Shown here: piece after piece, positions 1 through 64,000 of the stretch
Numbering within the stretch: position 1 is the first letter of the stretch
Layout of the letters: each line of letters starts with the position of its first letter
NCBI GenBank assembly: GCA_030145245.1
Contig: JAQYWC010000044.1
Location: forward strand, 1-64,000
Direction of reading: 5' to 3'
DNA length: 64,000 nucleotides
DNA from: Desulfobacterium sp.
GTDB taxonomy: Bacteria > Desulfobacterota > Desulfobacteria > Desulfobacterales > Desulfobacteraceae
Notes under the pieces: model-generated
What the model was told of the DNA's origin: nothing
Database searches by the model: none
What the model saw: only the letters and a program-made list of their open reading frames with translations
Translations under genes and position numbers: made by a program

Positions 1-38
1 CAGCGTTCATTCTGAGCCAGAATCAAACTCTCCAGTTA
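1..38 (-). rRNA. 16S ribosomal RNA, 5' end only
   Basis: Read on the minus strand, bases 31 to 22 are AGAGTTTGAT followed by TCTGGCTCAG, the universally conserved start of bacterial 16S rRNA (the common 27F primer site). The conserved block begins at about residue 8 of the mature molecule in E. coli, so the mature 5' end is placed near base 38. The rest of the gene lies beyond the left edge. The exact 5' end is inferred by analogy. Confidence 0.9.
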
Positions 39-172
39 AATTCTTTGAATATCTTTTACGTGCTTTCAAAAGCACCCAAAAGACACGCTTCATCTTTATA
101 TGTCACTAACCAGTTTTCAAAGATCAAAACAAAAAAAATCCCCGTGAGAGAGAAACTCCCGTCTCACAAAGA

Positions 173-208
173 CTCAGCGAAACTACCTGACTTTCTAACT
201 TCTGTCAA
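173..208 (-). promoter_or_regulatory. rRNA operon promoter and leader
   Basis: On the minus strand a perfect -35 box TTGACA (208-203) is followed after 17 bases by TAGTTT (185-180), pointing at the 16S gene. The leader between about 173 and 39 has features common in rRNA leaders: a GATCTTTGAAAAC-type motif near 115-130 and a small hairpin around 59-75 (GTGCTTT and AAAGCAC). An open frame at 45-269 on the plus strand lies antisense to this leader and is not taken as a gene. Transcription start is inferred near 173. Confidence 0.6.
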
Positions 209-344
209 ACGTTTTCTTAAAATAATCTTCGTTTTTTTACTGAACCATTTTCAAAAACCCTTTCCATGAGGAGATAAACTGTTGATTTGACAAACATTAC
301 TCACTCAGGCGTCATTCCACTTGAGTGGATATATTTTTGTTCCA

Positions 345-375
345 TTAGGGGACAGACTTTAAATCTGTCCCCTAA
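345..375. repeat. Perfect inverted repeat with GGGGACAGA core (REP-like)
   Basis: TTAGGGGACAGA (345-356) and its exact complement (364-375) flank a 7-base loop. It lies between the 3' end of the esterase gene and the rRNA promoter, so it could end transcription of the esterase gene, although no T-run follows on either strand. GGGGAC-containing palindromes of this type often accompany REP-associated tyrosine transposases, and one such gene lies at 4236-5240. A second, shorter palindrome (TCCACT and AGTGGA) is at 316-329. Confidence 0.6.
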
Positions 376-381
376 TATAGG

Positions 382-1635
382 TCAATCCAGAAGAAGAAAG
401 CTGTCCATGCGGTCCATCATATCCTCATAAAGGGGATTATAGGTGAGCCGCTGGAGAGTTTCATATTTTTTGCGACTTTCGGGATCTTTGGAACCCTTCT
501 CCCCCAATACCAAAGCCTTGCCACTAAGACAGATTCGCCGTTCTTCCGAACTCCGCCCGTAGTGGAGGCAGTTTCTGTACTCCCCCTGGTTCCCGTAGTG
601 GGGATCATGGGGCGGCAGGGTAATGGAGGTGTGGGCAAAATTCACGATCGGCCTTCCGTCCTCCTTGTCAACACGACTATTGAGCAGCTCGACCCTGGAA
701 TTGCCGGCAAGTTCAGGCAAAGGCCTGCTGGTATAAAGCAGGACCCGGCTTTGGGGATGGGTCACATAGTTCTCGAAAAATTTAATATAGTATTCGGCAT
801 CAACTGTGGCATCCTCATGGCTCAGGGCGGTAAATACGGGGATGGACAGCCGCTTCCCCTTCTCTTCTACCAACTGATCAATGGCTTGGGTCAATTTATA
901 GATCTGGGCACCTGCGTTGGTGGTAAAGGACTCGTACTTGGCAAAATCAAGATCATCCTCCTTGCCAAGCCAGGTCTTTACGAAGGAGACCAAAGGAGCC
1001 AGGAACGCCATAGGGCTCTTGACTGCCAGGGCGGGAGAAAAAAGAAGCAACCCCTGAATGTCGTCATAAACAAGGCTGTGGTAAACCCCAAGAGCGCCGC
1101 CGGTGGAAAAGCCTGCCACAAAAAGTCGCTCCACCCTGGGAGCCATGCGTTGGACACCGTAGCGGACAGCCTTGATCCACTCCTCATACCTGACGGAAAT
1201 CAGATCCCCGGGCACGGTGCCATGCCCCGGAAGCAGCATGGCCCTGACCAGGAACCCCTTGTCCCGAAGATGGTTGCCGATCTGGCGCATGTGATAGGGG
1301 GAATCCGACAGGCCGTGGATCAGGAGAACACCATTGGCAAATTTCCCATCATCGTTTTGGGGATACCATGCAGGGTCGGGCACCAGCTCAAACGGTGTGT
1401 TGGCCCCAATGATTTCTGCCCGGCCCGGCCCGTTCAGGTCCTCCAGGTCCTCCCGGGTCTGTTCCACCATCTGCCGTGTTTTTTCCATGTAGGCGTCAAA
1501 GGGCAGCTCTGAACTATGGGGAAACGTTGAATTAACCTGGGACTCCTTCAGACGAACAGGCGTCGGCTGGCAACCGCAGGCAAAGACGATAAAGGAAACC
1601 GTTACGATCATCAGGCGATGGATTCGTCGTTTCAT
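382..1635 (-). CDS. Alpha/beta-hydrolase lipoprotein (esterase/lipase type)
   Basis: This is a serine hydrolase predicted to be anchored as a lipoprotein in the cell envelope. The N-terminus is basic and hydrophobic and ends in a lipobox-like VFACGC. An LLIHGLSDSP oxyanion-hole segment follows, then the nucleophile elbow GFSTGG (Ser about 177), a candidate acid SHEDATVD and a late His in FAHTSITLPPHDPH, which is the order of an alpha/beta hydrolase. The start at 1635 is chosen because GGAGGT lies 5 bases upstream; an in-frame ATG at 1647 has no such site. It stands alone upstream of an rRNA operon. The substrate cannot be told; carboxylesters or monoacylglycerol-like lipids are plausible. Lipid anchoring rests only on the signal sequence. 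Confidence 0.8.
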   Translation of the reverse strand: MKRRIHRLMIVTVSFIVFACGCQPTPVRLKESQVNSTFPHSSELPFDAYMEKTRQMVEQTREDLEDLNGPGRAEIIGANTPFELVPDPAWYPQNDDGKFANGVLLIHGLSDSPYHMRQIGNHLRDKGFLVRAMLLPGHGTVPGDLISVRYEEWIKAVRYGVQRMAPRVERLFVAGFSTGGALGVYHSLVYDDIQGLLLFSPALAVKSPMAFLAPLVSFVKTWLGKEDDLDFAKYESFTTNAGAQIYKLTQAIDQLVEEKGKRLSIPVFTALSHEDATVDAEYYIKFFENYVTHPQSRVLLYTSRPLPELAGNSRVELLNSRVDKEDGRPIVNFAHTSITLPPHDPHYGNQGEYRNCLHYGRSSEERRICLSGKALVLGEKGSKDPESRKKYETLQRLTYNPLYEDMMDRMDSFLLLD

Positions 1636-1808
1636 AGGCACCTCCAAAGGCTATAATTTACTTTGTTATGGGTTGAGATTCCATACCACGCCAAAAAGAC
1701 TAAAACAACAAATATCAGAACGCCGTTCCTTGCTGCGAATTATTGTTGATTAATCAGACCAGGTAATGTAGAGCAAATAGAAAACACCATGGACAAACAA
1801 AGGAATGG

Positions 1809-4139
1809 ATGATCATGGAACAACCCTACCCACGCTATAATGTAACCTTCAGCAATTCAGGCGACACCATAACCGTATCCATTGATGAAATCGAAGCTGC
1901 CATTGTCGATTTTTTGGAAAATTTCACAGCGGAAAATCTCCTGGGACCTTTGTTCTTTGACCTGATCTCCCGGGGACCGACCCCCTCTTCCTACGACAAC
2001 CTCCTCCACGCAACAGGATTTGCCAGGGACAGCCATGGTTTCCTCCGGGAGATGCTCAGCCAGATTGAACAGGCCGATTCAACCGCGGTCAATCCCGTTA
2101 CCATCAACGGCATCCCTTTTCCTGGCATGGTTCTTCTGCCCATCCTTGAACAACTCATTCCGGGGGCAAACTGCATCACCGTCCACCATGCAGACCAGAT
2201 CGAAACCATTGCCAACCAGATCATCCCAAAGAGTGATACCGACGCCATCAACCAGGTGATAGACACCTACCCCGTGCGATTTTCCATGCACACCATCCGC
2301 CAGATGCGGATCTCGAGAAACGTGGCCTGTCAATACCTACCTTTTAAAGAGGAGCTCAACCCGGTGGGCCATACCAACACCTGGATCGGCCAGTTCCACC
2401 AGGGGCTTTTGGAGCAGATGTACCAGAACCGGGTGATTTTCCTCCTCAACATGTCCTGCCCGGTCTACTGCAGGTTCTGTTTCAGGAAGCACAAGGACTC
2501 AAGGAACGAACAAAATCCCGGCATCAACGATGTCATGGATGCAGTTGAACACGTCAGGAACTCACCTCTTATAAAGGAGATCGTGATCACCGGGGGCGAC
2601 CCCTTTCTCAACCCCAGCAACATGGAGCATGCCATCGACGGGTTGGAAACCATCGACCATGTCCAAACCCTGAGGCTTGCCACCCGGTCCGTGGCCTACT
2701 ATCCCGATCTCTTTTTAAAGGATAACGCCCGCTGGCTCAACTACCTCAGGACAAAGAACCTTGAGCTCATGCAGGCGGGAAAGAGGATCGAAGTCGCCAC
2801 CCACTTTATCCATCCGGACGAAGTCTCGGTCCGGAGTCTCTCCATCATCTCCGAACTCGTGAAAGGTGGCATTGCCGTTTACGTCCAGACCCCGTTTCTT
2901 GAAAACTGCAACGACAAAGGCCCAGAACTTGCCAGGTTGTTTCAGCTGCTCAGGGGAGCCGGGGCTGAACTCCATTACATCTACATCCCCTGCAGCCCCA
3001 TCCACGGCAACAGCGTATACTGGTCCCCCCTATCCAAGGGAATCGAGGCCGGCCGTTATCTTCGTGCCCATGTGTCAGACAGAAGCATTCCCAGGATATG
3101 TACGGCAACCCCCATCGGAAAGATGGACTGGAACACCAGCGGCTGGGTCGTTGAAAAGGACCGGGACAATCCCGGTTTCCTCTGGCTCAGAACCCCCTAC
3201 ACCCCGGATTACTTTAACCGGTTCGCCCCGGTTGCCAACGACCTTGAGATGATCCGGGTCAACGAAGAGGGCACCATTGACGTAAGGTACATGGCGACCC
3301 TTGGCGACGACTCCCTGATCCTGGGTTCCCGCCCTGACCGGTCCAAACGCCGAAAAGCCCACGAATTCGAACCGGAAAGATATGTAGCTGCGAAAGCTGC
3401 CCTCAAGGCCCACCCAGGCCTTGGCCGCTCCCTGGCTTCCCTGGACTCCGCCACCCTTGCCCGGGTCCACAAAACCCGGGTGGAGCTTGAAACCGATTAC
3501 ACGGACACTGACATCCATTACATAAAAGCCAACCGGGAGATCACCGATGTGGTGCTTGTGTCCAAAGGGAAGGACCCCGGAAAATCAGCCTCAAGAATAA
3601 AACTGCTGGTCCATGGGTTAAAAGAGATCCAACACGTCAACTGCCTGAGAATCCGGTCCCTTGATCTTATCCATGATCCAGCCACCTTTACCCATGGCCT
3701 TATCGGGACCCTTGGCACCCTGAACACCCTTTCCGTTGCAAATCCATTGCGGATCGAGGTTGAGACCTGGGTCATTTGCGCAAAAGAGCTGACCCCAAGA
3801 CAGCAGGAGATCACCCAGGCCCTCTACAGAAAAGGGATCACCACCTATTTCAATGTACCGTTGGTCACCCAGGTCAATGACAACGAGAATGAAATCCAGG
3901 CCATCGCCCACAAAAGCCGTAGCTACGGCATGCAGTTCCACCACATCTATGTGGCGGGCCTTGCCCTCCAGCAGTCGCTGAACTGCGACATCAGGGTTGA
4001 CACGGACCATGTGGTTGACATCGCAACCCGGGTAAGAAGAGACGGCTCGGGACGGGAAATCCCGGCCTACATCATCCAAACCGACACGGGCGAGATCGAC
4101 TTCGAATACAGGAGAACGCCATGCACCGGGGAAAAATAA
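1809..4139 (+). CDS. KamA-family radical SAM protein with a second, degenerate barrel
   Basis: The first half is a lysine 2,3-aminomutase (KamA)-type radical SAM enzyme. The cluster motif CPVYCRFC gives Cys217, Cys221 and Cys224, and ITGGDPFLNP near 260 is the GGDP loop for SAM. Lys438 in TPIGKMDW sits where KamA has the PLP-binding lysine, though the usual glycine-rich stretch is altered. At 776 residues it is far longer than ordinary KamA (about 340-470). Residues from about 575 on repeat the order of the first barrel: VVLVSKGKDPG matches IVITGGDPFLN, RIEVETWVI matches RIEVATHFI, and MQFHHIYVAG matches AELHYIYIPC. The second copy lacks the three cluster cysteines. It has no operon partners. 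The reaction is probably an amino acid aminomutase or a relative, but the substrate is unknown. ATG at 1815 is an alternative start. Confidence 0.85.
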   Translation: MIMEQPYPRYNVTFSNSGDTITVSIDEIEAAIVDFLENFTAENLLGPLFFDLISRGPTPSSYDNLLHATGFARDSHGFLREMLSQIEQADSTAVNPVTINGIPFPGMVLLPILEQLIPGANCITVHHADQIETIANQIIPKSDTDAINQVIDTYPVRFSMHTIRQMRISRNVACQYLPFKEELNPVGHTNTWIGQFHQGLLEQMYQNRVIFLLNMSCPVYCRFCFRKHKDSRNEQNPGINDVMDAVEHVRNSPLIKEIVITGGDPFLNPSNMEHAIDGLETIDHVQTLRLATRSVAYYPDLFLKDNARWLNYLRTKNLELMQAGKRIEVATHFIHPDEVSVRSLSIISELVKGGIAVYVQTPFLENCNDKGPELARLFQLLRGAGAELHYIYIPCSPIHGNSVYWSPLSKGIEAGRYLRAHVSDRSIPRICTATPIGKMDWNTSGWVVEKDRDNPGFLWLRTPYTPDYFNRFAPVANDLEMIRVNEEGTIDVRYMATLGDDSLILGSRPDRSKRRKAHEFEPERYVAAKAALKAHPGLGRSLASLDSATLARVHKTRVELETDYTDTDIHYIKANREITDVVLVSKGKDPGKSASRIKLLVHGLKEIQHVNCLRIRSLDLIHDPATFTHGLIGTLGTLNTLSVANPLRIEVETWVICAKELTPRQQEITQALYRKGITTYFNVPLVTQVNDNENEIQAIAHKSRSYGMQFHHIYVAGLALQQSLNCDIRVDTDHVVDIATRVRRDGSGREIPAYIIQTDTGEIDFEYRRTPCTGEK

Positions 4140-4186
4140 ACCTGTCGGCCAAAATGATCACGAGATCTGGGTGGAGTACCCATAAG

Positions 4187-4213
4187 AATGTTGGGGACGG
4201 AATGTTGGGGACG
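4187..4213. repeat. Tandem 13-base repeat AATGTTGGGGACG beside the transposase
   Basis: AATGTTGGGGACG occurs at 4187-4199 and again at 4201-4213, separated by one base and flanked by CCCATAA on both sides. It lies immediately downstream of the REP-associated transposase stop codon at 4236. The GGGGAC core is shared with the palindrome at 345-375, which suggests that these are targets or ends recognised by the enzyme. That link is inference. Confidence 0.5.
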
Positions 4214-4235
4214 CCCATAAAATTATAAGTTTCTA

Positions 4236-5240
4236 CTATTTCAGAAGCGAACAGCCCATGGCCCTGGCAATGGCTTCGCCCCGGCGAACACTGATACTTA
4301 CTGCGGGCTGGGACTGGTTAAGCTCTCTGGCAAGGCTTGTCATGGTATGGCCGAGTTCATGGACCCCCCAGTAACAGAACAGACTCCTTGCCCTGACCTT
4401 TAACGGCTGTTTGCCAGGCTTGAATATCTCCTCCGGGGCAATGGATAAGAGTTCCCCAACCCTGGCTGCGAGCTGGTCAAGGCTGAAATCCACAGATTTG
4501 AGAGCATGCCGTCGCTCCATGGATTCGTTGGCACTCCGCAGCACCTGTTCCACGAAATCGGAATCCCCCAGGATGCGTTCATCGCTTTTCAGGTGCGCCC
4601 TTTCCTTGCCCATGCTTTTAACAGCAGCCCACCCACCGCAGCTCCTGACAAGGCCCCCGCCGGTCAGCTCCGGTCGCCTGCCTGCGTTGAGCCCCTGTTC
4701 CACAAATTGCCGGTAGCCGTGGCGCGCAAGGGAAGGCTGGTCTGCAAACAGCATCAGCACATGGTCGATGTTCTGCCATCCGTTAGAAATACTCCCCATG
4801 ATTGCAGCGTGACCGGCAAAAGGATAGGAATCCAGGGCATTGAGGTCCGGAATCACATTTGCCCGGATCGGGTTGAGGTGGATATAGCGCAGCAGCTCCC
4901 TGAGGTATCCCTCCTCCTGGCAGAGGATCGATTTATACCGGTTCTGGAATAGCGTCCCACTTCGCTGGTGACGGCGATTAAAAGCCATGACGTGGCCTGT
5001 CAACAGACTGCTCATCACCGAGGATATGGGGCGGGTGCCTGTTCTGAGCAGGAGATGGAAGTGGTTTGGAAGCAAAGCCCATGCAAAACAGCTGGTCTGG
5101 GAAATCAGAAGCGCTTTCCCAAGCCGGACTATAAAATTCTCCATATCCAGATCGTCATGGAAAATCCTCCTGCACTCTATCCCCCGTGCGATAACATGGT
5201 GCAGAGCTCCGGGAGCATCTATTCTAGCTTGTCGTGGCAT
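4236..5240 (-). CDS. REP-associated tyrosine transposase (IS200/Y1 family) with C-terminal helix-turn-helix
   Basis: This is a Y1-type HUH transposase of the REP-associated class. The start MPRQARIDAPGALHHVIARG is typical. The metal-binding pair is NHFHLLL, and the catalytic Tyr is expected in the segment YLRELLRYIHLNPIRANV. Ordinary IS200 proteins have about 150 residues; this one has 334. The extra C-terminal part (about 215-334) ends in a segment, LARELNQSQPAVSISVRRGE, that looks like the helix-turn-helix of DnaA domain IV, as found in many longer members. It is a single gene with no partner and no terminal inverted repeats visible, fitting a domesticated enzyme acting on REP sequences rather than an active insertion sequence. 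The frame is intact. Confidence 0.85.
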   Translation of the reverse strand: MPRQARIDAPGALHHVIARGIECRRIFHDDLDMENFIVRLGKALLISQTSCFAWALLPNHFHLLLRTGTRPISSVMSSLLTGHVMAFNRRHQRSGTLFQNRYKSILCQEEGYLRELLRYIHLNPIRANVIPDLNALDSYPFAGHAAIMGSISNGWQNIDHVLMLFADQPSLARHGYRQFVEQGLNAGRRPELTGGGLVRSCGGWAAVKSMGKERAHLKSDERILGDSDFVEQVLRSANESMERRHALKSVDFSLDQLAARVGELLSIAPEEIFKPGKQPLKVRARSLFCYWGVHELGHTMTSLARELNQSQPAVSISVRRGEAIARAMGCSLLK

Positions 5241-5340
5241 GGAGGGACTATACCATAAAATCGCCCACGAACAAACGGAAAATCCCTTAAGTCAGAAGCT
5301 GCCCCCTGCCACGCCCCGCCCTACGGAGAAACCAATAATT

Positions 5341-6447
5341 TTATGGGAGTTCCCTTAACAAACGGCAGTTTTCCGGGTCCACCGCGATGGTGACGTCGTC
5401 GCCCCGCCTGAAGGGATTTCGCTTAACAAGATTGATCACGTGGATCACCTCGCCATTGGCGAGTTCCACATAATAACTGACCTCCCCGCCCATGTAGTTT
5501 CGCTCCCGGATACGGCCGGACAGGACGTTCATGCCGGCAAGCTCCCCTTGGTCGGATCGATGGTTGATCGCAAATTTCTGGGCCCGGATCACGATATCGG
5601 CCCGGTCGCCGGGGTTGAATGTTTCCGAGGGGTTGGTCAAAAAGCTGCTCCCATCGTCGAGGCGGACCCTGATTCGCCCGTTTTCCGGAGCCTCCACAGT
5701 GGAACCGATGAAATTGGAGTGGCCCAGGAAATCGGCCACAAAATGGTTGGCGGAGTTGTTGTACACCTCAATGGGTGTTCCCTCCTGCTGGACCCGCCCG
5801 TCCTTCATCACCACGATCTTGTCGGACATGGAAAGGGCCTCCCGCTGGTCGTGGGTGACAAAAATGGTGGTCACCCCCAGGTCCTGCTGGAGCTTGTCGA
5901 TCTCCCTTCGCATATCCTCCCTTAAATTTTCGTCCAGGGCGGAGAGGGGCTCATCCATGAGAAGCACATCCGGTTCGATCACAATGGCCCGGGCAAGGGC
6001 GATGCGCTGCTGCTGCCCGCCCGAGAGCTGGGACGGCATCCGGTTTTCAACCCCTGGAAGCCGCACCATCTCCAGGGCTGCCAACACCTTATCTTTCATC
6101 ACATCCCTGGGAATCCCCCGGTACTTGAGACCAAAGGCCACATTGTCAAAAATGGTCTTGTGGGGAAAAAGGGCATAGTTCTGGAAGATCATGCCGAGAT
6201 TCCGCCTGTGGATGGGGGTGTCGTTGACCCGTTTTCCTTTGATGATGATATCCCCATGGGTGGGACTCTCAAGACCTGCAAGCATCCTTAGAAGGGTTGT
6301 CTTGCCGCAGCCGGACGGGCCCAGCAGGGTCACAAGGGCCCCCTCCGGAATATCGAGATCCATGGCTTCGACTGCAGTGACCTTTCCAAAACGCTTCACG
6401 ATTCCCCTGAATTTAACGAACGCGGGATCCTTCTCTTTCTTCAACAT
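5341..6447 (-). CDS. ABC importer ATPase, spermidine/putrescine (PotA) type
   Basis: This is the ATP-hydrolysing subunit of a polyamine-type importer. Walker A is GPSGCGKTT, the Q-loop region is MIFQNYALFPH, the signature is LSGGQQQRIALARA, Walker B is VLLMDEPLSALD and the switch His is in FVTHDQ. The C-terminal third is a TOBE-type regulatory region. The start at 6447 is preferred over 6474 because GGAGAGAG lies directly before this ATG. It is the last gene of an operon that runs from 12297 down, after the binding protein and two permeases. The gap to the binding-protein gene is filled by REP-like repeats, so expression of the ATPase may differ from that of the upstream genes. The substrate is not certain; the linked epimerase suggests an amino acid derivative. 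Confidence 0.9.
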   Translation of the reverse strand: MLKKEKDPAFVKFRGIVKRFGKVTAVEAMDLDIPEGALVTLLGPSGCGKTTLLRMLAGLESPTHGDIIIKGKRVNDTPIHRRNLGMIFQNYALFPHKTIFDNVAFGLKYRGIPRDVMKDKVLAALEMVRLPGVENRMPSQLSGGQQQRIALARAIVIEPDVLLMDEPLSALDENLREDMRREIDKLQQDLGVTTIFVTHDQREALSMSDKIVVMKDGRVQQEGTPIEVYNNSANHFVADFLGHSNFIGSTVEAPENGRIRVRLDDGSSFLTNPSETFNPGDRADIVIRAQKFAINHRSDQGELAGMNVLSGRIRERNYMGGEVSYYVELANGEVIHVINLVKRNPFRRGDDVTIAVDPENCRLLRELP

Positions 6448-6501
6448 CTCTCTCCAAGCAAGGTTAATACACAACTTCCGGACTTCAGCTTTAATGGACC
6501 G

Positions 6502-6636
6502 AATAAGCTAATAAGCTAAGCCTGACCCCATTGATTGTTAAGCTAAGCCTTGAGAAACGGGGGCAGGCTTTTGTAATTGTGCACAATAAGGAAAGCCTGA
6601 CCCCATACAATAAGCTAATAAGCTAAGCCTGACCCC
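6502..6636. repeat. REP-like cluster with AAGCCTGACCCC core
   Basis: The 12-mer AAGCCTGACCCC occurs at 6518-6529, 6593-6604 and 6625-6636. The first and third are preceded by the same AATAAGCTAATAAGCT string. Between them AAGCCT (6545) and AGGCTT (6570) form an imperfect hairpin with GGGGGCAGGCTT. The cluster fills the gap between the binding-protein and ATPase genes of one operon. The same family recurs at 30260-30443 and in related form at 50204-50233. Confidence 0.8.
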
Positions 6637-6641
6637 GGGAA

Positions 6642-7799
6642 TCAGCCGGCCCGGACCCTGTCCCATTTCTCGGCCCACTCCACCTGGTGACCATTCCAAT
6701 AAGCGGGATCGGCAAAGAGAAAACCGTCGAGTTTTCCCGTGGGATCATATGCGGGTAGCTGCTGTACAGACTCGGGCATGGGAACCTTTGTGGGATCCAG
6801 GCTCGAGGGATAGCCCTGGGCCTCGGCAACGGCGATGGAGCAACTGGGCTCCAGCATGAAGTTGAGGAGGCTCTGGGCCACCTCAAGATCGGTTCCCTTG
6901 AGCACATAGATGTACTCCATCCAGGAATAGGTATTGGGGACAGCCATGTATGCAATGGGATGTCCCTGCTTCTGGAGGGTGGCCACCCTGCCGGAATAGG
7001 CGGTGGTGGCGTAGATGTCGCCGTTGGCCAGGAGGCTCATGAGCTCAGCCCCGGACTCCCAGTACTTTTTCACAAGCTTGCGCTGTTGTTTCAGGGCGTT
7101 CCATACGGCATTGAGGTCTTTGATGTTGTTGGGATCCTGGCCCGTATACAGGGCGGCATACCAGATGTTGGTCCTGAAATCAGCCCCCCAGCTTGAGATC
7201 TTTCCCTTGAGGGTCTTATCCCACAAAAGGGCTGCACCAAGCTCTTCAGCCTTTTCCTTGGAAATCATGTTTGTATTGTAGGCGATGCCGGTCTGGCCCA
7301 GATCATAGGGAACGGCGGAAAGGGTACCCTTGGAGATGTCCCGCAGGGTATCGAGCATCTTGGGCATCACCTTGGCAAGGTTGGGAATCTTGGCTTCGTC
7401 CAGCTCCACGCCGAACCCGAGATCATTGTACCGGGCATAGTCGAACACCGCGCTCAAATGGGCAAGGTTGAACTCTCCCCCCGGAGGAATGGAGGCCTTG
7501 ACCTGGGTCAGAAAAGCATCCATGCCGGTGAAGGCCGCACTCACCACATTAACGCCGCTGGCCGTAAGATAGGGGTCAAAAGCATGGTTCCTGAAGGCTT
7601 CGGCCACGGTGCCGCCCCAGCCGTGGAAGGTGATGGATTTTGAAGCAAAGGCGTTCCGTACCGCGCCAAAGGGGCCGCCCACAAGGCCTGCTGCAGCTCC
7701 TGCCATGCCGAGGTATTTTACGAATTCCCGCCGTGAGATCTTTTTCTCGTTAAACGCTTCATGAACCGTATCAAGATGGTGCTTAACCTCGTTTTCCAT
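6642..7799 (-). CDS. Spermidine/putrescine-type periplasmic binding protein with Tat signal
   Basis: This is the solute-binding protein of the importer (PotD/PotF-like family, 385 residues). The N-terminus carries a twin-arginine motif, SRREFVKYLG, followed by a hydrophobic alanine/glycine segment, so export of the folded protein by Tat is expected. The mature part begins near SKSITFHGWGG and is followed by family blocks such as SAVPYDLGQTGIAYN. The start at 7799 has AAGGAGG at a good distance. It lies 72 bases after the second permease gene in the operon. Its stop codon is directly followed by a copy of the REP-like repeat. Family assignment is firm; the ligand (polyamine, betaine or amino acid derivative) is not known. 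Confidence 0.88.
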   Translation of the reverse strand: MENEVKHHLDTVHEAFNEKKISRREFVKYLGMAGAAAGLVGGPFGAVRNAFASKSITFHGWGGTVAEAFRNHAFDPYLTASGVNVVSAAFTGMDAFLTQVKASIPPGGEFNLAHLSAVFDYARYNDLGFGVELDEAKIPNLAKVMPKMLDTLRDISKGTLSAVPYDLGQTGIAYNTNMISKEKAEELGAALLWDKTLKGKISSWGADFRTNIWYAALYTGQDPNNIKDLNAVWNALKQQRKLVKKYWESGAELMSLLANGDIYATTAYSGRVATLQKQGHPIAYMAVPNTYSWMEYIYVLKGTDLEVAQSLLNFMLEPSCSIAVAEAQGYPSSLDPTKVPMPESVQQLPAYDPTGKLDGFLFADPAYWNGHQVEWAEKWDRVRAG

Positions 7800-7871
7800 G
7801 GATGGAGCCTCCTTGTTAGGGTATTAAATCAATGGGCCCGTCACACCGTGTTCCAGGCCGTCAACAGGTCT

Positions 7872-8678
7872 CTAAGCTTGGCTGCCCCTGGCAAACCTGC
7901 GGGACACATAGCCCGCAACAAGGGGAAGGGAAACCGTGAGAACGATCATCACGGCCCCAAGTGCATTGATCTCCGGACTGATGGAGTTTCTCAGCATGCC
8001 GAAGATCTGAACAGGCACGGTCTGATTCCTGGCCGTTGCCCAGAAAAGGGTTGCCGTCACATCATCAAAGGAGATGGTGAAGGCAAAGAGCATGCCCGCA
8101 AAAACCGCCGGGGCAAGCAGGGGAAAGGTGATCTCCCGGAATGTCTGGAAGGGGCTGGCACCCAGGGAGAGGGCCGCCTCCTCGTACTCCTTCCGTATGC
8201 CCACAAGCCTTGCCTGGACCACCAGCAGCACATAGGGAAGGGTGAGCACCACATGGCCGATGACAAGCAGAAGAAAACTCTTGGGCTGCTGGAGCCAGCG
8301 GAGAAAGAGAAGCAGGGCAACCCCCAGGACCACTTCGGGAATCATGATGGGTGCCAGAAGCAGGGTGTTGATAGCCTCCTTGCCCCGGAATTCATACCGC
8401 ACAAAGGCCATGGCCGCAGGAATTCCAATGGCCGTGGCAAGAACGGAAGTGATGGACCCCAGCACCAGGGAATTCTTGAACGCCGTGAGGATGGTGGCAT
8501 TATGGGCAAGCTTCACATACCACTTGAAGCTGAAGCCCTCCATGGGAAACGACCCGAACTGCTGGGGATTGAAGGAGAGGAGGACCACGGCCACAATGGG
8601 AGTGAACATCCATACATAGACAAGGAGGGTGTAGGCCCGGATAAGGGACCATCCTGAAAACAGTTTCATGGGTCTCAC
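7872..8678 (-). CDS. ABC importer permease, PotC type
   Basis: This is an inner-membrane permease of about 268 residues with six predicted hydrophobic segments. The coupling-loop motif EEAALSLGASPFQTFREITFP touches the ATPase. It overlaps the preceding permease: the GTG at 8678 shares GTGA with the stop codon of that gene. An ATG three codons later (8669) has GAGG 8 bases upstream and may be the true start. It forms a heterodimer with the product of 8675-9538 in this family of importers. Family assignment is from the loop and its neighbours; substrate specificity resides in the binding protein. Confidence 0.88.
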   Translation of the reverse strand: MRPMKLFSGWSLIRAYTLLVYVWMFTPIVAVVLLSFNPQQFGSFPMEGFSFKWYVKLAHNATILTAFKNSLVLGSITSVLATAIGIPAAMAFVRYEFRGKEAINTLLLAPIMIPEVVLGVALLLFLRWLQQPKSFLLLVIGHVVLTLPYVLLVVQARLVGIRKEYEEAALSLGASPFQTFREITFPLLAPAVFAGMLFAFTISFDDVTATLFWATARNQTVPVQIFGMLRNSISPEINALGAVMIVLTVSLPLVAGYVSRRFARGSQA

Positions 8679-9538
8679 CTCAGGCTCTTGAAGATCTGGT
8701 TAATGCCCAGATAGCGGTTATAGGTGTATACGATGACGCCGAGCAGCCCCAGAAGCAGGGTCGAGATGGCTGATCCGAAGGGCCAGTCCAGGGTGCCGAT
8801 GATCCGTTTGAAGATGAGGTTTGCGATCATGTCATTCCCGGGGCCCCCAAGGATCATGGGAGGCAGGTATGTGCCGCAGGTGAGAACAAAGACAAGCAGG
8901 CAGCCGGCGCTCACCCCGGGCAGGCTCAACGGCAGGGTCACCTCCCGGAACGCCTGCCACTCGGTGCAGCCGAGGCTTGTGGCAGCTTCCGTGAGACTCT
9001 TATCTATCCCGTCCAGGCTCACGTAGATATTGAGAATCATGAAGGGAAGCAGGTACTGGAGAAGCCCCATGAGCACGGCGCCCTCGTTGTATAGCATGGA
9101 AAATGGAGAGGAGATGAGCCCTGCTTTCAACAACAGATGGTTGATCAGGCCTGAATCCCCAAGGATGTTGATCCAGCTCAGGGTTCGGATGATAAAGCTG
9201 ATCCAGAAGGGAAGCATGATCAGGATCATCAGCACCGGCTTGAACCGTGATTCGGTCCGGTAGAAGAAATAGGCCGGCACATACCCCATGACCAGGCAAA
9301 GCACCACCGTCTCCAGGGCCACCCGGATGGTCCTTATTAATAGGGAGGGGTAGAAGAAATCAGCAAAGAACTTGGCATAGTTTCCCCACTGGAATGCCGG
9401 GATGTCGCCGCCGCTGGGGGCCCTGAGCCAGAAGCTGTACACCACCACAAAGCATACGGGGATCACCAGCAGCAGAAACACTGCCGAAAGGGATGGAGAG
9501 AGAAGCGCCCAGGGTTTCCACGATTTTCCGTTCGTCAT
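8675..9538 (-). CDS. ABC importer permease, PotB type
   Basis: This is the first of the two permease subunits of the polyamine-type importer, 287 residues with six hydrophobic spans. The coupling loop reads LTEAATSLGCTEWQAFREVT, the EAA-type motif that docks on the ATPase. The start ATG at 9538 lies 87 bases after the amidohydrolase gene. The stop overlaps the start of the PotC-type gene by four bases, which indicates translational coupling. The substrate cannot be read from the permease. Confidence 0.88.
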   Translation of the reverse strand: MTNGKSWKPWALLSPSLSAVFLLLVIPVCFVVVYSFWLRAPSGGDIPAFQWGNYAKFFADFFYPSLLIRTIRVALETVVLCLVMGYVPAYFFYRTESRFKPVLMILIMLPFWISFIIRTLSWINILGDSGLINHLLLKAGLISSPFSMLYNEGAVLMGLLQYLLPFMILNIYVSLDGIDKSLTEAATSLGCTEWQAFREVTLPLSLPGVSAGCLLVFVLTCGTYLPPMILGGPGNDMIANLIFKRIIGTLDWPFGSAISTLLLGLLGVIVYTYNRYLGINQIFKSLR

Positions 9539-9625
9539 CCATTCATCCGATCGCCTGGGTTCAGGCGCTTAGAGGTTAAACTATTTCCAACAGGGTAAGA
9601 TCGCCCTCCCCTGGCCGGGGACGGG

Positions 9626-11251
9626 TCAGCTTCCATTACGCGAATAGACGATCCTCCCGTTGAACACCGTCAGATCCACCCGGACATCCGCAATATCAAG
9701 GGGATCCATGGCATAGATATCCTGTTCAAGCACGGTCAGGTCCGCATACTTTCCCTGGGTGATACTCCCAAGACAATGATCCTGGCAGGAAGCAACGGCA
9801 GGGGCAATGGTATAGCCCTTCACCGCCTCGTCAACCCCCAGGGCCTGCTCCATATGCCATCCCCCCACAGGGGTTCGGTCCATCCGGGTGCGGTTCACGG
9901 CGGAAAAGATGCCGGAAAGGGGCCTTGGATTGCACACCGGGGCATCCGAGCTCAGGATCAGGGGAATGTTGCTGTCCAGGATGCCCTTGAGCATATAGGT
10001 GAAGCGTCCCCTTTCCCCGACACACTGGTCCACCATGGAGATGTCGAGACTCAGATTGTTGGGCTGGCAGGAGGCTGTCACGTTTTCAAGGGCGGCAAGT
10101 TCCTCAAGGTCAGCAGGCTCAATCATCTGCACATGCTCGATGCGGTGGGGAACCCTAACTGAGAATCCCCCGCGTTCCCGGATCCGCTTGAGCAGGGCCA
10201 CCACCTCATGGTTGGCACGGGTGCCGATGGCATGGACCATCACGCTCAACCCAGCCCTGTCCGCCCTTTGGATCTTCTCTTCCAGCTCGGCAACAGGGGT
10301 GAGGGGCATGCCCGATTCCGCATCCAGGTAAGGCTGGTTCATCCAGGCGGTCCTGGCCCCCATGCCGCCGTCGGCAAAAAATTTCAGATGGCCGATCCTG
10401 AGCAGGTCATCCCCCATGCCGGTTCTCAATCCCAGGGCAACGGCCTGGTCGGTCATCTCCCCGGGCAGGGAGACATGGCAGCGGATATGAAGGCGCTCCT
10501 GCTCCCTGAGTTTCTGCCACGCCCTGAGGGAGGCGGCCCCGTCAAGCCCCCCCATGAGCCGGATATCGTGGATGGCGGTAATGCCAAGGGAGTGGAGAAT
10601 CCTGAATCCCTGCTCCATGGTCTGAAGCAGGACCTCCTCGGTCGGTTCCGGGACCACCTGGCGCACAAGGTTGGGGGCAAGCTCCCTCAGCACCCCGGTG
10701 GGCACCCCATCCCCATCCCTGTCAATCACCCCCAGGAAAGGATCCGGCGTGTCAGGGGTGATGCCGGCAAGGTCAAGGGCCATGGAGTTGGCAACGGCCA
10801 GGTGGAGGTCGCACCGCCAGATGCATACGGGATTATCCGGCGCTGCCCGGTCCAGGTAATGGCGGTCCGGGATCCGGTTCTCGGGCCAGTCGGTTTCGTT
10901 GAACCCGTTGCCGATCACCCAGCCGCCCGGTCCTGCGGCCCGGGCCTTCCCAGCCACCATGGTTGTCATGCCGGTAAAGGAGGTCGCAGTTGAGAGGTCG
11001 ATGCTGTCTGCGTTCAGGGCCCAGTCAAAATAGTGAAAATGGGCATCGGTGAATCCCGGGACCATGAGCCTTTCCCCGAGATCCACCACCCGTGTCTGGT
11101 TTGATGCCATGGCGTGTATGGTTTCCGTATTTCCAACGGCAAGGATGCGGTCATCCTTTACGGCAACGGCCTGGACAACGGGATTGTCAGGATCCTGGGT
11201 CCTGACAATGCCGTTGATGAAGACAATATCCGGAACGGGCGGCTGTGTCAT
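9626..11251 (-). CDS. Metal-dependent amidohydrolase (YtcJ/amidohydrolase-3 family)
   Basis: This is a cytoplasmic TIM-barrel hydrolase of 541 residues, likely cleaving an amide bond. The metal site begins with HFH in GFTDAHFHYFDWA, continues with MVHAIGTRANHEV and RIEHVQMI, and ends with the Asp of LSSDAPVC, the order seen in YtcJ-like proteins. It is translationally coupled to the epimerase gene: the ATG at 11251 shares its A with the TGA stop of that gene. Sitting between an epimerase and an importer, it probably deacylates or opens an imported amino acid derivative, which is inference. No signal peptide is seen. Members of this family are often over-specified in annotation, so only the broad activity is claimed. 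Confidence 0.85.
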   Translation of the reverse strand: MTQPPVPDIVFINGIVRTQDPDNPVVQAVAVKDDRILAVGNTETIHAMASNQTRVVDLGERLMVPGFTDAHFHYFDWALNADSIDLSTATSFTGMTTMVAGKARAAGPGGWVIGNGFNETDWPENRIPDRHYLDRAAPDNPVCIWRCDLHLAVANSMALDLAGITPDTPDPFLGVIDRDGDGVPTGVLRELAPNLVRQVVPEPTEEVLLQTMEQGFRILHSLGITAIHDIRLMGGLDGAASLRAWQKLREQERLHIRCHVSLPGEMTDQAVALGLRTGMGDDLLRIGHLKFFADGGMGARTAWMNQPYLDAESGMPLTPVAELEEKIQRADRAGLSVMVHAIGTRANHEVVALLKRIRERGGFSVRVPHRIEHVQMIEPADLEELAALENVTASCQPNNLSLDISMVDQCVGERGRFTYMLKGILDSNIPLILSSDAPVCNPRPLSGIFSAVNRTRMDRTPVGGWHMEQALGVDEAVKGYTIAPAVASCQDHCLGSITQGKYADLTVLEQDIYAMDPLDIADVRVDLTVFNGRIVYSRNGS

Positions 11252-12288
11252 CAGAGCATAAATCCTTGTTGAAAGGGGTCATCAGGATCGACCATAAACC
11301 TGTGCACCCCGGTTATCTGTGCATTTCCCCTGATCCGGACCACAACGGCGTCAAATTCGCCCACCCGTGTCAGGTCGACGATCTCTCCCTCAAACGCGGT
11401 GTTCAGGGGACTGTAGTTGGTCAGGGCCTGGTTGATTTTTATCTTTCCGTAGTGGTGAAGAAGGGCCAGCTTTGCCGTGGTTCCCGTGCCGCAGGGAGAC
11501 CTGTCCATGTGGGACTCACCATAAATCACCACGTTTCGCCCCTCCAGGATCTCGTGCATATGGGGATCATAGAACTCGGCCACATCCACGGTGGAGACGC
11601 CTGATCGCAACGGGTGACTTACCTCAAGCTGGTCATTGGCGGCGTCGATGATCTTCATACCCAGATCCGTCAGTTGTTTTCTGTTTTCCACCCCAAGGTC
11701 CATGCCCGTGTCACCGGACGACACCATGGCAAAAAAACCGCCGGCATAGACAAGGTCCACGGAAAGCGGGCCGAAACCCGGCACCTCAATGGTATTGGCA
11801 GTACTGTGGACAAAGGCGGGGACCATGGTGACGGCAACGGACGTAACCTTCTGATCCCTGACAAATGCAATGGCGGTCATGGGACCGGAGGGGGTATCGA
11901 TGGTGATGGGATTTTCGCCGTCAACCACCTTGAGGATACCGGTTCGCACCAGGGTGGCAACGGCACCCATGGTGGCGTGACCGCAGAGATAGGGATAGCG
12001 TTTCGCATCCATGTAGATGAGGCCGAAGTCAGCGCCTTTACTCACCCCCCCGGTGACCATGGCGGCAAGCACACCGCTTCCACCCCTGGGTTCCTGGGTG
12101 AGCAGACACCTAACGTGATCAAAATCCCGCTTGAAATTCGCAAGTTTCTCCGCCATGGTCCGGCCCGGAACCGGCCCGACACCCTGGAGGATAAGGCGGG
12201 TGGATTCGCCGGCGGTGTGGGAATCTACAGTCAGGATCTCCTGGGAGGCATCCAGCGTGAAATCAACAACAGATCGAGAAATCATCAT
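11251..12288 (-). CDS. Proline racemase / hydroxyproline 2-epimerase family enzyme
   Basis: This is a two-base, cofactor-free epimerase. Both catalytic cysteines are present: Cys102 in LCGHATMG and Cys266 in DRSPCGTGT, counted from the ATG at 12288. Enzymes of the family with Thr at the first position are dehydratases, so this one should be a racemase or epimerase of proline, hydroxyproline or a similar ring amino acid. Start codons near 12285-12297 are ambiguous (an upstream TTG, then two ATGs) and no strong ribosome site is seen. It is the first gene of a six-gene operon with an amidohydrolase and a Pot-type importer. The likely role is conversion of an imported D- or cis-amino acid to a form that can be degraded. 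Confidence 0.87.
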   Translation of the reverse strand: MMISRSVVDFTLDASQEILTVDSHTAGESTRLILQGVGPVPGRTMAEKLANFKRDFDHVRCLLTQEPRGGSGVLAAMVTGGVSKGADFGLIYMDAKRYPYLCGHATMGAVATLVRTGILKVVDGENPITIDTPSGPMTAIAFVRDQKVTSVAVTMVPAFVHSTANTIEVPGFGPLSVDLVYAGGFFAMVSSGDTGMDLGVENRKQLTDLGMKIIDAANDQLEVSHPLRSGVSTVDVAEFYDPHMHEILEGRNVVIYGESHMDRSPCGTGTTAKLALLHHYGKIKINQALTNYSPLNTAFEGEIVDLTRVGEFDAVVVRIRGNAQITGVHRFMVDPDDPFQQGFML

Positions 12289-12442
12289 ATATTTCAATCC
12301 CGGGTCAGGTTAACAAACGTTGTAGAAGTACTTTGAATAGCATCATAGTTGCCACAAGATCAAGGGGACAGGGGATTTTTTTCTCATAAATTTTACTACC
12401 CGGGAAAAAAACGCTTGCAAAAAATCACCTGTTATACCTATT

Positions 12443-12457
12443 GTGAACATCGTTCAC
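12443..12457. promoter_or_regulatory. Palindrome GTGAAC-ATC-GTTCAC, candidate operator
   Basis: A perfect 6+3+6 palindrome lies 60 bases before the thioesterase start codon, in the region shared with the divergent epimerase operon. It resembles operators of TetR-type regulators, but no TetR gene is present here. On the minus strand TGGCAACTATGATGC (12354-12340) has the GG-N10-GC spacing of a sigma-54 promoter toward the epimerase operon, a weak match only. Confidence 0.35.
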
Positions 12458-12516
12458 CCTCATTAAACAAGCAGAGATTCCCATCGTCGTCAACAACGAA
12501 AGGAGATCCCTTTACA

Positions 12517-12936
12517 ATGAAGCGAAACACGTTTGATTTCTTTTTTCCCCTCCGGGTTCGATATTCTGAGATCGACGCCCAGGGCGTGGTGTTCAACGCC
12601 CACTACCTCACCTATTTTGACACGGCCCTGACCGAATATCTCAGATTCCTTGACTACGATTACATGGGTGCCGTCAAGTCAAAGGGCATCGATTTTCACC
12701 TGGTAAAGTCAACCATTGAATACCTGGCCCCGGTCTGTTTTGACGACCTCATTGAGATCGGGGTTCGCGCAAAACAGATAGGCAACACCAGCATCACCTG
12801 GGAGCTGGGCATTTTCCGGGAGAAAAGCGACCGCTGTCTCACCCGGGGAGAGATCATCTGGGTCTGTGCGAGACCAGGAGGAAACTGCTCCTGCCCCCTG
12901 CCCCCGGAGCTTGTGGATCGGCTCTCCGGAATTTAA
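12517..12936 (+). CDS. Hot-dog fold acyl-CoA thioesterase (4HBT/YbgC type)
   Basis: This 139-residue protein belongs to the 4-hydroxybenzoyl-CoA thioesterase family. The motif RYSEIDAQGVVFNAHYLTYF holds the family Asp and the following helix start that line the active site. The start at 12517 is chosen because AAAGGAGA precedes it at 9 bases; the longer open frame upstream carries no signal. It is cytoplasmic and should hydrolyse short or aromatic acyl-CoAs; the natural substrate is unknown. It is divergent from the epimerase operon and upstream of a GntR regulator. Confidence 0.82.
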   Translation: MKRNTFDFFFPLRVRYSEIDAQGVVFNAHYLTYFDTALTEYLRFLDYDYMGAVKSKGIDFHLVKSTIEYLAPVCFDDLIEIGVRAKQIGNTSITWELGIFREKSDRCLTRGEIIWVCARPGGNCSCPLPPELVDRLSGI

Positions 12937-12964
12937 GCAGCAACGATAATCCGCCAGCCTGAGC

Positions 12965-12997
12965 AAAGGTTGAACCAGCACAATTGGTTCAACCTTT
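12965..12997. promoter_or_regulatory. Paired GntR (FadR/PdhR-type) operators
   Basis: AAAGGTTGAACC (12965-12976) and GGTTCAACCTTT (12986-12997) form a perfect 12-base inverted repeat. Each arm is itself a palindrome around one base (GGTT-G-AACC and GGTT-C-AACC), of the GGTNNNACC type bound by FadR/PdhR-class GntR regulators. The arm centres are 18 bases apart. It could also act as a hairpin at the end of the thioesterase gene, but no T-run follows. Confidence 0.55.
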
Positions 12998-13093
12998 ACA
13001 CAGATATTCCAGCCTGCGATCCCGTTTGAGCCCCCAACAGCCAGCCTCACTCCATTTCATACAAACATTGAAAAATCAGTCCCCCCATGGTAA

Positions 13094-13118
13094 TGGTTGA
13101 ACCAATTTTGATTATAAT
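13094..13118 (+). promoter_or_regulatory. Third GntR operator overlapping the regulator's promoter
   Basis: TGGTTGAACCA (13094-13104) is an 11-base palindrome with the same core as the two sites at 12965-12997. A perfect -10 box TATAAT follows at 13113-13118. The operator occupies the -35/spacer region, so binding would block transcription of the GntR gene that starts at 13147. Autorepression is inferred from this placement. Confidence 0.6.
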
Positions 13119-13146
13119 GACGATTTCACCCATGTGGAGATCAAAG

Positions 13147-13815
13147 ATGAAACCCTATCGTTATGAGACCATTGTGGAGCAGATCCGGGAGCTGATCAGC
13201 CAGGGAGAGCTTTCCATCGGAGACAAACTGCCGCCGGAACGCACCCTTGCCAAGAGATTCAAGGTATCCCGCAACTCGGTGAGGCAGGCGGTCCAGGCCC
13301 TGGCGGAAAAGAACCTGGTTGAGAGCCGCCAGGGGGACGGCACCTATATCTGCGACAGAAACAATGCCCTTTTGGTGGACTCCCTGGCCCGGGCCATCGG
13401 AGCCGAGAAAACAAGAATCAGGGAGATCCTGGAGTTCCGGCAGTGCCTGGAGCCCCAGATCGCCCGCCTTGCCGCATCCGCCATCTCCCCTGCCCAGCTG
13501 GACCGCCTGAAGATCATCGTGTGCGACCAACAGCGGAAACTTCTCGCACACGAGGCGGACGACCTCCTGGATCAGGAGTTCCACAGCCTGCTTGCCCAGG
13601 CCTCAGGAAACACGGTGATGCAGGAGGTATTCGCAAACCTCAACAATCTGCTGAACGAGAGCCGGTCCGAATTTCTCCAGAGCAACACCCGGAAAAGGGT
13701 CTCCATCACGGGCCACCTTAAGATCATTGATGCCTTAGAGAAGCGGGATCCATCCATGAGCCAACAGGCCATGGAATCGCACATCCTGGACATTGAACAA
13801 ACCGTTTTAAATTAA
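13147..13815 (+). CDS. GntR-family transcriptional regulator, FadR/FCD subfamily
   Basis: The 222-residue protein has an N-terminal winged helix (about 5-70: GDKLPPERTLAKRFKVSRNS is the recognition region) and an all-helical FCD effector domain (about 85-215) with the ILEFRQCLEPQIARLAA entry helix. FCD domains usually bind a carboxylic acid, often through a metal. The ATG at 13147 has GGAG upstream and follows a TATAAT box. Three palindromes of the right class lie upstream, which points to autoregulation and control of the TauE-type gene 12 bases downstream. The effector is unknown; a sulfonate, organic acid or amino acid derivative would fit the neighbours. Confidence 0.88.
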   Translation: MKPYRYETIVEQIRELISQGELSIGDKLPPERTLAKRFKVSRNSVRQAVQALAEKNLVESRQGDGTYICDRNNALLVDSLARAIGAEKTRIREILEFRQCLEPQIARLAASAISPAQLDRLKIIVCDQQRKLLAHEADDLLDQEFHSLLAQASGNTVMQEVFANLNNLLNESRSEFLQSNTRKRVSITGHLKIIDALEKRDPSMSQQAMESHILDIEQTVLN

Positions 13816-13827
13816 AGGAATCTTTTA

Positions 13828-14625
13828 ATGCTGACCGTAATTATTGTCTATATTGTCCTGGGACTTTTTGCCGGGATTCTCTCGGGACTTCTCGGAATCG
13901 GCGGGGGACTTGTGATTGTTCCCATGCTGGTCGCAAGCCTGACCTGGCAGAAGATACCCAATGAGTTCATCATGCACCTGGCCCTTGGCACCTCCATGGC
14001 CACGATCATCTTCACCTCGGTATCGAGCTTCATGGCCCATCACAAACGCGGGGCCGTACACTGGAGCATTGTCAAGCGGGTCATCCCGGGCATTCTCATC
14101 GGCACCTTCCTCGGTTCCTGCCTGGCAGCCCGGCTCTCAGGCCCCTTTCTAAAAGGTTTCTTTGTAGTGTTTCTCTACTACGTGGCAGCCCAGATGCTCA
14201 CCAACAAAAAACCCAAACCGTCCAGGGAAGTTCCCGGAAACGCAGGCATGTTCGGGGTCGGCAACATCATCGGCGGGGTGTCGAGCCTGGTGGGCATCGG
14301 CGGGGGAACCCTGTCCGTGCCCTTTATGATGTGGTGCAACGTCCCGGTCCACGAGGCCATCGGCACCTCGGCCGCCATCGGCTTTCCCATCGCCATTGCC
14401 GGCACCTTCGGGTACATCTACAACGGCTTACATGCAGCCGGCCTGCCGGCCTACTCCCTGGGTTATGCCTACCTTCCGGCCCTGGCAGGCATTGTCTCGG
14501 CAAGCGTACTCACGGCTCCCCTGGGGGTTCGCCTGGCCCACAGCCTGCCGGTCCCAAAGCTCAAGCGGGTATTTGCCGTGCTGCTTCTGGTGGTGGCCAC
14601 CCGGATGCTGATCAGCCTGATCTAA
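13828..14625 (+). CDS. TauE/SafE-family (TSUP) membrane exporter
   Basis: This is a 265-residue integral membrane protein with about eight hydrophobic spans. It contains the two family repeats, GILSGLLGIGGGLVIVPMLV near the start and GVSSLVGIGGGTLSVPFM in the middle. The family moves sulfite, sulfoacetate or other small organic anions. It follows the GntR gene by 12 bases and is probably co-transcribed, so the FCD effector and the transported anion may be the same compound; this is inference. A hairpin downstream (14655-14685) separates it from the convergent MarC gene. Confidence 0.87.
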   Translation: MLTVIIVYIVLGLFAGILSGLLGIGGGLVIVPMLVASLTWQKIPNEFIMHLALGTSMATIIFTSVSSFMAHHKRGAVHWSIVKRVIPGILIGTFLGSCLAARLSGPFLKGFFVVFLYYVAAQMLTNKKPKPSREVPGNAGMFGVGNIIGGVSSLVGIGGGTLSVPFMMWCNVPVHEAIGTSAAIGFPIAIAGTFGYIYNGLHAAGLPAYSLGYAYLPALAGIVSASVLTAPLGVRLAHSLPVPKLKRVFAVLLLVVATRMLISLI

Positions 14626-14654
14626 AACAAGGAAAACCGTGACCATGTCAAAGT

Positions 14655-14685
14655 GTGCCTGCTCTATAACAAAAGGAGCAGGCAC
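14655..14685. terminator. GTGCCTGCTC hairpin between convergent genes
   Basis: GTGCCTGCTC (14655-14664) pairs with GAGCAGGCAC (14676-14685) across an 11-base loop. There is no T-run on either side, so its function as a terminator is inferred from its position between two converging genes. A similar hairpin is at 17789-17821. Confidence 0.5.
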
Positions 14686-14696
14686 CATGGCATTGC

Positions 14697-15299
14697 CTAC
14701 CCGAGATGCAAAAAATTCTGGATGCCGGTAAAGATAATCTGGGCCGCAATGGCCGAGACAAAAAGCCCGGTGACCTTGGGCAGGATCAACAGCCCCTGCT
14801 CGCCGATAAGTCGCTTCACACCGGATGACAGGTAGAGGAGCCCCCCCACGGTGAGCACCGCACAAAAAAGAGCCGCACCAATGATGAGCTTTTCCGTGTA
14901 AGAACCGGCTTCAGCACCAATGACGAGCAGGATCCCGATCACACCCGGTCCCACCGTAATGGGCATGGCCAGGGGCACAACCGCAATATCCCTGTTGTCT
15001 CCCTGGCTTTCCGTATCCCCGTTGTCCGAAATCATGGACAGGGCCGAGAGGAACAAAATGGTGCCGGCACCGATCCTGAAAGCGTCCAGGGTGATCCCGA
15101 ACAGCTCAAAGATATACTTTCCAAACAGATAGATCACAAACGAACAGACCATAACAGCAACGGTCACCTTGACGGCGATCTTCTTTTTCTCAGCATCCTG
15201 GACCCCCCGGGTCAGGGAGATAAATGCCGAAAGCACAAAAAACGGTGTAAGAATAAAAAAAAGTTTCAAATAAAAATTGATGAATGTATGTAAGGCCAC
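14697..15299 (-). CDS. MarC-family (UPF0056) integral membrane protein
   Basis: This is a 200-residue protein with six hydrophobic segments, starting with a long first span in FINFYLKLFFILTPFFVLSA. The conserved block around MPITVGPGVIGILLV is typical of MarC. The family was once linked to multidrug resistance in E. coli, but that role has not held up and its function is unsettled. It is transcribed toward the TauE gene and has no partner. An inverted repeat at 15321-15358 lies just upstream. Confidence 0.85.
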   Translation of the reverse strand: MALHTFINFYLKLFFILTPFFVLSAFISLTRGVQDAEKKKIAVKVTVAVMVCSFVIYLFGKYIFELFGITLDAFRIGAGTILFLSALSMISDNGDTESQGDNRDIAVVPLAMPITVGPGVIGILLVIGAEAGSYTEKLIIGAALFCAVLTVGGLLYLSSGVKRLIGEQGLLILPKVTGLFVSAIAAQIIFTGIQNFLHLG

Positions 15300-15745
15300 G
15301 ATGATGTTCCATTAATTATAGGGTTGTTGGATATTCCGGGACATATACCCAACAACCCCATGACGGTCAAGGAAAAATTTTGTCCGGCCCAATGTTTTTT
15401 TTGCATTGACCCCATGCAGTATTATTGTTTGTAATTCCGAATAAACCTCCCTAAATTGCCATGGCAAAACAGTGAAAAACACCACAAATACCGTAGAAGT
15501 CAAGCTCCTGACCCCATTGGAAGGCTTTGGCTTGTTCCCCAACTGGTGCAGCTGGCGTCCCAGGGCCATCTGCCCGGCCCACAACCTGCCGAAACCCAAA
15601 GCGAAAAGTACAATTTCATTTATCTTGTTGCTTTTATGAGCATAAAGGCATAAACCCCAATACCGAGACTTATAAGCCTTTACCATGGTCCCCGATAGGG
15701 TCTCTGTGATTGAAAATTAATTGGACTTTTGATTTTAAGGGGGAG
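15300..15745. other. Intergenic region upstream of marC and the CZB chemoreceptor
   Basis: This 446-base stretch between divergent genes has no gene I can support. It holds GGGTTGTTGG (15321-15330) and CCAACAACCC (15349-15358) as an inverted repeat with an 18-base spacer, likely a regulatory palindrome or hairpin. A diverged copy of the REP-like repeat (CTCCTGACCCC, near 15504-15515) follows. A 124-codon open frame on the minus strand (15312-15686) crosses both elements and has no ribosome site, so it is not called. Confidence 0.5.
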
Positions 15746-17782
15746 ATGTTTCCATTGATTAAAGATTTGAGCATTAAAATAAAATTATGGACCTTAACCG
15801 GCTTTTTGATTCTGTCCATTCTCGTAGCCGGAGGTGTCTCCACAGTTCTCATCAACGCCATACTGCAAAACAGCCACAACGTTTCCGTTGAAGCCGGGTA
15901 CAACGCGGAGATCCTGCACAGGGAGATCGATCATCTTAAATGGGCGATTCAGATAGAAAATCTTTTCTCCGACAACGATAAAACCCTTGATGCTCAACTG
16001 GATCATACCCAATGTGCCCTGGGGAAATTTCTGAACAGTGACGATGCCAGGCTTCTATCCAGCCTGAATCCTGAAATGGCAGATATCCTTGATAAAATCA
16101 AAGCCCCCCATAAGCGGCTCCATGAATCAGCCGGGAAGATTAAGGATCTCTGGCGGCAGAACCATCCCGGGTTAAGCCTTGAGTTGTCCCACAGGCTCGC
16201 AGATCATTCAAAATGGGTGCAGGAGGTTTCTAAAGCAATCGTAAACGCCTCTGAACTTGAAGTCGAGACAGATCATACAAAATGTAAGTTTACCCAATGG
16301 TTAAACTCCGGGAATGTCAGGAATATGATGAGGGAGTGGCCTGAATTTACTGCTGTGATTAAAAAAATAGCGTCCCCCCATGAAAAGCTACATGCATCCG
16401 CACTGGCAATAGCCACGGCTCCCACCCCGGCCGAAAAAAATGAAATATTCACAAGCCAAACGGTTCCAGCCTATGAACGTCTTGCTTCATTGTTTGAAGC
16501 GCTTGAAACCTTGGAATTTGAACTTGAAGGAGCTCAACACAAGGCTGAAACAGTGTTTGACCAGGAAACCATGCCGGCATTGAAAACCACGACCGCCACA
16601 CTCAAACAGTTAAGGGATCATATTGAAGCCCATGGGCATAAACTGGAAAAAGAGATGGCAACCGATGGAAAGACAGCTAAACGTACCCTGATGATCATCA
16701 TTACTGTGGCCACGGCCATAGGAATCCTGTTCAGTTCCCTGATCATTCAATTGATCACTAAGCCGATCTCCCAGGCCGTTGACCTGGCAGACAGCATGGC
16801 CAAAGGCGATTTCACCCAAAGCCTCGACATTCAGCAAAAAGATGAAGTGGGCCTGCTTGCAGACTCATTAAACAACATGTCAACGACGTTAAAAAAGATG
16901 CTCAACGACATCGCAACCGGAATTCAGACCCTGACATCTTCATCCACAGAGCTTTCAGCCATTTCAGAGCAGATCAGCTCAAACTCGGAACAGACTGCTG
17001 AAAAATCCAATACCGTGGCTGCGGCTGCCGAGGAGATGAGCGCCAACATGAACAGTGTGGCTGCGGCAACAGAGCAGACCACCACCAATATTCAGATGAT
17101 CGTTGCTGCATCGGAAGAGATGACATCAACCATCCAGGAGATTTCAAACAATACGGCAAAGGGAAACACGACCACCCAAAGGGCGGTGGCACAGGCCCGG
17201 CAAGTCTCGGGCAAGGTGGACGAACTTGGCAAGGCCTCTGCAGAGATCAGCAAGGTAACGGAAACCATTGCTGATATTTCCGAACAGATAAACCTATTGG
17301 CTTTGAATGCAACCATAGAAGCTGCAAGGGCCGGAGAAGCCGGTAAGGGGTTTGCTGTTGTGGCGGAAGAGATCAAAGCTCTTGCGCAACAGACAGCCCA
17401 GGCAACAAGTGAGATCAATTCAAAAATTTCAGGGATCCAGGGCACAACTGCGGAATCTGTGACTGCGATCCAGACCATTGTGACCGTCATCGATGAAATA
17501 AACGATATCGTGACCACGGTTGCCTCTGCCATTGAGGAACAGTCCGCAACCACCCAGGAGATCTCAAGCAATGTCAGCCAGGCAGCGTCCGGGGTCCAGG
17601 AGGTCAACGAGAACGTAAATGAGACCTCCACGGTTGCCGGCCAGGTCACCCGGGAAGTTACAGAAGTAAGTCAGGCGGCCGGGGAGATGAATTCAGGCAG
17701 TCAGCAGGTCAACCTGAGCGCCCTGGAACTCTCCAAACTTGCCGAAGAGCTGGATCAGATGGTCAAGCAATTTAAAATATGA
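15746..17782 (+). CDS. Methyl-accepting chemotaxis protein with tandem CZB zinc-binding modules
   Basis: This is a transmembrane chemoreceptor of 678 residues. After TM1 (about 14-36) come two CZB modules in series. The first has His63, Cys90, His122 and His126, and the second His154, Cys180, His212 and His216; each also has the W three residues after the first His and the DHTxC block. These are the three His and one Cys that bind zinc in CZB proteins. TM2 is near 310-335, followed by HAMP and a full MA signalling domain with the hairpin tip around [24 protein letters not shown] domains are usually cytoplasmic and C-terminal; here both lie between the membrane spans. The start is uncertain: ATG 15746 directly follows AAGGGGGAG, and a TTG nine bases later has better spacing. 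Confidence 0.88.
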
Positions 17783-17788
17783 CAAACA

Positions 17789-17821
17789 GTGCCTGCCACG
17801 GCTTACTGCAGTGGCAGGCAC
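17789..17821. terminator. GTGCCTGCCAC hairpin between convergent genes
   Basis: GTGCCTGCCAC (17789-17799) and GTGGCAGGCAC (17811-17821) pair perfectly over 11 bases. It lies 6 bases after the chemoreceptor stop and 18 before the end of the converging TRAP operon. No T-run is present. Its sequence resembles the hairpin at 14655-14685. Confidence 0.55.
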
Positions 17822-17838
17822 GTTGACATCCTCCCCTG

Positions 17839-19143
17839 CTACCGGATCAGGTTCGGCAGGAATGTGGCAATGGAAGGAAATGCGATCATGATGGCCGTTC
17901 CCACAAACAGGGCTATGAGAAAGGGAATCACGCCGATGAATATCTCCTCCAACGGCACATCCTGGTCAAGCCCCTTGACGATATAAACGTTCACCCCCAC
18001 GGGCGGGGTGATGATGCCCATCTGGGTGATGAGCACGATGATCACGCCAAACCAGATCAGGTCGTAACCAAGGCTTTCCACGATGGGATAAAAGATCGGA
18101 ATGGTCAGGGTGATCAGGGCCAGGGCGTCGATGAAACAGCCACCGATCAGGTAGATAAAGCAGATAAAGGTGATGATGGCCCATCCCGGCCAGTTCAACG
18201 TCGCCACCAGGTTGGCCCCCTCCATGGGTATCCGTGTCAGGGCAAGGAAATGACCGAAAATGGTCGCACCTGCCACGAGCATGATCACCATGGCCGAGGT
18301 CTTGAGGGTATCGTAGACAGCATTCTTAAAGTTCTGCCAGGAGAGCTTTCTCTGGGCAACTGCGATGACAAGCAGGGCAAACGATCCCACAGCTCCCGCC
18401 TTGGTCGGGGTGAAAAAACCGAAGAACATTCCCCCCATGACCACAAAAAACACCACCCCGGTCTCCCAGATCTCCAGCAGGGCACAGAGCCGCTCCCTCA
18501 GGGTGAAGTATTCTCCCCTGGCCCCCTGCTCCGGGTACATGGAACAGTAGACCACAATGGCCACGATAAAGAGCGCGGCAATGAGAAAGGCGGGAATGAT
18601 GCCCGCAATAAAGAGCTTGCCAATGGACAGCTGGGTCAGGATTCCGTAGATGATAAGGATGACGCTGGGGGGCATGAGTACGCCGATGCCGCCGCCCGCT
18701 GCAACACAGCCCGTTGCAAGCCGCTGGCCGTAGTTGTAGCGCTTCATCTCAGGCAAGCCGATGGTGCCCATGGTGGCGGCTGTTGCCGTGGTGGATCCGC
18801 AGATCGCCCCAAAGGCGGTACAAGCGGCCACGGTGGCCATGGCAAGCCCTCCCCTGACCCGGCCCATGCACCGATAGGCCACATCGTAGAGCTTTGCGCT
18901 CACCCCTGAATAATAGGCAATGAACCCCATGAAAACAAACAGGGGAACCAGGGCAAGGCTATAAGAAGAAAACACGTCATACATGTCCCTGGAAAGCAGG
19001 GAAACGGCAGCCGTGAAATTTGTCAGATACCAGTACCCGGCAAATCCCACCACGGCCATGGCATAGGCCACGGCAAGCCGGGTAAAAAAGAGCAACAGCA
19101 GCACAGCGATGCCGATAAGTCCGACCATTACATACTCACTCAT
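17839..19143 (-). CDS. dctM: TRAP transporter large permease (DctM)
   Basis: This is the large membrane subunit of a tripartite ATP-independent periplasmic transporter, about 434 residues with a dozen hydrophobic spans. Family blocks include GGLAMATVAACTAFGAICGS, GGGIGVLMPPSVILIIYG and LITQMGIITPPVGVNVY. It uses a sodium or proton gradient to import the acid delivered by DctP. AGGAGG lies 8 bases before the ATG at 19143, which overlaps the end of the small permease gene by 8 bases. It is the last gene of a P-Q-M operon. The substrate is most likely a carboxylate. Confidence 0.92.
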   Translation of the reverse strand: MSEYVMVGLIGIAVLLLLFFTRLAVAYAMAVVGFAGYWYLTNFTAAVSLLSRDMYDVFSSYSLALVPLFVFMGFIAYYSGVSAKLYDVAYRCMGRVRGGLAMATVAACTAFGAICGSTTATAATMGTIGLPEMKRYNYGQRLATGCVAAGGGIGVLMPPSVILIIYGILTQLSIGKLFIAGIIPAFLIAALFIVAIVVYCSMYPEQGARGEYFTLRERLCALLEIWETGVVFFVVMGGMFFGFFTPTKAGAVGSFALLVIAVAQRKLSWQNFKNAVYDTLKTSAMVIMLVAGATIFGHFLALTRIPMEGANLVATLNWPGWAIITFICFIYLIGGCFIDALALITLTIPIFYPIVESLGYDLIWFGVIIVLITQMGIITPPVGVNVYIVKGLDQDVPLEEIFIGVIPFLIALFVGTAIMIAFPSIATFLPNLIR

Positions 19144-19603
19144 GGCGACCACCTCCTACAATGCCTGCCAGCTGGGCCGCCACCACAAGGGTGAGGGCGC
19201 CACAGCCAAAGGCAACACCATAGATCACATAAAAGGTAGGAATCTCCAGAATGGCAGACACCTGGCCGATCCGCTTAAGTTCAGCACCGTAGTTGCAGCA
19301 CTCCCAGGTCATGAGTCCGAAAAAGCCGACCATCAGGACCGACAGGATTGCGTTGTTGATCCGCTTAATCTTTGGCGGTAACTTCATGTAAATAATATCC
19401 ACCCCAATATGGGCTTTTTCCCCATGGGCTGCGGGAAGCACAAAGGCAATGAGAAGGGCTGCCATAAGAGAAACGATCTCTTCGGATCCCAGCACCGGCA
19501 TTCCAAAGAAATTGCCCACCACATCTGTGCAGGTGACGAGCATCATGGCAACCAGCATAATCCCGGAGACCATTCTCATAAACCCTGATAACCTGTTAAT
19601 CAT
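19136..19603 (-). CDS. dctQ: TRAP transporter small permease (DctQ)
   Basis: This is the four-helix small membrane subunit that pairs with DctM. The 155-residue product contains the family segment LVTCTDVVGNFFGMPVLGSE near the first span and GEKAHIGVDIIY later. The start at 19603 follows AAGGAAAG; the longer open frame upstream to 19669 has no site. The 117-base gap after the DctP gene contains no clear terminator. Confidence 0.88.
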   Translation of the reverse strand: MINRLSGFMRMVSGIMLVAMMLVTCTDVVGNFFGMPVLGSEEIVSLMAALLIAFVLPAAHGEKAHIGVDIIYMKLPPKIKRINNAILSVLMVGFFGLMTWECCNYGAELKRIGQVSAILEIPTFYVIYGVAFGCGALTLVVAAQLAGIVGGGRHE

Positions 19604-19720
19604 CAATCTTTCCTTATAAAACAGTCGGACAGTCCCCCAACCCGCAACAGGCCGTTCAACCTGCAACATATCAAACCATGTTGTTGGCTCGCGGGTTGGG
19701 AACCGATTTTTAATGAACGC

Positions 19721-20776
19721 TTAGAGGTAACTGCTCTCGAACTTACCTTTGGCGTTATCGTCCAGGCGGTCGTTGAGGAACTCCAGGGCTCCTTTGCCGT
19801 CAACCCCTCGTTTCTCAGTCTTCTCAAGGTAGGTGTCAAACACGGGGGTCACGGCCTTTTTCCAGCGAAGGGCCTCATCCGGATCGATGCCGATCATGGA
19901 ATTACCAAGACCAAGGGAGAACCCAGCCCCTTCATAATCGCTCTCATCCCAGGCAGCGCCGTGCTTTGCCGCCCACTCACGGTTGATCCCATTGATGGCA
20001 GCCTTTGCGTTATCGGACAGGGCGTCCCATTTGCGCTGGTTCATGACCACAAAAAACCCGACAGAATAAGCCGTAGGGTAGCAGGCAATGGTGTAATCGG
20101 TAACCTCACCCATTTTCCATCCCTTATTGGTCTCCTCAGGATAGACAGCACCCTCCACGACGCCCTTTTGAAGGGCCTGGTAAACTTCAGGCATGGGCAT
20201 GGATACAGGCGTCGCCCCCAGGGCCTTGATCATTCCGGCAACCGATCCCGTGGACCGGATTTTCAACCCCTTGAGATCCTCCAGGGTCTTGACCGCCTTG
20301 TGCTGGGTGTGGATAAATCCGGGTCCGTGGGCATGGAGAAACATCATCTTTGTATCAGAAAGCTCGGCCGGTTTGAATTTATCGTAAAGCTCGTTGACCA
20401 CGGCCGTGGCAAAACGCCCGCTGGGGTTGCCAAAGGGAAGGTTGATGGCGTCCATCAACGGAAATCGCCCCCGGGTATAAAGGAGACATGACATGCCGAT
20501 GTCGGTCCTGCCGGTCACGACGCCGTCATAAATCTGGGCCGCCTTGACCAACGTATTGCCGGCAAAATAGGAGATTCTGACCTCACCGTTGGTTCGCTTC
20601 TCCACCTCCTTGCACCATGACTCTGCAAGTTGACTCTGGACATGGCTGGGGGGAAAAAAGTTGCTGTAGGTCATGTTGACCCCCTTGGCCGATGCAGTTC
20701 CGGAAAGAACCGGAACCGCTGCAAGAAAGAAGGCTCCAAGGACAAGGGAGACGATCGATGTTGACACCGGTTTCAT
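19721..20776 (-). CDS. dctP: TRAP transporter periplasmic binding protein (DctP)
   Basis: This 351-residue exported solute receptor has a Sec signal peptide (about 1-26, ending LSGTASAKG). The mature protein begins VNMTYSNFFPPSH and includes the conserved LKGLKIRSTGSVAGMIKALG block, in which the Arg normally forms a salt bridge with the substrate carboxylate, and VPMPEVYQAL-type text (SMPMPEVYQALQKGVVEGA). The start at 20776 is set by GAGGAGG upstream. It opens the P-Q-M operon and lies 137 bases past the ECF operon. The ligand is probably an organic acid. Confidence 0.9.
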   Translation of the reverse strand: MKPVSTSIVSLVLGAFFLAAVPVLSGTASAKGVNMTYSNFFPPSHVQSQLAESWCKEVEKRTNGEVRISYFAGNTLVKAAQIYDGVVTGRTDIGMSCLLYTRGRFPLMDAINLPFGNPSGRFATAVVNELYDKFKPAELSDTKMMFLHAHGPGFIHTQHKAVKTLEDLKGLKIRSTGSVAGMIKALGATPVSMPMPEVYQALQKGVVEGAVYPEETNKGWKMGEVTDYTIACYPTAYSVGFFVVMNQRKWDALSDNAKAAINGINREWAAKHGAAWDESDYEGAGFSLGLGNSMIGIDPDEALRWKKAVTPVFDTYLEKTEKRGVDGKGALEFLNDRLDDNAKGKFESSYL

Positions 20777-20913
20777 ACGAAATTCCTCCTCAAGGATTTT
20801 TGCCGCAGGCGTTATGCCGTAAGCTTTAATAAGGTTAAATCTTTGTACATATACCGTCGTCACCCGTATGTCCAGTGGCAATTGACAATCATTCAAATTA
20901 AGTAATTGTAAAC

Positions 20914-21429
20914 TCAGATCGCCCCTTCATCAACACCGTGGAAGGTGAGCGAAATATTTCGCTGGGAAAGAAGGGCCTTGAACTCGCGAATAAAAACGCC
21001 CTGGCCGTTGACCAGCTTGAGGGCGTCGACCTGGGGGGCGAGGGTCTCCATGGAGCTGATCTCACCGCCGGAAAACCCGGTGCAGGTCTGGTTGACACCG
21101 CAGCTGGGACTGCCGTCCACCCCGATGACACAGATGATCTCGTAGCCTGCACTGTAAAACGCCTGGATCTCGGCAAGGGAGGGCTCGAGGATTCTGCGGC
21201 AATGGTTAACATACCCGGGATTGTCGTACTGCTCCACGGTCATGCCCCAGCGTTTCATGCCAAGATAGGTGGTTTCGGGACAGGGAAGCTGGACAAGGCC
21301 CGCCCCCTGCTTAAGGTAGGGAAGAATGACCTCCTCCTTGATGCCGGCATAGTTGGCAAGGGGGTGGATCTTTGCATTTGCATTCAAAAGACAGTGGCAC
21401 ACGACAATAATCTTCTTGCTTCGTTTCAT
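20914..21429 (-). CDS. TudS-related putative desulfidase (DUF523-like, CD3072 type)
   Basis: This is a 171-residue soluble protein related to 2-thiouracil desulfidase TudS and DUF523. The cysteines expected to hold an iron-sulfur cluster are Cys11/Cys13 (VVCHCLLN), Cys50 (LPCPET) and Cys110 (DGSPSCGV). TudS removes sulfur from thiouracil; for this branch the substrate is not established. AGGAGA precedes the start. It is the last gene of the ECF transporter operon, 15 bases after the second ATPase gene, which suggests that it acts on the imported compound or supports its use. Family membership is from motifs; desulfidase activity is inference. Confidence 0.75.
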   Translation of the reverse strand: MKRSKKIIVVCHCLLNANAKIHPLANYAGIKEEVILPYLKQGAGLVQLPCPETTYLGMKRWGMTVEQYDNPGYVNHCRRILEPSLAEIQAFYSAGYEIICVIGVDGSPSCGVNQTCTGFSGGEISSMETLAPQVDALKLVNGQGVFIREFKALLSQRNISLTFHGVDEGAI

Positions 21430-21444
21430 GGGAGTCTCCTATTT

Positions 21445-22275
21445 TCAGCTCTGTTGGTCAGGGCGGCAGGTTTGTATTGAGTGGAGCTGTTCCAGCAACA
21501 GCTCCTCTTTCCAGGGGATGGGGTCAAGGCCCAGTTTCTGCCCGAGCTGCCACACCTGGGGTGGAACGATGCCTCCCCGGGTCAGGAGGTCCGGATCACT
21601 AAACAGCTGTTCACAGGTGCCGTCCATGATAAGGCGTCCCTTCTCCAGCACAATGATCCTCTCAAAAATGTCGGCACAGAGATCCATGTCGTGGGTGACG
21701 GCAACAACGGTTTTGCCCGCCCGTTTCTGTTTATGGATGACGGATGCGATCCGCTGCTTGCCCGCAAGGTCCTGCCCCATGGTGGGCTCGTCAAGGACCA
21801 GGAGGTCTGTGTCCATTGCAAGCACCGAGGCAAGGCAGAGCATCTTTTTTTGGGCAAGGGACAGATCCAGGGGATTGACCTTCTCCATGCCGTTTAGCCC
21901 TGTGGCGGCAACGGCATTTTCCACAAGTTTTTGGATTCCTGCGGAGGGAAATCCAAGATGTTTCGGCCCCCAGGCAATCTCCTGCGCCACCGACCTGGAA
22001 AAAATCTGGTCGTCCGGGTTCTGGAATACGAAACCGGCCTTCCGGGAGAGTCCGGCCACGGACACCTTTGCGGTATCGAGGCCGCAGGTCACGACCCTTC
22101 CCCCGTGGGGGTGCAAAAGGCCGTTCATGTGCTTTACCAGGGTGGTCTTGCCGGCCCCGTTCCTGCCAACAATGGCCACGGCCTCACCCGGATGGATCGA
22201 CAGGGAGACATCTTTAAGCACAGTTTGGCCGGAGAATTGATGGGAAAGGGAGGTGATTTCAACCAAGGGGTCCAT
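21445..22275 (-). CDS. ecfA2: ECF transporter ATPase, second copy
   Basis: This is one of two different ATPases of an energy-coupling factor importer. It has Walker A GRNGAGKTT, Walker B LLVLDEPTMG and the switch His in AVTHDMDLC. The signature region reads LDLSLAQKKMLCLA in place of a canonical LSGGQ, so this subunit may contribute one degenerate ATP site in an A-A' heterodimer. AAGGAT lies before the ATG at 22275, which overlaps the first ATPase gene by 17 bases. It acts at the inner membrane with EcfT. Confidence 0.88.
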   Translation of the reverse strand: MDPLVEITSLSHQFSGQTVLKDVSLSIHPGEAVAIVGRNGAGKTTLVKHMNGLLHPHGGRVVTCGLDTAKVSVAGLSRKAGFVFQNPDDQIFSRSVAQEIAWGPKHLGFPSAGIQKLVENAVAATGLNGMEKVNPLDLSLAQKKMLCLASVLAMDTDLLVLDEPTMGQDLAGKQRIASVIHKQKRAGKTVVAVTHDMDLCADIFERIIVLEKGRLIMDGTCEQLFSDPDLLTRGGIVPPQVWQLGQKLGLDPIPWKEELLLEQLHSIQTCRPDQQS

Positions 22276-23086
22276 TTACGAATCCTTTTTCAACGCCGTC
22301 AAGGGAGATGGGCAGGGTGTCGCCATGGAAGAGGCCCATGGCCCGGGCCTTTCTTGCAATGGTGGTGACCCTGGGCACCTCCACCCCGTGGTCAGGCATC
22401 TTCCGGGAGGTGAGGACGGCCCTGGGTGAGCCTGTGGCGACCACCTTTCCCCGGTCAAGAACCACAACAGTGTCCACAAGATCCGTGAGATTTACCATGG
22501 CCTGCACGGCCATGACAATGGTGACGCCCCGGTGGTTCACCTTTTTAATAAGCTGCAGAATATCCCTGGCTCCGGCCGGATCCAGCTGGGAGGTGGGTTC
22601 ATCCAGGACAAGGAGCTCGGGTTCCATGACCAGGATGGATGCAAGGGCGACCCGCTGGGCCTGGCCCCCGGACAGGGTGGAGGGGTCCCTGTCCCTGATA
22701 TCTTTAATATCCACCAGGGCCATCACCTCCTCGATTCTTGTTTTCATGGTCTGCCGGTCTGTTCCCAGGTTCTCCATGCCAAAGGCCAGCTCCTCTGCAA
22801 CAGTGAATTTTGCACCGGAGAACTGGTTGACCGGATTATCAAACACAAAACCGGGTCTGACGCGATCCTTGCCCGGGCCGATCCTGACCCGGCCGGTCAA
22901 TTCACCGCCAAAGACCCGGGGAACCAGTCCTGCGATCACACGGCAGAGGGTGCTTCTGCCGGCACCGTCCCTGCCCATGATCACCGTAAAATCGCCTTGA
23001 TCGATCCTGAGGTCAACACAGTCAAGGGCGGGACTCTCTCCCAGGGGATAGGTGTAGGAGAGGTTCTCTATCTCAACATAAGCCAC
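22259..23086 (-). CDS. ecfA1: ECF transporter ATPase, first copy
   Basis: This is the other ATPase of the energy-coupling factor module, 275 residues. Walker A is degenerate: GRDGAGRST has Arg where the phosphate-binding Lys normally stands. The signature LSGGQAQRVALASIL and Walker B LLVLDEPTSQLD are intact. With the neighbour, which has a normal Walker A but a poor signature, the pair would make one good composite ATP site and one weak one. The start is GTG at 23086 after AGGAGG. It overlaps the permease gene by 19 bases. Confidence 0.87.
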   Translation of the reverse strand: MAYVEIENLSYTYPLGESPALDCVDLRIDQGDFTVIMGRDGAGRSTLCRVIAGLVPRVFGGELTGRVRIGPGKDRVRPGFVFDNPVNQFSGAKFTVAEELAFGMENLGTDRQTMKTRIEEVMALVDIKDIRDRDPSTLSGGQAQRVALASILVMEPELLVLDEPTSQLDPAGARDILQLIKKVNHRGVTIVMAVQAMVNLTDLVDTVVVLDRGKVVATGSPRAVLTSRKMPDHGVEVPRVTTIARKARAMGLFHGDTLPISLDGVEKGFVNGPLG

Positions 23087-23862
23087 AACCGCCCTCCTGC
23101 AGCCAATGCAACCATTACAACACAGATCCTGCGGACCAGGGGTTCGGCCCTGCCCTCTTTTTGAAGGATGTACCGGCTCCTGGCACCGGTTGCGTTAAAC
23201 GCCCTGACATCAAGGGCCGCCGCCCGCATTTCCGCATCTGCCAGGGTGGCGTAGAGAAGGGGAATCAACAGGGGAAAAAGCGCCCTGATCCTGACGATAA
23301 AGTTACCCTGGGTCTCAAGGCCCCTGGACCGCTGGGCATCGAGAATGGATGCGGCCCTCTGCTTCAACCTTGGTATGAGGGTTAAAGCGGCAAGGATCAT
23401 ATAGCAAAGATAGTGGTGCACCCCATTATGGGCCAGATCTTCCATCAGCCGGGACGGTTGGGTGGTCATGAAAAGGGTCGCCAGGGCAGACACCAGCACC
23501 AGCACCCGGGTTCCGATCTCCCATGCCGTCAGGAGGCCTTCCCTATTGATTGGAATGGAGAGAAAAAGGACCTCCCTGCCTTGTGAAACAGGCATTAAAA
23601 ATCCATAGATAACAAACAGGAAAAGGAGAAAGGGAGCCATGCTCTTCAACAAAAAGTGACAAAGGTCGTTGAAGACCTTACCCGTTATCGCCATGGGAAC
23701 CACAAGGCAGAGAAAAAGGCAAGTGGAAGCAGCCGGCCCGGGCAGAAGGAATGCCAGGGCGATGGGGGTGGCTGCAACCACAAGCTTTGTAAAGGGCGCG
23801 ACCCGGTCATGGAGCGGGCTCTTCCTTGCCCGGTACAATGGCTGGGCCGGAGACTCCCCCAT
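23068..23862 (-). CDS. ecfT: ECF transporter transmembrane component (EcfT)
   Basis: This is the scaffold membrane protein, 264 residues, that links the S component to the ATPases. Hydrophobic spans begin near LVVAATPIALAFLLPG. The two coupling helices carry ARG-type motifs, seen here as LDAQRSRGLET and MRAAALDVRAFNA. Its ATG at 23862 shares a base with the TGA of the S-component gene. It is expressed with two S components upstream and two ATPases downstream. Confidence 0.87.
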   Translation of the reverse strand: MGESPAQPLYRARKSPLHDRVAPFTKLVVAATPIALAFLLPGPAASTCLFLCLVVPMAITGKVFNDLCHFLLKSMAPFLLFLFVIYGFLMPVSQGREVLFLSIPINREGLLTAWEIGTRVLVLVSALATLFMTTQPSRLMEDLAHNGVHHYLCYMILAALTLIPRLKQRAASILDAQRSRGLETQGNFIVRIRALFPLLIPLLYATLADAEMRAAALDVRAFNATGARSRYILQKEGRAEPLVRRICVVMVALAAGGRLWLMLR

Positions 23863-24437
23863 CAGCGGGCGATCTTGGCTGCCATGGGAAACTTTGAAAG
23901 GTAACGCTGGGACATGCCCCTCACCACGGCAAAGGCGATCAACGCGGTGGGTATCTTGTCAACCGGCTCCACCATCAGGTTCTTGTAGAAGGCGGCTGAA
24001 CTGATCTTGACACCGGATTTAACGAGGATGGCTGTGATGAGGGAGGCACCGCTGCCCTCGACACCGCCATAAACACAGACCACAATTGGGGTGGCAACAA
24101 AGGGGGTGGTAAGGGCCACCACAAGGCCTGCGATAGCGGCCTGCCACCAGGTTGAGAAGAGACCGTACCGGGCACATAAGCCCGCAACAAATCCGATCCA
24201 TGCCGCCACAGGGATAAAGGGAAGGGCTGAGGGCGAAAAGAGTCCCCACACCAGGTTCGAGAGGGCTCCGGTGAGGGCCCCGGCAAAGGGACCGCAGGTG
24301 ATGGCCACAAGGACCGTACCCATGCAGTCCATGTATACGGGAAGCTTCAGGACGCTCACCATCTGGCCCACGGCGATGTTGAGGGCAATGGCCACCGGAA
24401 TCAAGGCGATTGTTATCAGTCCGAACTCTTTTTTCAT
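23862..24437 (-). CDS. ECF transporter substrate-binding S component, copy 1
   Basis: This small membrane protein (191 residues, about six spans) binds the substrate. It is a clear paralogue of the protein at 24584-25168: both have the N-terminal ALIPVA segment, a GQ.....LPVY.D..GT block and NLMVE near the C-terminus. AAAGGAG precedes the ATG at 24437 at a suitable distance, so this start is chosen over 24446. The ligand, probably a vitamin or small heterocycle, is not known. Confidence 0.8.
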   Translation of the reverse strand: MKKEFGLITIALIPVAIALNIAVGQMVSVLKLPVYMDCMGTVLVAITCGPFAGALTGALSNLVWGLFSPSALPFIPVAAWIGFVAGLCARYGLFSTWWQAAIAGLVVALTTPFVATPIVVCVYGGVEGSGASLITAILVKSGVKISSAAFYKNLMVEPVDKIPTALIAFAVVRGMSQRYLSKFPMAAKIAR

Positions 24438-24583
24438 GGGCTTCATCTCCTTTATCTGTTGACGCTGCTGTCAAAAAGTAATTGAGTCCTATAGGAATCA
24501 TCAACCAGGGTCAAAACGATAATTCCGATGAACTTTTAAAACTTTATTGAGCGTCTCTATTCAACAAATCAGGAGGGGTCGGC

Positions 24584-25168
24584 TCACTTCACCAGGTTGT
24601 CCTCCTGGGTGAACCTGGCAAGATAGCGGGTGGACATCCGCTGGACCGCGATAAAGGCGATGGTTGCCGATAGCGCCTTGTCAGCCGCCTCGACCATGAG
24701 GTTTTCCAGAAAAGGCATGGAAGCCATGCCGGCAAGGGAGGTTCCCAGGAGTTCCAGGACAAGGGCAAATCCCGTGGCATTGACATTGCCATACACATAG
24801 GCGGCAATGGGAGCGTTGAGAAAGGGGATGGTGAGGCCCACCATGAGCCCTGCGACGCCAGCCCTGTACCAGGTGGACAACCCGTTGTGACGGGCCAGGA
24901 TCCCAACGACAAATCCAAGCCAGGCTGCCACGGGAAAGAACTGGGCGGCATAGGGGGAGAACATGCCCCATAAAAGGGTGGAGGCGATCCCGGTAAGGGC
25001 GCCTGCCCAGGGCCCGCAGAGAAGGGCGACAAGGATCGTTCCGATGGAATCCAGGTAAACGGGCAGGCCAAGGAAATCGGCTGCCTGGCCTGCGGCAATA
25101 TTGACGACCATGGCAACCGGTATCAAAGCGATTACAACGGTGGTGAAATTATCTTTAATTGTGGTCAT
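24584..25168 (-). CDS. ECF transporter substrate-binding S component, copy 2
   Basis: This is the first gene of the ECF operon, 194 residues with about six membrane spans. It is paralogous to the next gene over its whole length (for example CGPWAGALTGI against CGPFAGALTGA). Having two S components on one EcfA/EcfT module implies two related ligands or a hetero-dimeric binding unit. The 146-base gap to the second copy is unusually long for this operon and may hold an internal promoter. A promoter at 25209-25237 lies just upstream. The substrate is unknown. Confidence 0.8.
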   Translation of the reverse strand: MTTIKDNFTTVVIALIPVAMVVNIAAGQAADFLGLPVYLDSIGTILVALLCGPWAGALTGIASTLLWGMFSPYAAQFFPVAAWLGFVVGILARHNGLSTWYRAGVAGLMVGLTIPFLNAPIAAYVYGNVNATGFALVLELLGTSLAGMASMPFLENLMVEAADKALSATIAFIAVQRMSTRYLARFTQEDNLVK

Positions 25169-25208
25169 ACTCTTCTATAGCTCCTATATAATGGTTAAAC
25201 GGAGCAGA

Positions 25209-25237
25209 AGAGTAACGGGAAGCTGAACCCGCGTCAA
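25209..25237 (-). promoter_or_regulatory. Promoter of the ECF/TudS operon
   Basis: On the minus strand TTGACG (25237-25232) and TACTCT (25214-25209) are separated by 17 bases. The leader to the first S-component gene is about 35 bases, too short for a riboswitch. A small palindrome (GGATTT and AAATCC, 25241-25257) lies directly upstream. Confidence 0.5.
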
Positions 25238-25312
25238 CAGGATTTCCGGCAAATCCGACTGAAACGATTAAATTGCGTTAAAAGATTCATGAACCGATCC
25301 AATGAACCGGCG

Positions 25313-25732
25313 TTATGCGACGCTTGGATAAACCGAGACCAGGCGGTCTCCCAGCATCCCTGCAACCCTCTTGAAAAAGAGAGCCTCACTCTCGGGAACC
25401 TTTGCAAGTCCCTCAAGAAAGCTGTCTTTCCCAACCTTTACCATCTTTGTCGGCTCAACACAGGTTGCCTTGGCCGAATAGAGATCCCTGCCGAGCAAGG
25501 TGGACCAGCCGATCACCTGACCGGGATCCTTTGCGATATAGACGATGGGTCCCTCGCCTCCGATGGTGAGTTTGATTCTCCCCTTGATCAGGATGTAAAA
25601 ATGATCTGCAGCATCTCCTGAGTCAAAGAGCACCGCGCCCTCGTCATAATTTTTTTTCTCTGTTTCATCCATGACCTGTTTGACAAAATTACTATCCATA
25701 CCCCAGAAAAGGTCTCCCTGTTTTAGCTGCAT
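25313..25732 (-). CDS. Stand-alone cyclic-nucleotide-binding-domain protein
   Basis: The 139-residue protein is a single cNMP-binding beta-roll with no DNA-binding domain, so it is not a full Crp-type regulator. The fold is seen in GDAADHFYILIKGRIKLTI and PGQVIGWSTLLG. The phosphate-binding Arg of the cassette is not evident: the expected R-x-A-T position reads YSAKATC. It may bind another ligand or act through protein contacts. The start at 25732 follows GGGGGAT and lies about 110 bases after a strong promoter; the longer open frame to 25849 would begin inside the -10 box. It has no operon partner. Confidence 0.8.
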   Translation of the reverse strand: MQLKQGDLFWGMDSNFVKQVMDETEKKNYDEGAVLFDSGDAADHFYILIKGRIKLTIGGEGPIVYIAKDPGQVIGWSTLLGRDLYSAKATCVEPTKMVKVGKDSFLEGLAKVPESEALFFKRVAGMLGDRLVSVYPSVA

Positions 25733-25847
25733 AATATCCCCCTTCTCAGTCTGGATCTGCCGGATGGTGAAAAAACGTTCGATGAGATTGAAAGGCAAGA
25801 CAGGAGGGCTTGAATACGGGTAACACGAACGCGCCTCCTTGAATTTC

Positions 25848-25875
25848 ATTATAGAGAATCACCTCACGATGTCAA
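25848..25875 (-). promoter_or_regulatory. Strong promoter of the cNMP-domain gene
   Basis: On the minus strand a perfect TTGACA (25875-25870) and a perfect TATAAT (25853-25848) are separated by 16 bases. It faces away from polA and sets the transcript start near 25841, which supports the downstream start codon at 25732. Confidence 0.65.
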
Positions 25876-25995
25876 GGGATAATAGAGAGTTAGTAATGGA
25901 CCCGGGGCTTGGCAGATAGTCCCATCGTCACTGCTGCCCGTAAAAAAGACTTGCAAAAAATAGTGAATCAACGGAAACATAGGAGGTTCGATCAC

Positions 25996-28725
25996 ATGGC
26001 AGACATTTATGTATTACACGACACCCAAAACCCTTTAGAACAAAAGAAATCAAAGATGAAACAACAGATATACCTTATAGATGGAAGCGCCTATTTATAC
26101 CGTGCCTTCCACGCCATACGAAGCCTGTCCACATCCGCGGGGGTCCCCACCAATGCGACCTTTGGATTTACCCGGATCATCTTAAAATTGCTCAAGGAGA
26201 AACAGCCCGAACATGTGGCCGTGTTCTTTGATGTCAAAGGCCCCACCTTCCGCCACGACATGTTCGAAGATTACAAGGCCAACCGGCCTCCCATGCCAGA
26301 GGATTTGAGACCGCAGATCCCCCACATCAAGGAGGTGGTCAAGGCCCTCAACATCCCCATCGTGGAAAAGACAGGGTTTGAGGCGGACGACCTCATCGGC
26401 ACCTATGCCCGCATTGCAGAGGAGAAGGGATTTGAGGTGGTCATGGTGACCGGAGACAAGGATTTCATGCAGCTTGTCACCGACAATGCCGTGGTCTGGG
26501 ACCCCATGAAGGAGGAGATCATCGACAAGGAGGCGGTTTTCAACAAACTCGGCCTCACCCCGATCCAGGTGATAGACATGCTGGGCCTTGCCGGAGACAC
26601 TGCCGACAACATCCCCGGCGTTCCGGGGGTTGGGCCCAAGACGGCCCAGAAGCTCCTCGTTGAGTACGGGAACGTGGAGGGCATCTACGAAAACCTTGAA
26701 AAGCTCCGCTCAAAAAAGAGCCTTTACGCAAAACTGACCGACAACCGGGAACAGGCGTTCCTGAGCCGGGACCTTGTGGTCATCGACCGAAACGTTGATG
26801 TTGACACCTCCCTGGAGGAGTTCAAGATCTCCCCCTTTGACGATGAACGGCTGGCGGAAATTTTCAAGGAGCTTGAGTTCCACAAGCTTTATCAGGAGTT
26901 CAGAAAAAAGCAGGAGCCCGTGGAAAAAGAGTATCTCCTGGTGACAGAGATAGACAAGCTGAAAGCGCTTGTGGCAGACCTTGAAAAGGCGGGCATCTTC
27001 AGCATCGACACCGAGACCACCTCAGTACACCCCATGCGCGCCGAACTTGTGGGCATCTCGGTTGCATACAAGGAGCACCAGGCATTTTACATTCCCGTGG
27101 GCCACATCAACAGTGCTGACCAGCACGATCGTGCCGAGGTGCTTGAAATCTTAAGGCCCCTCCTTGAAAACCCGGAAATCAAAAAAGTGGGCCAGAACAT
27201 CAAATACGACTATATCGTATTTGCAAGACACGGTGTTGAAATGCAGGGTCTCTGGTTCGACACCATGATCGCCTCCCATCTCCTGAATCCTGCCCAGCGG
27301 GGTCACAGCCTGGACAAGATCGCCATGGACCTTCTGGACCACAAGACCATCAAGTACGAAGATGTAACAGGAAAGGGAAAGGCCCAGATCGGGTTTGAAG
27401 AGGTGGAGATGGATATGGCCCTGGACTATGCGGCAGAGGATGCCGACATCACCTTCCTTTGCTACACCATCCTGGAGAAACAGCTCCGGGAGGCCGAGCT
27501 TATCTCCCTGATGAACGATGTTGAGATGCCCCTTGTAAGGGTTCTTGCGACCATGGAGATGCACGGCATCAAGGTGGACACCGACGAGCTGATAGCGCTT
27601 TCCAAGGAGTTCGACCAGGAGCTTTCAACCCTTGAAACCGATATCCATGCCCTGGCAGGGGAAGAGTTCAACATCAACTCCTCAAAGCAGCTTGGCGTCA
27701 TCCTGTTTGAGAAGCTCCTGCTGCCGGTAAAGAAAAAAACCAAGAAAAAAACCGGGTACTCCACGGATGTGGAGGTGCTGACCCAGCTTGCAGAGCTCCA
27801 TGAACTGCCCGAGAAGGTCCTGAGATACAGGTCCATTGGAAAGCTCAAATCCACCTATTCCGACGCCCTCCAGGAACTTGTCCATCCTGAGACAGGCAGG
27901 ATTCACACCTCGTTCAACCAGGCAATCACCGCCACAGGACGTTTATCGAGCTCAGATCCCAACCTCCAGAACATCCCCATCAGGTCGGAAGAAGGGAAAA
28001 AAATCAGGGAAGCATTTATACCCAGGGAAGGGCATACCCTGATTGCGGCCGACTACTCCCAAATTGAGCTGAGGATCCTTGCCCACTGCGCCGACGACGA
28101 GATTCTCATCGAGGCGTTCACCAACGACGAGGATATCCATACAAGGACGGCCTCAGAAGTGTTCCAGACATTCCCGGAGTTCATCACACCGGATCTGCGG
28201 CGCCAGGCAAAGGCGATCAACTTCGGTATCATCTACGGCATGAGCGCGTTCAGGCTCGCAAAGGAGCTGGACATCTCACGAAAGATGGCACAGACCTATA
28301 TCGACTCTTATTTTGGAAGGTATGCAGGGGTAAAAACGTTCATTGACGATACCATTGAAGGGGCAAAAGCGACCGGAGAGGTGACCACCCTCCTTGGCAG
28401 GAAACGACGCCTGAACGACATCAACTCTTCCAACACCAACCTGAGAAATTTTGCGGAACGGGCAGCCATGAACACACCGATCCAGGGCAGTGCCGCAGAC
28501 CTGATCAAACTTGCCATGATCCACATGGACAGGCTTCTGACCGAAAAGAAGCTCAAGTCAAAGATGCTCCTCTCCGTACATGATGAGATCATCTTTGAGA
28601 CGCCCCATGAAGAAAAGGAGGAGCTCATGGCGCTTGCCAGGTCAACCATGGAGAGCGTGTTTGACCTGAAGGTCCCACTGAAGGTAAACATCGACGCAGG
28701 TGATAACTGGGCCCAGGCCCATTAA
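25996..28725 (+). CDS. polA: DNA polymerase I
   Basis: This is the repair and Okazaki-fragment polymerase with all three activities. The 5' nuclease domain opens with YLIDGSAYLYRAFHA and includes VTGDKDFMQLV. The 3'-5' exonuclease site SIDTETT has Asp338 and Glu340, so proofreading looks intact. Polymerase motif A is DYSQIELRIL (Asp686), motif B RRQAKAINFGIIYGM and motif C VHDE (Asp863). The start at 25996 has a perfect AGGAGG 9 bases upstream and gives a 20-residue extension before the usual MKQQIYLIDG; the internal ATG at 26056 has no clear ribosome site. The length of 909 residues is close to the family norm. It is a single gene. Confidence 0.95.
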   Translation: MADIYVLHDTQNPLEQKKSKMKQQIYLIDGSAYLYRAFHAIRSLSTSAGVPTNATFGFTRIILKLLKEKQPEHVAVFFDVKGPTFRHDMFEDYKANRPPMPEDLRPQIPHIKEVVKALNIPIVEKTGFEADDLIGTYARIAEEKGFEVVMVTGDKDFMQLVTDNAVVWDPMKEEIIDKEAVFNKLGLTPIQVIDMLGLAGDTADNIPGVPGVGPKTAQKLLVEYGNVEGIYENLEKLRSKKSLYAKLTDNREQAFLSRDLVVIDRNVDVDTSLEEFKISPFDDERLAEIFKELEFHKLYQEFRKKQEPVEKEYLLVTEIDKLKALVADLEKAGIFSIDTETTSVHPMRAELVGISVAYKEHQAFYIPVGHINSADQHDRAEVLEILRPLLENPEIKKVGQNIKYDYIVFARHGVEMQGLWFDTMIASHLLNPAQRGHSLDKIAMDLLDHKTIKYEDVTGKGKAQIGFEEVEMDMALDYAAEDADITFLCYTILEKQLREAELISLMNDVEMPLVRVLATMEMHGIKVDTDELIALSKEFDQELSTLETDIHALAGEEFNINSSKQLGVILFEKLLLPVKKKTKKKTGYSTDVEVLTQLAELHELPEKVLRYRSIGKLKSTYSDALQELVHPETGRIHTSFNQAITATGRLSSSDPNLQNIPIRSEEGKKIREAFIPREGHTLIAADYSQIELRILAHCADDEILIEAFTNDEDIHTRTASEVFQTFPEFITPDLRRQAKAINFGIIYGMSAFRLAKELDISRKMAQTYIDSYFGRYAGVKTFIDDTIEGAKATGEVTTLLGRKRRLNDINSSNTNLRNFAERAAMNTPIQGSAADLIKLAMIHMDRLLTEKKLKSKMLLSVHDEIIFETPHEEKEELMALARSTMESVFDLKVPLKVNIDAGDNWAQAH

Positions 28726-28732
28726 GGGTCGG

Positions 28733-28927
28733 TTACTCTTCCTTGGAGGAGGCTTTTTCCACGCTGGTCTTGACCGTCTCAGAGATGGTTGAGTGTATGT
28801 CCCTGAAGGATTCATGCACGCTTGCAGGAGAGAGCCTTCCCAGCTCTATAAACTTCACCACTATCTCTTTGGTTGCCCGTAGTATTTGTTCATCCATTGA
28901 TTTCATGGGTGAGGAGATATCACACAA
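28733..28927 (-). CDS. Small conserved-looking protein beside the TraB-like gene
   Basis: This is a 64-residue soluble protein of unknown function, mostly helical, with the segment MDEQILRATKEIVVKFIELG. I recall similar short proteins near TraB-like genes in related bacteria, but this was not checked. It lies 7 bases past polA on the opposite strand and is divergent from the TraB-like gene. The start is unclear (TTG at 28927, ATG at 28906, ATG at 28897), and no strong ribosome site is seen for any of them. Confidence 0.5.
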   Translation of the reverse strand: MCDISSPMKSMDEQILRATKEIVVKFIELGRLSPASVHESFRDIHSTISETVKTSVEKASSKEE

Positions 28928-28961
28928 GGGTTGACAAGGTCAATGGCTGTCAATTATTTTG

Positions 28962-28989
28962 TTGCCATGTTTATCAGAATGATTATATT
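28962..28989 (+). promoter_or_regulatory. Promoter of the TraB-like gene
   Basis: TTGCCA (28962-28967) and TATATT (28984-28989) are separated by 16 bases. The start codon follows 54 bases later, with AAGGAT about 10 bases before it. Confidence 0.5.
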
Positions 28990-29043
28990 CGGTTCCTTGC
29001 TGAACCAACCAATAACCCCTAACGTCGTAAGGATAAATCCTGA

Positions 29044-30228
29044 ATGGATAATTTAGAAGCCACGGATCACGAGGTGATCGACCGCATCTCCTGCAACGGG
29101 AAAGAGATAATTTTAATCGGCACGGCCCATGTCTCCAAAGAGAGTGCCAAGCTTGTCACCGATGTGATCGAAAAAGAACGTCCGGATACCGTGTGCGTAG
29201 AACTCTGCGAAACCCGGCTTCGATCCATCAGGAACAAGGAAGAGTGGCGCAACATGGACATCGTCAAGGTGATCCGGGAGAAAAAAGCCCTGCTGCTGCT
29301 CATGAACCTCATGCTTGCCTCGTTCCAGAAAAGAATCGCAACCAAATTCGACATCAAACCGGGCCAGGAGATGATCAATGCCGTTAAGGCCGCCGAAGAG
29401 ATTGACGCTTTGGTTATTCCGGCCGACCGTGATATCCAGACCACCCTCACCCGGGTGTGGAGAAGCATGGGGTTGTGGAAAAAGCTCAAGCTGATCTTCC
29501 AGCTGGTATTCTCCCTTGGCAACTCCGAAGAGATCACCGAGGAAGAGATCGAGCAGATGAAGCAGGAGGATATCCTCAAGACCCTGCTCTCGGACATGAA
29601 ACGCTCCCACCCGATCCTGGAGAAGGCTCTCATTGACGAGCGGGACCAGTTCCTCACCGAAACCATTCGAACAGCCCCCGGAAACACCATAGTGGCCGTT
29701 GTAGGCGCAGGCCATGCCCCCGGCATCAAGCGCTACATGGCAAACAACACTCCCATAGACCTGGCTGAACTGTCTCAGATCCCCAAGGCCGGAAATTTAG
29801 GTAAAGTCATGAAGTGGCTCATCCCATCGGCCATCGTGGTGCTCTTTGCTGCGGGATTCTTCATGAAAGGGAAGGGTGTGGGAACCGACATGATCTGGCT
29901 CTGGATCGCAGCCAACGGTATTTTTGCAGGACTTGGCGCCCTTGTAGCCCTGGCCCACCCCTACACCATCATCACTTCGATCCTTGCCGCTCCCCTGACA
30001 TCCCTCAACCCCATGATTGCAGCCGGATGGGTGTCCGGCCTGGTGGAGGCCGTCTCGAGAAAGCCCAAGGTAAAGGATCTTGAATCCATCCCGGACGACA
30101 TCCTCTCGGTACGGGGATTCTGGCGCAACAATGTCACCCGGATTCTTCTTGTGGTGGTGTTTACCAACCTTGGCAGCTCCATCGGCACCATGACCGCCAT
30201 CCCACTCATGCTAAAAATAATGCATTAA
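29044..30228 (+). CDS. TraB/PrgY-family membrane protein
   Basis: The 394-residue protein joins a TraB-type domain to a hydrophobic C-terminal region. The domain opens with GKEIILIGTAHVSKES, the GTAHVS motif shared with GumN/TIKI-type proteins, and has CVELCETR and VVGAGHAPGI further on, with Glu and His residues that may bind a metal. At least three spans follow residue 255. PrgY, the Enterococcus relative, reduces pheromone activity; in this setting the role is unknown, possibly peptide cleavage or binding at the membrane. It has its own promoter, and a hairpin of the REP-like family 31 bases downstream probably ends transcription. Confidence 0.85.
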   Translation: MDNLEATDHEVIDRISCNGKEIILIGTAHVSKESAKLVTDVIEKERPDTVCVELCETRLRSIRNKEEWRNMDIVKVIREKKALLLLMNLMLASFQKRIATKFDIKPGQEMINAVKAAEEIDALVIPADRDIQTTLTRVWRSMGLWKKLKLIFQLVFSLGNSEEITEEEIEQMKQEDILKTLLSDMKRSHPILEKALIDERDQFLTETIRTAPGNTIVAVVGAGHAPGIKRYMANNTPIDLAELSQIPKAGNLGKVMKWLIPSAIVVLFAAGFFMKGKGVGTDMIWLWIAANGIFAGLGALVALAHPYTIITSILAAPLTSLNPMIAAGWVSGLVEAVSRKPKVKDLESIPDDILSVRGFWRNNVTRILLVVVFTNLGSSIGTMTAIPLMLKIMH

Positions 30229-30259
30229 AAAAAGGGATCACAAATAACGACAATAAGCT

Positions 30260-30296
30260 AAGCCTGACCCCAATTAACGGGGCCAGGCTTTTCTTA
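30260..30296 (+). terminator. Terminator built from an REP-like repeat
   Basis: AAGCCTGACCCC (30260-30271) pairs with GGGGCCAGGCTT (30279-30290) with one mismatch in the stem, and TTCTTATT follows. This fits an intrinsic terminator for the TraB-like gene and belongs to the dispersed AAGCCTGACCCC family. Confidence 0.6.
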
Positions 30297-30443
30297 TTGG
30301 TTCAAACGAAGGGCGTCTCAGCTGGGGTCAGGCTTATCTTATTGCTTGAAACACAGCCCCCTCCACAAATAACGACAATAAGGTAAGCCTGACCCCATCG
30401 ATTCGTCACCAAGCCTGACCCCATTGCTTCTAAGCCTGACCCC
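30260..30443. repeat. REP-like cluster between the TraB-like gene and purN
   Basis: AAGCCTGACCCC occurs at 30260-30271, 30385-30396, 30411-30422 and 30432-30443. An inverted copy GGGGTCAGGCTT is at 30324-30335. Several copies are preceded by ATAAGCTA or ATAAGGTA as at 6502-6636. The last copy extends into purN and supplies its stop codon. Confidence 0.8.
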
Positions 30444-31152
30444 GTTCCTCGGCAAAGCGCTGGATGCATTCGGGAAAGAGTTCCCATTCAAGAGCAAGCC
30501 CCTTTTTCTTTACAATTTCAAGGGTATCGTTCTCCTCGATCTGAAACGCCTTCTGGCCGAGGATGGGACCGGTGTCTTCCCCGTAATCGATGAAGTGAAC
30601 CGTGCACCCTCCCACCTTGCACCCGTACCGGAAGGTGTCTCCGTAGCCGTCTGTTCCGGGAAACGCCGGAAGAAGCGCCGGATGGATGTTCATGATCTTC
30701 CTGTGGCCGGTATTAATGCGGTCGATGAAATAGGGGGTCAGGGTGCGCATGAAGCCGGCCAGGATCAAAAGATCCACATCATAGGGAAGGATCCTGTCCA
30801 GAAGGGCCCGCTCCGCAATGGCCCGGGAGGTCAGGAATCTTTCAATTTTTTCATTCCCGGCAGATTCCGGTAGGAGATTCTGCTTTGCCCGGATCTCCTC
30901 CATGTCAAAATCACCGGGAAGCACCACGCCATCCGGATCGTTCTTCACCTGTTGAATTATGGTCCGGTAATCCACCACAAAGGTGTCTATTCCTGCCCGT
31001 TCCGCCCGCTCAAGTCCTTTGACCCCGGGGGTGTCCGATCCGGTAAACACGATCTTTGCATCGATCTTATCCTGGGCGCAGGAATCTATGATCGCCTGCA
31101 GATTTGTACCGCCCCCTGAGATAAGGGCCCCGGCCTTTATTTTTTTACCCAT
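30430..31152 (-). CDS. purN: Phosphoribosylglycinamide formyltransferase (GART)
   Basis: PurN transfers a formyl group from 10-formyl-THF to GAR in purine synthesis. The GAR-binding start SGGGTNLQAIID is present, as are the catalytic Asn and His in MNIHPALLPAFPG and the late Asp in DYGEDTGPIL. At 240 residues it is longer than the common 190-215. The extra length is mainly an insertion of about 30 residues between the second strand and LLILAGFMRTL. The last codons (RGQA-stop) are encoded by a copy of the REP-like repeat on the minus strand. The stop is TAG at 30432-30430. It is preceded by a good promoter at 31179-31207. Confidence 0.93.
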   Translation of the reverse strand: MGKKIKAGALISGGGTNLQAIIDSCAQDKIDAKIVFTGSDTPGVKGLERAERAGIDTFVVDYRTIIQQVKNDPDGVVLPGDFDMEEIRAKQNLLPESAGNEKIERFLTSRAIAERALLDRILPYDVDLLILAGFMRTLTPYFIDRINTGHRKIMNIHPALLPAFPGTDGYGDTFRYGCKVGGCTVHFIDYGEDTGPILGQKAFQIEENDTLEIVKKKGLALEWELFPECIQRFAEERGQA

Positions 31153-31178
31153 GTTGATTCCTCCTTATTTTTTGGGTG

Positions 31179-31207
31179 ATAATGCGAAAGTCGTACCCGG
31201 ATGTCAA
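31179..31207 (-). promoter_or_regulatory. Promoter of purN
   Basis: On the minus strand a perfect TTGACA (31207-31202) and CATTAT (31184-31179) are 17 bases apart. It lies back to back with the trxA promoter, the two -35 boxes being 22 bases apart. Confidence 0.6.
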
Positions 31208-31229
31208 GCAAAAGGAGCGGTGCATCGTA

Positions 31230-31258
31230 TTGACAAAGCTATTTTAAGAACATATATT
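31230..31258 (+). promoter_or_regulatory. Promoter of trxA-trxB-bamD
   Basis: A perfect TTGACA (31230-31235) and TATATT (31253-31258) are separated by exactly 17 bases. The predicted start is near 31265, about 38 bases before the trxA start codon. Confidence 0.65.
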
Positions 31259-31302
31259 TACCAGACATTTTGAATCAACCCAAACATAAAGGAATAAAAA
31301 TC

Positions 31303-31623
31303 ATGTCAAGCATTTTTGAAATAGATGACGACGCTTTTGAGAAGGAAGTATTGGGCTCAGCCAAGCCCGTAGTTGTAGATTTCTGGGCCCCGTGGTGCGG
31401 TCCCTGCCGGGCCATCACCCCCATTATTGAAGAGCTTGAGGTGACCTACGGCGACAAGATCAAATTTGTCAAAGTAAATGTGGATGAAAACCCCCTCACC
31501 CCCAGCAAATACGGAATCAAGGCCATCCCAACCCTCATCTTTTTCAAGGATGGAGAGATTGCAGACCAGATAACCGGCATGGTGGCAAAGGCAAAACTCG
31601 AAGAGACCATCAAAGCCCTTTAG
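31303..31623 (+). CDS. trxA: Thioredoxin
   Basis: This is a 106-residue cytoplasmic disulfide reductase. The active site is WCGPC at 31-35 (FWAPWCGPCR), and the cis-proline is in IKAIPTLIFF. AAAGGA precedes the start at 31303; the open frame continues 11 codons upstream without a site. It lies 36 bases before trxB, so the pair forms a complete thioredoxin system in one operon. Confidence 0.95.
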   Translation: MSSIFEIDDDAFEKEVLGSAKPVVVDFWAPWCGPCRAITPIIEELEVTYGDKIKFVKVNVDENPLTPSKYGIKAIPTLIFFKDGEIADQITGMVAKAKLEETIKAL

Positions 31624-31659
31624 GCTTTGTAGACATCTGCAAAAAAGGAGAATGTGTCC

Positions 31660-32583
31660 ATGCCACAAACCGATTATGATATCGTCATCATTGGTGCAGG
31701 GCCTGCGGGGCTGACTGCGGGCATCTATGCCGCCCGGGCGAGAATGAACGTCTTGCTTTTGGAAAAGGCTGCACCAGGAGGCCAGATCATCATCACTGAC
31801 TGGGTCGAAAACTATCCCGGTTTCCCAGAGGGAATCAGCGGGTACGACCTTGGGGAAAAGATGCTGATCCAGGCAAAGAACCTGGGTCTTGAGATCTCTA
31901 CCGAAGAGGTCACAGCCATGGAGCTGTCACCCGGCGTAAAGACCCTCCATCTGGGAGAGAAGACCCTCACAACCAAGAGCCTCATCATTGCCTCCGGGGC
32001 CTCACCCAAAAAGCTCAACGTGGGCGAAGAGAAGTTCATGGGCAAGGGAGTCTCCTTCTGCGCCACCTGTGATGCCCCGTTTTTCAGGGACAAGACCGTT
32101 GTCGCCGTTGGCGGCGGAGATACGGCCGTACAGGAAGCGATCTTTCTGACCAAGTTTGTCAACAAGGTCTATCTCATCCACCGACGGGATGAGCTCAGGG
32201 CAACAAAGATCCTCCAGGAGAGGGCGTTCAGCAACGACAAGATCGAATTTGTCTGGGACTCGGTGGTAACGGGTATGGACGGTTTCTTTGGCGTTGAGAA
32301 CGTTCATGTAAAAAATGTTAAAACCGATGAGACAAAAACCATCAAAGCTGACGGCTGCTTTGTCTGGATCGGTACCGTCCCCAACACCGACTTCCTCACC
32401 AACTCCCTGGAACTTGACGAATGGGGATTCATCAAAGCTGACAAACACATGGAGACCTCGGTACCCGGCGTCTTTGCAGTGGGTGACGTTAGAGACACTC
32501 CGTTGCGGCAAATAGCCACAGCCGTTGGGGACGCTGCAATTGCAGCAGTCTCTGCCGAGCATTTTATAGAGAATTTAGCCTAA
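31660..32583 (+). CDS. trxB: Thioredoxin reductase
   Basis: This is an NADPH- and FAD-dependent reductase of 307 residues. The FAD site is IIGAGPAGLTAGIYAARA, the redox pair is CATC (Cys134 and Cys137), and the NADPH site is VAVGGGDTAVQEA. It should reduce the TrxA encoded just upstream. The start at 31660 has AAGGAG 9 bases before it; a GTG at 31654 is the alternative. Its TAA shares a base with the ATG of bamD. Confidence 0.95.
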   Translation: MPQTDYDIVIIGAGPAGLTAGIYAARARMNVLLLEKAAPGGQIIITDWVENYPGFPEGISGYDLGEKMLIQAKNLGLEISTEEVTAMELSPGVKTLHLGEKTLTTKSLIIASGASPKKLNVGEEKFMGKGVSFCATCDAPFFRDKTVVAVGGGDTAVQEAIFLTKFVNKVYLIHRRDELRATKILQERAFSNDKIEFVWDSVVTGMDGFFGVENVHVKNVKTDETKTIKADGCFVWIGTVPNTDFLTNSLELDEWGFIKADKHMETSVPGVFAVGDVRDTPLRQIATAVGDAAIAAVSAEHFIENLA

Positions 32584-33254
32584 TGAAAAAGATTACCCCT
32601 GTTGTATTATTGATACTTCTCTTCTCTGTTTCCGGCTGCGCCTGGTTCCAGGACAATAACGAAATGGAGAAGAGTGCCGCAGTGCTGGTACAAGAAGGCT
32701 CCTCCCAGTTCAGGGACCGGGACTATAAGGATGCCATCCACTCGTTCACCACCCTCAAGGACTGGTATCCGTTCAGCAAGTACGCAATCCTTGCGGAGCT
32801 GAAGATTGCCGATGCCCAATATGAACTGAAAGAGTACGATGAGGCGATCTTTGCCTACCAGGAGTTTGAGAGCCTCCACCCGAAAAACGAAGCCATCCCC
32901 TACGTGATTTACCGTACAGGGCTCTGCTGGTTCGACAGAATCGACACCGTTGACCGGGACCAGAAATGCTCAAGAAAAGCCCAGGCCGAATTCACCCGGC
33001 TGATCGAGCGATTCCCTGACTCTCCCCAGGCAGCCAAAGCCGTTAAGCACATTGAACGCTGCATCTCAAGCCTTGCAGGCCATGAGCACTATGTTGCCCA
33101 GTTCTACTTCAAGGCAGAACAGTACAAGGCGGCCCTGAAACGTTATGAATACCTGTTTGCCAACTATCCCGACACCAAGGAGGGAAAGGAAGCGCTAAAC
33201 AATATTGCACTGTGCCAGCAGATGATTGACCAGACTGGAACAGACAAACAATAG
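32583..33254 (+). CDS. bamD: Outer membrane assembly lipoprotein BamD
   Basis: This is a lipoprotein of the beta-barrel assembly machine at the inner face of the outer membrane. The signal peptide ends in VSGC (Cys about 19). The mature part is a row of TPR-like helical repeats, with YKDAIHSFTTLKDWYPFSKYA and YDEAIFAYQEFESLHPKNEA as clear units. The length of 223 residues is in the normal range. Translational coupling to trxB through TAATG is unusual company for bamD and links envelope assembly with thiol reduction only by transcription. Confidence 0.88.
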   Translation: MKKITPVVLLILLFSVSGCAWFQDNNEMEKSAAVLVQEGSSQFRDRDYKDAIHSFTTLKDWYPFSKYAILAELKIADAQYELKEYDEAIFAYQEFESLHPKNEAIPYVIYRTGLCWFDRIDTVDRDQKCSRKAQAEFTRLIERFPDSPQAAKAVKHIERCISSLAGHEHYVAQFYFKAEQYKAALKRYEYLFANYPDTKEGKEALNNIALCQQMIDQTGTDKQ

Positions 33255-33353
33255 CGCGTTTATCCTGAATTATCTTTACAACATCAACCATTTGATGTAT
33301 TAAGCATTGTTTCAGGTTATATGATAATTTTTTTGTCTTTAAGGAGAAAAGAT

Positions 33354-33578
33354 ATGTCCAAAGAATGTAAGATATGCGGTAAAAAACCCATGGTTGGAAA
33401 CAACGTCAGCCATGCACACAACATCAACAAAAGAAGATTTAACCCTAACCTTCAGCGGGTCAAGGCCCTTTTCGAAGGCCAGGTAAAGAAGATCGATGTA
33501 TGCACAAGCTGCATCAAGGCCGGCAAAGTTGTTAAAGCGCCAGCCTCGACGTATGTAAGCCCTGCCAAAGAGGCTTAA
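33354..33578 (+). CDS. rpmB: 50S ribosomal protein L28, zinc-ribbon form
   Basis: This is a 74-residue basic protein of the large ribosomal subunit. It has two Cys pairs, CKIC near the start and CTSC at about 56-59, that would bind zinc; E. coli L28 lacks them. The family block [18 protein letters not shown] is present. AAGGAG precedes the ATG at 33354. It overlaps the 3' end of the convergent spoT-type gene by 4 bases. Confidence 0.95.
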
Positions 33579-35728
33579 TCGTTTGGCACCATCCGCTTGA
33601 CATCCTTGACCTGTTTTACCTTTCTGATCTCACTCATGATTTTTCGGAGTCGTTCGGTACTTTCGACGGAGATGGTAAAATAGGAACTCACAGCGCTGTA
33701 CTCGGATGTCTCGGTACGGGCATTGATGATATTCGCCTTGTTCTTGGTGATCGTCGATGCCACATCAGCCAGAAGACCAAACCTGTCGGTGGAGCGAACC
33801 CTTATTAATGCAGGGTAAGACTCTGTAGAGTCACCGCTCCACTCAACTTCAATCTGCCTTTCAGGGGTCATCTTCTGGGCGTTGATGCAGTTCTTCTGAT
33901 GAACAGTAACCCCTTGTCCCTGGGTAATATATCCGATTATCGGATCCCCGGGCAAGGGGTTGCAGCATTTTGAAAACCGGACGAGGATATCGTCCACCCC
34001 TCTTACAATAACCCCCTCCTTACTCTTCCGCCGTATTTTCGAACGAACAAGCCTATCCAGTATGGAAGGATCCTTCTGTTCAACCTCCAGATGGGGCATG
34101 GCCCTGTTAAGGATCTGCAGCGGGGTGATCTTACCGTATCCCACATGGGCGATCAGGTCTTCCACATTCTTAAACCCGAAGGCGTCAGCCACCTTCATGA
34201 CCTCCCCTGACTTCACCAGGGTGTTGAAATTCAGGCTCTTTTTCCTGAACTGCTTTTCACACATCTCCCGGCCCAGGGTGTAACTGCGCTCCTTTTCCCT
34301 GGTCCTGATCCACTGGCGGATCTTTGTCCTGGCCTTGACCGTCTTCACAAAATTGAGCCAGTCGGCACTGGGATGGGATCCCTTGGTGGTAAAGATATCC
34401 ACGGTATTTCCGGTCTCAAGCCGGTGGGTCAGGGTAACGAGCTTGCCGTTCACCTTGGCGCCGGTGCACTGCTCCCCCACCTCGGTGTGAATCATATAGG
34501 CAAAATCCACCGGAGTTGCCCCGCTGGGCAGGGTCTTGATATCTCCGTTGGGGGTAAACACATAGATCTCGTCCGGATAGAGGTCGATCCGGACATTCTC
34601 CAGGAACTCGTCAGGATCACTGAAGTTCGCCTGGTTCTCCACAAGATTTCGAATCCAGGCAAGGGCCTCGCCGGTCTTTTCATCAAAGCTGGCACCCTCC
34701 TTGTAACTCCAGTGGGCCGCAATGCCGGACTCGGCAATACTGTTCATCTCATAGGTTCGAATCTGGATCTCGACCCTGTCACCCACAGGACCGATAACCG
34801 TGGTATGGAGAGACTGGTACATGTTGGGCTTTGGCACCCCTATATAATCCTTGAACTTATAGGAGATGGGCTTCCACATGGAGTGGATGAGCCCCATCAC
34901 CTCGTAACAACGGGGAACGGTATCAAGAATAATCCTGAAGGCGACGATATCATAGAGCTCATCAAACTCCAGGTTCTGGGACATCATCTTATGGTAGATG
35001 CTGTAGTACTGCTTGTACCGCCCCTTTACCTCAGCCTGTATGCTGGCCCCACCAAGCTTCTCCTTGAGTTTTCTGTTGACCGTGGAAATATAGCTCTCCC
35101 TGTCATCCTTTGCCTTGTTCACCAACTGGTCTATCTCAGCATACTCTTCGGGATGGGTGTAAAAGAAGGCTATATCCTCCAGCTCCTGCTTGATCCAGAA
35201 GATGCCGAGCCGGGCGGCAATGGGGGAATAGATGTCCAGGGTCTCCTGGGCGATGAGCCGCTGCTTCTCCGGGCGCTTGTGGAACTTGAGGGTTCTCATG
35301 TTGTGGAGACGGTCGGCAAGTTTGATAAGAACAACCCGGATATCGTCCGCCATGGCAAGGATCATCTTCCGAAGGCTCTCGGCCTGCTGGGCCGCCTTGG
35401 TGGAAAAGGTGAGCTTGGAAATCTTGGTGACCCCGGAGACGATGTGGGCTATGCCCGGGCCGAACATCTCCAGGATATCCTCCTTTGTTGCATGGGTGTC
35501 CTCGATAACGTCGTGGAGCAGTGCCGCAGCAATGCTCTCCACGTCCAGCCTCATGTCGGCAAGTATGGCTGCCACCTCAAGGGGATGGGAGAGGTAGGGC
35601 TCGCCGGAAAGGCGCATTTGACCTGCATGAACCCGGGCCGAGTAAACATAGGCCCGGTCGATGACATCAAGGTCAGCTTCTGGATTGTACTCCACGATCT
35701 TGTCGAGGATGTCGGTTATTCTTATCAT
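33575..35728 (-). CDS. spoT: Bifunctional (p)ppGpp synthetase/hydrolase (RelA/SpoT, Rsh)
   Basis: This 717-residue stringent-response enzyme makes and breaks (p)ppGpp. The N-terminal HD hydrolase domain has His48 and the His72-Asp73 pair in LLHDVIEDT, so hydrolase activity looks intact. The synthetase domain follows ([13 protein letters not shown] and [16 protein letters not shown]), then a TGS domain ([20 protein letters not shown]), a conserved helical region and a C-terminal ACT domain ([20 protein letters not shown]). It is the only Rsh-type enzyme in the window and ends the ispG-proS-rsh operon, 17 bases after proS. Confidence 0.93.
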
Positions 35729-35745
35729 CTTATCTTATTACCTGA

Positions 35746-37260
35746 TCAATAGGCCTTTGAAAAAAGCACCCGCCGTCCGCTGGCGTTGCCGCAGCAGATA
35801 CAGCTGCCCTGCTCTGTCTTTGAGTCAAATGGAATACAGCGAATGGTCACGGAGAGATCCTCCTTGATCTTGGCCTCACATTCTGCCGACCCGCACCAGT
35901 GAGCCATGGCAAAGCCGCCGTGGATAACGTTCTCTCCCGGAGACTTAAAGTACGCTTTAAACGCATCAGAATCATCAATATCAACGGTGTTGTCCTTTCT
36001 AAATGCAAGGGCCCGGTTGAACAGGGTGTCCTGGATCTCGTCCAGCACCTGGTCGATGGTGTTGATGAACTCTTCGCGCTTTAAGCCGACCTTGTCCCTG
36101 GGCGTTAAATCCCTGCGGCCAAGGAACACTGAATCGTTGGCCATATCCCTGGGTCCGATCTCCGCCCTCAGGGGAATACCCTTCTTGATCCACTCCCAGG
36201 CCCTGGCACCGCCGGTATCCCGGTCGTCAATCTCGACCCTGATCCGGCTGCCGTGGTACATGCGGCTCTCCAGGGCATCGGCAAGGCTTCTGGTGTAGTC
36301 CATGATCTTCCGCCTCTCCTCCTCTTTCCGGATGATGGGAAGAAGCACCACGTGGGCCGGAGCGACCCTGGGAGGCATGATGACACCGTCGTCATCCGCA
36401 TGGGTCATGATCATGCCGCCGATCATCCGGGTGGATGTCCCCCATGATGTCGTCCAGGCAAATTCCTCTTTCTTGTCAGCGTTCTGAAACTTGATGTCCG
36501 AGCTCTTGGCAAAATTCTGGCCAAGAAAATGGGAGGTTCCAGCCTGGAGTGCCTTTCTGTCCTGCATCATGGCCTCGATACAGGTGGTGTCAACGGCTCC
36601 CGGGAACCGTTCAGAAGCGGTTTTCCGGCCCCTGATCACAGGTATGGCAAGGTTTTCCTCAACAAATTTCGTGTATACGTCGAGCATCATCATGGTGCGG
36701 TCCCGGGCCTCGGCCTCAGTGGCATGGGCCGTATGCCCCTCCTGCCAGAGAAACTCGGTGGTCCTGAGGAAGATACGGGTCCGCATCTCCCAGCGCACCA
36801 CGTTGGCCCACTGGTTGAGGAGAATGGGAAGATCACGGTAGCTCGTGGTCCATCTGGACATGGACTCTCCGATAATGGTCTCGGAGGTGGGACGGACGAC
36901 CAGGGGCTCGGTAAGTTTTCCGGCCGGGACAAGCCCGCCGTCATCGCCTGCTTCAAGCCTGTGGTGGGTGACAACTGCGCACTCCTTGGCAAAGCCCTCA
37001 ACATGCTCGGCCTCTTTTTCCAGATAGCTCAAGGGTATGAACAGAGGAAAGTAAGCATTTTTAACCCCGGTCTCCTTGAACATCGCATCCATCTGGCCCA
37101 TGATATTTTCCCAAAGGGCATATCCCCAAGGCTTGATAACCATGCAGCCCCTTACCGGCGATTTTTCCGCCATTTCAGAGGCCTTGACCACCTCCTGGTA
37201 CCACATTGGATAATCTTCTTCCCGGGTGGGAGAGATTGCGCTTTTTGCCTGTTTCCCCAT
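35746..37260 (-). CDS. proS: Prolyl-tRNA synthetase, type 3 (archaeal/eukaryotic-like)
   Basis: This class II synthetase charges tRNA-Pro. The N-terminus (EEDYPMWYQEVVKASEMAEK and VRGCMVIKPWGYALWE) is that of the short, archaeal/eukaryotic-type ProS of about 480-500 residues, without the editing insertion of the long bacterial form. The class II motif 2 region is VVRWEMRTRIFLRTTEFLWQ. The C-terminal domain ends in a Cys-containing segment (CICCGNASGRRV) and a terminal Tyr, typical of the type. It lies 15 bases after ispG. Confidence 0.94.
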   Translation of the reverse strand: MGKQAKSAISPTREEDYPMWYQEVVKASEMAEKSPVRGCMVIKPWGYALWENIMGQMDAMFKETGVKNAYFPLFIPLSYLEKEAEHVEGFAKECAVVTHHRLEAGDDGGLVPAGKLTEPLVVRPTSETIIGESMSRWTTSYRDLPILLNQWANVVRWEMRTRIFLRTTEFLWQEGHTAHATEAEARDRTMMMLDVYTKFVEENLAIPVIRGRKTASERFPGAVDTTCIEAMMQDRKALQAGTSHFLGQNFAKSSDIKFQNADKKEEFAWTTSWGTSTRMIGGMIMTHADDDGVIMPPRVAPAHVVLLPIIRKEEERRKIMDYTRSLADALESRMYHGSRIRVEIDDRDTGGARAWEWIKKGIPLRAEIGPRDMANDSVFLGRRDLTPRDKVGLKREEFINTIDQVLDEIQDTLFNRALAFRKDNTVDIDDSDAFKAYFKSPGENVIHGGFAMAHWCGSAECEAKIKEDLSVTIRCIPFDSKTEQGSCICCGNASGRRVLFSKAY

Positions 37261-37275
37261 CTATATTCCTCCGAA

Positions 37276-38340
37276 TTAATTTTTAAAATTTTCTATTTCT
37301 TTTAGCAGGACATCCACAAGGCTGTCCTGATCTATTTTTCTGACGACTTTACCTTTTTTAAAGAGAATGCCCACACCGTCACCGCCTGCGATGCCGATAT
37401 CGGCCTCTTTTGCCTCACCGGGACCGTTCACTACACACCCCATGATGGCGACCTTTAGATTCAGAGGGCAATCGAGCAACGCCTGTTCCACCTGTTCGGC
37501 CACGGTGAAAAGATCGATCCTGCAGCGCCCGCAGGTGGGGCAGGAGATAATCTCGGGTCCCCGGTGGCGAAGGTCAAGCGCCCTCAATATTTCCCAGGCC
37601 GTTCTCACCTCTTCCACGGGATCCCGGGTGAGACTCACCCGGATGGTATCGCCGATACCTTCACTGAGAAGCATGCCAATGCCGATGGCCGACTTGGTGA
37701 TGCCGGCAAAAAGGCCGCCGGCCTCAGTGACCCCCACATGGAGGGGAACGTCTGTTTTCGATGCAATGAGCCTGTAGGCCTCAACGGTCCGTTGAACATC
37801 GGACGCTTTCAGGGAAACCTTGATATCGTGGAAATCGAGGTCTTCCAGAATTTCGATATTTTTAAGAGCGCTCTCTGCCATGGCCTGGGGCGTAGCGCCC
37901 AGCCGCTCTACAATATCCTTTTCCAGGGAACCTGCGTTCACACCCACCCGGATGGAAACACCCTTGGATCGCGCGCAGTTTGCGACTTCCATGATCTTGC
38001 GGCGCTCACCGATGTTGCCGGGATTGATCCTGAGCCCGTCCGCTCCCGCCTCCATGGCGGCAAGGGCGAGCCTGTAGTCAAAATGGATATCCGCTATCAG
38101 GGGAATGGCAATCTCCCGCCGGATCGCAGCCACAGCCCGGGCAGCCTCCATATCCGGGATGGCGACCCTGACGATTTCACACCCGGCCTGGGTGAGCCGT
38201 TGGATCTGGGCCACTGTGGCCGGCACATCCTCTGTACGGGTGTTGGTCATGGACTGTACCGCCACCGGCGCATCGCTTCCGATGGCCACACTACCCACAT
38301 TTATCCTGCGGGTCTCTCTTCTCTCTTGAACCAGGGACAT
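37276..38340 (-). CDS. ispG: 4-hydroxy-3-methylbut-2-enyl diphosphate synthase (IspG/GcpE)
   Basis: IspG converts MEcPP to HMBPP in the non-mevalonate isoprenoid pathway and uses a [4Fe-4S] cluster. The cluster cysteines are in ISCPTCGRC, and MGCVVNGPGEAKEADIG is the signature near the C-terminus. The barrel start reads SVAIGSDAPVAVQSMTNT. The start at 38340 follows AAGGAG at 11 bases; the longer open frame to 38412 adds residues not seen in the family. It is first in the ispG-proS-rsh operon. Confidence 0.95.
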   Translation of the reverse strand: MSLVQERRETRRINVGSVAIGSDAPVAVQSMTNTRTEDVPATVAQIQRLTQAGCEIVRVAIPDMEAARAVAAIRREIAIPLIADIHFDYRLALAAMEAGADGLRINPGNIGERRKIMEVANCARSKGVSIRVGVNAGSLEKDIVERLGATPQAMAESALKNIEILEDLDFHDIKVSLKASDVQRTVEAYRLIASKTDVPLHVGVTEAGGLFAGITKSAIGIGMLLSEGIGDTIRVSLTRDPVEEVRTAWEILRALDLRHRGPEIISCPTCGRCRIDLFTVAEQVEQALLDCPLNLKVAIMGCVVNGPGEAKEADIGIAGGDGVGILFKKGKVVRKIDQDSLVDVLLKEIENFKN

Positions 38341-38703
38341 CCCCAATAACTCTCCTTGATGTCTAAAAATATCAATCAGGCCAAAAAAAATAACGGTGAG
38401 GGCGGCGCACAAGGCATCACTCCGTACCGTTACCCCTATTGTACAAACTGCTAAAGCAATATGTTACCGGAAAAGAATACCACCTAAACCCCCTGATGGC
38501 AAACCCTTTGAAACGCGGGAGCCCCACACGGCCTCACGCCTACATCCTTATTAATCGAATACCATACTAATGATTTAATATTCAAGGAAATTGTAAGGGC
38601 CAGGATCTTTGACAGGAAGGCGTATCCTTGCAAATTGCACTTGTAGAAACTTGGATTCCCTGATACTGTAACCTCCGAATTCCAATGCATACAGGGGTGG
38701 AGA
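38341..38703. other. Intergenic region between ispG and the amino acid ABC operon
   Basis: This is 363 bases between divergent genes. The plus strand near 38500-38550 has GGCAAACCCTTTGAAAC followed by GCGGGA, which resembles the first half of the c-di-GMP-I (GEMM) riboswitch aptamer. The next conserved block of the aptamer (GACGCAAAGCC) is not found, so it is not called. TTGACA occurs at about 38609-38614, but no good -10 box follows at the right distance. An 81-codon open frame on the minus strand (38484-38729) has no support. Confidence 0.4.
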
Positions 38704-39480
38704 TTGAACACAAAAAGAAAAGATGTCATCAGGGTAGAGTCACTCTACAAAAAATTTGGTCAAATGGAAGTGCTCAAGGGGATATCCATGGAGGCTGGCG
38801 AAGGAGATGTCATCGCCCTCATCGGTTCCAGTGGTTCCGGCAAGAGCACCTTTCTTCGCTGCATGAACCTTCTTGAGATTCCCACCGCAGGCGAGATCTT
38901 CGTGGGTGGCGAGCAGATCAAACTTAAACAAAATCGTCAGGGCCAGATGGTGCCCCAGGACCGCAAGCAGGTGGACAGAATCAGAACCCGCCTTGCCATG
39001 GTGTTCCAGCACTTCAACCTATGGTCCCACATGACCGTGCTCGAAAACATCACCGAGGCGCCGGTGCATGTGCTCAAACGCCCGAAACAAGAGGCAAAGG
39101 ATATGGCCATGGCACTCCTGGAAAAGGTCGGCATTGCCCATCGCGCCAACTACTTCCCCTCCCAGCTTTCCGGCGGACAGCAGCAGCGGGCAGCCATTGC
39201 AAGAGCCCTTGCAATGGAGCCGGATGTCCTTCTCTTTGACGAGCCCACCTCAGCACTTGACCCCGAACTTGTGGGCGAGGTGCTCAAGGTGATGCAGGAC
39301 CTTGTCAAGGAGGGACGCACCATGATCATTGCCACCCATGAGATGGGTTTTGCAAGGGAGGTTTCGTCCAAGGTTGTCTTCCTTGACCAGGGGGTCATCG
39401 AGGCCCAGGGTACTCCCGACTATATCTTTGGCTCACCGGATTCTGAGCGGTGCAGGCAATTCCTGGCAAATCTTATATAG
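38704..39480 (+). CDS. Polar amino acid ABC importer ATPase (HisP/GlnQ type)
   Basis: This 258-residue ATPase belongs to an amino acid importer. Walker A is GSSGSGKST, the signature LSGGQQQRAAIARAL, Walker B VLLFDEPTSALD and the switch His in ATHEMGF. An insertion after strand 3 (KLKQNRQGQMVPQDRKQVD) is typical of the HisP branch specific for basic amino acids. The start is TTG at 38704 just after GGGGTGGAGA; no in-frame ATG lies nearby. It is the first gene of a four-gene operon (ATPase, binding protein, two permeases). Confidence 0.9.
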   Translation: MNTKRKDVIRVESLYKKFGQMEVLKGISMEAGEGDVIALIGSSGSGKSTFLRCMNLLEIPTAGEIFVGGEQIKLKQNRQGQMVPQDRKQVDRIRTRLAMVFQHFNLWSHMTVLENITEAPVHVLKRPKQEAKDMAMALLEKVGIAHRANYFPSQLSGGQQQRAAIARALAMEPDVLLFDEPTSALDPELVGEVLKVMQDLVKEGRTMIIATHEMGFAREVSSKVVFLDQGVIEAQGTPDYIFGSPDSERCRQFLANLI

Positions 39481-39523
39481 GTTATGACCTTTTATTATTA
39501 ATTTTAACCGTTAAGGAGAAAAA

Positions 39524-40303
39524 ATGAGAAAAGCGTTAATCGTATCTGTTGTCTTATGTCTTGCCCTGGTTGCAGGCACTGCGTTTGCCGGTAACATCAC
39601 AAAGGTTCGCATCGGCACCGAGGGTGCTTACCCTCCGTTCAACTATGTGGATAAAAACGGAGACCTCCAGGGGTTTGACGTGGACATTGCAAAGGCGATC
39701 TGCAAGGCTGCCGGCGTTGAGTGCGAATTTGTCATGCAGGACTGGGACGGTCTTATCCCCGGACTTCGTGCCAAGAAATTCGATGCCATCATCGCCTCCA
39801 TGTCCATCACCCAGGAGCGCCTGAAAAAGGTCGACTTCACCAACAAATACTACCTTACCCCTGCAAAGTTCGCCTGCAAAAAAGGGTTCCAGGTGGAGAT
39901 TACTCCTGAGGGACTCAAGGGAATGACCGTGGGCGTTCAGAGGGGAACCATCCATGACAACTTTGTCAGGGACAAGTTCGGCAAAACGGTAAAGATCAAA
40001 TCCTACGCCACCCTGGACGAGGCAAACATGGATCTCATGTCCGGACGGATCGACCTTGTATTTGCTGACAGCGTGGCCCTGTCCGACGGATTGCTCAAGT
40101 CTGAAGCAGGCAAGAACTATAACTTCATCGGCCCCGGCTTCACCGACAAAAAATGGTTTGGCGAGGGAATCGGCATTGCCGTCAGAAAAGGCAGCGCCGA
40201 TCTTGTCACACTCCTGAACAAGGCCATCCTGGATATCCGTGCCAACGGCGAATACCAGAAGGTGAATGCAAAGCACTTTGATTTTGATGTTTACGGCGAA
40301 TAG
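39524..40303 (+). CDS. Polar amino acid periplasmic binding protein (HisJ/ArgT type)
   Basis: This is a 259-residue exported binding protein. The signal peptide ends in AGTAFAG at about residue 23. The mature part starts TKVRIGTEGAYPPFNYVD and has GFDVDIAKAIC and SMSITQERLKKVDFT, which match the lysine/arginine/ornithine and histidine-binding branch. The carboxylate-binding Arg is likely in SITQERL. AAGGAG lies before the ATG. A strong terminator follows at 40317-40354, so it is probably expressed above the permeases. Confidence 0.9.
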   Translation: MRKALIVSVVLCLALVAGTAFAGNITKVRIGTEGAYPPFNYVDKNGDLQGFDVDIAKAICKAAGVECEFVMQDWDGLIPGLRAKKFDAIIASMSITQERLKKVDFTNKYYLTPAKFACKKGFQVEITPEGLKGMTVGVQRGTIHDNFVRDKFGKTVKIKSYATLDEANMDLMSGRIDLVFADSVALSDGLLKSEAGKNYNFIGPGFTDKKWFGEGIGIAVRKGSADLVTLLNKAILDIRANGEYQKVNAKHFDFDVYGE

Positions 40304-40316
40304 TCGATAACCATAA

Positions 40317-40354
40317 ACAGGAAGCCTGCATCCCCGGGCTTCCTGTTTTTTTTT
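40317..40354 (+). terminator. Intrinsic terminator inside the amino acid ABC operon
   Basis: ACAGGAAGCC (40317-40326) pairs with GGCTTCCTGT (40337-40346), followed by nine Ts up to 40354. It lies between the binding-protein gene and the first permease gene. Partial read-through would give excess binding protein over permease. Confidence 0.8.
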
Positions 40355-40380
40355 AAGCCTTTTTTTTAGGATGCCACACT

Positions 40381-41073
40381 GTGTTTACTCTTCAAGGATA
40401 CGGCCCGCTTCTTCTCAAGGGTGCCAAACTTACCATTATCGTCGGAGCCGGGGCCATGATCATCGCGATCCTGCTCGGGCTTGCGGCAGCGTTGTGCAAA
40501 CTCTCCAGGTTCAAGGTTGCGGCCATGCTGGCAGAGGTATACACAACGGTCATCCGGGGAATTCCGGAACTTGTGCTGATTCTTCTCGTCTACTACGGCG
40601 CCCCCACCCTGATCCAGGACTTTGCCGCATTTATGGGAAAAGAGGTCTATGTTGAGATCAAGCCCATGGCGGCCGGAATCCTCACCATTGGATTCATCTA
40701 CGGCGCCTTTGCCACCGAGGTGTTCAGGGGCGCGTTCCTTGCGGTTCCCAAAGGACAGATCGAAGCGGCACATGCCTGCGGCATGGGACCGATCCTCACC
40801 TTCAGGCGGATCCTTCTGCCCCAGATGTGGCGGTTTGCCATCCCGGGGTTAGGTAATGTCTGGATGGTCCTGATCAAGGCAACGGCGCTGGTATCGGTTA
40901 TCCAGCTACCGGAACTGATGCGGAACACCGATCTTGCTGCAAGAAACATTCACAAACCATTTACCTGCTACTTTGCGGCCTCTCTTCTATACCTTGCCAT
41001 CACGATCCTCTCCCTGGTGTTTCAGCAATGGGCGGAAAAGAAGGCCAACCGAGGCGTGAGGAGGGAGAGTTAA
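40381..41073 (+). CDS. Polar amino acid ABC permease, first (HisQ type)
   Basis: This is a 230-residue inner-membrane permease with about five spans. The family-specific TVIRGIPELVLILLVYYG and the coupling loop IEAAHACGMGPILTFRRILL are clear. The start is GTG at 40381 with AGGA upstream, 26 bases after the terminator. It should pair with the next gene product. Confidence 0.88.
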   Translation: MFTLQGYGPLLLKGAKLTIIVGAGAMIIAILLGLAAALCKLSRFKVAAMLAEVYTTVIRGIPELVLILLVYYGAPTLIQDFAAFMGKEVYVEIKPMAAGILTIGFIYGAFATEVFRGAFLAVPKGQIEAAHACGMGPILTFRRILLPQMWRFAIPGLGNVWMVLIKATALVSVIQLPELMRNTDLAARNIHKPFTCYFAASLLYLAITILSLVFQQWAEKKANRGVRRES

Positions 41074-41075
41074 CC

Positions 41076-41777
41076 ATGGAAACCGCTATCATCATCGAAA
41101 GCCTGCCGAAATTTTTAGACGGCACCATCGTGACCCTTGAGATCACCGTCCTGAGTGTCATCCTGGGCTTTATCCTGTCAGTCCCCCTCTCCATCATGCG
41201 GGTGTCAAAGAACCCCTTTATCAAGACCCCGGTCTTCTGCTTCAACTTCTATTTCCGGGGCACCCCGCTCCTGGTTCAGATCTTTCTCATCTACTACGGA
41301 AGCGGGCAGTTTCAGTCGTTCCTGACCGATGTGGGACTGTGGCATTTTTTCAGGGAGGCCTACTTCTGCGCCGTACTTTCCCTGACCCTCAACACCGCAG
41401 CCTACACCTCCGAGATCTTCCGGGGCGGCATCGAAGGCGTTCCAGTGGGTGAAATCGAGGCAGCCCGGGCATGCGGCATGTCAGGCCCCCTGCTCTACCG
41501 GCGGATCATCATGCCGGCGGCCCTGCGGATCGCGTGGCCGGCCTACACCAACGAGGTGGTCTTTCTGCTCCAGGCATCATCCCTTGTTTCCATCATCACC
41601 CTCATGGATATCACCGGGGTTGCACGGGTGGTTTCGGCACGCTCCTTTGCCTTTTACGAGCTCTTTCTTACGGCCGCAGGCATCTACCTGGTCCTGGTAT
41701 ACGGTCTCATATTTGTTTTCAAGCGGGTGGAAAAAAGGATCACGGCCCACCTGAACCCGAATCTGCTGATCTCCTGA
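41076..41777 (+). CDS. Polar amino acid ABC permease, second (HisM type)
   Basis: This is a 233-residue permease with FYFRGTPLLVQIFLIYYG and the coupling loop IEAARACGMSGPLLYRRIIM. The ATG at 41076 comes 2 bases after the stop of the first permease and has GGAGGGAGAG upstream. Together with 38704-40303 it completes an importer likely specific for basic amino acids. Confidence 0.88.
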   Translation: METAIIIESLPKFLDGTIVTLEITVLSVILGFILSVPLSIMRVSKNPFIKTPVFCFNFYFRGTPLLVQIFLIYYGSGQFQSFLTDVGLWHFFREAYFCAVLSLTLNTAAYTSEIFRGGIEGVPVGEIEAARACGMSGPLLYRRIIMPAALRIAWPAYTNEVVFLLQASSLVSIITLMDITGVARVVSARSFAFYELFLTAAGIYLVLVYGLIFVFKRVEKRITAHLNPNLLIS

Positions 41778-41784
41778 CAGAACA

Positions 41785-41814
41785 AGGGATAGAGACCCTG
41801 GTCTCTATCCCTTA
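41785..41814. terminator. Bidirectional hairpin between convergent genes
   Basis: AAGGGATAGAGACC (41785-41798) and GGTCTCTATCCCTT (41801-41814) form a perfect 14-base stem with a 2-base gap. It ends the amino acid ABC operon and contains the stop codon of the convergent decarboxylase gene at 41805. Confidence 0.65.
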
Positions 41815-43538
41815 ATGATCCTCGGCAATATCATCTGGTGAAGCGGACAGATCGATTTAGGATTCTGGTAGGCACTCCCGGCAAATGCCTTCATGTACTT
41901 TCTCAGATCAGTCATGGCAACAAGCTCGTCCACAAGACCTGTCCTTGCACAGAACAGGGGCCTTGATTTCTCGTGGTAGGATTGGGCAAGATCATTCATC
42001 TTATCCACCACGGGCTGAAGGTCGTTGCCCGCCTCTTTTTCCTTCACAAGCCGCCTTGCATAGGTCGCAACGGCAGCGGTTTCCCCATGCATCACATAAA
42101 TTTCGCTGGCAACGGTCCCCAGGGTAAAGGCGTTGTGCCTGTTGGCTGTGGGCCCGCCCAGGACATAGTGGGCAGCGGCAGACCCTTTTCGCAAAACAGC
42201 CAGCATCATGGGAAGGTCGGTCTGCTGAATCGAATAGATCAACGACTGGCCAAGCCCCAGAAGCTCCGCCTTTTCCGCCTCATCCCCCACGTCAATCCCA
42301 GAGGTATCCTGGAACCAGATGATGGGAATCCTGTCCCTGCCGCAGAGGGTGACAAACTCGTTCATCTTGATCAGCCCCTGGCGGTACAGCTTACCCCCGA
42401 TGCCGGGATAGTCGGCATACTCAGGATAGCCCTTGCCCAGGTATCCCTGGCGGTTACCGATACATGCCACAAGGAATCCGTCCACCTTGCACAGCCCCGT
42501 ATAAACCTCAGGCCCGTACTCCTTTCGGAACTCCATGTGCTCGCCCCCGTCCACCAGCCTTGCCAGGACCTGATCAAAGGAATAGACGCTCTTTTGATCC
42601 ATGGGCAGAAGCCGTGGAATATCGTCGGGAGAGAAAGGTGAATCCGCGGCTTCAGCTACCCTGAAGAACTTTGGATCATAGGCGGGGATCGCCTTCATGT
42701 ACTCCTTGAGGCCGTCCAGCACCCCCTCCTCTTCATCGAACACATATTTGAAGAATCCGGTTTCATCGTAATGGACCCTGACCGATCCCGGCGGTTTGGC
42801 TGTGTGATCCCGAGCCCGGTCCACCAGGGCCTCGGCCATCTCCACATTAAACCCGCCCTGGGGGGCCATGCCGCTGACGATGCCGGCCCCTCCCACGGCG
42901 ATATTGCAATCCTTGTGGGCAAAAAGCACCGTGGGACTGATGCTCTGGTAGCCGCCGCCTGCGGGGTTGGTTCCGTAGATCCCGGCAAGCACGGGGATTC
43001 CCATCTGGTTGAGCTCCGCATGCCTGAAGAAAGGAGTTCCGGCTCCCCTGCGGTTGGCATAGAATTTCTCCTGGTCGGGCAGTTTGGCGCCGCTGCAGTT
43101 CACAAGCCAGACCAGGGGAATATTAAGACGTTTTGCAAGGTCGGTCACCCTGAGAATGTTTTCCGACTGCCCGGGCAGCCAGGCCCCGGCCATCACCTTG
43201 TTGTCAAACCCGATCACCACGGCCCAGCGTCCGGAGATCCTGCCGATGCCGTCTATGACGTTGGTGGTCTGTTCCGGGTTGTCGCAGGGGTTGTAAAGGG
43301 TATGCAGGGGACACCAGGTGCCCTCGTCCACCAGGTAATCCAGGCGCTGCCACACGGTCATCTGGCCCCTGGCATTGATCTTCTCCGTTGAAAAGCCTGC
43401 GTTCCGGACTGTTTCAACGGCCCCAAGGATCTCCTCTTCAGCCGCTAGGACCGCCTCAAGGTTGACCTGGGTCCGTTTGATCTCACCCTTTTTAAGTTCC
43501 CGTCCCAGGGGGTCCATGGTCGTGAAATAAGGTCTCAT
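41805..43538 (-). CDS. gcdA: Glutaconyl-CoA decarboxylase alpha subunit (carboxyltransferase)
   Basis: This 577-residue enzyme transfers CO2 from glutaconyl-CoA to biotin. It follows the Acidaminococcus GcdA sequence closely as I recall it: NCSGAKLPDQEKFYANRRG, AELNQMGIPVLAGIYGTNPA, IGGKLYRQGLIKMNEFVTLC and AEKAELLGLGQSLIYSIQ have near-identical counterparts. The protein has two crotonase-fold halves. It is followed in transcription by nothing and preceded by a biotin-carrier gene 23 bases upstream. In fermenters GcdA works with a sodium-pumping membrane subunit GcdB, which is not in this window. In a sulfate reducer it may serve glutarate or aromatic acid breakdown. Relatives acting on other acyl-CoAs exist, so substrate is inferred. 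Confidence 0.9.
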   Translation of the reverse strand: MRPYFTTMDPLGRELKKGEIKRTQVNLEAVLAAEEEILGAVETVRNAGFSTEKINARGQMTVWQRLDYLVDEGTWCPLHTLYNPCDNPEQTTNVIDGIGRISGRWAVVIGFDNKVMAGAWLPGQSENILRVTDLAKRLNIPLVWLVNCSGAKLPDQEKFYANRRGAGTPFFRHAELNQMGIPVLAGIYGTNPAGGGYQSISPTVLFAHKDCNIAVGGAGIVSGMAPQGGFNVEMAEALVDRARDHTAKPPGSVRVHYDETGFFKYVFDEEEGVLDGLKEYMKAIPAYDPKFFRVAEAADSPFSPDDIPRLLPMDQKSVYSFDQVLARLVDGGEHMEFRKEYGPEVYTGLCKVDGFLVACIGNRQGYLGKGYPEYADYPGIGGKLYRQGLIKMNEFVTLCGRDRIPIIWFQDTSGIDVGDEAEKAELLGLGQSLIYSIQQTDLPMMLAVLRKGSAAAHYVLGGPTANRHNAFTLGTVASEIYVMHGETAAVATYARRLVKEKEAGNDLQPVVDKMNDLAQSYHEKSRPLFCARTGLVDELVAMTDLRKYMKAFAGSAYQNPKSICPLHQMILPRIIKG

Positions 43539-43561
43539 GATGGTTTTGCTCCTTGATTTGC

Positions 43562-43777
43562 CTATTCAATGACAGCGATCAGGTCATCCTCTTCCACCTC
43601 ATCCCCCTCCTTCAGCTTTACCTGGACAATGGTTCCGTCGCAGGGAGCGAACACCGGGGTCTCCATCTTCATGGCCTCTATCACCAGGATCTCCTCATCC
43701 TCTTCAACCACGGTTCCTGCCTCCACATGGAGTTTTACGATCTTTCCGGCCAGGGGAGCAAGTATCTCTTCGGACAT
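43562..43777 (-). CDS. Biotin carrier protein of the decarboxylase
   Basis: This is a 71-residue biotin/lipoyl domain. The biotinylation site is EAMKMET with Lys37. It starts MSEEILAPLAGKIVK without the long alanine/proline linker and N-terminal part seen in GcdC, so it is a bare carrier domain. AAGGAG precedes the ATG at 43777. It lies immediately before gcdA in the same operon and should shuttle the carboxyl group. Confidence 0.9.
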   Translation of the reverse strand: MSEEILAPLAGKIVKLHVEAGTVVEEDEEILVIEAMKMETPVFAPCDGTIVQVKLKEGDEVEEDDLIAVIE

Positions 43778-43922
43778 GGTCTGTCTCCTTGTTTCAAGTT
43801 GTATGTAAGGGAATCTTTTCCCACCATTGAATAGTTCCATTTTGTTGTCAAGCCATTTTTACCGGAATCCGGCGAGGATAAAGCCACAGGAATGGGGCAC
43901 AAAATGTCATGGATGAAAGAGG

Positions 43923-44075
43923 ATGGAAGCCCACAGAAAACCTTTCACCAGCCACCCAGGCAAACAGCCCTTTGACACCATTGAGGTCCATGGAGAGACC
44001 CATATTCTCTGGCCCCCCCACTGTGTCCAGGATAGCGGGAATGCGGAAATCCTCATCACCAGCAACGACCTGTAG
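43923..44075 (+). pseudogene. pncA: Relic of a nicotinamidase (PncA/isochorismatase-fold) gene
   Basis: The frame from 43923 translates to a 50-residue peptide with TSHPGKQPFDTIEVHGET followed by HILWPPHCVQDSGNAEI. This matches the middle of bacterial nicotinamidase (N/SHPGK.PF, then LWP.HCVQ with the catalytic Cys). The N-terminal part with the catalytic Asp and the metal-binding DWH segment is missing upstream, and the C-terminal half is missing because the frame stops at TAG and runs into the TRAP permease gene. It is therefore read as a decayed fragment; no ribosome site is present. Confidence 0.65.
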
Positions 44076-44078
44076 CGG

Positions 44079-45386
44079 TCAGATTCTGCCCATGATTCCC
44101 GGCAGGTACAGGGCGATCTGGGGATAGAGGGTCACCAGGATCACCACGCTGAAGATGGCGAACAGGAAAAAGATCGCCCCCTTGAAAACCACCTCCATGG
44201 GCACCTCGGCCACCCCTGCGATCACAAAGATGTTTAATCCCAGGGGCGGGGTGATCAGCCCTGCCTCCATCATGAGAACGGATATCACGCCGAACCAGAT
44301 GGGGTTGAATCCAAGCTTGAGGATGGTCGGAAATATCACCGGCAGGGTGAGCACCATCATGGAGGTGGCATCCAGGAAGCAGCCGAGCAGCAGGTAGCCT
44401 GCGAGCACGATGGCAAGGATCAGGTATTTTGAAACCGCCATGGAGCTCAGCCAGATGGAAAGATTCATGGGGATCATGGTAAGGGCCATGAAATAGGTAA
44501 ACACATAGGCGCCGGCAAGGATCATGAAGATCATCACTGAAACCTTTGTGGTTGCGGCCATGGCCTCAACCAGGGCAGCCCAGGTGAGCTTTCGCCTGAA
44601 AACGGTCACAACAAAGAGAAAGAACGCCCCCACGGCCCCGGCCTCGGTGGGTGTGAAAAATCCAAGATAGATCCCCCCCATGACAAGGAAGAACACGACA
44701 ATGAGCTCCCACACCTGCTTCAGGGCCATGAGCTTCTCCCCAAGGCTCACCTTTTCAGGATTCATGGGAGCCGCATCCGGGTGGATCAGCACCCATACCA
44801 CCACGATCAGGACAAAGGCAAGCACCAGCAACGCCCCGGGCAGAATGCCGGACACCAGCAGCTTTCCAATGGACTGCTCCGTGAGGATGCCGTAGACCAC
44901 AAACCCGATGCTCGGGGGAATCAGAAACCCCAGGGTTCCGCCTGCGGCAACGCTTCCCGTTGCAAGATGAATATCATAGTTATACTTTCGCATCTCCGGC
45001 AGGGCCACCCGGCCCAGGGTCGCAGCCGTTGCCACGGAAGATCCGCAGATGGCGGCAAATCCGGCACACCCGCCAATGGTTGCAATGGCAAGCCCCCCCG
45101 GAAGCCTTCTCAGCCACTTATCGGCAAGGGTGTAGATACCCTGGCTTAAGCCCGACACCGAGGCCAGTTCCCCCATGATCACAAACAGGGGGATCACAGT
45201 AAAGGCGTAGGTGGTAAAGGTACCGTTGAAAGAGCGCAGCAGGGTGGGCAGGGCAACGGCGATATCCGTGATCAGGGAGATGCCCCAGAACCCCACAAAT
45301 GCCAGGGCAAACCCGATGGGCATGCCAATGAGCAACAGCAGGAACAGAACGCCGATGCCTATAAATCCAATGGTTTGGGGATCCAT
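44079..45386 (-). CDS. dctM: TRAP transporter large permease (DctM), second operon
   Basis: This is a 435-residue membrane protein with about a dozen spans. Family blocks include GGLAIATIGGCAGFAAICGS, AAGGTLGFLIPPSIGFVVYG and MMEAGLITPPLGLNIFVI. GAGGA precedes the ATG. It is 11 bases after the DctQ gene. It is a paralogue of the permease at 17839-19143, so the organism has two separate TRAP uptake systems within 30 kb. The substrate is probably an organic acid. Confidence 0.92.
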   Translation of the reverse strand: MDPQTIGFIGIGVLFLLLLIGMPIGFALAFVGFWGISLITDIAVALPTLLRSFNGTFTTYAFTVIPLFVIMGELASVSGLSQGIYTLADKWLRRLPGGLAIATIGGCAGFAAICGSSVATAATLGRVALPEMRKYNYDIHLATGSVAAGGTLGFLIPPSIGFVVYGILTEQSIGKLLVSGILPGALLVLAFVLIVVVWVLIHPDAAPMNPEKVSLGEKLMALKQVWELIVVFFLVMGGIYLGFFTPTEAGAVGAFFLFVVTVFRRKLTWAALVEAMAATTKVSVMIFMILAGAYVFTYFMALTMIPMNLSIWLSSMAVSKYLILAIVLAGYLLLGCFLDATSMMVLTLPVIFPTILKLGFNPIWFGVISVLMMEAGLITPPLGLNIFVIAGVAEVPMEVVFKGAIFFLFAIFSVVILVTLYPQIALYLPGIMGRI

Positions 45387-45397
45387 ATCAGCGTCCT

Positions 45398-45922
45398 CTA
45401 TCCCTTGTGTCTGGTTTGAAATACATTATTGACGGACTCGCAAAGGTTGACCAGGATCTCAAGCCCCAGGAACAGGGCCCCCAGGGCCATCAGAAATTGA
45501 AGGGGATAGAGGGGGATGGCCAGGGTGTCGGTGGTGGTCCTTGCGTGGAACTCCTCCACCCCCATGACCATGCCGTACCAGGACAGCACCCCCACCACCT
45601 GGAGGGTGAGGAGAGACGTCAGAATATCCAGAAGGCTTGCAGCAACAGGGGGCAGCACCCGGGTCACCATGGTGACCCTTACGTTGGCCCCCTTCTGGTG
45701 GGTATAGGCCATGCCAAGCATGCCGAATATCCCAAGCATGAAAGAGCTCATCTCAATGGCGCCGGGCACGGGCTTTGAGAAGAAATATCGGCCCGCCACA
45801 TCCACGGTGGTAAGCACCATCATCACCACCACCCAGCCCATGCCAAGGTTCAGGGCCCAGCCGGTGAGACGGTGTATCCAGCTTTTCAACCAGGGAAACA
45901 ATCCCTTAAAACGGACAGGCAT
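45398..45922 (-). CDS. dctQ: TRAP transporter small permease (DctQ), second operon
   Basis: The 174-residue protein has four hydrophobic segments and the family pattern TTVDVAGRYFFSKPVPGAIE in the first half. Its start at 45922 overlaps the end of the DctP gene by 17 bases. It pairs with the DctM encoded downstream. Confidence 0.88.
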   Translation of the reverse strand: MPVRFKGLFPWLKSWIHRLTGWALNLGMGWVVVMMVLTTVDVAGRYFFSKPVPGAIEMSSFMLGIFGMLGMAYTHQKGANVRVTMVTRVLPPVAASLLDILTSLLTLQVVGVLSWYGMVMGVEEFHARTTTDTLAIPLYPLQFLMALGALFLGLEILVNLCESVNNVFQTRHKG

Positions 45923-46958
45923 TGAACCCTACACCCACCTTGCCAAGCTCCTCCTTAAAGGTGGTCAGGGCCTTTTCAGCAGGCAGTCCCTTTGCCTCAA
46001 GCTCCCCGGCCCAGGTGGCAAGCATGCCGCTGAAACGTTCATCCCAGCGCTTCTGCTCGGCGGAAGAGAGTGGGTTGATCTCCATGGTGGTTTTGAATTC
46101 CGCCATGATGGAGTCATACCAGTTTTCGTCAAAAATCCCTGCGATCTTGTAGGCATCCCTGCCCACGGATTCGATCACAGGTTTGAGGTCGTCCGGCACC
46201 CGGTTCCAGAACCGCTTGTTGACAAACAACCCCTCGGAAACACAGCCAAAAGATGTGGGCACACCGTAACTTGCCACCTCATTGAGCTTAAAGGCCTTGA
46301 CCAGGGCAGGACAAGTAACGATACCGTCGATCACCCCGGTCTCCATGGAGAGGTAGACATCCCCCAGGGGCATGAACACGGGGGTGGCACCCAGGGCCTG
46401 GATCGCCCGGGTCTGGAGCCCGCCCGGACTTCGGATCTTCATCCCTTTCATATCCTCAAGGGTTGTTACCTTTTTGGTGGTCCACAGGTGGGCCATGACG
46501 CAGTTGTTGATATGAAGCACCTTCACATCCTTGAACTCCGGGCTCAACATTTTGTCATACATGGCCATGCCCGCCTCGGCACCCTTCCACTTGGCAGGAC
46601 AGACAATGGGGGATGAGAGCACGTCGGTCAGGCGGAAACGGCCCGGGGTCCAGCTCAGGGTGGCATAGCCCATGTCGGACAGCCCTGTCTTCACGATATC
46701 AAAATGGTCCGGCCCCTTGCCAAGGGCACCGCCGGAATACATTGTATAGGTAATGCGGCCGTTGCTTCTCTTTTTCATCTCCTCGAGCATGGGGATCCAC
46801 AGCTTCTGAACATCGGCCCCTGCGGGGACATGCCAGGTGCTGAAGCGGATGTTGATCTTTTTTTCCTTGGCAGACAAGGGGGAGGAGACCAGGCCGACCA
46901 TGAGCATTGTTAATATAATTGTTACAAAAAATCTCCCCATTCGATCCTTGCCAGTCAT
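45906..46958 (-). CDS. dctP: TRAP transporter periplasmic binding protein (DctP), second operon
   Basis: The 350-residue receptor has a Sec signal peptide (about 1-30, ending SSPLSAKEK). The mature start is INIRFSTWHVPAGADVQ, and the substrate-binding block is MKGMKIRSPGGLQTRAIQAL with the Arg expected to bind a carboxylate. GAGGAG lies before the ATG at 46958. It is the first gene of the second P-Q-M operon. Sequence around the binding site differs from the first DctP, so a different ligand is likely. Confidence 0.9.
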   Translation of the reverse strand: MTGKDRMGRFFVTIILTMLMVGLVSSPLSAKEKKINIRFSTWHVPAGADVQKLWIPMLEEMKKRSNGRITYTMYSGGALGKGPDHFDIVKTGLSDMGYATLSWTPGRFRLTDVLSSPIVCPAKWKGAEAGMAMYDKMLSPEFKDVKVLHINNCVMAHLWTTKKVTTLEDMKGMKIRSPGGLQTRAIQALGATPVFMPLGDVYLSMETGVIDGIVTCPALVKAFKLNEVASYGVPTSFGCVSEGLFVNKRFWNRVPDDLKPVIESVGRDAYKIAGIFDENWYDSIMAEFKTTMEINPLSSAEQKRWDERFSGMLATWAGELEAKGLPAEKALTTFKEELGKVGVGFNACPF

Positions 46959-47292
46959 TATTCAACTCCTCGATTTACTCGATTTAATAGATTAAACCCC
47001 ATGCAGATTCCAACCATATTATCGGGGCATACCCAATAAATACCAGCATCCTTGCTCAAAAGCACGTATTTTTTTATGCCGGCAACGTCTAACGGTTTGC
47101 CTTTCTCACCCCAAGTCGGTTGCCGGCATCCGGAGGGGCGTTGCCGCCTCAACCGTTGTCAGGCAAATTGCCTTGACAAACCCCCTGCCCTGTGTGAAGT
47201 TTTCCTACAAAAAAAGCAACTGTTCAGCTTTGTATTTGTCTTCACCGTGAAGGGTCACCCAAAAAAACAGCAGAACTAAAAGGGGCGCAGAC
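46959..47292. other. Intergenic region upstream of the second TRAP operon
   Basis: This is 334 bases between divergent genes. ATGCCGGCAAC (47076-47086) and GTTGCCGGCAT (47119-47129) form a perfect 11-base inverted repeat with a 32-base gap. The T-run lies before the first arm on the plus strand, so it is not a terminator for either gene; a regulator-binding site or looped operator is more likely. AGGGG precedes the start codon at 47293. No other gene is seen. Confidence 0.45.
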
Positions 47293-47682
47293 ATGGATGA
47301 GAAAAAGGCGAAAAAACGCACTGCAGAAACGGCAGCACTCTATTTCAGCACCGTAAAGGACGAGGACAAGCCCTATGCCCTGTGGAAAGAGTTTGACCCG
47401 GAGTTAGCCCGGGACATGTCCCTTTACATAACCGGAACCATGTACGCAAGGGAAAAGATTCCCCACACCACCCGACAGCTTGTCACCATCGCTGCCCTCA
47501 CAGCCATGGGCAAACCTGAGGAGCTCAAGCTACACATCCACGCGGCATTCAACGTGGGATGCACCCGGGAGGAGATCGCCGAAACGATCTTCCAAACCAG
47601 CATCTACGCAGGCGTTCCCGCCACCAACACGGCTCTCAAGGTTTTAAAGCAGGTCCTTGGGGAGAGGGAAACAAGCTGCTGA
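47293..47682 (+). CDS. Carboxymuconolactone decarboxylase-family protein
   Basis: This 129-residue helical protein belongs to the CMD/AhpD superfamily. It has TTRQLVTIAALTAMGKPEEL and HIHAAFNVGCTREEIAETIF. The redox CxxC of AhpD is absent (only one Cys is near, in NVGC), so it resembles gamma-carboxymuconolactone decarboxylase rather than a peroxidase partner. No aromatic pathway genes are nearby, so the reaction is unknown. The diguanylate cyclase gene starts 99 bases downstream and may be co-transcribed. Confidence 0.82.
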   Translation: MDEKKAKKRTAETAALYFSTVKDEDKPYALWKEFDPELARDMSLYITGTMYAREKIPHTTRQLVTIAALTAMGKPEELKLHIHAAFNVGCTREEIAETIFQTSIYAGVPATNTALKVLKQVLGERETSC

Positions 47683-47781
47683 AGATTATTGGCCCCATGG
47701 AACGTTTTTTCTATTGCAATCCTGGAGAGAGCCTGCGATATTGCTTATTTTTTGGATCTATCCGGTATTTCAAGGAGTAAA

Positions 47782-49251
47782 ATGGAACAGCGTAACCGTC
47801 GGCTCATCACCATCATCAGCCTGCTTCTCACCGCAGGATTTCTGGGCATAAGCATCACAAGCTACCTTGTATCAAGTTCCTCCCTGAAGTCCCACATCAC
47901 CCAGAATGAGCTTCCCCTGACAGGCGACAACGTCTATTCCGAAATCCAGAGGGATCTTCTCAGGCCGATCTTCATCGCATCCCTCATGGCAACGGACACC
48001 TTTCTCCGGGACTGGGTGATCCAGGGAGAAAAAGGCACGGAAAAGATCTCCCATTACCTTGGAGAGATAAAAGAAAAATATAATACCTTTTCAAGCTTTT
48101 TTGTCTCCGATGCCACAAACAGATACTACTACTCTGACGGCATACTCAAAACCGTCAGCAGTGAACAGGACCGGGACCAGTGGTATTTCCGCATCAAGGA
48201 GATGGACACGGACTATGAGATCAATGTTGACCCGGACATGGCCAACAAAGACACCATGACCATTTTCATCAACCACAGGGTCCATGACTACGATGGCAAC
48301 TATATCGGGGCAACCGGAGTGGGGCTTGCCATCTATGCCGTAAAGAGCCTGATCAACACCTACCAGGAAAGATACCAGCGAAGCATCTACTTTACGGACA
48401 AAAACGGAAGGGTAACCCTCCATGGCCAGGACTTTCCCAAAACCCGGAAAAACATCTTTGACATCCAGGCCATGGCCGAACACAAAGGAGAGATTCTCAA
48501 GGGCGACCCCCTGTCGTTTGAATACCAGGATAACGGCGAAACCGTCTATGTGAACAACCGGTACATACCGGAGTTCGGCTGGTATCTGTTTGTTGAACAG
48601 CGGGGAGATGAGGCGATCGAGAAGATCCGTAACACCCTGATCGCCAACCTGTGTTTATCCTTTGTCATCACAGCCATAATTCTCGTGGCCACCAACCTGA
48701 CCATCTCCTCCTACCAGAAACGGCTCACACGGATGGCCTCAACCGACAAGCTCACCGGCATTTACAACCGCAGGGCCTTTGACATCATCATCAACCAGAC
48801 GTTAAAGGATGTCCCAAGGGATCAAAAGCCCTTCTCCCTTATCCTGTTTGACATCGACCATTTTAAAAGGATCAACGACACCCACGGCCACATGACAGGG
48901 GATTGTGTCATACAGAAGGTGGTGGCAACCACCGGCAAAACCATCCGCAGCAGTGACGTTCTGTGCCGGTGGGGCGGGGAAGAATTTCTCATACTCCTCA
49001 AGGAGTGTACCCGTGAAGATGCCCTGGCAACAGCAGAAAAAATCCGCAGGGCCGTGGAAGCCGCTCCCGCCTTGTGCCAGGAAAGAGCAATCCCTGCCAC
49101 CATCAGCATTGGCGTAACCGAACAGGTCCACATGGATACCCGGGAAAGCATCCTGAAACGCGCAGACAAGGCACTTTATGCGGCAAAAGCAAACGGACGG
49201 AACCGTTGTGAGACGGCCTTCTTGCCCCCGCCTGAGGATAAAAACGGTTAA
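47782..49251 (+). CDS. Membrane-bound diguanylate cyclase with Cache-type sensor
   Basis: This 489-residue protein has TM1 near residues 8-30, an extracytoplasmic Cache-type domain (motif YIGATGVGLAIYAVKSLI), TM2 near 290-312, then a GGDEF domain. The active site is GGEEF. The inhibitory site RSSD lies exactly five residues before it, so feedback by c-di-GMP is expected. AAGGAG precedes the ATG at 47782; the longer open frame to 47689 is not needed. The ligand of the sensor is unknown. The 3' end overlaps the convergent cobO gene by four bases. Confidence 0.9.
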   Translation: MEQRNRRLITIISLLLTAGFLGISITSYLVSSSSLKSHITQNELPLTGDNVYSEIQRDLLRPIFIASLMATDTFLRDWVIQGEKGTEKISHYLGEIKEKYNTFSSFFVSDATNRYYYSDGILKTVSSEQDRDQWYFRIKEMDTDYEINVDPDMANKDTMTIFINHRVHDYDGNYIGATGVGLAIYAVKSLINTYQERYQRSIYFTDKNGRVTLHGQDFPKTRKNIFDIQAMAEHKGEILKGDPLSFEYQDNGETVYVNNRYIPEFGWYLFVEQRGDEAIEKIRNTLIANLCLSFVITAIILVATNLTISSYQKRLTRMASTDKLTGIYNRRAFDIIINQTLKDVPRDQKPFSLILFDIDHFKRINDTHGHMTGDCVIQKVVATTGKTIRSSDVLCRWGGEEFLILLKECTREDALATAEKIRRAVEAAPALCQERAIPATISIGVTEQVHMDTRESILKRADKALYAAKANGRNRCETAFLPPPEDKNG

Positions 49252-49769
49252 AATTCAATGCCCTTCTGGGCCATGATTCCGGACTTATAAGGATGCTTCA
49301 CCTCCTTCATCTCGGTCACAAGATCGGCCGCATCGATGAGGGTCCTCGGGGCGTCCCTCCCGGTTACCACCACATGGTTTTTCCTGTTTTTATCCGATAA
49401 AAAGGCAACCGCCTCCTTGGTATCGATGAAATTAAAGGTCATCAGATAGGTCAGCTCGTCCAGGATCACCACCTTGTACTCCCCGGATGAAATGATCTCC
49501 TTGGCCCTGTCCCAGGCATGCACGGCGGTTTCCCTGTCCTTTCCCAGGTTATCGGACTGCCAGGTAAATCCCCTTCCCATCACATGAAAATCCAGGTTGT
49601 CACCAAAACGGTCGGCAGAGAATAATTCACCATACTCCCAGCTTCCCTTCATAAATTGAATGACGCACACCTTGTAACCGTGGCCCAGGGCCCTCATGGC
49701 AAGCCCCAGGGCTGCGGTGGTTTTTCCTTTTCCATATCCCGTATTAACGATCAGTAAATCACTTTCCAT
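49248..49769 (-). CDS. cobO: Cob(I)alamin adenosyltransferase (CobO/BtuR)
   Basis: This 173-residue enzyme adds the adenosyl group to corrinoids. The P-loop GYGKGKTTAALG is at 11-22, followed by VCVIQFMKGSWEYGE and LDELTYLMTF. The length is a little below the 190-200 of BtuR. It is the third gene of a cobalamin-riboswitch operon, so its level should fall when adenosylcobalamin is plentiful. It acts in the cytoplasm. Confidence 0.93.
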   Translation of the reverse strand: MESDLLIVNTGYGKGKTTAALGLAMRALGHGYKVCVIQFMKGSWEYGELFSADRFGDNLDFHVMGRGFTWQSDNLGKDRETAVHAWDRAKEIISSGEYKVVILDELTYLMTFNFIDTKEAVAFLSDKNRKNHVVVTGRDAPRTLIDAADLVTEMKEVKHPYKSGIMAQKGIEF

Positions 49770-49827
49770 GGTAGATCGACATCTCCTGTATCAACCGTCC
49801 TGCCGGGGAGACGGGAATTTAAAAGAT

Positions 49828-50130
49828 TTAATCAACAAGCTCAAAGTCAGGCTCGCTGCCACGGCCCTCCAGATGATTTTCCGTGCGATAGAGTTTTCCA
49901 TCCTTTCCAAACTCATACTCGGGCAGCCTGCCCATGCCGTGGAGATGATATTTTGTTCGATAGAGCTTTCCATCCTCTCCCAGCTTGTAATCCGGATGCT
50001 CCGACCACCCCATGGGATGGGCAACGGTTCTATAAAGAAAACCGTCCCTCATGGTGTAAATGGGGAACGCGCCCGTTGCAGTCCCCGTGGCGCAAGCCCG
50101 GTTAATCTTCAATACATGGTCACTGTTCAT
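49828..50130 (-). CDS. Protein of unknown function made of three 24-residue repeats
   Basis: I do not recognise this 100-residue protein. Residues 29-52, 53-76 and 77-100 are three in-register repeats of the pattern DGxLYRTxxHxxGxxxxPxYxxGx. Each unit has a fixed His at position 10, and the second has two. There is no signal peptide, membrane span or Cys cluster beyond Cys13. AAGGAG sits 7 bases before the ATG, so it is a real gene. It lies between the cobaltochelatase and CobO genes in a cobalamin-riboswitch operon, which suggests a role in cobalt or corrinoid handling; the repeated histidines could bind a metal. Both points are inference. Confidence 0.8.
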   Translation of the reverse strand: MNSDHVLKINRACATGTATGAFPIYTMRDGFLYRTVAHPMGWSEHPDYKLGEDGKLYRTKYHLHGMGRLPEYEFGKDGKLYRTENHLEGRGSEPDFELVD

Positions 50131-50203
50131 GATTTACTCCTTGTTTATGTTCCGGAAATGGATTTGTGGAACTCAACCTTCGGCCTTCAGCTTTGAAGGA
50201 CAG

Positions 50204-50233
50204 GGGCAGGCTTGTTTTAAAGAAAGCCTGCCC
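50204..50233. repeat. Hairpin related to the REP-like family
   Basis: GGGCAGGCTT (50204-50213) and AAGCCTGCCC (50224-50233) pair perfectly. The arms differ from the AAGCCTGACCCC core by one base. It lies between the cobaltochelatase gene and the triple-repeat gene and may act as an mRNA processing or stabilising structure. Confidence 0.6.
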
Positions 50234-50250
50234 GCGTCTGTAAGCTATCC

Positions 50251-51120
50251 CTATAGATGCGCAACCGCCTGGGTCAGGTGCTTGACCCAGATGGCGACCA
50301 TGTTATCGTATTCTGCGGTTCCCTTGAGAACCGTCTTGCAGTCAATGCCCGCTTTAGTCAGGATCGACTTCCAGGAATCGTCCTCGTCGCCTGCCATGTC
50401 GTTTCTTGCGTGGTCCCCGGCAACGGACATGAACGGAATGAGATAGGCGCTCTTGACATTGTTTTTCTTCAGCATGGCCTGGATATCGCCAATTTCAGGC
50501 GAACCCTCAACCGTACCCACATAGATGTTGGGGTCGATCTTCTGGAGGTTGAACATCATGGCCGCATAAAAGGCGTTGGAAGGATGGGGAGTTCCGTGTC
50601 CCATGAGAACCACGGCCTCTCCCGGTTTTCTATGTTTGGGAATGTTGCTGACCACGGCCTGGGCCACGGCTTCAATATCCTTCTGGCTGGAAATCATTGG
50701 CGCCCCGAGCACAATATGCTGGATCCCATTAGGCATGCCTTCAAAGGCCTTGGCTGTCCGGGCAAGATCGTCATACTCCTCCCCCCGGATGGTGTGGAGG
50801 GACTGTACGGCCACCTGGGTAAACCCATCGTCGGTCATCTTTGCAAGGGCCATGGCAACGCTGTCGAGCACTTCACCCTGTTTAGCAAGCTTGTTCCGGA
50901 TGATGGCCGAGGTGTAGGCCCATCGGACAGGCATCCCCTGGAAGGTGGCCTTGACGGTTTTATCGATATTCTCAAACGACACCCGGGCCTCGGGGACACT
51001 GGAACCAAAGGCAACCAGCAGGATGCCCTTTTTCTCGGGACGGTCATGGCCATGGGCAAGGGCAAGGGCAGGCAGCAGCAACAGGACGATGAAAAGAAAC
51101 GAGATAATTTTTTTTTGCAT
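50251..51120 (-). CDS. cbiK: Exported sirohydrochlorin cobaltochelatase (CbiK, periplasmic type)
   Basis: This class II chelatase would insert cobalt into sirohydrochlorin. The protein has 289 residues, and the first 22 are a Sec signal peptide ending ALALA, followed by HGHD. The metal-binding His residues are in VLMGHGTPHPS and MSVAGDHARNDMAG. Desulfovibrio has a known periplasmic CbiK (CbiKP) of this kind, beside a cytoplasmic one. Because corrin synthesis is cytoplasmic, the exported form may act on metal or haem at the cell surface instead. It is the first gene after a cobalamin riboswitch. Confidence 0.9.
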   Translation of the reverse strand: MQKKIISFLFIVLLLLPALALAHGHDRPEKKGILLVAFGSSVPEARVSFENIDKTVKATFQGMPVRWAYTSAIIRNKLAKQGEVLDSVAMALAKMTDDGFTQVAVQSLHTIRGEEYDDLARTAKAFEGMPNGIQHIVLGAPMISSQKDIEAVAQAVVSNIPKHRKPGEAVVLMGHGTPHPSNAFYAAMMFNLQKIDPNIYVGTVEGSPEIGDIQAMLKKNNVKSAYLIPFMSVAGDHARNDMAGDEDDSWKSILTKAGIDCKTVLKGTAEYDNMVAIWVKHLTQAVAHL

Positions 51121-51167
51121 TGGTTTTCCTCTTTGTGAAACGATTAACCCAAAACGTTCGAGGCAAT

Positions 51168-51202
51168 AAAAAAACCCCGAACCGATTACAATCGATTCAG
51201 GG
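51168..51202 (-). terminator. Riboswitch-controlled intrinsic terminator
   Basis: On the minus strand CCCTGAATCGATT pairs with AATCGGTTCGGGG with two mismatches, followed by seven Ts (51174-51168). It lies about 60 bases after the cobalamin riboswitch and 47 before the cbiK start, so it is probably the OFF-state terminator. Confidence 0.75.
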
Positions 51203-51261
51203 TATCCCTTTTCTTATCCTGAAAATCTTGATGCCATCCCTGATCCACGGGGAAACACAAA

Positions 51262-51440
51262 TCCGTCAGGTAGGTCTTCTGACTCTTGGATCATCCTAAT
51301 TACCGCGTCTTCCCCCCGGTTTACACTCCGAAAGTGACATCCTGCGGCGTTCGTCCCCAATTACAGCGGCGGGCCCGTTCCGGAGTTTCACCGGATTCCC
51401 TATTATGCTCGTTAAGAGCGCCTGACCTGTTCTACATAGA
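51262..51440 (-). ncRNA. Cobalamin (AdoCbl) riboswitch
   Basis: On the minus strand the conserved aptamer blocks appear in order: GGGAATCCGGTGAAACTCCG, then ACGGGCCCGCCGCTGTAA (the B12-box core region), then AGTCAGAAGACCTACCTG near 51283-51265. The flanking halves AACAGGTCAGG and CCTACCTGAC form the closing stem. The switch controls cbiK, the triple-repeat gene and cobO. The boundaries are approximate, but the identity is clear. Confidence 0.93.
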
Positions 51441-51598
51441 TAAACCCAGACCCAATGTCAAGTGGGAAATGGACCTGGCCCGAAACCTGAGCTTTCCGGA
51501 AAAATATGAAAATTCTTCTTACCATGGAAAGCGTTTGCGGATATACTTTGGGAAAATTTCCGTCAAAACCCCAAAGCCCACCAAAAGAGAGGCGCTTT

Positions 51599-52759
51599 AT
51601 GAAGAAAGCCAAAATTGCCATCATCGACGAGACCTTGAGGGAAGGCATGCAGCACAGGGGAATCGTCTTCTCCCCGGACCAGGCCCGAACCGTGCTCGAG
51701 TTCCAGGCGGCCCTTGGCATGGACATCTGCCAGGCAGGCTATCCCCCGGCCCATGAATCGGAACAGCAGAAGTTGAAACAACTGATCCATTTTGTCCAAA
51801 AACGTGGTTTTACCACCCGGGTTGCCGCCATGGGACGGGCCTGCCCGGAGGATGCGAGCATCCTGGTCCGGACCGGCACCATGGATTTCCACCTCCATGC
51901 CCATGTACGGCAAAACGACTGGAACAAGGATCCGGGCCAAATCTTTGAAACAGTGGCAGGGTCCCTGGAACTGATCAGAAAGCACTGTCCCGGTGCATGC
52001 ATCTCACTTGCCATTCTGGACATCGGAAGGACGGATCCCGGTTTTCTCGCAAAAGCTGCGACCTACCTGATCAAGGAACTCTCCATTGACATTCTCTCCC
52101 TGCCCGACACCTCGGGTATCATGGCGCCAAACCAGATACATGGGAGCATTCTCCCCATCTCCCGCATTGCCCAAGGGTCTGACACCCGCCTCAGCATCCA
52201 CTGCCACAACGATCTTGGCATGGCATCGGCCAACACTGTCATGGGCGTTGTTGCAGGCGCGACCGTGGTTGAAGCCTCGGTGTTCGGCCTGGGGGAAAGA
52301 AACGGGCTTGCCGACCTCTACACCACGGCAAGGGTGCTGAAGGACCAGGGGTATGCCCTCGGGCTCAACCTGGAGGATGTGGATACCTTCAAGGCCTATT
52401 ACCAGTACATCGACACCATTTGCAAAGAGCAAACCGGCCAATCCCTTCTCACCTACAACACCCCCTTTTTCGGTGCCGGGGTAAAAACCCATGTGGCCGG
52501 CACCCACGGCGACGGGGGCTTTGGCATCAGGCGGGAACAACGATTTTTCATCAATGTCCTGTGCGGAAAAAAACTGGTAAACCAATACCTTGACCAGAAG
52601 GAGATACCGTACGCCCCCCTGGCAATCGATGCCATCACCCAACGGATAAAGAACAACAGCGCCCGGCTGAACCGCAGGCTTGAAAAACACGAAATCCAAG
52701 CCATTGCAGACGCCTGCTCCAACCGAAATGATATTGACACAACCAGCCAGATGAAATAG
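51599..52759 (+). CDS. Homocitrate/isopropylmalate/citramalate synthase-like enzyme
   Basis: This TIM-barrel HMGL-like acyltransferase has 386 residues. The substrate-binding Arg14 is in DETLREGMQ, and the metal His pair is HCHND (His201 and His203). The segment VVEASVFGLGERNGLADLY is also typical of the family. There is no C-terminal regulatory LeuA domain, so it is closer to the homocitrate-synthase size. The start at 51599 is placed at MKKAKIAIIDETL with GAGAGG upstream. It lies 94 bases before an M20 peptidase gene. The true acceptor 2-oxo acid is unknown. Confidence 0.85.
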   Translation: MKKAKIAIIDETLREGMQHRGIVFSPDQARTVLEFQAALGMDICQAGYPPAHESEQQKLKQLIHFVQKRGFTTRVAAMGRACPEDASILVRTGTMDFHLHAHVRQNDWNKDPGQIFETVAGSLELIRKHCPGACISLAILDIGRTDPGFLAKAATYLIKELSIDILSLPDTSGIMAPNQIHGSILPISRIAQGSDTRLSIHCHNDLGMASANTVMGVVAGATVVEASVFGLGERNGLADLYTTARVLKDQGYALGLNLEDVDTFKAYYQYIDTICKEQTGQSLLTYNTPFFGAGVKTHVAGTHGDGGFGIRREQRFFINVLCGKKLVNQYLDQKEIPYAPLAIDAITQRIKNNSARLNRRLEKHEIQAIADACSNRNDIDTTSQMK

Positions 52760-52853
52760 ACAACACCATTTATCGGTCATAAAGAGATGACTGCTCCCGA
52801 CTTTGGAAAGCCGAGAATACTTACAGCAGAAACTTGAAAACAGGAGAGTCTCC

Positions 52854-53951
52854 ATGGGTGAAGTAATATCACTGTTAAAAGAGCTGATGCGGTTCAAGAC
52901 CATCGCATCAAGACCGGATGAGTTGAACCGGTGCGCGGATTTCATCGAAACATTTCTTACCAGCCTCGGGGTGAGCTACAAGAGAATTGACAACAACGCC
53001 ATCCCCTCGATTCTTGTCACCCCGAAACCCGGTGTTGCCCCGGTGCTTCTCATGGCTCACTTTGACGTTGTGGACGGGCCAGATACCATGTTCGAACCGG
53101 TTGAACGGGATGGAAAGCTCTACGGCAGGGGCAGCGTTGACGACAAATATGCCGTGGCCCTCAGCCTTGTCCTTTTGAAACAATGGATGGCAAAGCTTGG
53201 GAAAAACGACCTGGGCCAGGAGAGCCTTCCCTTTGGAATTCTCCTGACCGGGGATGAGGAAACCGGGGGATATGACGGGGCCAGGCACACCCTGAAAAGC
53301 GTTCAAGCTGATTTTGCCATCGCCCTGGACGGCGGGGAGCCTGAAAAGATCATCACCAAGGAAAAGGGAATTCTCGATCTCAAGCTCACGGCCCAGGGAA
53401 AAGCGGCCCATGGTGCCAAGCCCTGGCTCGGAATAAATGCCATCGACATCCTGGTGGACGACCTTCAAAGGGTGCGAGCCCTGTTTACGGAAGACGCTCC
53501 CGGCCACTGGCACAAGACCCTGAACACGGGCATCATCCAGGGCGGCAAATCGGTAAACCAGGTGTGTGAAACAGCCCATGCCGTACTGGACATACGGTAT
53601 ACCGAAAACGACGACCCGGATGCCATCCTGGCAGAGATCGACAGGATCACGACATCCACGGTTACCATCGAGGAAAAAGAGCCCCTCTTCAGGGGTGAAG
53701 ACTCACCCTACCTTCAAACCCTCCTCTCCCTTGCTCCGGGAGCTGTGACAGGGTATGAGCACGGCGCAAGCGATGCCCGGTTCCTGAGCGATCACGGGAT
53801 CCCCGGCATCATCTGGGGGCCCCATGGGATCATGACCGCCCATGCGGAGGATGAACATGTGGATATCGAGAGCATGCTTCGGGTGATGGATATTCTGGAC
53901 AGGTTCATGGACCATGTGTATGAAAACGGGAAGGATCAGAAGCAACCCTAG
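52854..53951 (+). CDS. M20-family metallopeptidase/deacylase
   Basis: This is a di-zinc hydrolase of the ArgE/DapE/carboxypeptidase G2 family, 365 residues. His69 and Asp71 are in MAHFDVVDG, the catalytic and metal Glu pair (135-136) is in GDEETGGYD, and the dimerisation domain lies between. CAGGAGAG precedes the ATG at 52854. No signal peptide is present. Co-transcription with the homocitrate-type synthase could place it in deacylation of an amino acid intermediate, but this is only suggested by position. Confidence 0.87.
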   Translation: MGEVISLLKELMRFKTIASRPDELNRCADFIETFLTSLGVSYKRIDNNAIPSILVTPKPGVAPVLLMAHFDVVDGPDTMFEPVERDGKLYGRGSVDDKYAVALSLVLLKQWMAKLGKNDLGQESLPFGILLTGDEETGGYDGARHTLKSVQADFAIALDGGEPEKIITKEKGILDLKLTAQGKAAHGAKPWLGINAIDILVDDLQRVRALFTEDAPGHWHKTLNTGIIQGGKSVNQVCETAHAVLDIRYTENDDPDAILAEIDRITTSTVTIEEKEPLFRGEDSPYLQTLLSLAPGAVTGYEHGASDARFLSDHGIPGIIWGPHGIMTAHAEDEHVDIESMLRVMDILDRFMDHVYENGKDQKQP

Positions 53952-54032
53952 GAAAAGGCTGCCTTAAAAATATAACGGTTTCGGCCCTGGACGTCCAATG
54001 CCAGGGCCGGAACCGGTCGGTCAATCGGTCAA

Positions 54033-54647
54033 TCAGTCACTGATCTTAATTCGTCGTCTCACAAGAACAAGCGCCCCCGCTCCCGAGCCCAGCAGCAGGA
54101 TCCCCGCCGGAAGGGGTGTGGCATGGGTCGACACATTGGTGATGGTGATATCATTAAGGTCGATTCGGCTGAAGACCTTGTCCCGAGCGGCATAGGACAT
54201 TTCATAAACCGTCCCCAGAGCCCCACCTTCGGCCAACTGGCTCAACCCATTGTAGAAATCGCTAACATAGAGGTTGGCATTGGCATTTCCGGCAAACACA
54301 TCAGTCCTGTTTCCGTAGTCATGCACGTAGTTGTTCATTGCGTCGTTCTCGGGATTATAGGAAAACCCGCCAAGGATACCCTTCTCAAGGGATGAAAAGA
54401 CACTATCAAAGACCTGGATTGTCCTCCCACCAAGGGTGTAACTTCCCTGAACATCGGAATCAACGGCCACCACATACTGGACCGTATCGCCCATATTTAC
54501 CCCGGCAGATTCAGCGTGTCCTGCCCCGTCCCAGATAGATGACACGGTCCCCTCAATGGTAAAATAGACAGGTGCCGCAGCAACCATCGCCGGTGCTAAA
54601 AAGGCCACCAACACAACAAACATAAAAGAAAAACGCTTCATCATCAC
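54033..54647 (-). CDS. Exported VPLPA-CTERM (PEP-CTERM-like) protein
   Basis: This 204-residue protein has a Sec signal peptide (about 1-25, APAMVAAAP) and a C-terminal sorting tail: TPLPAGILLLGSG, a hydrophobic span and the basic end VRRRIKISD. This is the VPLPA variant of the PEP-CTERM signal, which an exosortase would cleave. The central part has no recognised domain and is rich in Asn, Gly and Tyr. No exosortase gene is in the window. Short direct repeats of CGGTCAAT lie just past the stop codon. Confidence 0.8.
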   Translation of the reverse strand: MMMKRFSFMFVVLVAFLAPAMVAAAPVYFTIEGTVSSIWDGAGHAESAGVNMGDTVQYVVAVDSDVQGSYTLGGRTIQVFDSVFSSLEKGILGGFSYNPENDAMNNYVHDYGNRTDVFAGNANANLYVSDFYNGLSQLAEGGALGTVYEMSYAARDKVFSRIDLNDITITNVSTHATPLPAGILLLGSGAGALVLVRRRIKISD

Positions 54648-54771
54648 TCCTGATGTTTTTACAGACCCGGTTTCAAAGGAAACCGGATCTTAAAATTGAA
54701 AAAAGTCGTTTTTCTACATGTAAGCGAATCGCTTGTCAACAAAAGAATAGGAAGGCCCCATCCTACAATGG

Positions 54772-56772
54772 CTACACTTTAAACCGGCCGACAAGCCGGC
54801 TCAGCTCAAGCGCCATGGCACTCAGACCCTCTGCACTCAATCTCACCTGGCCGCTGGCACTGGAGATCTCTCCGGCCTGGGAATCGACCTGGGTGATGTC
54901 GTGGGATATCCCGTCCACCACCTGGGAAGACTGGGCAACATTTTGATTGACCTCCTGCACACCCTGGGAGACCTGGCCGATATTATCCGCAATCTCGTTT
55001 GTGGCAGAAGACTGCTCCCCAACTGCAGCGGCGATGGTGGCAACAATCTCGTTGACATTGTTGATCACATTGGAGATCTCCTGGATCTCGGAATTGGAGA
55101 TCGTGGTGGAGTTCTGAACCCCCTCGATCTGGGTCCTGATATCCAGGGTTGCCTCGGCCGTCTGCATTGCCAGGGCCTTGATCTCGTTGGCCACAACGGC
55201 AAACCCCTTGCCTGCCTCCCCTGCCCGGGCCGCCTCGATGGTGGCGTTCAGGGCAAGAAGATTGGTCTGCTCGGAGATATCGGTGATGGTTTCCGTTACC
55301 CTGCCGATGGCAAGGGCAGCCCGCCCAAGTTCCGACATCCTGTCCGCAGCGCTCCTGGAACGCTCCACCGCCTCCACCGTTATGTTCCTGGCCTGCTCGG
55401 CATTTTTTGAAATCTCGGTGATGGTGGCGTTCATCTCCTCTGCTGCCGAGGCCACCATGGCCGTATTGGTCGTGCTCTGTTCCATGGCCGCTGCAATGGT
55501 TGCGACACTGCTACTCATCTCCTCTGTGGCTGTGGCAACCGTGTTTGCCCGGGTTGCCGTGTTATCGGCTCCGGAGGAGAGCTGGACGGCAATGGCCGAC
55601 AACTCAGTGGAAGACGTTTCCACATGGATCGCATTCTCCTTGATCTGCCCGATGATGGCCTGGAGCTTTTCAAGAAAAATATTAAACCAGGAGGCAAGCT
55701 CACCGATCTCATCCCGGCTGGTCACCCCAAGGCGCATGGTAAGGTCACCTTCGCCTTCGGCGATGTCCTTCAAGCCTGCAACCGCAGAATTAAGGGGTTT
55801 TGCAATGGCCCTGGCCATGAAAAAGACCAGCACAACAGTAAGGGCAATGGAACAGAGCCCTATAACTATGGTGAAATTCCGAATGGAGTGTGCCGTGGCC
55901 AGGAACTCACTGGCATCCTGGGTTGCCCCCACATACCAGTCATTCATTTCAACCGGAGCGTACCCCGATATCTTCTCCTCTCCCTTGAAGGAGTAGGCAT
56001 AAACCCCTGTCTCGCCGCTGAGCATTTTGCTGGCAAAGTTCTCCTGTCCCTTGATCCGGGTTATGTTCAGGGACAAGATATGCTTTTTAACGGGATGGGC
56101 CACAACGGTTCCCTGCTTATCAACCATGAACCCGTATCCGGTGGCACCGATTTTTCTATCGGAAACAAGCGCGATAAGATAGTCGGCCTTGATCACAAGG
56201 CCGAAAATTCCCAGGAACTTCCCCCCGGGGGAGGTGATGGGAGCCGCAGCCACACAAACAAGGTTATTGGTACTTTTAGACCGTTCCATGGCTCCCATGG
56301 CAGCCTTCCCGGTACCCTTTACCGCCTTAAAGTAGTCCCGGCCGGCCACACTGAAATCGGTATATTCCATCCCTCCGGCCCTGACCCCAGTGAAGACGTT
56401 TCCCTTGGAATCGGTCACAAAAAAACCTTCGTAGTTATTCCCCATATGACGGCGGGTCTCTTCAAGGTTGGCGTGAAGATCGTCAATGGCATAGGACAAC
56501 GCGTCCGTATCATCCCGGTTTTCAAGAAGGGCGGCTTCAACGACCTGGCGCTTTGCAGCCAAAATCTTTACCAGGGTAAGATCGGCATCGAGGAGATGCC
56601 TGGTGAGGCTTGCAAGATCCGTCGCCATGTCCCTGGCCCGGACCTTGGAAATATTCATGAGAGCGTTGGCAGACTTAGTGGTCGAGATGGTCCCCACAAT
56701 CAGCAGGGGAATCATCACAGCCAGGATCCCCCCTGCAACGAGCTTAAAACCAATGGAATGGAACTTCTTCAT
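54772..56772 (-). CDS. Methyl-accepting chemotaxis protein with Cache sensor
   Basis: This 666-residue transmembrane receptor has TM1 near 9-31, an extracytoplasmic double-Cache domain ([20 protein letters not shown] and [17 protein letters not shown]), and TM2 near 300-322. HAMP ([17 protein letters not shown]) and a full MA domain with tip [19 protein letters not shown] follow. Small organic acids and amino acids are common Cache ligands. It stands between the VPLPA-CTERM gene and the sigma-54 activator, separated from the latter by 241 bases. Confidence 0.92.
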
Positions 56773-57013
56773 ATACTTTTCTCCGTTTTTCTAATGTTTT
56801 GCCCAGGGGGCCATGGCCCGTTATTAATCAAATACCATGCCAGCAGGGCAAATCCTGGATAAGCAGTTGAAAAACCATGAAGAATCAAAACAAAAGAAGA
56901 CGAACAGCAACAGGGACAAACGGGACCGTTCGCCCCCACTGCCACAGGAGAAAAGAGATATAAGTTACTAAAATCGTACAGAAGATTGCACCATGGGAAC
57001 GATCACTCCCATT

Positions 57014-59263
57014 TCAGGAACCATCGAGCCCATATTTTTTTATCTTCTTGAACAGGGTCCTGCGGTTGATCTTCAGGATGGCGGCAGCCCTGACCCGGTG
57101 CCAGCAAGTGCTCTCCAGCACCTTCAGAATCAACTGTTTTTCAAACTGCTCCACAGCCTCACCAAGCGGCTGTTCAGAGACCTGGGCAGTCAACAGCTCC
57201 GGGGAATCCCCCGGGTGGTTTTTGAGAATATCGATTCCCGGTTGACCGGAGATATCCAATTTCCCAAGGGTCAGGTAGCGGTACAAAACGTTTTGAAGCT
57301 CCCTGACGTTGCCGGGCCAGTGGTAGGCCATGAGCTTGTCCATCAGCCCCTCCGGGAATCTGTCGTCAAAATCGGGAAATTTGAATTTTTCCCTGCAAAA
57401 ATACGCCACAAGCAAAGGAATATCCTCTTTTCTCATTCTCAAGGAAGGCAGATGGATGGGCAACACATTGAGGCGAAAATAGAAATCTGACCGAATCAGC
57501 CCCTTCTCTATCAGGTCGGGCAGATTCCTGTTGGTGGCGGCAACGATGCGGATATCGGGTCGTATGAGTTGATTGCCCCCCACCGGGGAGTACCCGCCCC
57601 CTTCAATGGCCCGCAACAACTTCACCTGGAGCTTCAGCCCGATATCCCCTACCTCGTCCAGAAACAGGGTGCCCTTGTCTGCCATATCGAGGAACCCCTT
57701 TTTATCCCTGTCCGCACCGCTAAAGGCCCCTTTTCTGTAGCCAAAGAACTCACTCTCGATAAGCTGCTCAGGGATCGCCCCACAGTTGACCGTAATAAAG
57801 GGCTGGCCCTGGCGATGACTCATGTCATGAATGGCCCTTGCCACAAGCTCCTTTCCCGTTCCTGACTCCCCGTGGACGATAACACTGGCATGGCTTGCCC
57901 CGGCCATGGGAATGAACCCGTATACGTTCTGCATGGACGGACTCTTTCCCACGATGTTGCCAAAGCGACACCTGGACTTCATCGCTTTTTTCAGCTGAAG
58001 ATTCTCCTGTTCAAGCCGGCTCTTCTGTTCAAGCAGTTTCTCTTCCGCACGCTTGCGCGCAGTGATGTCGATGACGGTCGCCCGCTTCCGCACCACCCGG
58101 TTTTCCTTGAACTCAGGGCTGTTCAAACTATAATACCACCGGCCGTCTTTAGGGCTCTTCACCTCCTGGGCGATGGACTCCCCCTGGAACACCCGGTCGC
58201 TGACGCACCAGGGACAGGGAGCGTCAAGGTTATGCAACACCTTGTAGCAATGTCCCCCCCTGCCGTTATACCCTGTCCGTTCGATCAGGGCATTGTTCAT
58301 GAACTCGATGGTGTAATCACTGGAGGAGACATAGATGAACCCGTTAAAGGCATCCACCAGGCTGGCAAGCCTTGCCTCGTTATCGGCAAGGGCCATTGCG
58401 GTATTTTTCAGAGAGGTGATATCCATGTAAGAGACAATGCTCTTGCTTGTTTCCGGGATCATCCCCACCTTAATGCTTATATATTTTTCAACGCCCTGGC
58501 TGGAAAGGGCCCGGCACTCATACTCCCTGGGAGCCCTTGCCGAAGGCTCTCTCCTGGCCCGGTGGTAGCCCTTCATCATATCGAGATCATCGGGATGGAT
58601 AAATTCCGACCACTTCATCGTTCCCTCAACCATGGCCCTGGGATAGCCAAATGTGGCGGTAAATTGCCCGTTCGCCTTTGAAATGGTCATGTCGTCCTCC
58701 ACCACAAAGGTAGCCGTGCCCGTATTTTCAAAAAGGCATTGAAGCTCCTGCTCCACCTGTTTACGCTGGGTGATGTCCACCAGATAGGCTTCAAAATAGT
58801 AGTCCCTGCTGTCACAAGGCCGGATCAGAAAAATGTTCACATGGGCATAAAAAGCAGATCCGTCTTTTTTCCTGAACTCCTTTTCGATATTTTCAAGATG
58901 TCCGGTTTCCAGCACCAGATTCACCCTCTCCCGTCGCGCCCCAGGATCGAGATTCACAAACCAGTCAATATTGAGATCATTTTCAAGGCAATATTCAGGA
59001 GAGTCATATCCAAAGATCCTGGCACAGGCGGGATTAAGGGCCACGATCTTCCCCTCCTTGCTTACGATGACAACCCCCATGGTAGAGTCTTCAAAAAAAC
59101 CGACCCCCTCTTTTCTGCCGTCAAGGAGAGTCCCTGATCCCTGTCTTTGTGTTTCCATTATACACTTCAATTCAAATATTTTTGTTCTCGTTTTCAGCAT
59201 GGCAAGGGTCTCTCCCCTGTTCAACCGGGCGGCCATCGTATACCAGTCATACTCCCGGGTCAA
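57014..59263 (-). CDS. PAS-domain sigma-54-dependent transcriptional activator
   Basis: The protein has up to 749 residues. Three PAS domains (roughly 55-175, 175-300 and 305-405; MGVVIVSKEGKIVALNPACA opens the first) precede an AAA+ domain with Walker A GESGTGKE at about 465-472. The sigma-54 contact loop reads GAFSGA where most have GAFTGA. A Fis-type helix-turn-helix ends the protein (RAAAILKINRRTLFKKIKKY). It has no receiver domain, so it is not a classical response regulator. The start is uncertain; ATGs at 59263, 59200 and 59158 are possible. It is the last gene after the histidine kinase. Confidence 0.9.
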   Translation of the reverse strand: MTREYDWYTMAARLNRGETLAMLKTRTKIFELKCIMETQRQGSGTLLDGRKEGVGFFEDSTMGVVIVSKEGKIVALNPACARIFGYDSPEYCLENDLNIDWFVNLDPGARRERVNLVLETGHLENIEKEFRKKDGSAFYAHVNIFLIRPCDSRDYYFEAYLVDITQRKQVEQELQCLFENTGTATFVVEDDMTISKANGQFTATFGYPRAMVEGTMKWSEFIHPDDLDMMKGYHRARREPSARAPREYECRALSSQGVEKYISIKVGMIPETSKSIVSYMDITSLKNTAMALADNEARLASLVDAFNGFIYVSSSDYTIEFMNNALIERTGYNGRGGHCYKVLHNLDAPCPWCVSDRVFQGESIAQEVKSPKDGRWYYSLNSPEFKENRVVRKRATVIDITARKRAEEKLLEQKSRLEQENLQLKKAMKSRCRFGNIVGKSPSMQNVYGFIPMAGASHASVIVHGESGTGKELVARAIHDMSHRQGQPFITVNCGAIPEQLIESEFFGYRKGAFSGADRDKKGFLDMADKGTLFLDEVGDIGLKLQVKLLRAIEGGGYSPVGGNQLIRPDIRIVAATNRNLPDLIEKGLIRSDFYFRLNVLPIHLPSLRMRKEDIPLLVAYFCREKFKFPDFDDRFPEGLMDKLMAYHWPGNVRELQNVLYRYLTLGKLDISGQPGIDILKNHPGDSPELLTAQVSEQPLGEAVEQFEKQLILKVLESTCWHRVRAAAILKINRRTLFKKIKKYGLDGS

Positions 59264-59309
59264 ACCGGAACCCTGTTTTTTTGGAAAGAGATGAAAGACG
59301 GGAAAAAAT

Positions 59310-61508
59310 CTAATTCCCCCGGGGAAGGCTCACGCTGAACTTGCTGCCACGGCCCAAGGTGGATTCAACGGTCATGAGACCGTTGTGGTCGTCGGTAACA
59401 ATAAAGTAGGCAACCGAGAGTCCAAGACCGATGCCGGTCTTGGTGCCCTTGGTGGTAAAAAACGGTTCAAAGACCCGTTTTCGAACACTTTCGTCCATTC
59501 CCGGACCGGTATCCGCAACCTGGATCACCACGTGACTCTCTGTTTTTTTGATACAAAGGGTGAGTACTTTTTTCCTGGAAGGATTGGCCTGGTCCGCCAT
59601 GGCATGGGCCGAGTTGATGATCAGGTTGAGAAAAACCTGCTGCATCTTGATCGCGTCACAGGCAACCAAAGGGAGATTTTCTTCATATTCCCGAACAATG
59701 GTGATCTTGGAAAAATCATACCGCTCCTTGAGGCTGTAGTCGCTCCCGGCCAGTTCCACACAGGTCTCAACCAGCTGTTTCATGTCATGGAGTTCTGTTT
59801 GGGACGCGCTCTTACTGTAGAACGAAAGCATGTTTGCAACGATTTTGGCGGCCCGGTGACCCGCCTCTCCCACGGATTTCAGCATAAACGGGATGTTGCG
59901 CATCTCCATGTAGAGGCTAACCTGGTCCATGGTGATGCCGCATTTCTCAGCTGCCTCCACATTTTTAGCCATGGATTTGCCGATCCTGTTCCGGATCACC
60001 TGCATGCTCTGAATGATGCCGGCAAGGGGATTGTTGATCTCGTGGGCCATTCCTGCGGCAAGCTCGCCCACGGACACCATCTTCTCGGTCTGGGTTATGA
60101 TCTCGTGCATCCGCACCTTTTCCGTTACATGGTCGATCCGGATCACGGCCCCTTTGATACGGGTGCCGGCAAAAGGAACGATATCCATTTCAAAATACCG
60201 GGTCTCGTTTCCGACAACCACCTTGATCCTGTCCACATGCCTGGGTTTCCCCTCCTGGATTACGGAGGTGAGATCAAGGCTCTTGGGAAAAAAACGGGGC
60301 ATACACCGGTCTATTTTTCCACCCTCAACCGGTGCGATATCGCCCATGTCCCCCGGGACGGAATTCCACTCCATGATATTTCCAGAGGCATCCACACTGA
60401 CGAGGAAGGATTCCAGGGAATTGAACACTGTCCGGGTGTAGTTCCTGGCATTGATGAGCTCCTCCTCCCGGCTCTTGACCGCTTCTGTCATCTGCTTGAA
60501 ATTTTCCGACACTGCCTGAACCTCAAGATAGGTTTCATCTTCAAACGCATAATTGTAATCGCCCTGGGCGACCTGTTTGGTATTTTCCGTAAAACGGGAA
60601 AGGGGTTTCAACGCTTTCCGGATGTTAAAAATGGCCAAAAAAACGGCCAGGCCAGTTGCCAGAACCGCACCGGCACCTATGACGACCCAAATTTTTCTCA
60701 GGGGTGCAAAGGCCTCTTTGGAAAATTGAAACACAGCCACCACCCAGCCGGTGTCGGCCATTTGGGTGACACTGCCGATCTGCTGATCCCCCTTGTAGGA
60801 GAATTCCATGGAACCGGCGAATCCGCCAAGGCCCTCTTTGATGACGCGCAGGTGCCTGACGTTCACCTGCTGGACCACGAACTCCCGAACCGGGTGGGCG
60901 ATATACGTGCCGTTTTTATCGACAATGGAAGCATGGCCGTGGCTTCCGATGGCGATTCTGTCGGTGATGGAGGACAAGGCCTTAAGGTTGAGATACCCCA
61001 CCAGCACACCGTTCTTAAATGGCAGGGCAAGGGCAAGGGTGGGATACCCGGAATAGATGGAGATAAAGGTGCGGGACCAGAAGGGCCGGTTAGTTTGTTT
61101 GACGGCCCTGTAAAACGGATGACCGGTCATATCGATGCCCACAAGTTCCTGTTCAAAGGGGGCGATATGGCTGACCTTCCCCCTGTCATCCAGGATCCTG
61201 ATCATTTCAAAGGTATGATAATGGCGAAGCACCGAAACAAGGTAACTGTTGATATTTTCCGGGGAGATCAGCTTTTCCGTTTCGATCATATCCAGGATCT
61301 GAACCAGGATTCGTTCCGGCTCCTTTAAGAAACGTTCAACCTCCCCGGCAACGGCCCGGGCAAGAAGAAGATTCTTGCTGAACACCTCCCCTTTGATGCT
61401 TTTGTTCAAGATGTTGAGGCTGACAATCCCCAGGACAATAATGGGCAAGATTGCTGCAATAACGAAATTTACGGTCAAAAGCCGTTTCAGACTCTGCTTA
61501 AACACCAT
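59310..61508 (-). CDS. Cache-domain sensor histidine kinase
   Basis: This 732-residue membrane kinase has TM1 near 13-34 and a periplasmic Cache domain (PIEQ-type text is absent; HGHASIVDKNGTYIAHP is present). TM2 lies near 275-297 and is followed by HAMP and PAS domains. His489 in GMAHEINNPLAGI is the phosphorylation site. The N-box is LNLIINSAHAM, and the G boxes are VADTGPGMDE and GIGLGLSVAYFIV. It lies between two binding lipoproteins and a sigma-54 activator in one operon. No receiver-domain protein is near, so its phosphate acceptor is not known. Confidence 0.92.
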   Translation of the reverse strand: MVFKQSLKRLLTVNFVIAAILPIIVLGIVSLNILNKSIKGEVFSKNLLLARAVAGEVERFLKEPERILVQILDMIETEKLISPENINSYLVSVLRHYHTFEMIRILDDRGKVSHIAPFEQELVGIDMTGHPFYRAVKQTNRPFWSRTFISIYSGYPTLALALPFKNGVLVGYLNLKALSSITDRIAIGSHGHASIVDKNGTYIAHPVREFVVQQVNVRHLRVIKEGLGGFAGSMEFSYKGDQQIGSVTQMADTGWVVAVFQFSKEAFAPLRKIWVVIGAGAVLATGLAVFLAIFNIRKALKPLSRFTENTKQVAQGDYNYAFEDETYLEVQAVSENFKQMTEAVKSREEELINARNYTRTVFNSLESFLVSVDASGNIMEWNSVPGDMGDIAPVEGGKIDRCMPRFFPKSLDLTSVIQEGKPRHVDRIKVVVGNETRYFEMDIVPFAGTRIKGAVIRIDHVTEKVRMHEIITQTEKMVSVGELAAGMAHEINNPLAGIIQSMQVIRNRIGKSMAKNVEAAEKCGITMDQVSLYMEMRNIPFMLKSVGEAGHRAAKIVANMLSFYSKSASQTELHDMKQLVETCVELAGSDYSLKERYDFSKITIVREYEENLPLVACDAIKMQQVFLNLIINSAHAMADQANPSRKKVLTLCIKKTESHVVIQVADTGPGMDESVRKRVFEPFFTTKGTKTGIGLGLSVAYFIVTDDHNGLMTVESTLGRGSKFSVSLPRGN

Positions 61509-61536
61509 CTATTTTGTCCTGTTTACCATGCCGAAA

Positions 61537-62682
61537 TCATAACTTGTCAATGGTTACGAACCTGCCGTTCCGAACAACAATAAGATTGGACCGATGCAGT
61601 GCCTCCCCGAATTGATCAAATTTAAAATCTAACTGGAGCCCTCGGAATGATTCAATATTCTTGATCCGGTCTTTCAGCTCCTGGTCATCACGGCCCTTGC
61701 CCAGGGCGGTAAAGAGCACCTGAGCCGCGTCGTAGGCATTGACAGCCCCGAAATCGGGTTCCCTGGCAAACCGTTTGACAAAGGCCTTTTTTAAATCAAG
61801 ATAACGGGGCTCCTGGCTCATCCTGTCGAATTTCTGCACAAACATGACCCCCTCCACCGAAGCCCCACCGTGCTCAACCAGATCCCTTGTCAATGCCCAG
61901 CCGCTTGAAAATATCGGAATATCCCCCCCGAGTTTTCGAAACTGCTGGCAGATCATTGCCGTGTCGACCGCATTTCCAGCGATGACAAGGCAATCGGCCC
62001 CATGGCGAAGTAGCTGCCGGGCCAGCCCCAGATAGGGGCTATCCGCCCTTGGATCAAATCCCGTTAAGGTTATGTTCCGATTCGCCGCCGCTTCAAAGGC
62101 AGCCGTAAAAAAGGAGCTCCAGCTCTCGGAAAAGGACGTATTGGTGAGGTCAAAGAGGCAGACCGGTTTTCTAAGCCCCAATTTTCCCACGGCATAGGCA
62201 CCTAACTTTCCCGCCTCGTATCGATTGGAGTTGACCACACGAAAAAAGTAATCATCCCTGCCCGCAAGCTCCTCGGAACTGGCGGTCGGCGAAATCATCA
62301 CGATTTTTTCCCGGTTGATCAGGGGCAGTGCAGCCAGGGTCGTGACGCTTGTCATGTGCCCGACAATAGCGACAACTCCACTATCTATCAGCTCCCGGTC
62401 CACCTCAAGAACCGTTGACCAGTCCGACCGGTCATCCCCCACCACAAGCTCCACCGGGAGGCCGTTGATCCCGCCTTTCTCGTTTATCTCCTCCACGGCC
62501 AGCACCACGCCGTCCCTGCCATCGATTCCAAGGGCTGCGAACCTGCCGGTCAGGCTTCCGGCAAACCCTATTTTTATACTCTTCTCCCTGTCACACCCGG
62601 CCACGCAAAGGAACATCAAACAACAAATCACTGTGACTAAAATTCCATGGAACCAGATTATTCCCGTCTTAGAAGAGCCCAT
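61537..62682 (-). CDS. Branched-chain amino acid-type binding lipoprotein, copy 2
   Basis: This 381-residue type I periplasmic-binding-fold protein has a lipobox LCVAGC. The mature part starts IKIGFAGSLTGRFAALGIDG and contains VVAIVGHMTSVTTLAALPLI. It is a paralogue of the next protein upstream along its whole length. GGAGG precedes the ATG. No ABC permease or ATPase gene lies near, so it probably presents a ligand to the neighbouring kinase rather than to a transporter. Ligand unknown. Confidence 0.87.
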   Translation of the reverse strand: MGSSKTGIIWFHGILVTVICCLMFLCVAGCDREKSIKIGFAGSLTGRFAALGIDGRDGVVLAVEEINEKGGINGLPVELVVGDDRSDWSTVLEVDRELIDSGVVAIVGHMTSVTTLAALPLINREKIVMISPTASSEELAGRDDYFFRVVNSNRYEAGKLGAYAVGKLGLRKPVCLFDLTNTSFSESWSSFFTAAFEAAANRNITLTGFDPRADSPYLGLARQLLRHGADCLVIAGNAVDTAMICQQFRKLGGDIPIFSSGWALTRDLVEHGGASVEGVMFVQKFDRMSQEPRYLDLKKAFVKRFAREPDFGAVNAYDAAQVLFTALGKGRDDQELKDRIKNIESFRGLQLDFKFDQFGEALHRSNLIVVRNGRFVTIDKL

Positions 62683-62727
62683 CCTGCCTCCGTAACAAGG
62701 TCCTGTTTTGTAAGGCCGAGCCGTGGT

Positions 62728-63858
62728 TTATTCCATGGTCACGAATCTGCCGTCCCTGACCGTGATCCTGTAATAGTTCCGCTTGGCATCCCCATGGGAA
62801 TCAAGCTCAAAATCCCCCTGAAGCCCCGGGACCACCCGGTGCTCAAGGATTGTCTGTTTAAGATTTCCAGGGTTGTCATCAATTCGAAGGGCGCGGATCA
62901 GCATGGTTGCGGCATCATAGGCGCCCATGGCCGCAAATCCCGGCTCCTGTCCATAAGCGTCAAGGTAATCGTCCCTGAAACCAAGGTAGTTGCTCTTTTG
63001 ACTGTTCAGATCAAAATAATGAAAGAATACCATCCCCTCCACCGCCCTGCCGCCCTGGAGCAGCAAATCCCTTGTCTGGGCCCAGCCGGAAGAGAACACC
63101 GGTATCTTCGACCCTTTTTTCCTGAGCTGGTGACACACCATTGCCGTGTGAAGGGCGCTTGCAACCAGGAGCAGGCCCTGGGGATTTGACTCAAGGATCT
63201 CATCAACGAGATCTCCGTAGGCGACATCCCTGGTGGAGGTGAAGGTCACCGGAACCACCCTGCACCCCTGGTGTTTCTCAAACGTTTCCTTGAAGCTTGT
63301 AAACCAGGCGTTGGAAAAGGACCTGTTTCCCAGATCCAGGAGGCAGGCCACGGTTTTAACATCGGTCCGGGTTGCGATATGATCGGCCATGAGATTGACC
63401 CTGGCCGTGCTGGAACCGATCACCCGGAAGAAGTAATCGTCAATGCCGCTCAACTCATTGGAACTAACAGTGGGGCCCACCATGACCATCTTTTCACGGT
63501 TGATCAAAGGAAGGACTGCAAGGGTCATGGAACTTGTCATGTGGCCGATGATGGCGACCACCCCCTGGTCGATGAGTTCCCTGTCTGCGGCAACGGCTGT
63601 TTCAGGATCGTGCTTGTCATCCTTTATGATCAGCTCCACAGGCCGGCCCTGGATGCCGCCGGCCTTGTTGGCCTGTGCCACGGCCAACAGGGCTCCGTTC
63701 CTCCCGGCCGTACCCAGATCGGAAAGCCGCCCGGTCAAGCATCCGGAAAACCCTATTTTAAAAGGATCCTGTTTGTCGCATCCACAAAGACTCATGATTA
63801 GAAAAAGCGCAGCAGCGGTTGCGGTTGCTAAACCAAGAAATGTAGCCTTTTTTTTCAT
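62728..63858 (-). CDS. Branched-chain amino acid-type binding lipoprotein, copy 1
   Basis: This 376-residue lipoprotein has a lipobox MSLCGC and a LivJ-type fold: FKIGFSGCLTGRLSDLGTAG, VVAIIGHMTSSMTLAVLPLI and PVFSSGWAQTRDLL. It differs from copy 2 in the ligand cleft, so the two may bind different compounds. GGGGAGG lies before the ATG, and a strong promoter is at 63935-63963. It is the first gene of the operon that also encodes the kinase and activator. Confidence 0.87.
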   Translation of the reverse strand: MKKKATFLGLATATAAALFLIMSLCGCDKQDPFKIGFSGCLTGRLSDLGTAGRNGALLAVAQANKAGGIQGRPVELIIKDDKHDPETAVAADRELIDQGVVAIIGHMTSSMTLAVLPLINREKMVMVGPTVSSNELSGIDDYFFRVIGSSTARVNLMADHIATRTDVKTVACLLDLGNRSFSNAWFTSFKETFEKHQGCRVVPVTFTSTRDVAYGDLVDEILESNPQGLLLVASALHTAMVCHQLRKKGSKIPVFSSGWAQTRDLLLQGGRAVEGMVFFHYFDLNSQKSNYLGFRDDYLDAYGQEPGFAAMGAYDAATMLIRALRIDDNPGNLKQTILEHRVVPGLQGDFELDSHGDAKRNYYRITVRDGRFVTME

Positions 63859-63934
63859 GGCCCCCTCCCCTTAGGCAGGCGTTGGATGTCACCATGTGGC
63901 TGAAACGTCCTCTGGTCAGTGAATGGATCTTTTG

Positions 63935-63963
63935 ATCCTATCGGTTGCCCCTTGAGGTGTCAA
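63935..63963 (-). promoter_or_regulatory. Promoter of the lipoprotein-kinase-activator operon
   Basis: On the minus strand a perfect TTGACA (63963-63958) and TAGGAT (63940-63935) are 17 bases apart. It is a sigma-70-type promoter, so the operon itself does not need sigma-54. Confidence 0.6.
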
Positions 63964-64000
63964 GGCAAAACAGGCGACCGGGGCAGCGATACCGCCCAGG

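Follow-up and report, generated by a model that had tools for sequence, protein, structure and literature searches.

A four-unit repeat protein, very probably a member of the Desulfobacterales cobalamin regulon

Where a B12 riboswitch controls a single gene, that gene usually serves uptake or synthesis or encodes a B12-independent backup enzyme. An aptamer followed by a terminator is typical of OFF switches that act by terminating transcription, in which transcription ends when cobalamin is plentiful. In delta-proteobacteria, described cobalamin regulons include cbiK-cbiL, btuCDF and nrdDG under the control of B12 elements (PMC545781). The regulon passages of that study name no small repeat protein, and the repeat family considered here would be a further regulon member; no description of the family was found in open-licence PMC papers. 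For the four-fold beta flower, families PF21784-6 have been placed in the Tubby clan, and the sections of the source that deal with this fold give no tested function (PMC10584680).

The locus lies in a stretch of 64,000 nucleotides from Desulfobacterium sp., referred to here in its full length as the window, and is transcribed from the minus strand. Its first element is a cobalamin riboswitch aptamer (RF00174; 51252..51440 (-); 109.2 bits, E 1.9e-26, full model 1-189), the sole Rfam match in the whole window at gathering thresholds. A candidate intrinsic terminator occupies the interval between riboswitch and cbiK (51174..51203 (-); 13 pairs and then a T run, fold energy -18.5 kcal/mol). A terminator scan over 2.5 kb returned one terminator-like site, fewer than the mean of 3.2 in shuffles, and alone gives this element no support, which comes instead from position and conservation. 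Then follow cbiK (50251..51120 (-)), encoding a cobaltochelatase-type protein (PF06180, E 3.5e-70; NF047852, 206.6 bits, under its 400-bit cut-off) with an N-terminal hydrophobic stretch that by eye resembles a signal peptide, the repeat gene (49828..50130 (-)), and, as the last gene of the unit, cobO/btuR for a corrinoid adenosyltransferase (49248..49769 (-); PF02572, E 2e-65; TIGR00708 and NF004637 over their cut-offs), the end of the unit being convergent with a GGDEF gene. The first-pass annotation had placed the repeat gene, with a strong ribosome site, between an exported cobaltochelatase and CobO behind one riboswitch. The PF06180, PF02572 and RF00174 matches bear this arrangement out, with export judged by eye, and so does the AAGGAG read from the sequence at 50137-50142 (-), 6 nt 5' of the ATG.

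The repeat gene encodes 100 amino acids from its ATG start. Mean differences at codon positions 1, 2 and 3 among all pairs of 27 aligned relatives are 0.41, 0.35 and 0.64, and the reading frame is therefore coding, with selection acting on the protein. The product is probably cytosolic; no signal peptide is seen by eye. It has no match in Pfam (E up to 10) or NCBIfam, and PHROGs returned two weak matches (E 0.021 and 0.19) and no fitting family. Three other candidates were set aside: a putative oxidoreductase found in the PDB by sequence (2ism), whose E of 3e-4 for the query rose to 1.5 with the family profile and which we attribute to chance; a second match in the same genome, too weak at E 0.92; and MORN repeats, considered but not adopted.

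Compared with itself, the protein reaches a best internal score of 128 against a maximum of 44 in 5000 shuffles. Unit 2 (residues 29-52; 49975..50046 (-)), unit 3 (residues 53-76; 49903..49974 (-)) and unit 4 (residues 77-100; 49831..49902 (-)) have DG.LYRT..H..G....P in common, with His at position 10 of each. The description of these as three exact 24-residue units holds for the period, the motif and the His, but pairwise identity is only 11, 11 and 13 of 24, and the units are therefore termed similar here. That description also overlooked a fourth, N-terminal unit (unit 1, residues 8-28; 50047..50109 (-)), which is degenerate in the window protein, where the frame is kept and the tip His is absent, and visible in relatives; in alignment A4, for example, the N-terminus of L069 and L073 forms a further unit KIFRT..HHLG....PDY, and the full-length profile match to four-unit homologues given below covers it as well. 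Among the 27 aligned members P23, T35, H38, G41, G54 and Y81 are invariant, so that unit 2 keeps both H38 and G41 in 27/27, with W42 in 25. H86 of unit 4 is kept in 26/27 and H62 of unit 3 in 22/27, the five exceptions being four members of one genus and L070, which has Asn. The putative tip column of unit 1 carries His in nine of the 27.

With a nine-sequence alignment, AlphaFold2 (AF2) produced a model with pLDDT 87.3 and pTM 0.78 and eight short strands (residues 7-11, 25-28, 31-34, 46-50, 55-58, 70-74, 79-82 and 96-99); the model made without an alignment was poor (pLDDT 50.7) and was not used. From the strand list, as distinct from coordinates, we infer four hairpins in a ring closed by pairing of the first and last strands. 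Foldseek found nothing at E<=0.001 in the PDB or BFVD. VIA-align, which aligned 435 of 438 chains, gave a lipocalin-like protein as its best match at Z 4.8, where Z below 8 may mean a common arrangement only; two cobalamin-bound Bacteroides chains (Z 2.0-2.1 over 38-39 residues) were not counted. The predicted protein resembles the beta-flower family PF21784 (Bflower), as described in the passages on that family, in its four units and in its eight short strands, between which long loops alternate with short ones; where [DNEQ]xxG is given there for the hairpin tip, HxxG stands in a comparable long loop here (PMC10584680). It differs in having units of 24 residues, against about 17-18 by eye in Bflower, and in lacking the C-terminal tail of seven aligned Bflower members, while riboswitch control is a feature of the repeat protein. 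At the level of sequence no membership emerged: neither the window protein (E up to 10) nor ten further relatives in the order nor L024 matched Bflower, for which Pfam membership lies above 25 bits, and L007 and L024 had weak unrelated Pfam matches only (E 0.04 and above). A genome search with PF21784 matched 9/148 genomes, G000 not among these, and hhalign of A4 against the seven Bflower members gave a probability of 0.6% over 10 columns, short of profile similarity. Since the sequence tests failed while the strand layout agrees, the four-fold beta flower may be the closest fold, and the protein may be built like a beta flower but is not assigned to the family.

Twenty-eight loci of the order, one per genome and each with up to 20 kb of context, were scanned for Rfam matches. 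They include L028 (genome G044; also L006), whose gene has an in-frame TAG and whose row was left out of alignments A1 and A4, and exclude fragments in G648, G738 and contig C37 of G746. A cobalamin riboswitch lies upstream of the repeat gene on the same strand in 25 of the 28. In 22 it is directly 5', at 109-379 nt (L026, L029-L034, L036, L068-L076, L078-L082), and these directly led loci come from seven families; with the 2-16 riboswitches that each genome has, random placement would put one within 380 nt in 0.007 of 28 cases, and loci of one genus are not independent cases. One gene intervenes in three loci, namely cbiK in the window and L025 and a TonB-dependent receptor in L028. An upstream riboswitch was not seen in L027, where the contig gives 2.0 kb, in L077, where 7.6 kb were examined, or in L035, where a riboswitch instead lies 131 nt 3' of the repeat gene and heads a TonB receptor and a btuF-cbiZ gene. 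Some intervals between riboswitch and gene contain or are crossed by called ORFs of at least 80 codons, which overlap the aptamer or, read in a different frame or on the other strand, the repeat gene; 10 such ORFs were scanned and had no Pfam match at E 0.01. Within 150 nt after the aptamer, 24 of the 25 loci have a terminator hairpin with a T run, none being found in L071, whereas dinucleotide shuffles of the same 150-nt stretches yielded on average 0.35 and at most 2 of 25, and randomly chosen segments of these loci 7/250.

At L026, in the congener G058 of the window genome, the flanks are conserved (M20, HMGL and GGDEF genes at 67% identity each, TRAP genes at 84-86%), and the riboswitch, terminator and repeat gene are retained. 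Tblastn finds neither cbiK nor cobO in the 20 kb of this locus; CbiK genes are present elsewhere in G058. As the sequences of these two loci stand, the constant partner of the riboswitch is the repeat gene and not the chelatase. In many loci the repeat gene is the first or only co-directional gene behind riboswitch and terminator, and in L026, L070, L078, L079, L080, L081 and L082 the next downstream gene is on the opposite strand. The upstream riboswitches, the terminators behind them and the synteny with G058 together indicate that the repeat gene very probably belongs to the B12-repressed regulon of Desulfobacterales.

Several individual loci have features of their own. In L069 (6642-9432) two cobalamin riboswitches are divergent, one heading the anaerobic ribonucleotide reductase gene nrdD and the other the repeat gene, and in L028 the cobalamin riboswitch is preceded, at a distance of about 1 kb, by a c-di-GMP-I riboswitch (11842-11919) of opposite strand. 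Around the repeat-gene fragments of L083 (G648), L084 (G738) and L085 (G746 C37), a search of 11-20 kb showed no cobalamin riboswitch; in the first two only a C-terminal part is seen and in the third only an N-terminal part.

A B12-pathway gene (CbiK, CobO/BtuR, CobN, CobB/CobQ, CbiB or CbiZ) lies near the repeat gene in at least 13 of the 28 loci, which is a lower bound because the remaining loci are only partly annotated. CbiK and CobO occur together in the window and L025, CbiK in L035 (twice) and L036, CobN in L035, L077 and L078, BtuR in L077, a CobB/CobQ-like gene in L068 and CbiB in L074; L027 has a TonB receptor ahead of the repeat gene and a periplasmic-binding protein behind. CbiZ is fused behind a periplasmic-binding domain in L028, L031, L035 and L073, as identified with Pfam, and in L032 and L034, as found by a CbiZ search. 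The neighbours thus range over chelatase, transport, salvage and adenosylation genes, with none co-directional in some loci, and the His positions are not peculiar to the B12-linked branch; a function serving the cobaltochelatase alone is therefore unlikely. The first-pass annotation, which suggested an undescribed cobalt, sirohydrochlorin or corrinoid binding protein, is supported in part; the cobalamin link that it drew is much stronger than could be seen from the window (25/28 loci, 22 of them directly led). Within the window's family, CbiZ is present in 13/13 carrier genomes against 39/73 non-carriers (p 0.0007) and, among genomes at least 90% complete, in 11/11 against 29/43 (p 0.024), both by a test that ignores phylogeny. 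CbiK over its cut-off gives no contrast in the same family (12/13 carriers and 65/73 non-carriers, p 0.59).

The fusions in L028 (15682-17715), L031 (7579-9600), L035 (5208-7241) and L073 (4372-6474) are about 680-700 residues long and combine a BtuF-like Peripla_BP_2 domain with CbiZ; the remaining C-terminal part had no match. CbiZ is usually regarded as cytosolic. By eye the fusion proteins appear to be exported, which suggests corrinoid remodelling outside the cytosol.

With the window protein as query, matches were found in 13/86 genomes of its family, and alignment A1 matched 30/389 genomes of an order sample, fragments counted. The gene is thus missing from most genomes of the order and is therefore accessory. 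Alignment A4, in which some rows begin a few residues off the true start, matched 29/389 genomes of a class sample, all within the same order. In samples of the phylum, A1 (2/395) and the plasmid-type profile A6 (2/380) each matched the window's own genome and G396. Scanning GTDB r220 for the pattern, with each species represented by one genome, gave 65 candidates, of which the eight confirmed share contigs with eight of the 28 loci and add no independent cases.

Beyond the order, four-unit homologues, for which no family name was found, occur on the Enterobacteriaceae plasmids L064, L065 and L066 and in G396 (L037); L064 is an E. coli plasmid, and a distant homologue, L067, is on a Cupriavidus plasmid. 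Among plasmid records 6/72,556 have a homologue, and a search of E. coli genomes with the repeat DNA of L065 matched 14/5,426 genomes at 52 places, all plasmid-borne. Profile A6 has four rows (L064, L066, L037 and L086); L067 was left out for an in-frame stop, and the translation of L065 is the same as that of L064. Against A6, hhalign matched A4 over the full length with a probability of 99.6% and E 1.2e-24. The plasmid and G396 proteins resemble the window family in the four-unit frame and in the x-x-H-x-x-G loop, which is kept in L037, L064 and L066. They are unlike the window protein in having four near-perfect units and, in L037 and L064, no cobalamin riboswitch in the scanned context; none was found within 20 kb in G396 (L037), on the whole plasmid of L064 or within 12 kb of L067. 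Homologues lying mainly away from B12 genes and riboswitches, on which the first-pass annotation was to be given up, are therefore not what Desulfobacterales present, with 25 of 28 loci riboswitch-led, whereas the distant homologues scanned (L037, L064 and L067) do lie in this way. The presence of H-x-x-G loops in homologues with no riboswitch nearby weakens a cobalt-specific reading of the histidines.

The near-perfect four-unit homologues at L064:2214-2480, L065:5479-5745 and L066:342-608 are unannotated on their own strand, and in L064 and L065 they are overlapped by opposite-strand hypothetical proteins and adjoin mobilisation and HigA/RelE-type genes. PHROGs searched with the plasmid proteins gave families of unknown function (best E 7e-6), no stretch passing alone. 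Viral contigs yielded no relatives with the window protein or A1 and one (L086) with the plasmid-type protein; a phages collection gave no match. On its viral contig, L086 (217-459) has a shorter repeat of the type QPVYEIRGNKI and lies, by eye, upstream of terminase-like and portal-like ORFs. Its sub-threshold match to PF21786, the six-fold beta flower (E 4e-4; 20.6 bits, cut-off 34), ranked below another unrelated weak match, and L086 may be taken as a weak sequence bridge between the plasmid-type repeat proteins and beta flowers.

The explanation that we consider best, at somewhat below an even chance as a whole, is a regulon repeat protein that forms a four-unit ring and holds a corrinoid on its H-x-x-G face; corrinoid binding taken by itself is put forward more tentatively, as a putative activity. 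When cobalamin is plentiful the riboswitch would end transcription, and when B12 is scarce the repeat protein would be made. Its four units would close into one ring, in which the strand at the N-terminus fills out the petal of unit 4, and the long H-x-x-G loops would lie on one face. There the conserved unit-2 loop (H38-P-x-G-W-S) and its partners would hold the ligand, which could be cobinamide or cobalamin taken up by the cell, or else a late precursor, so that capture and hand-over would be aided when B12 is short. A more specific form of this explanation, which we regard as decidedly unlikely, is that the loop tips of a four-fold flower form a cup fitting the pseudo-four-fold corrin ring, with the H-x-x-G His as axial ligand, which would make the protein a new, non-Rossmann class of corrinoid carrier in the cytosol, produced under B12 scarcity only. 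The B12-binding Rossmann domain has the motif D-x-H-x-x-G, which is alike in H-x-x-G. In the repeat protein the Asp is absent, the strand layout differs and the motif stands in three or four repeats; the resemblance is most likely coincidence, and kinship was not adopted. The strongest arguments against His-cobalt chemistry are the retention of the loop in homologues with no riboswitches nearby and the members that lack His in single units, and the x-x-H-x-x-G loop may be structural or serve another ligand.

Other explanations accommodate part of the same evidence. The repeat protein could be a protein-protein adaptor or regulator made at low B12 with no small-molecule ligand, modulating, for example, TonB/BtuCD uptake, CbiZ salvage or a B12-dependent enzyme. 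Small repeat scaffolds are often binding platforms, the gene precedes btuF-cbiZ-type genes in L028, L031, L032 and L034 and cbiK in L036 and stands alone elsewhere, and homologues occur in unrelated contexts; as no single conserved partner lies beside the gene, however, we consider an adaptor rather doubtful. A chaperone or buffer for cobalt or another metal, feeding CbiK or CobN through the repeated His, would account for the single His conserved in each of three units out of the four and for a gene that adjoins CbiK (window, L025, L035, L036) or lies near CobN (L035, L077, L078). Such a function is nevertheless unlikely: many loci have riboswitch and gene with no chelatase beside them, including the syntenic one of G058, where CbiK is encoded elsewhere; by eye, the CbiK of the window looks exported while the repeat protein lacks a signal peptide; plasmid homologues with no B12 context have His at the same positions; and genomes with and without the repeat gene do not differ in CbiK content.

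The distant homologues on small Enterobacteriaceae and Cupriavidus plasmids, with no riboswitch in the two that were scanned (L064 and L067), also invite a role outside B12 chemistry, in the envelope, in stress or in a mobile element, for example, that riboswitches have merely captured. A riboswitch link in seven families with differing neighbours is hard to explain in this way unless there is a B12-dependent need, and the relics in G648 and G738, with the C-terminal part only and no riboswitch, look as if gene and riboswitch had been lost together, which makes a role of this kind quite improbable. Least credible of all is a leader or attenuator with no protein function. Although the ORF is short and often directly behind the riboswitch terminator, the codon-position differences reflect selection on the protein, and the ribosome site of its own in the window, the conserved residues and the loci in which the gene stands alone also speak against a leader.

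Returning to a regulon protein with a B12-related function, these comparisons of sequence and gene order suggest that the repeat protein probably has a real job in obtaining or handling B12. That a small repeat protein can stand alone behind a B12 riboswitch, and that its gene is linked to such riboswitches in seven families within a single order of sulfate reducers, points to a step in acquiring or handling B12 that has gone unrecognised, and would offer a first way into the physiology of proteins with a beta-flower-like layout.
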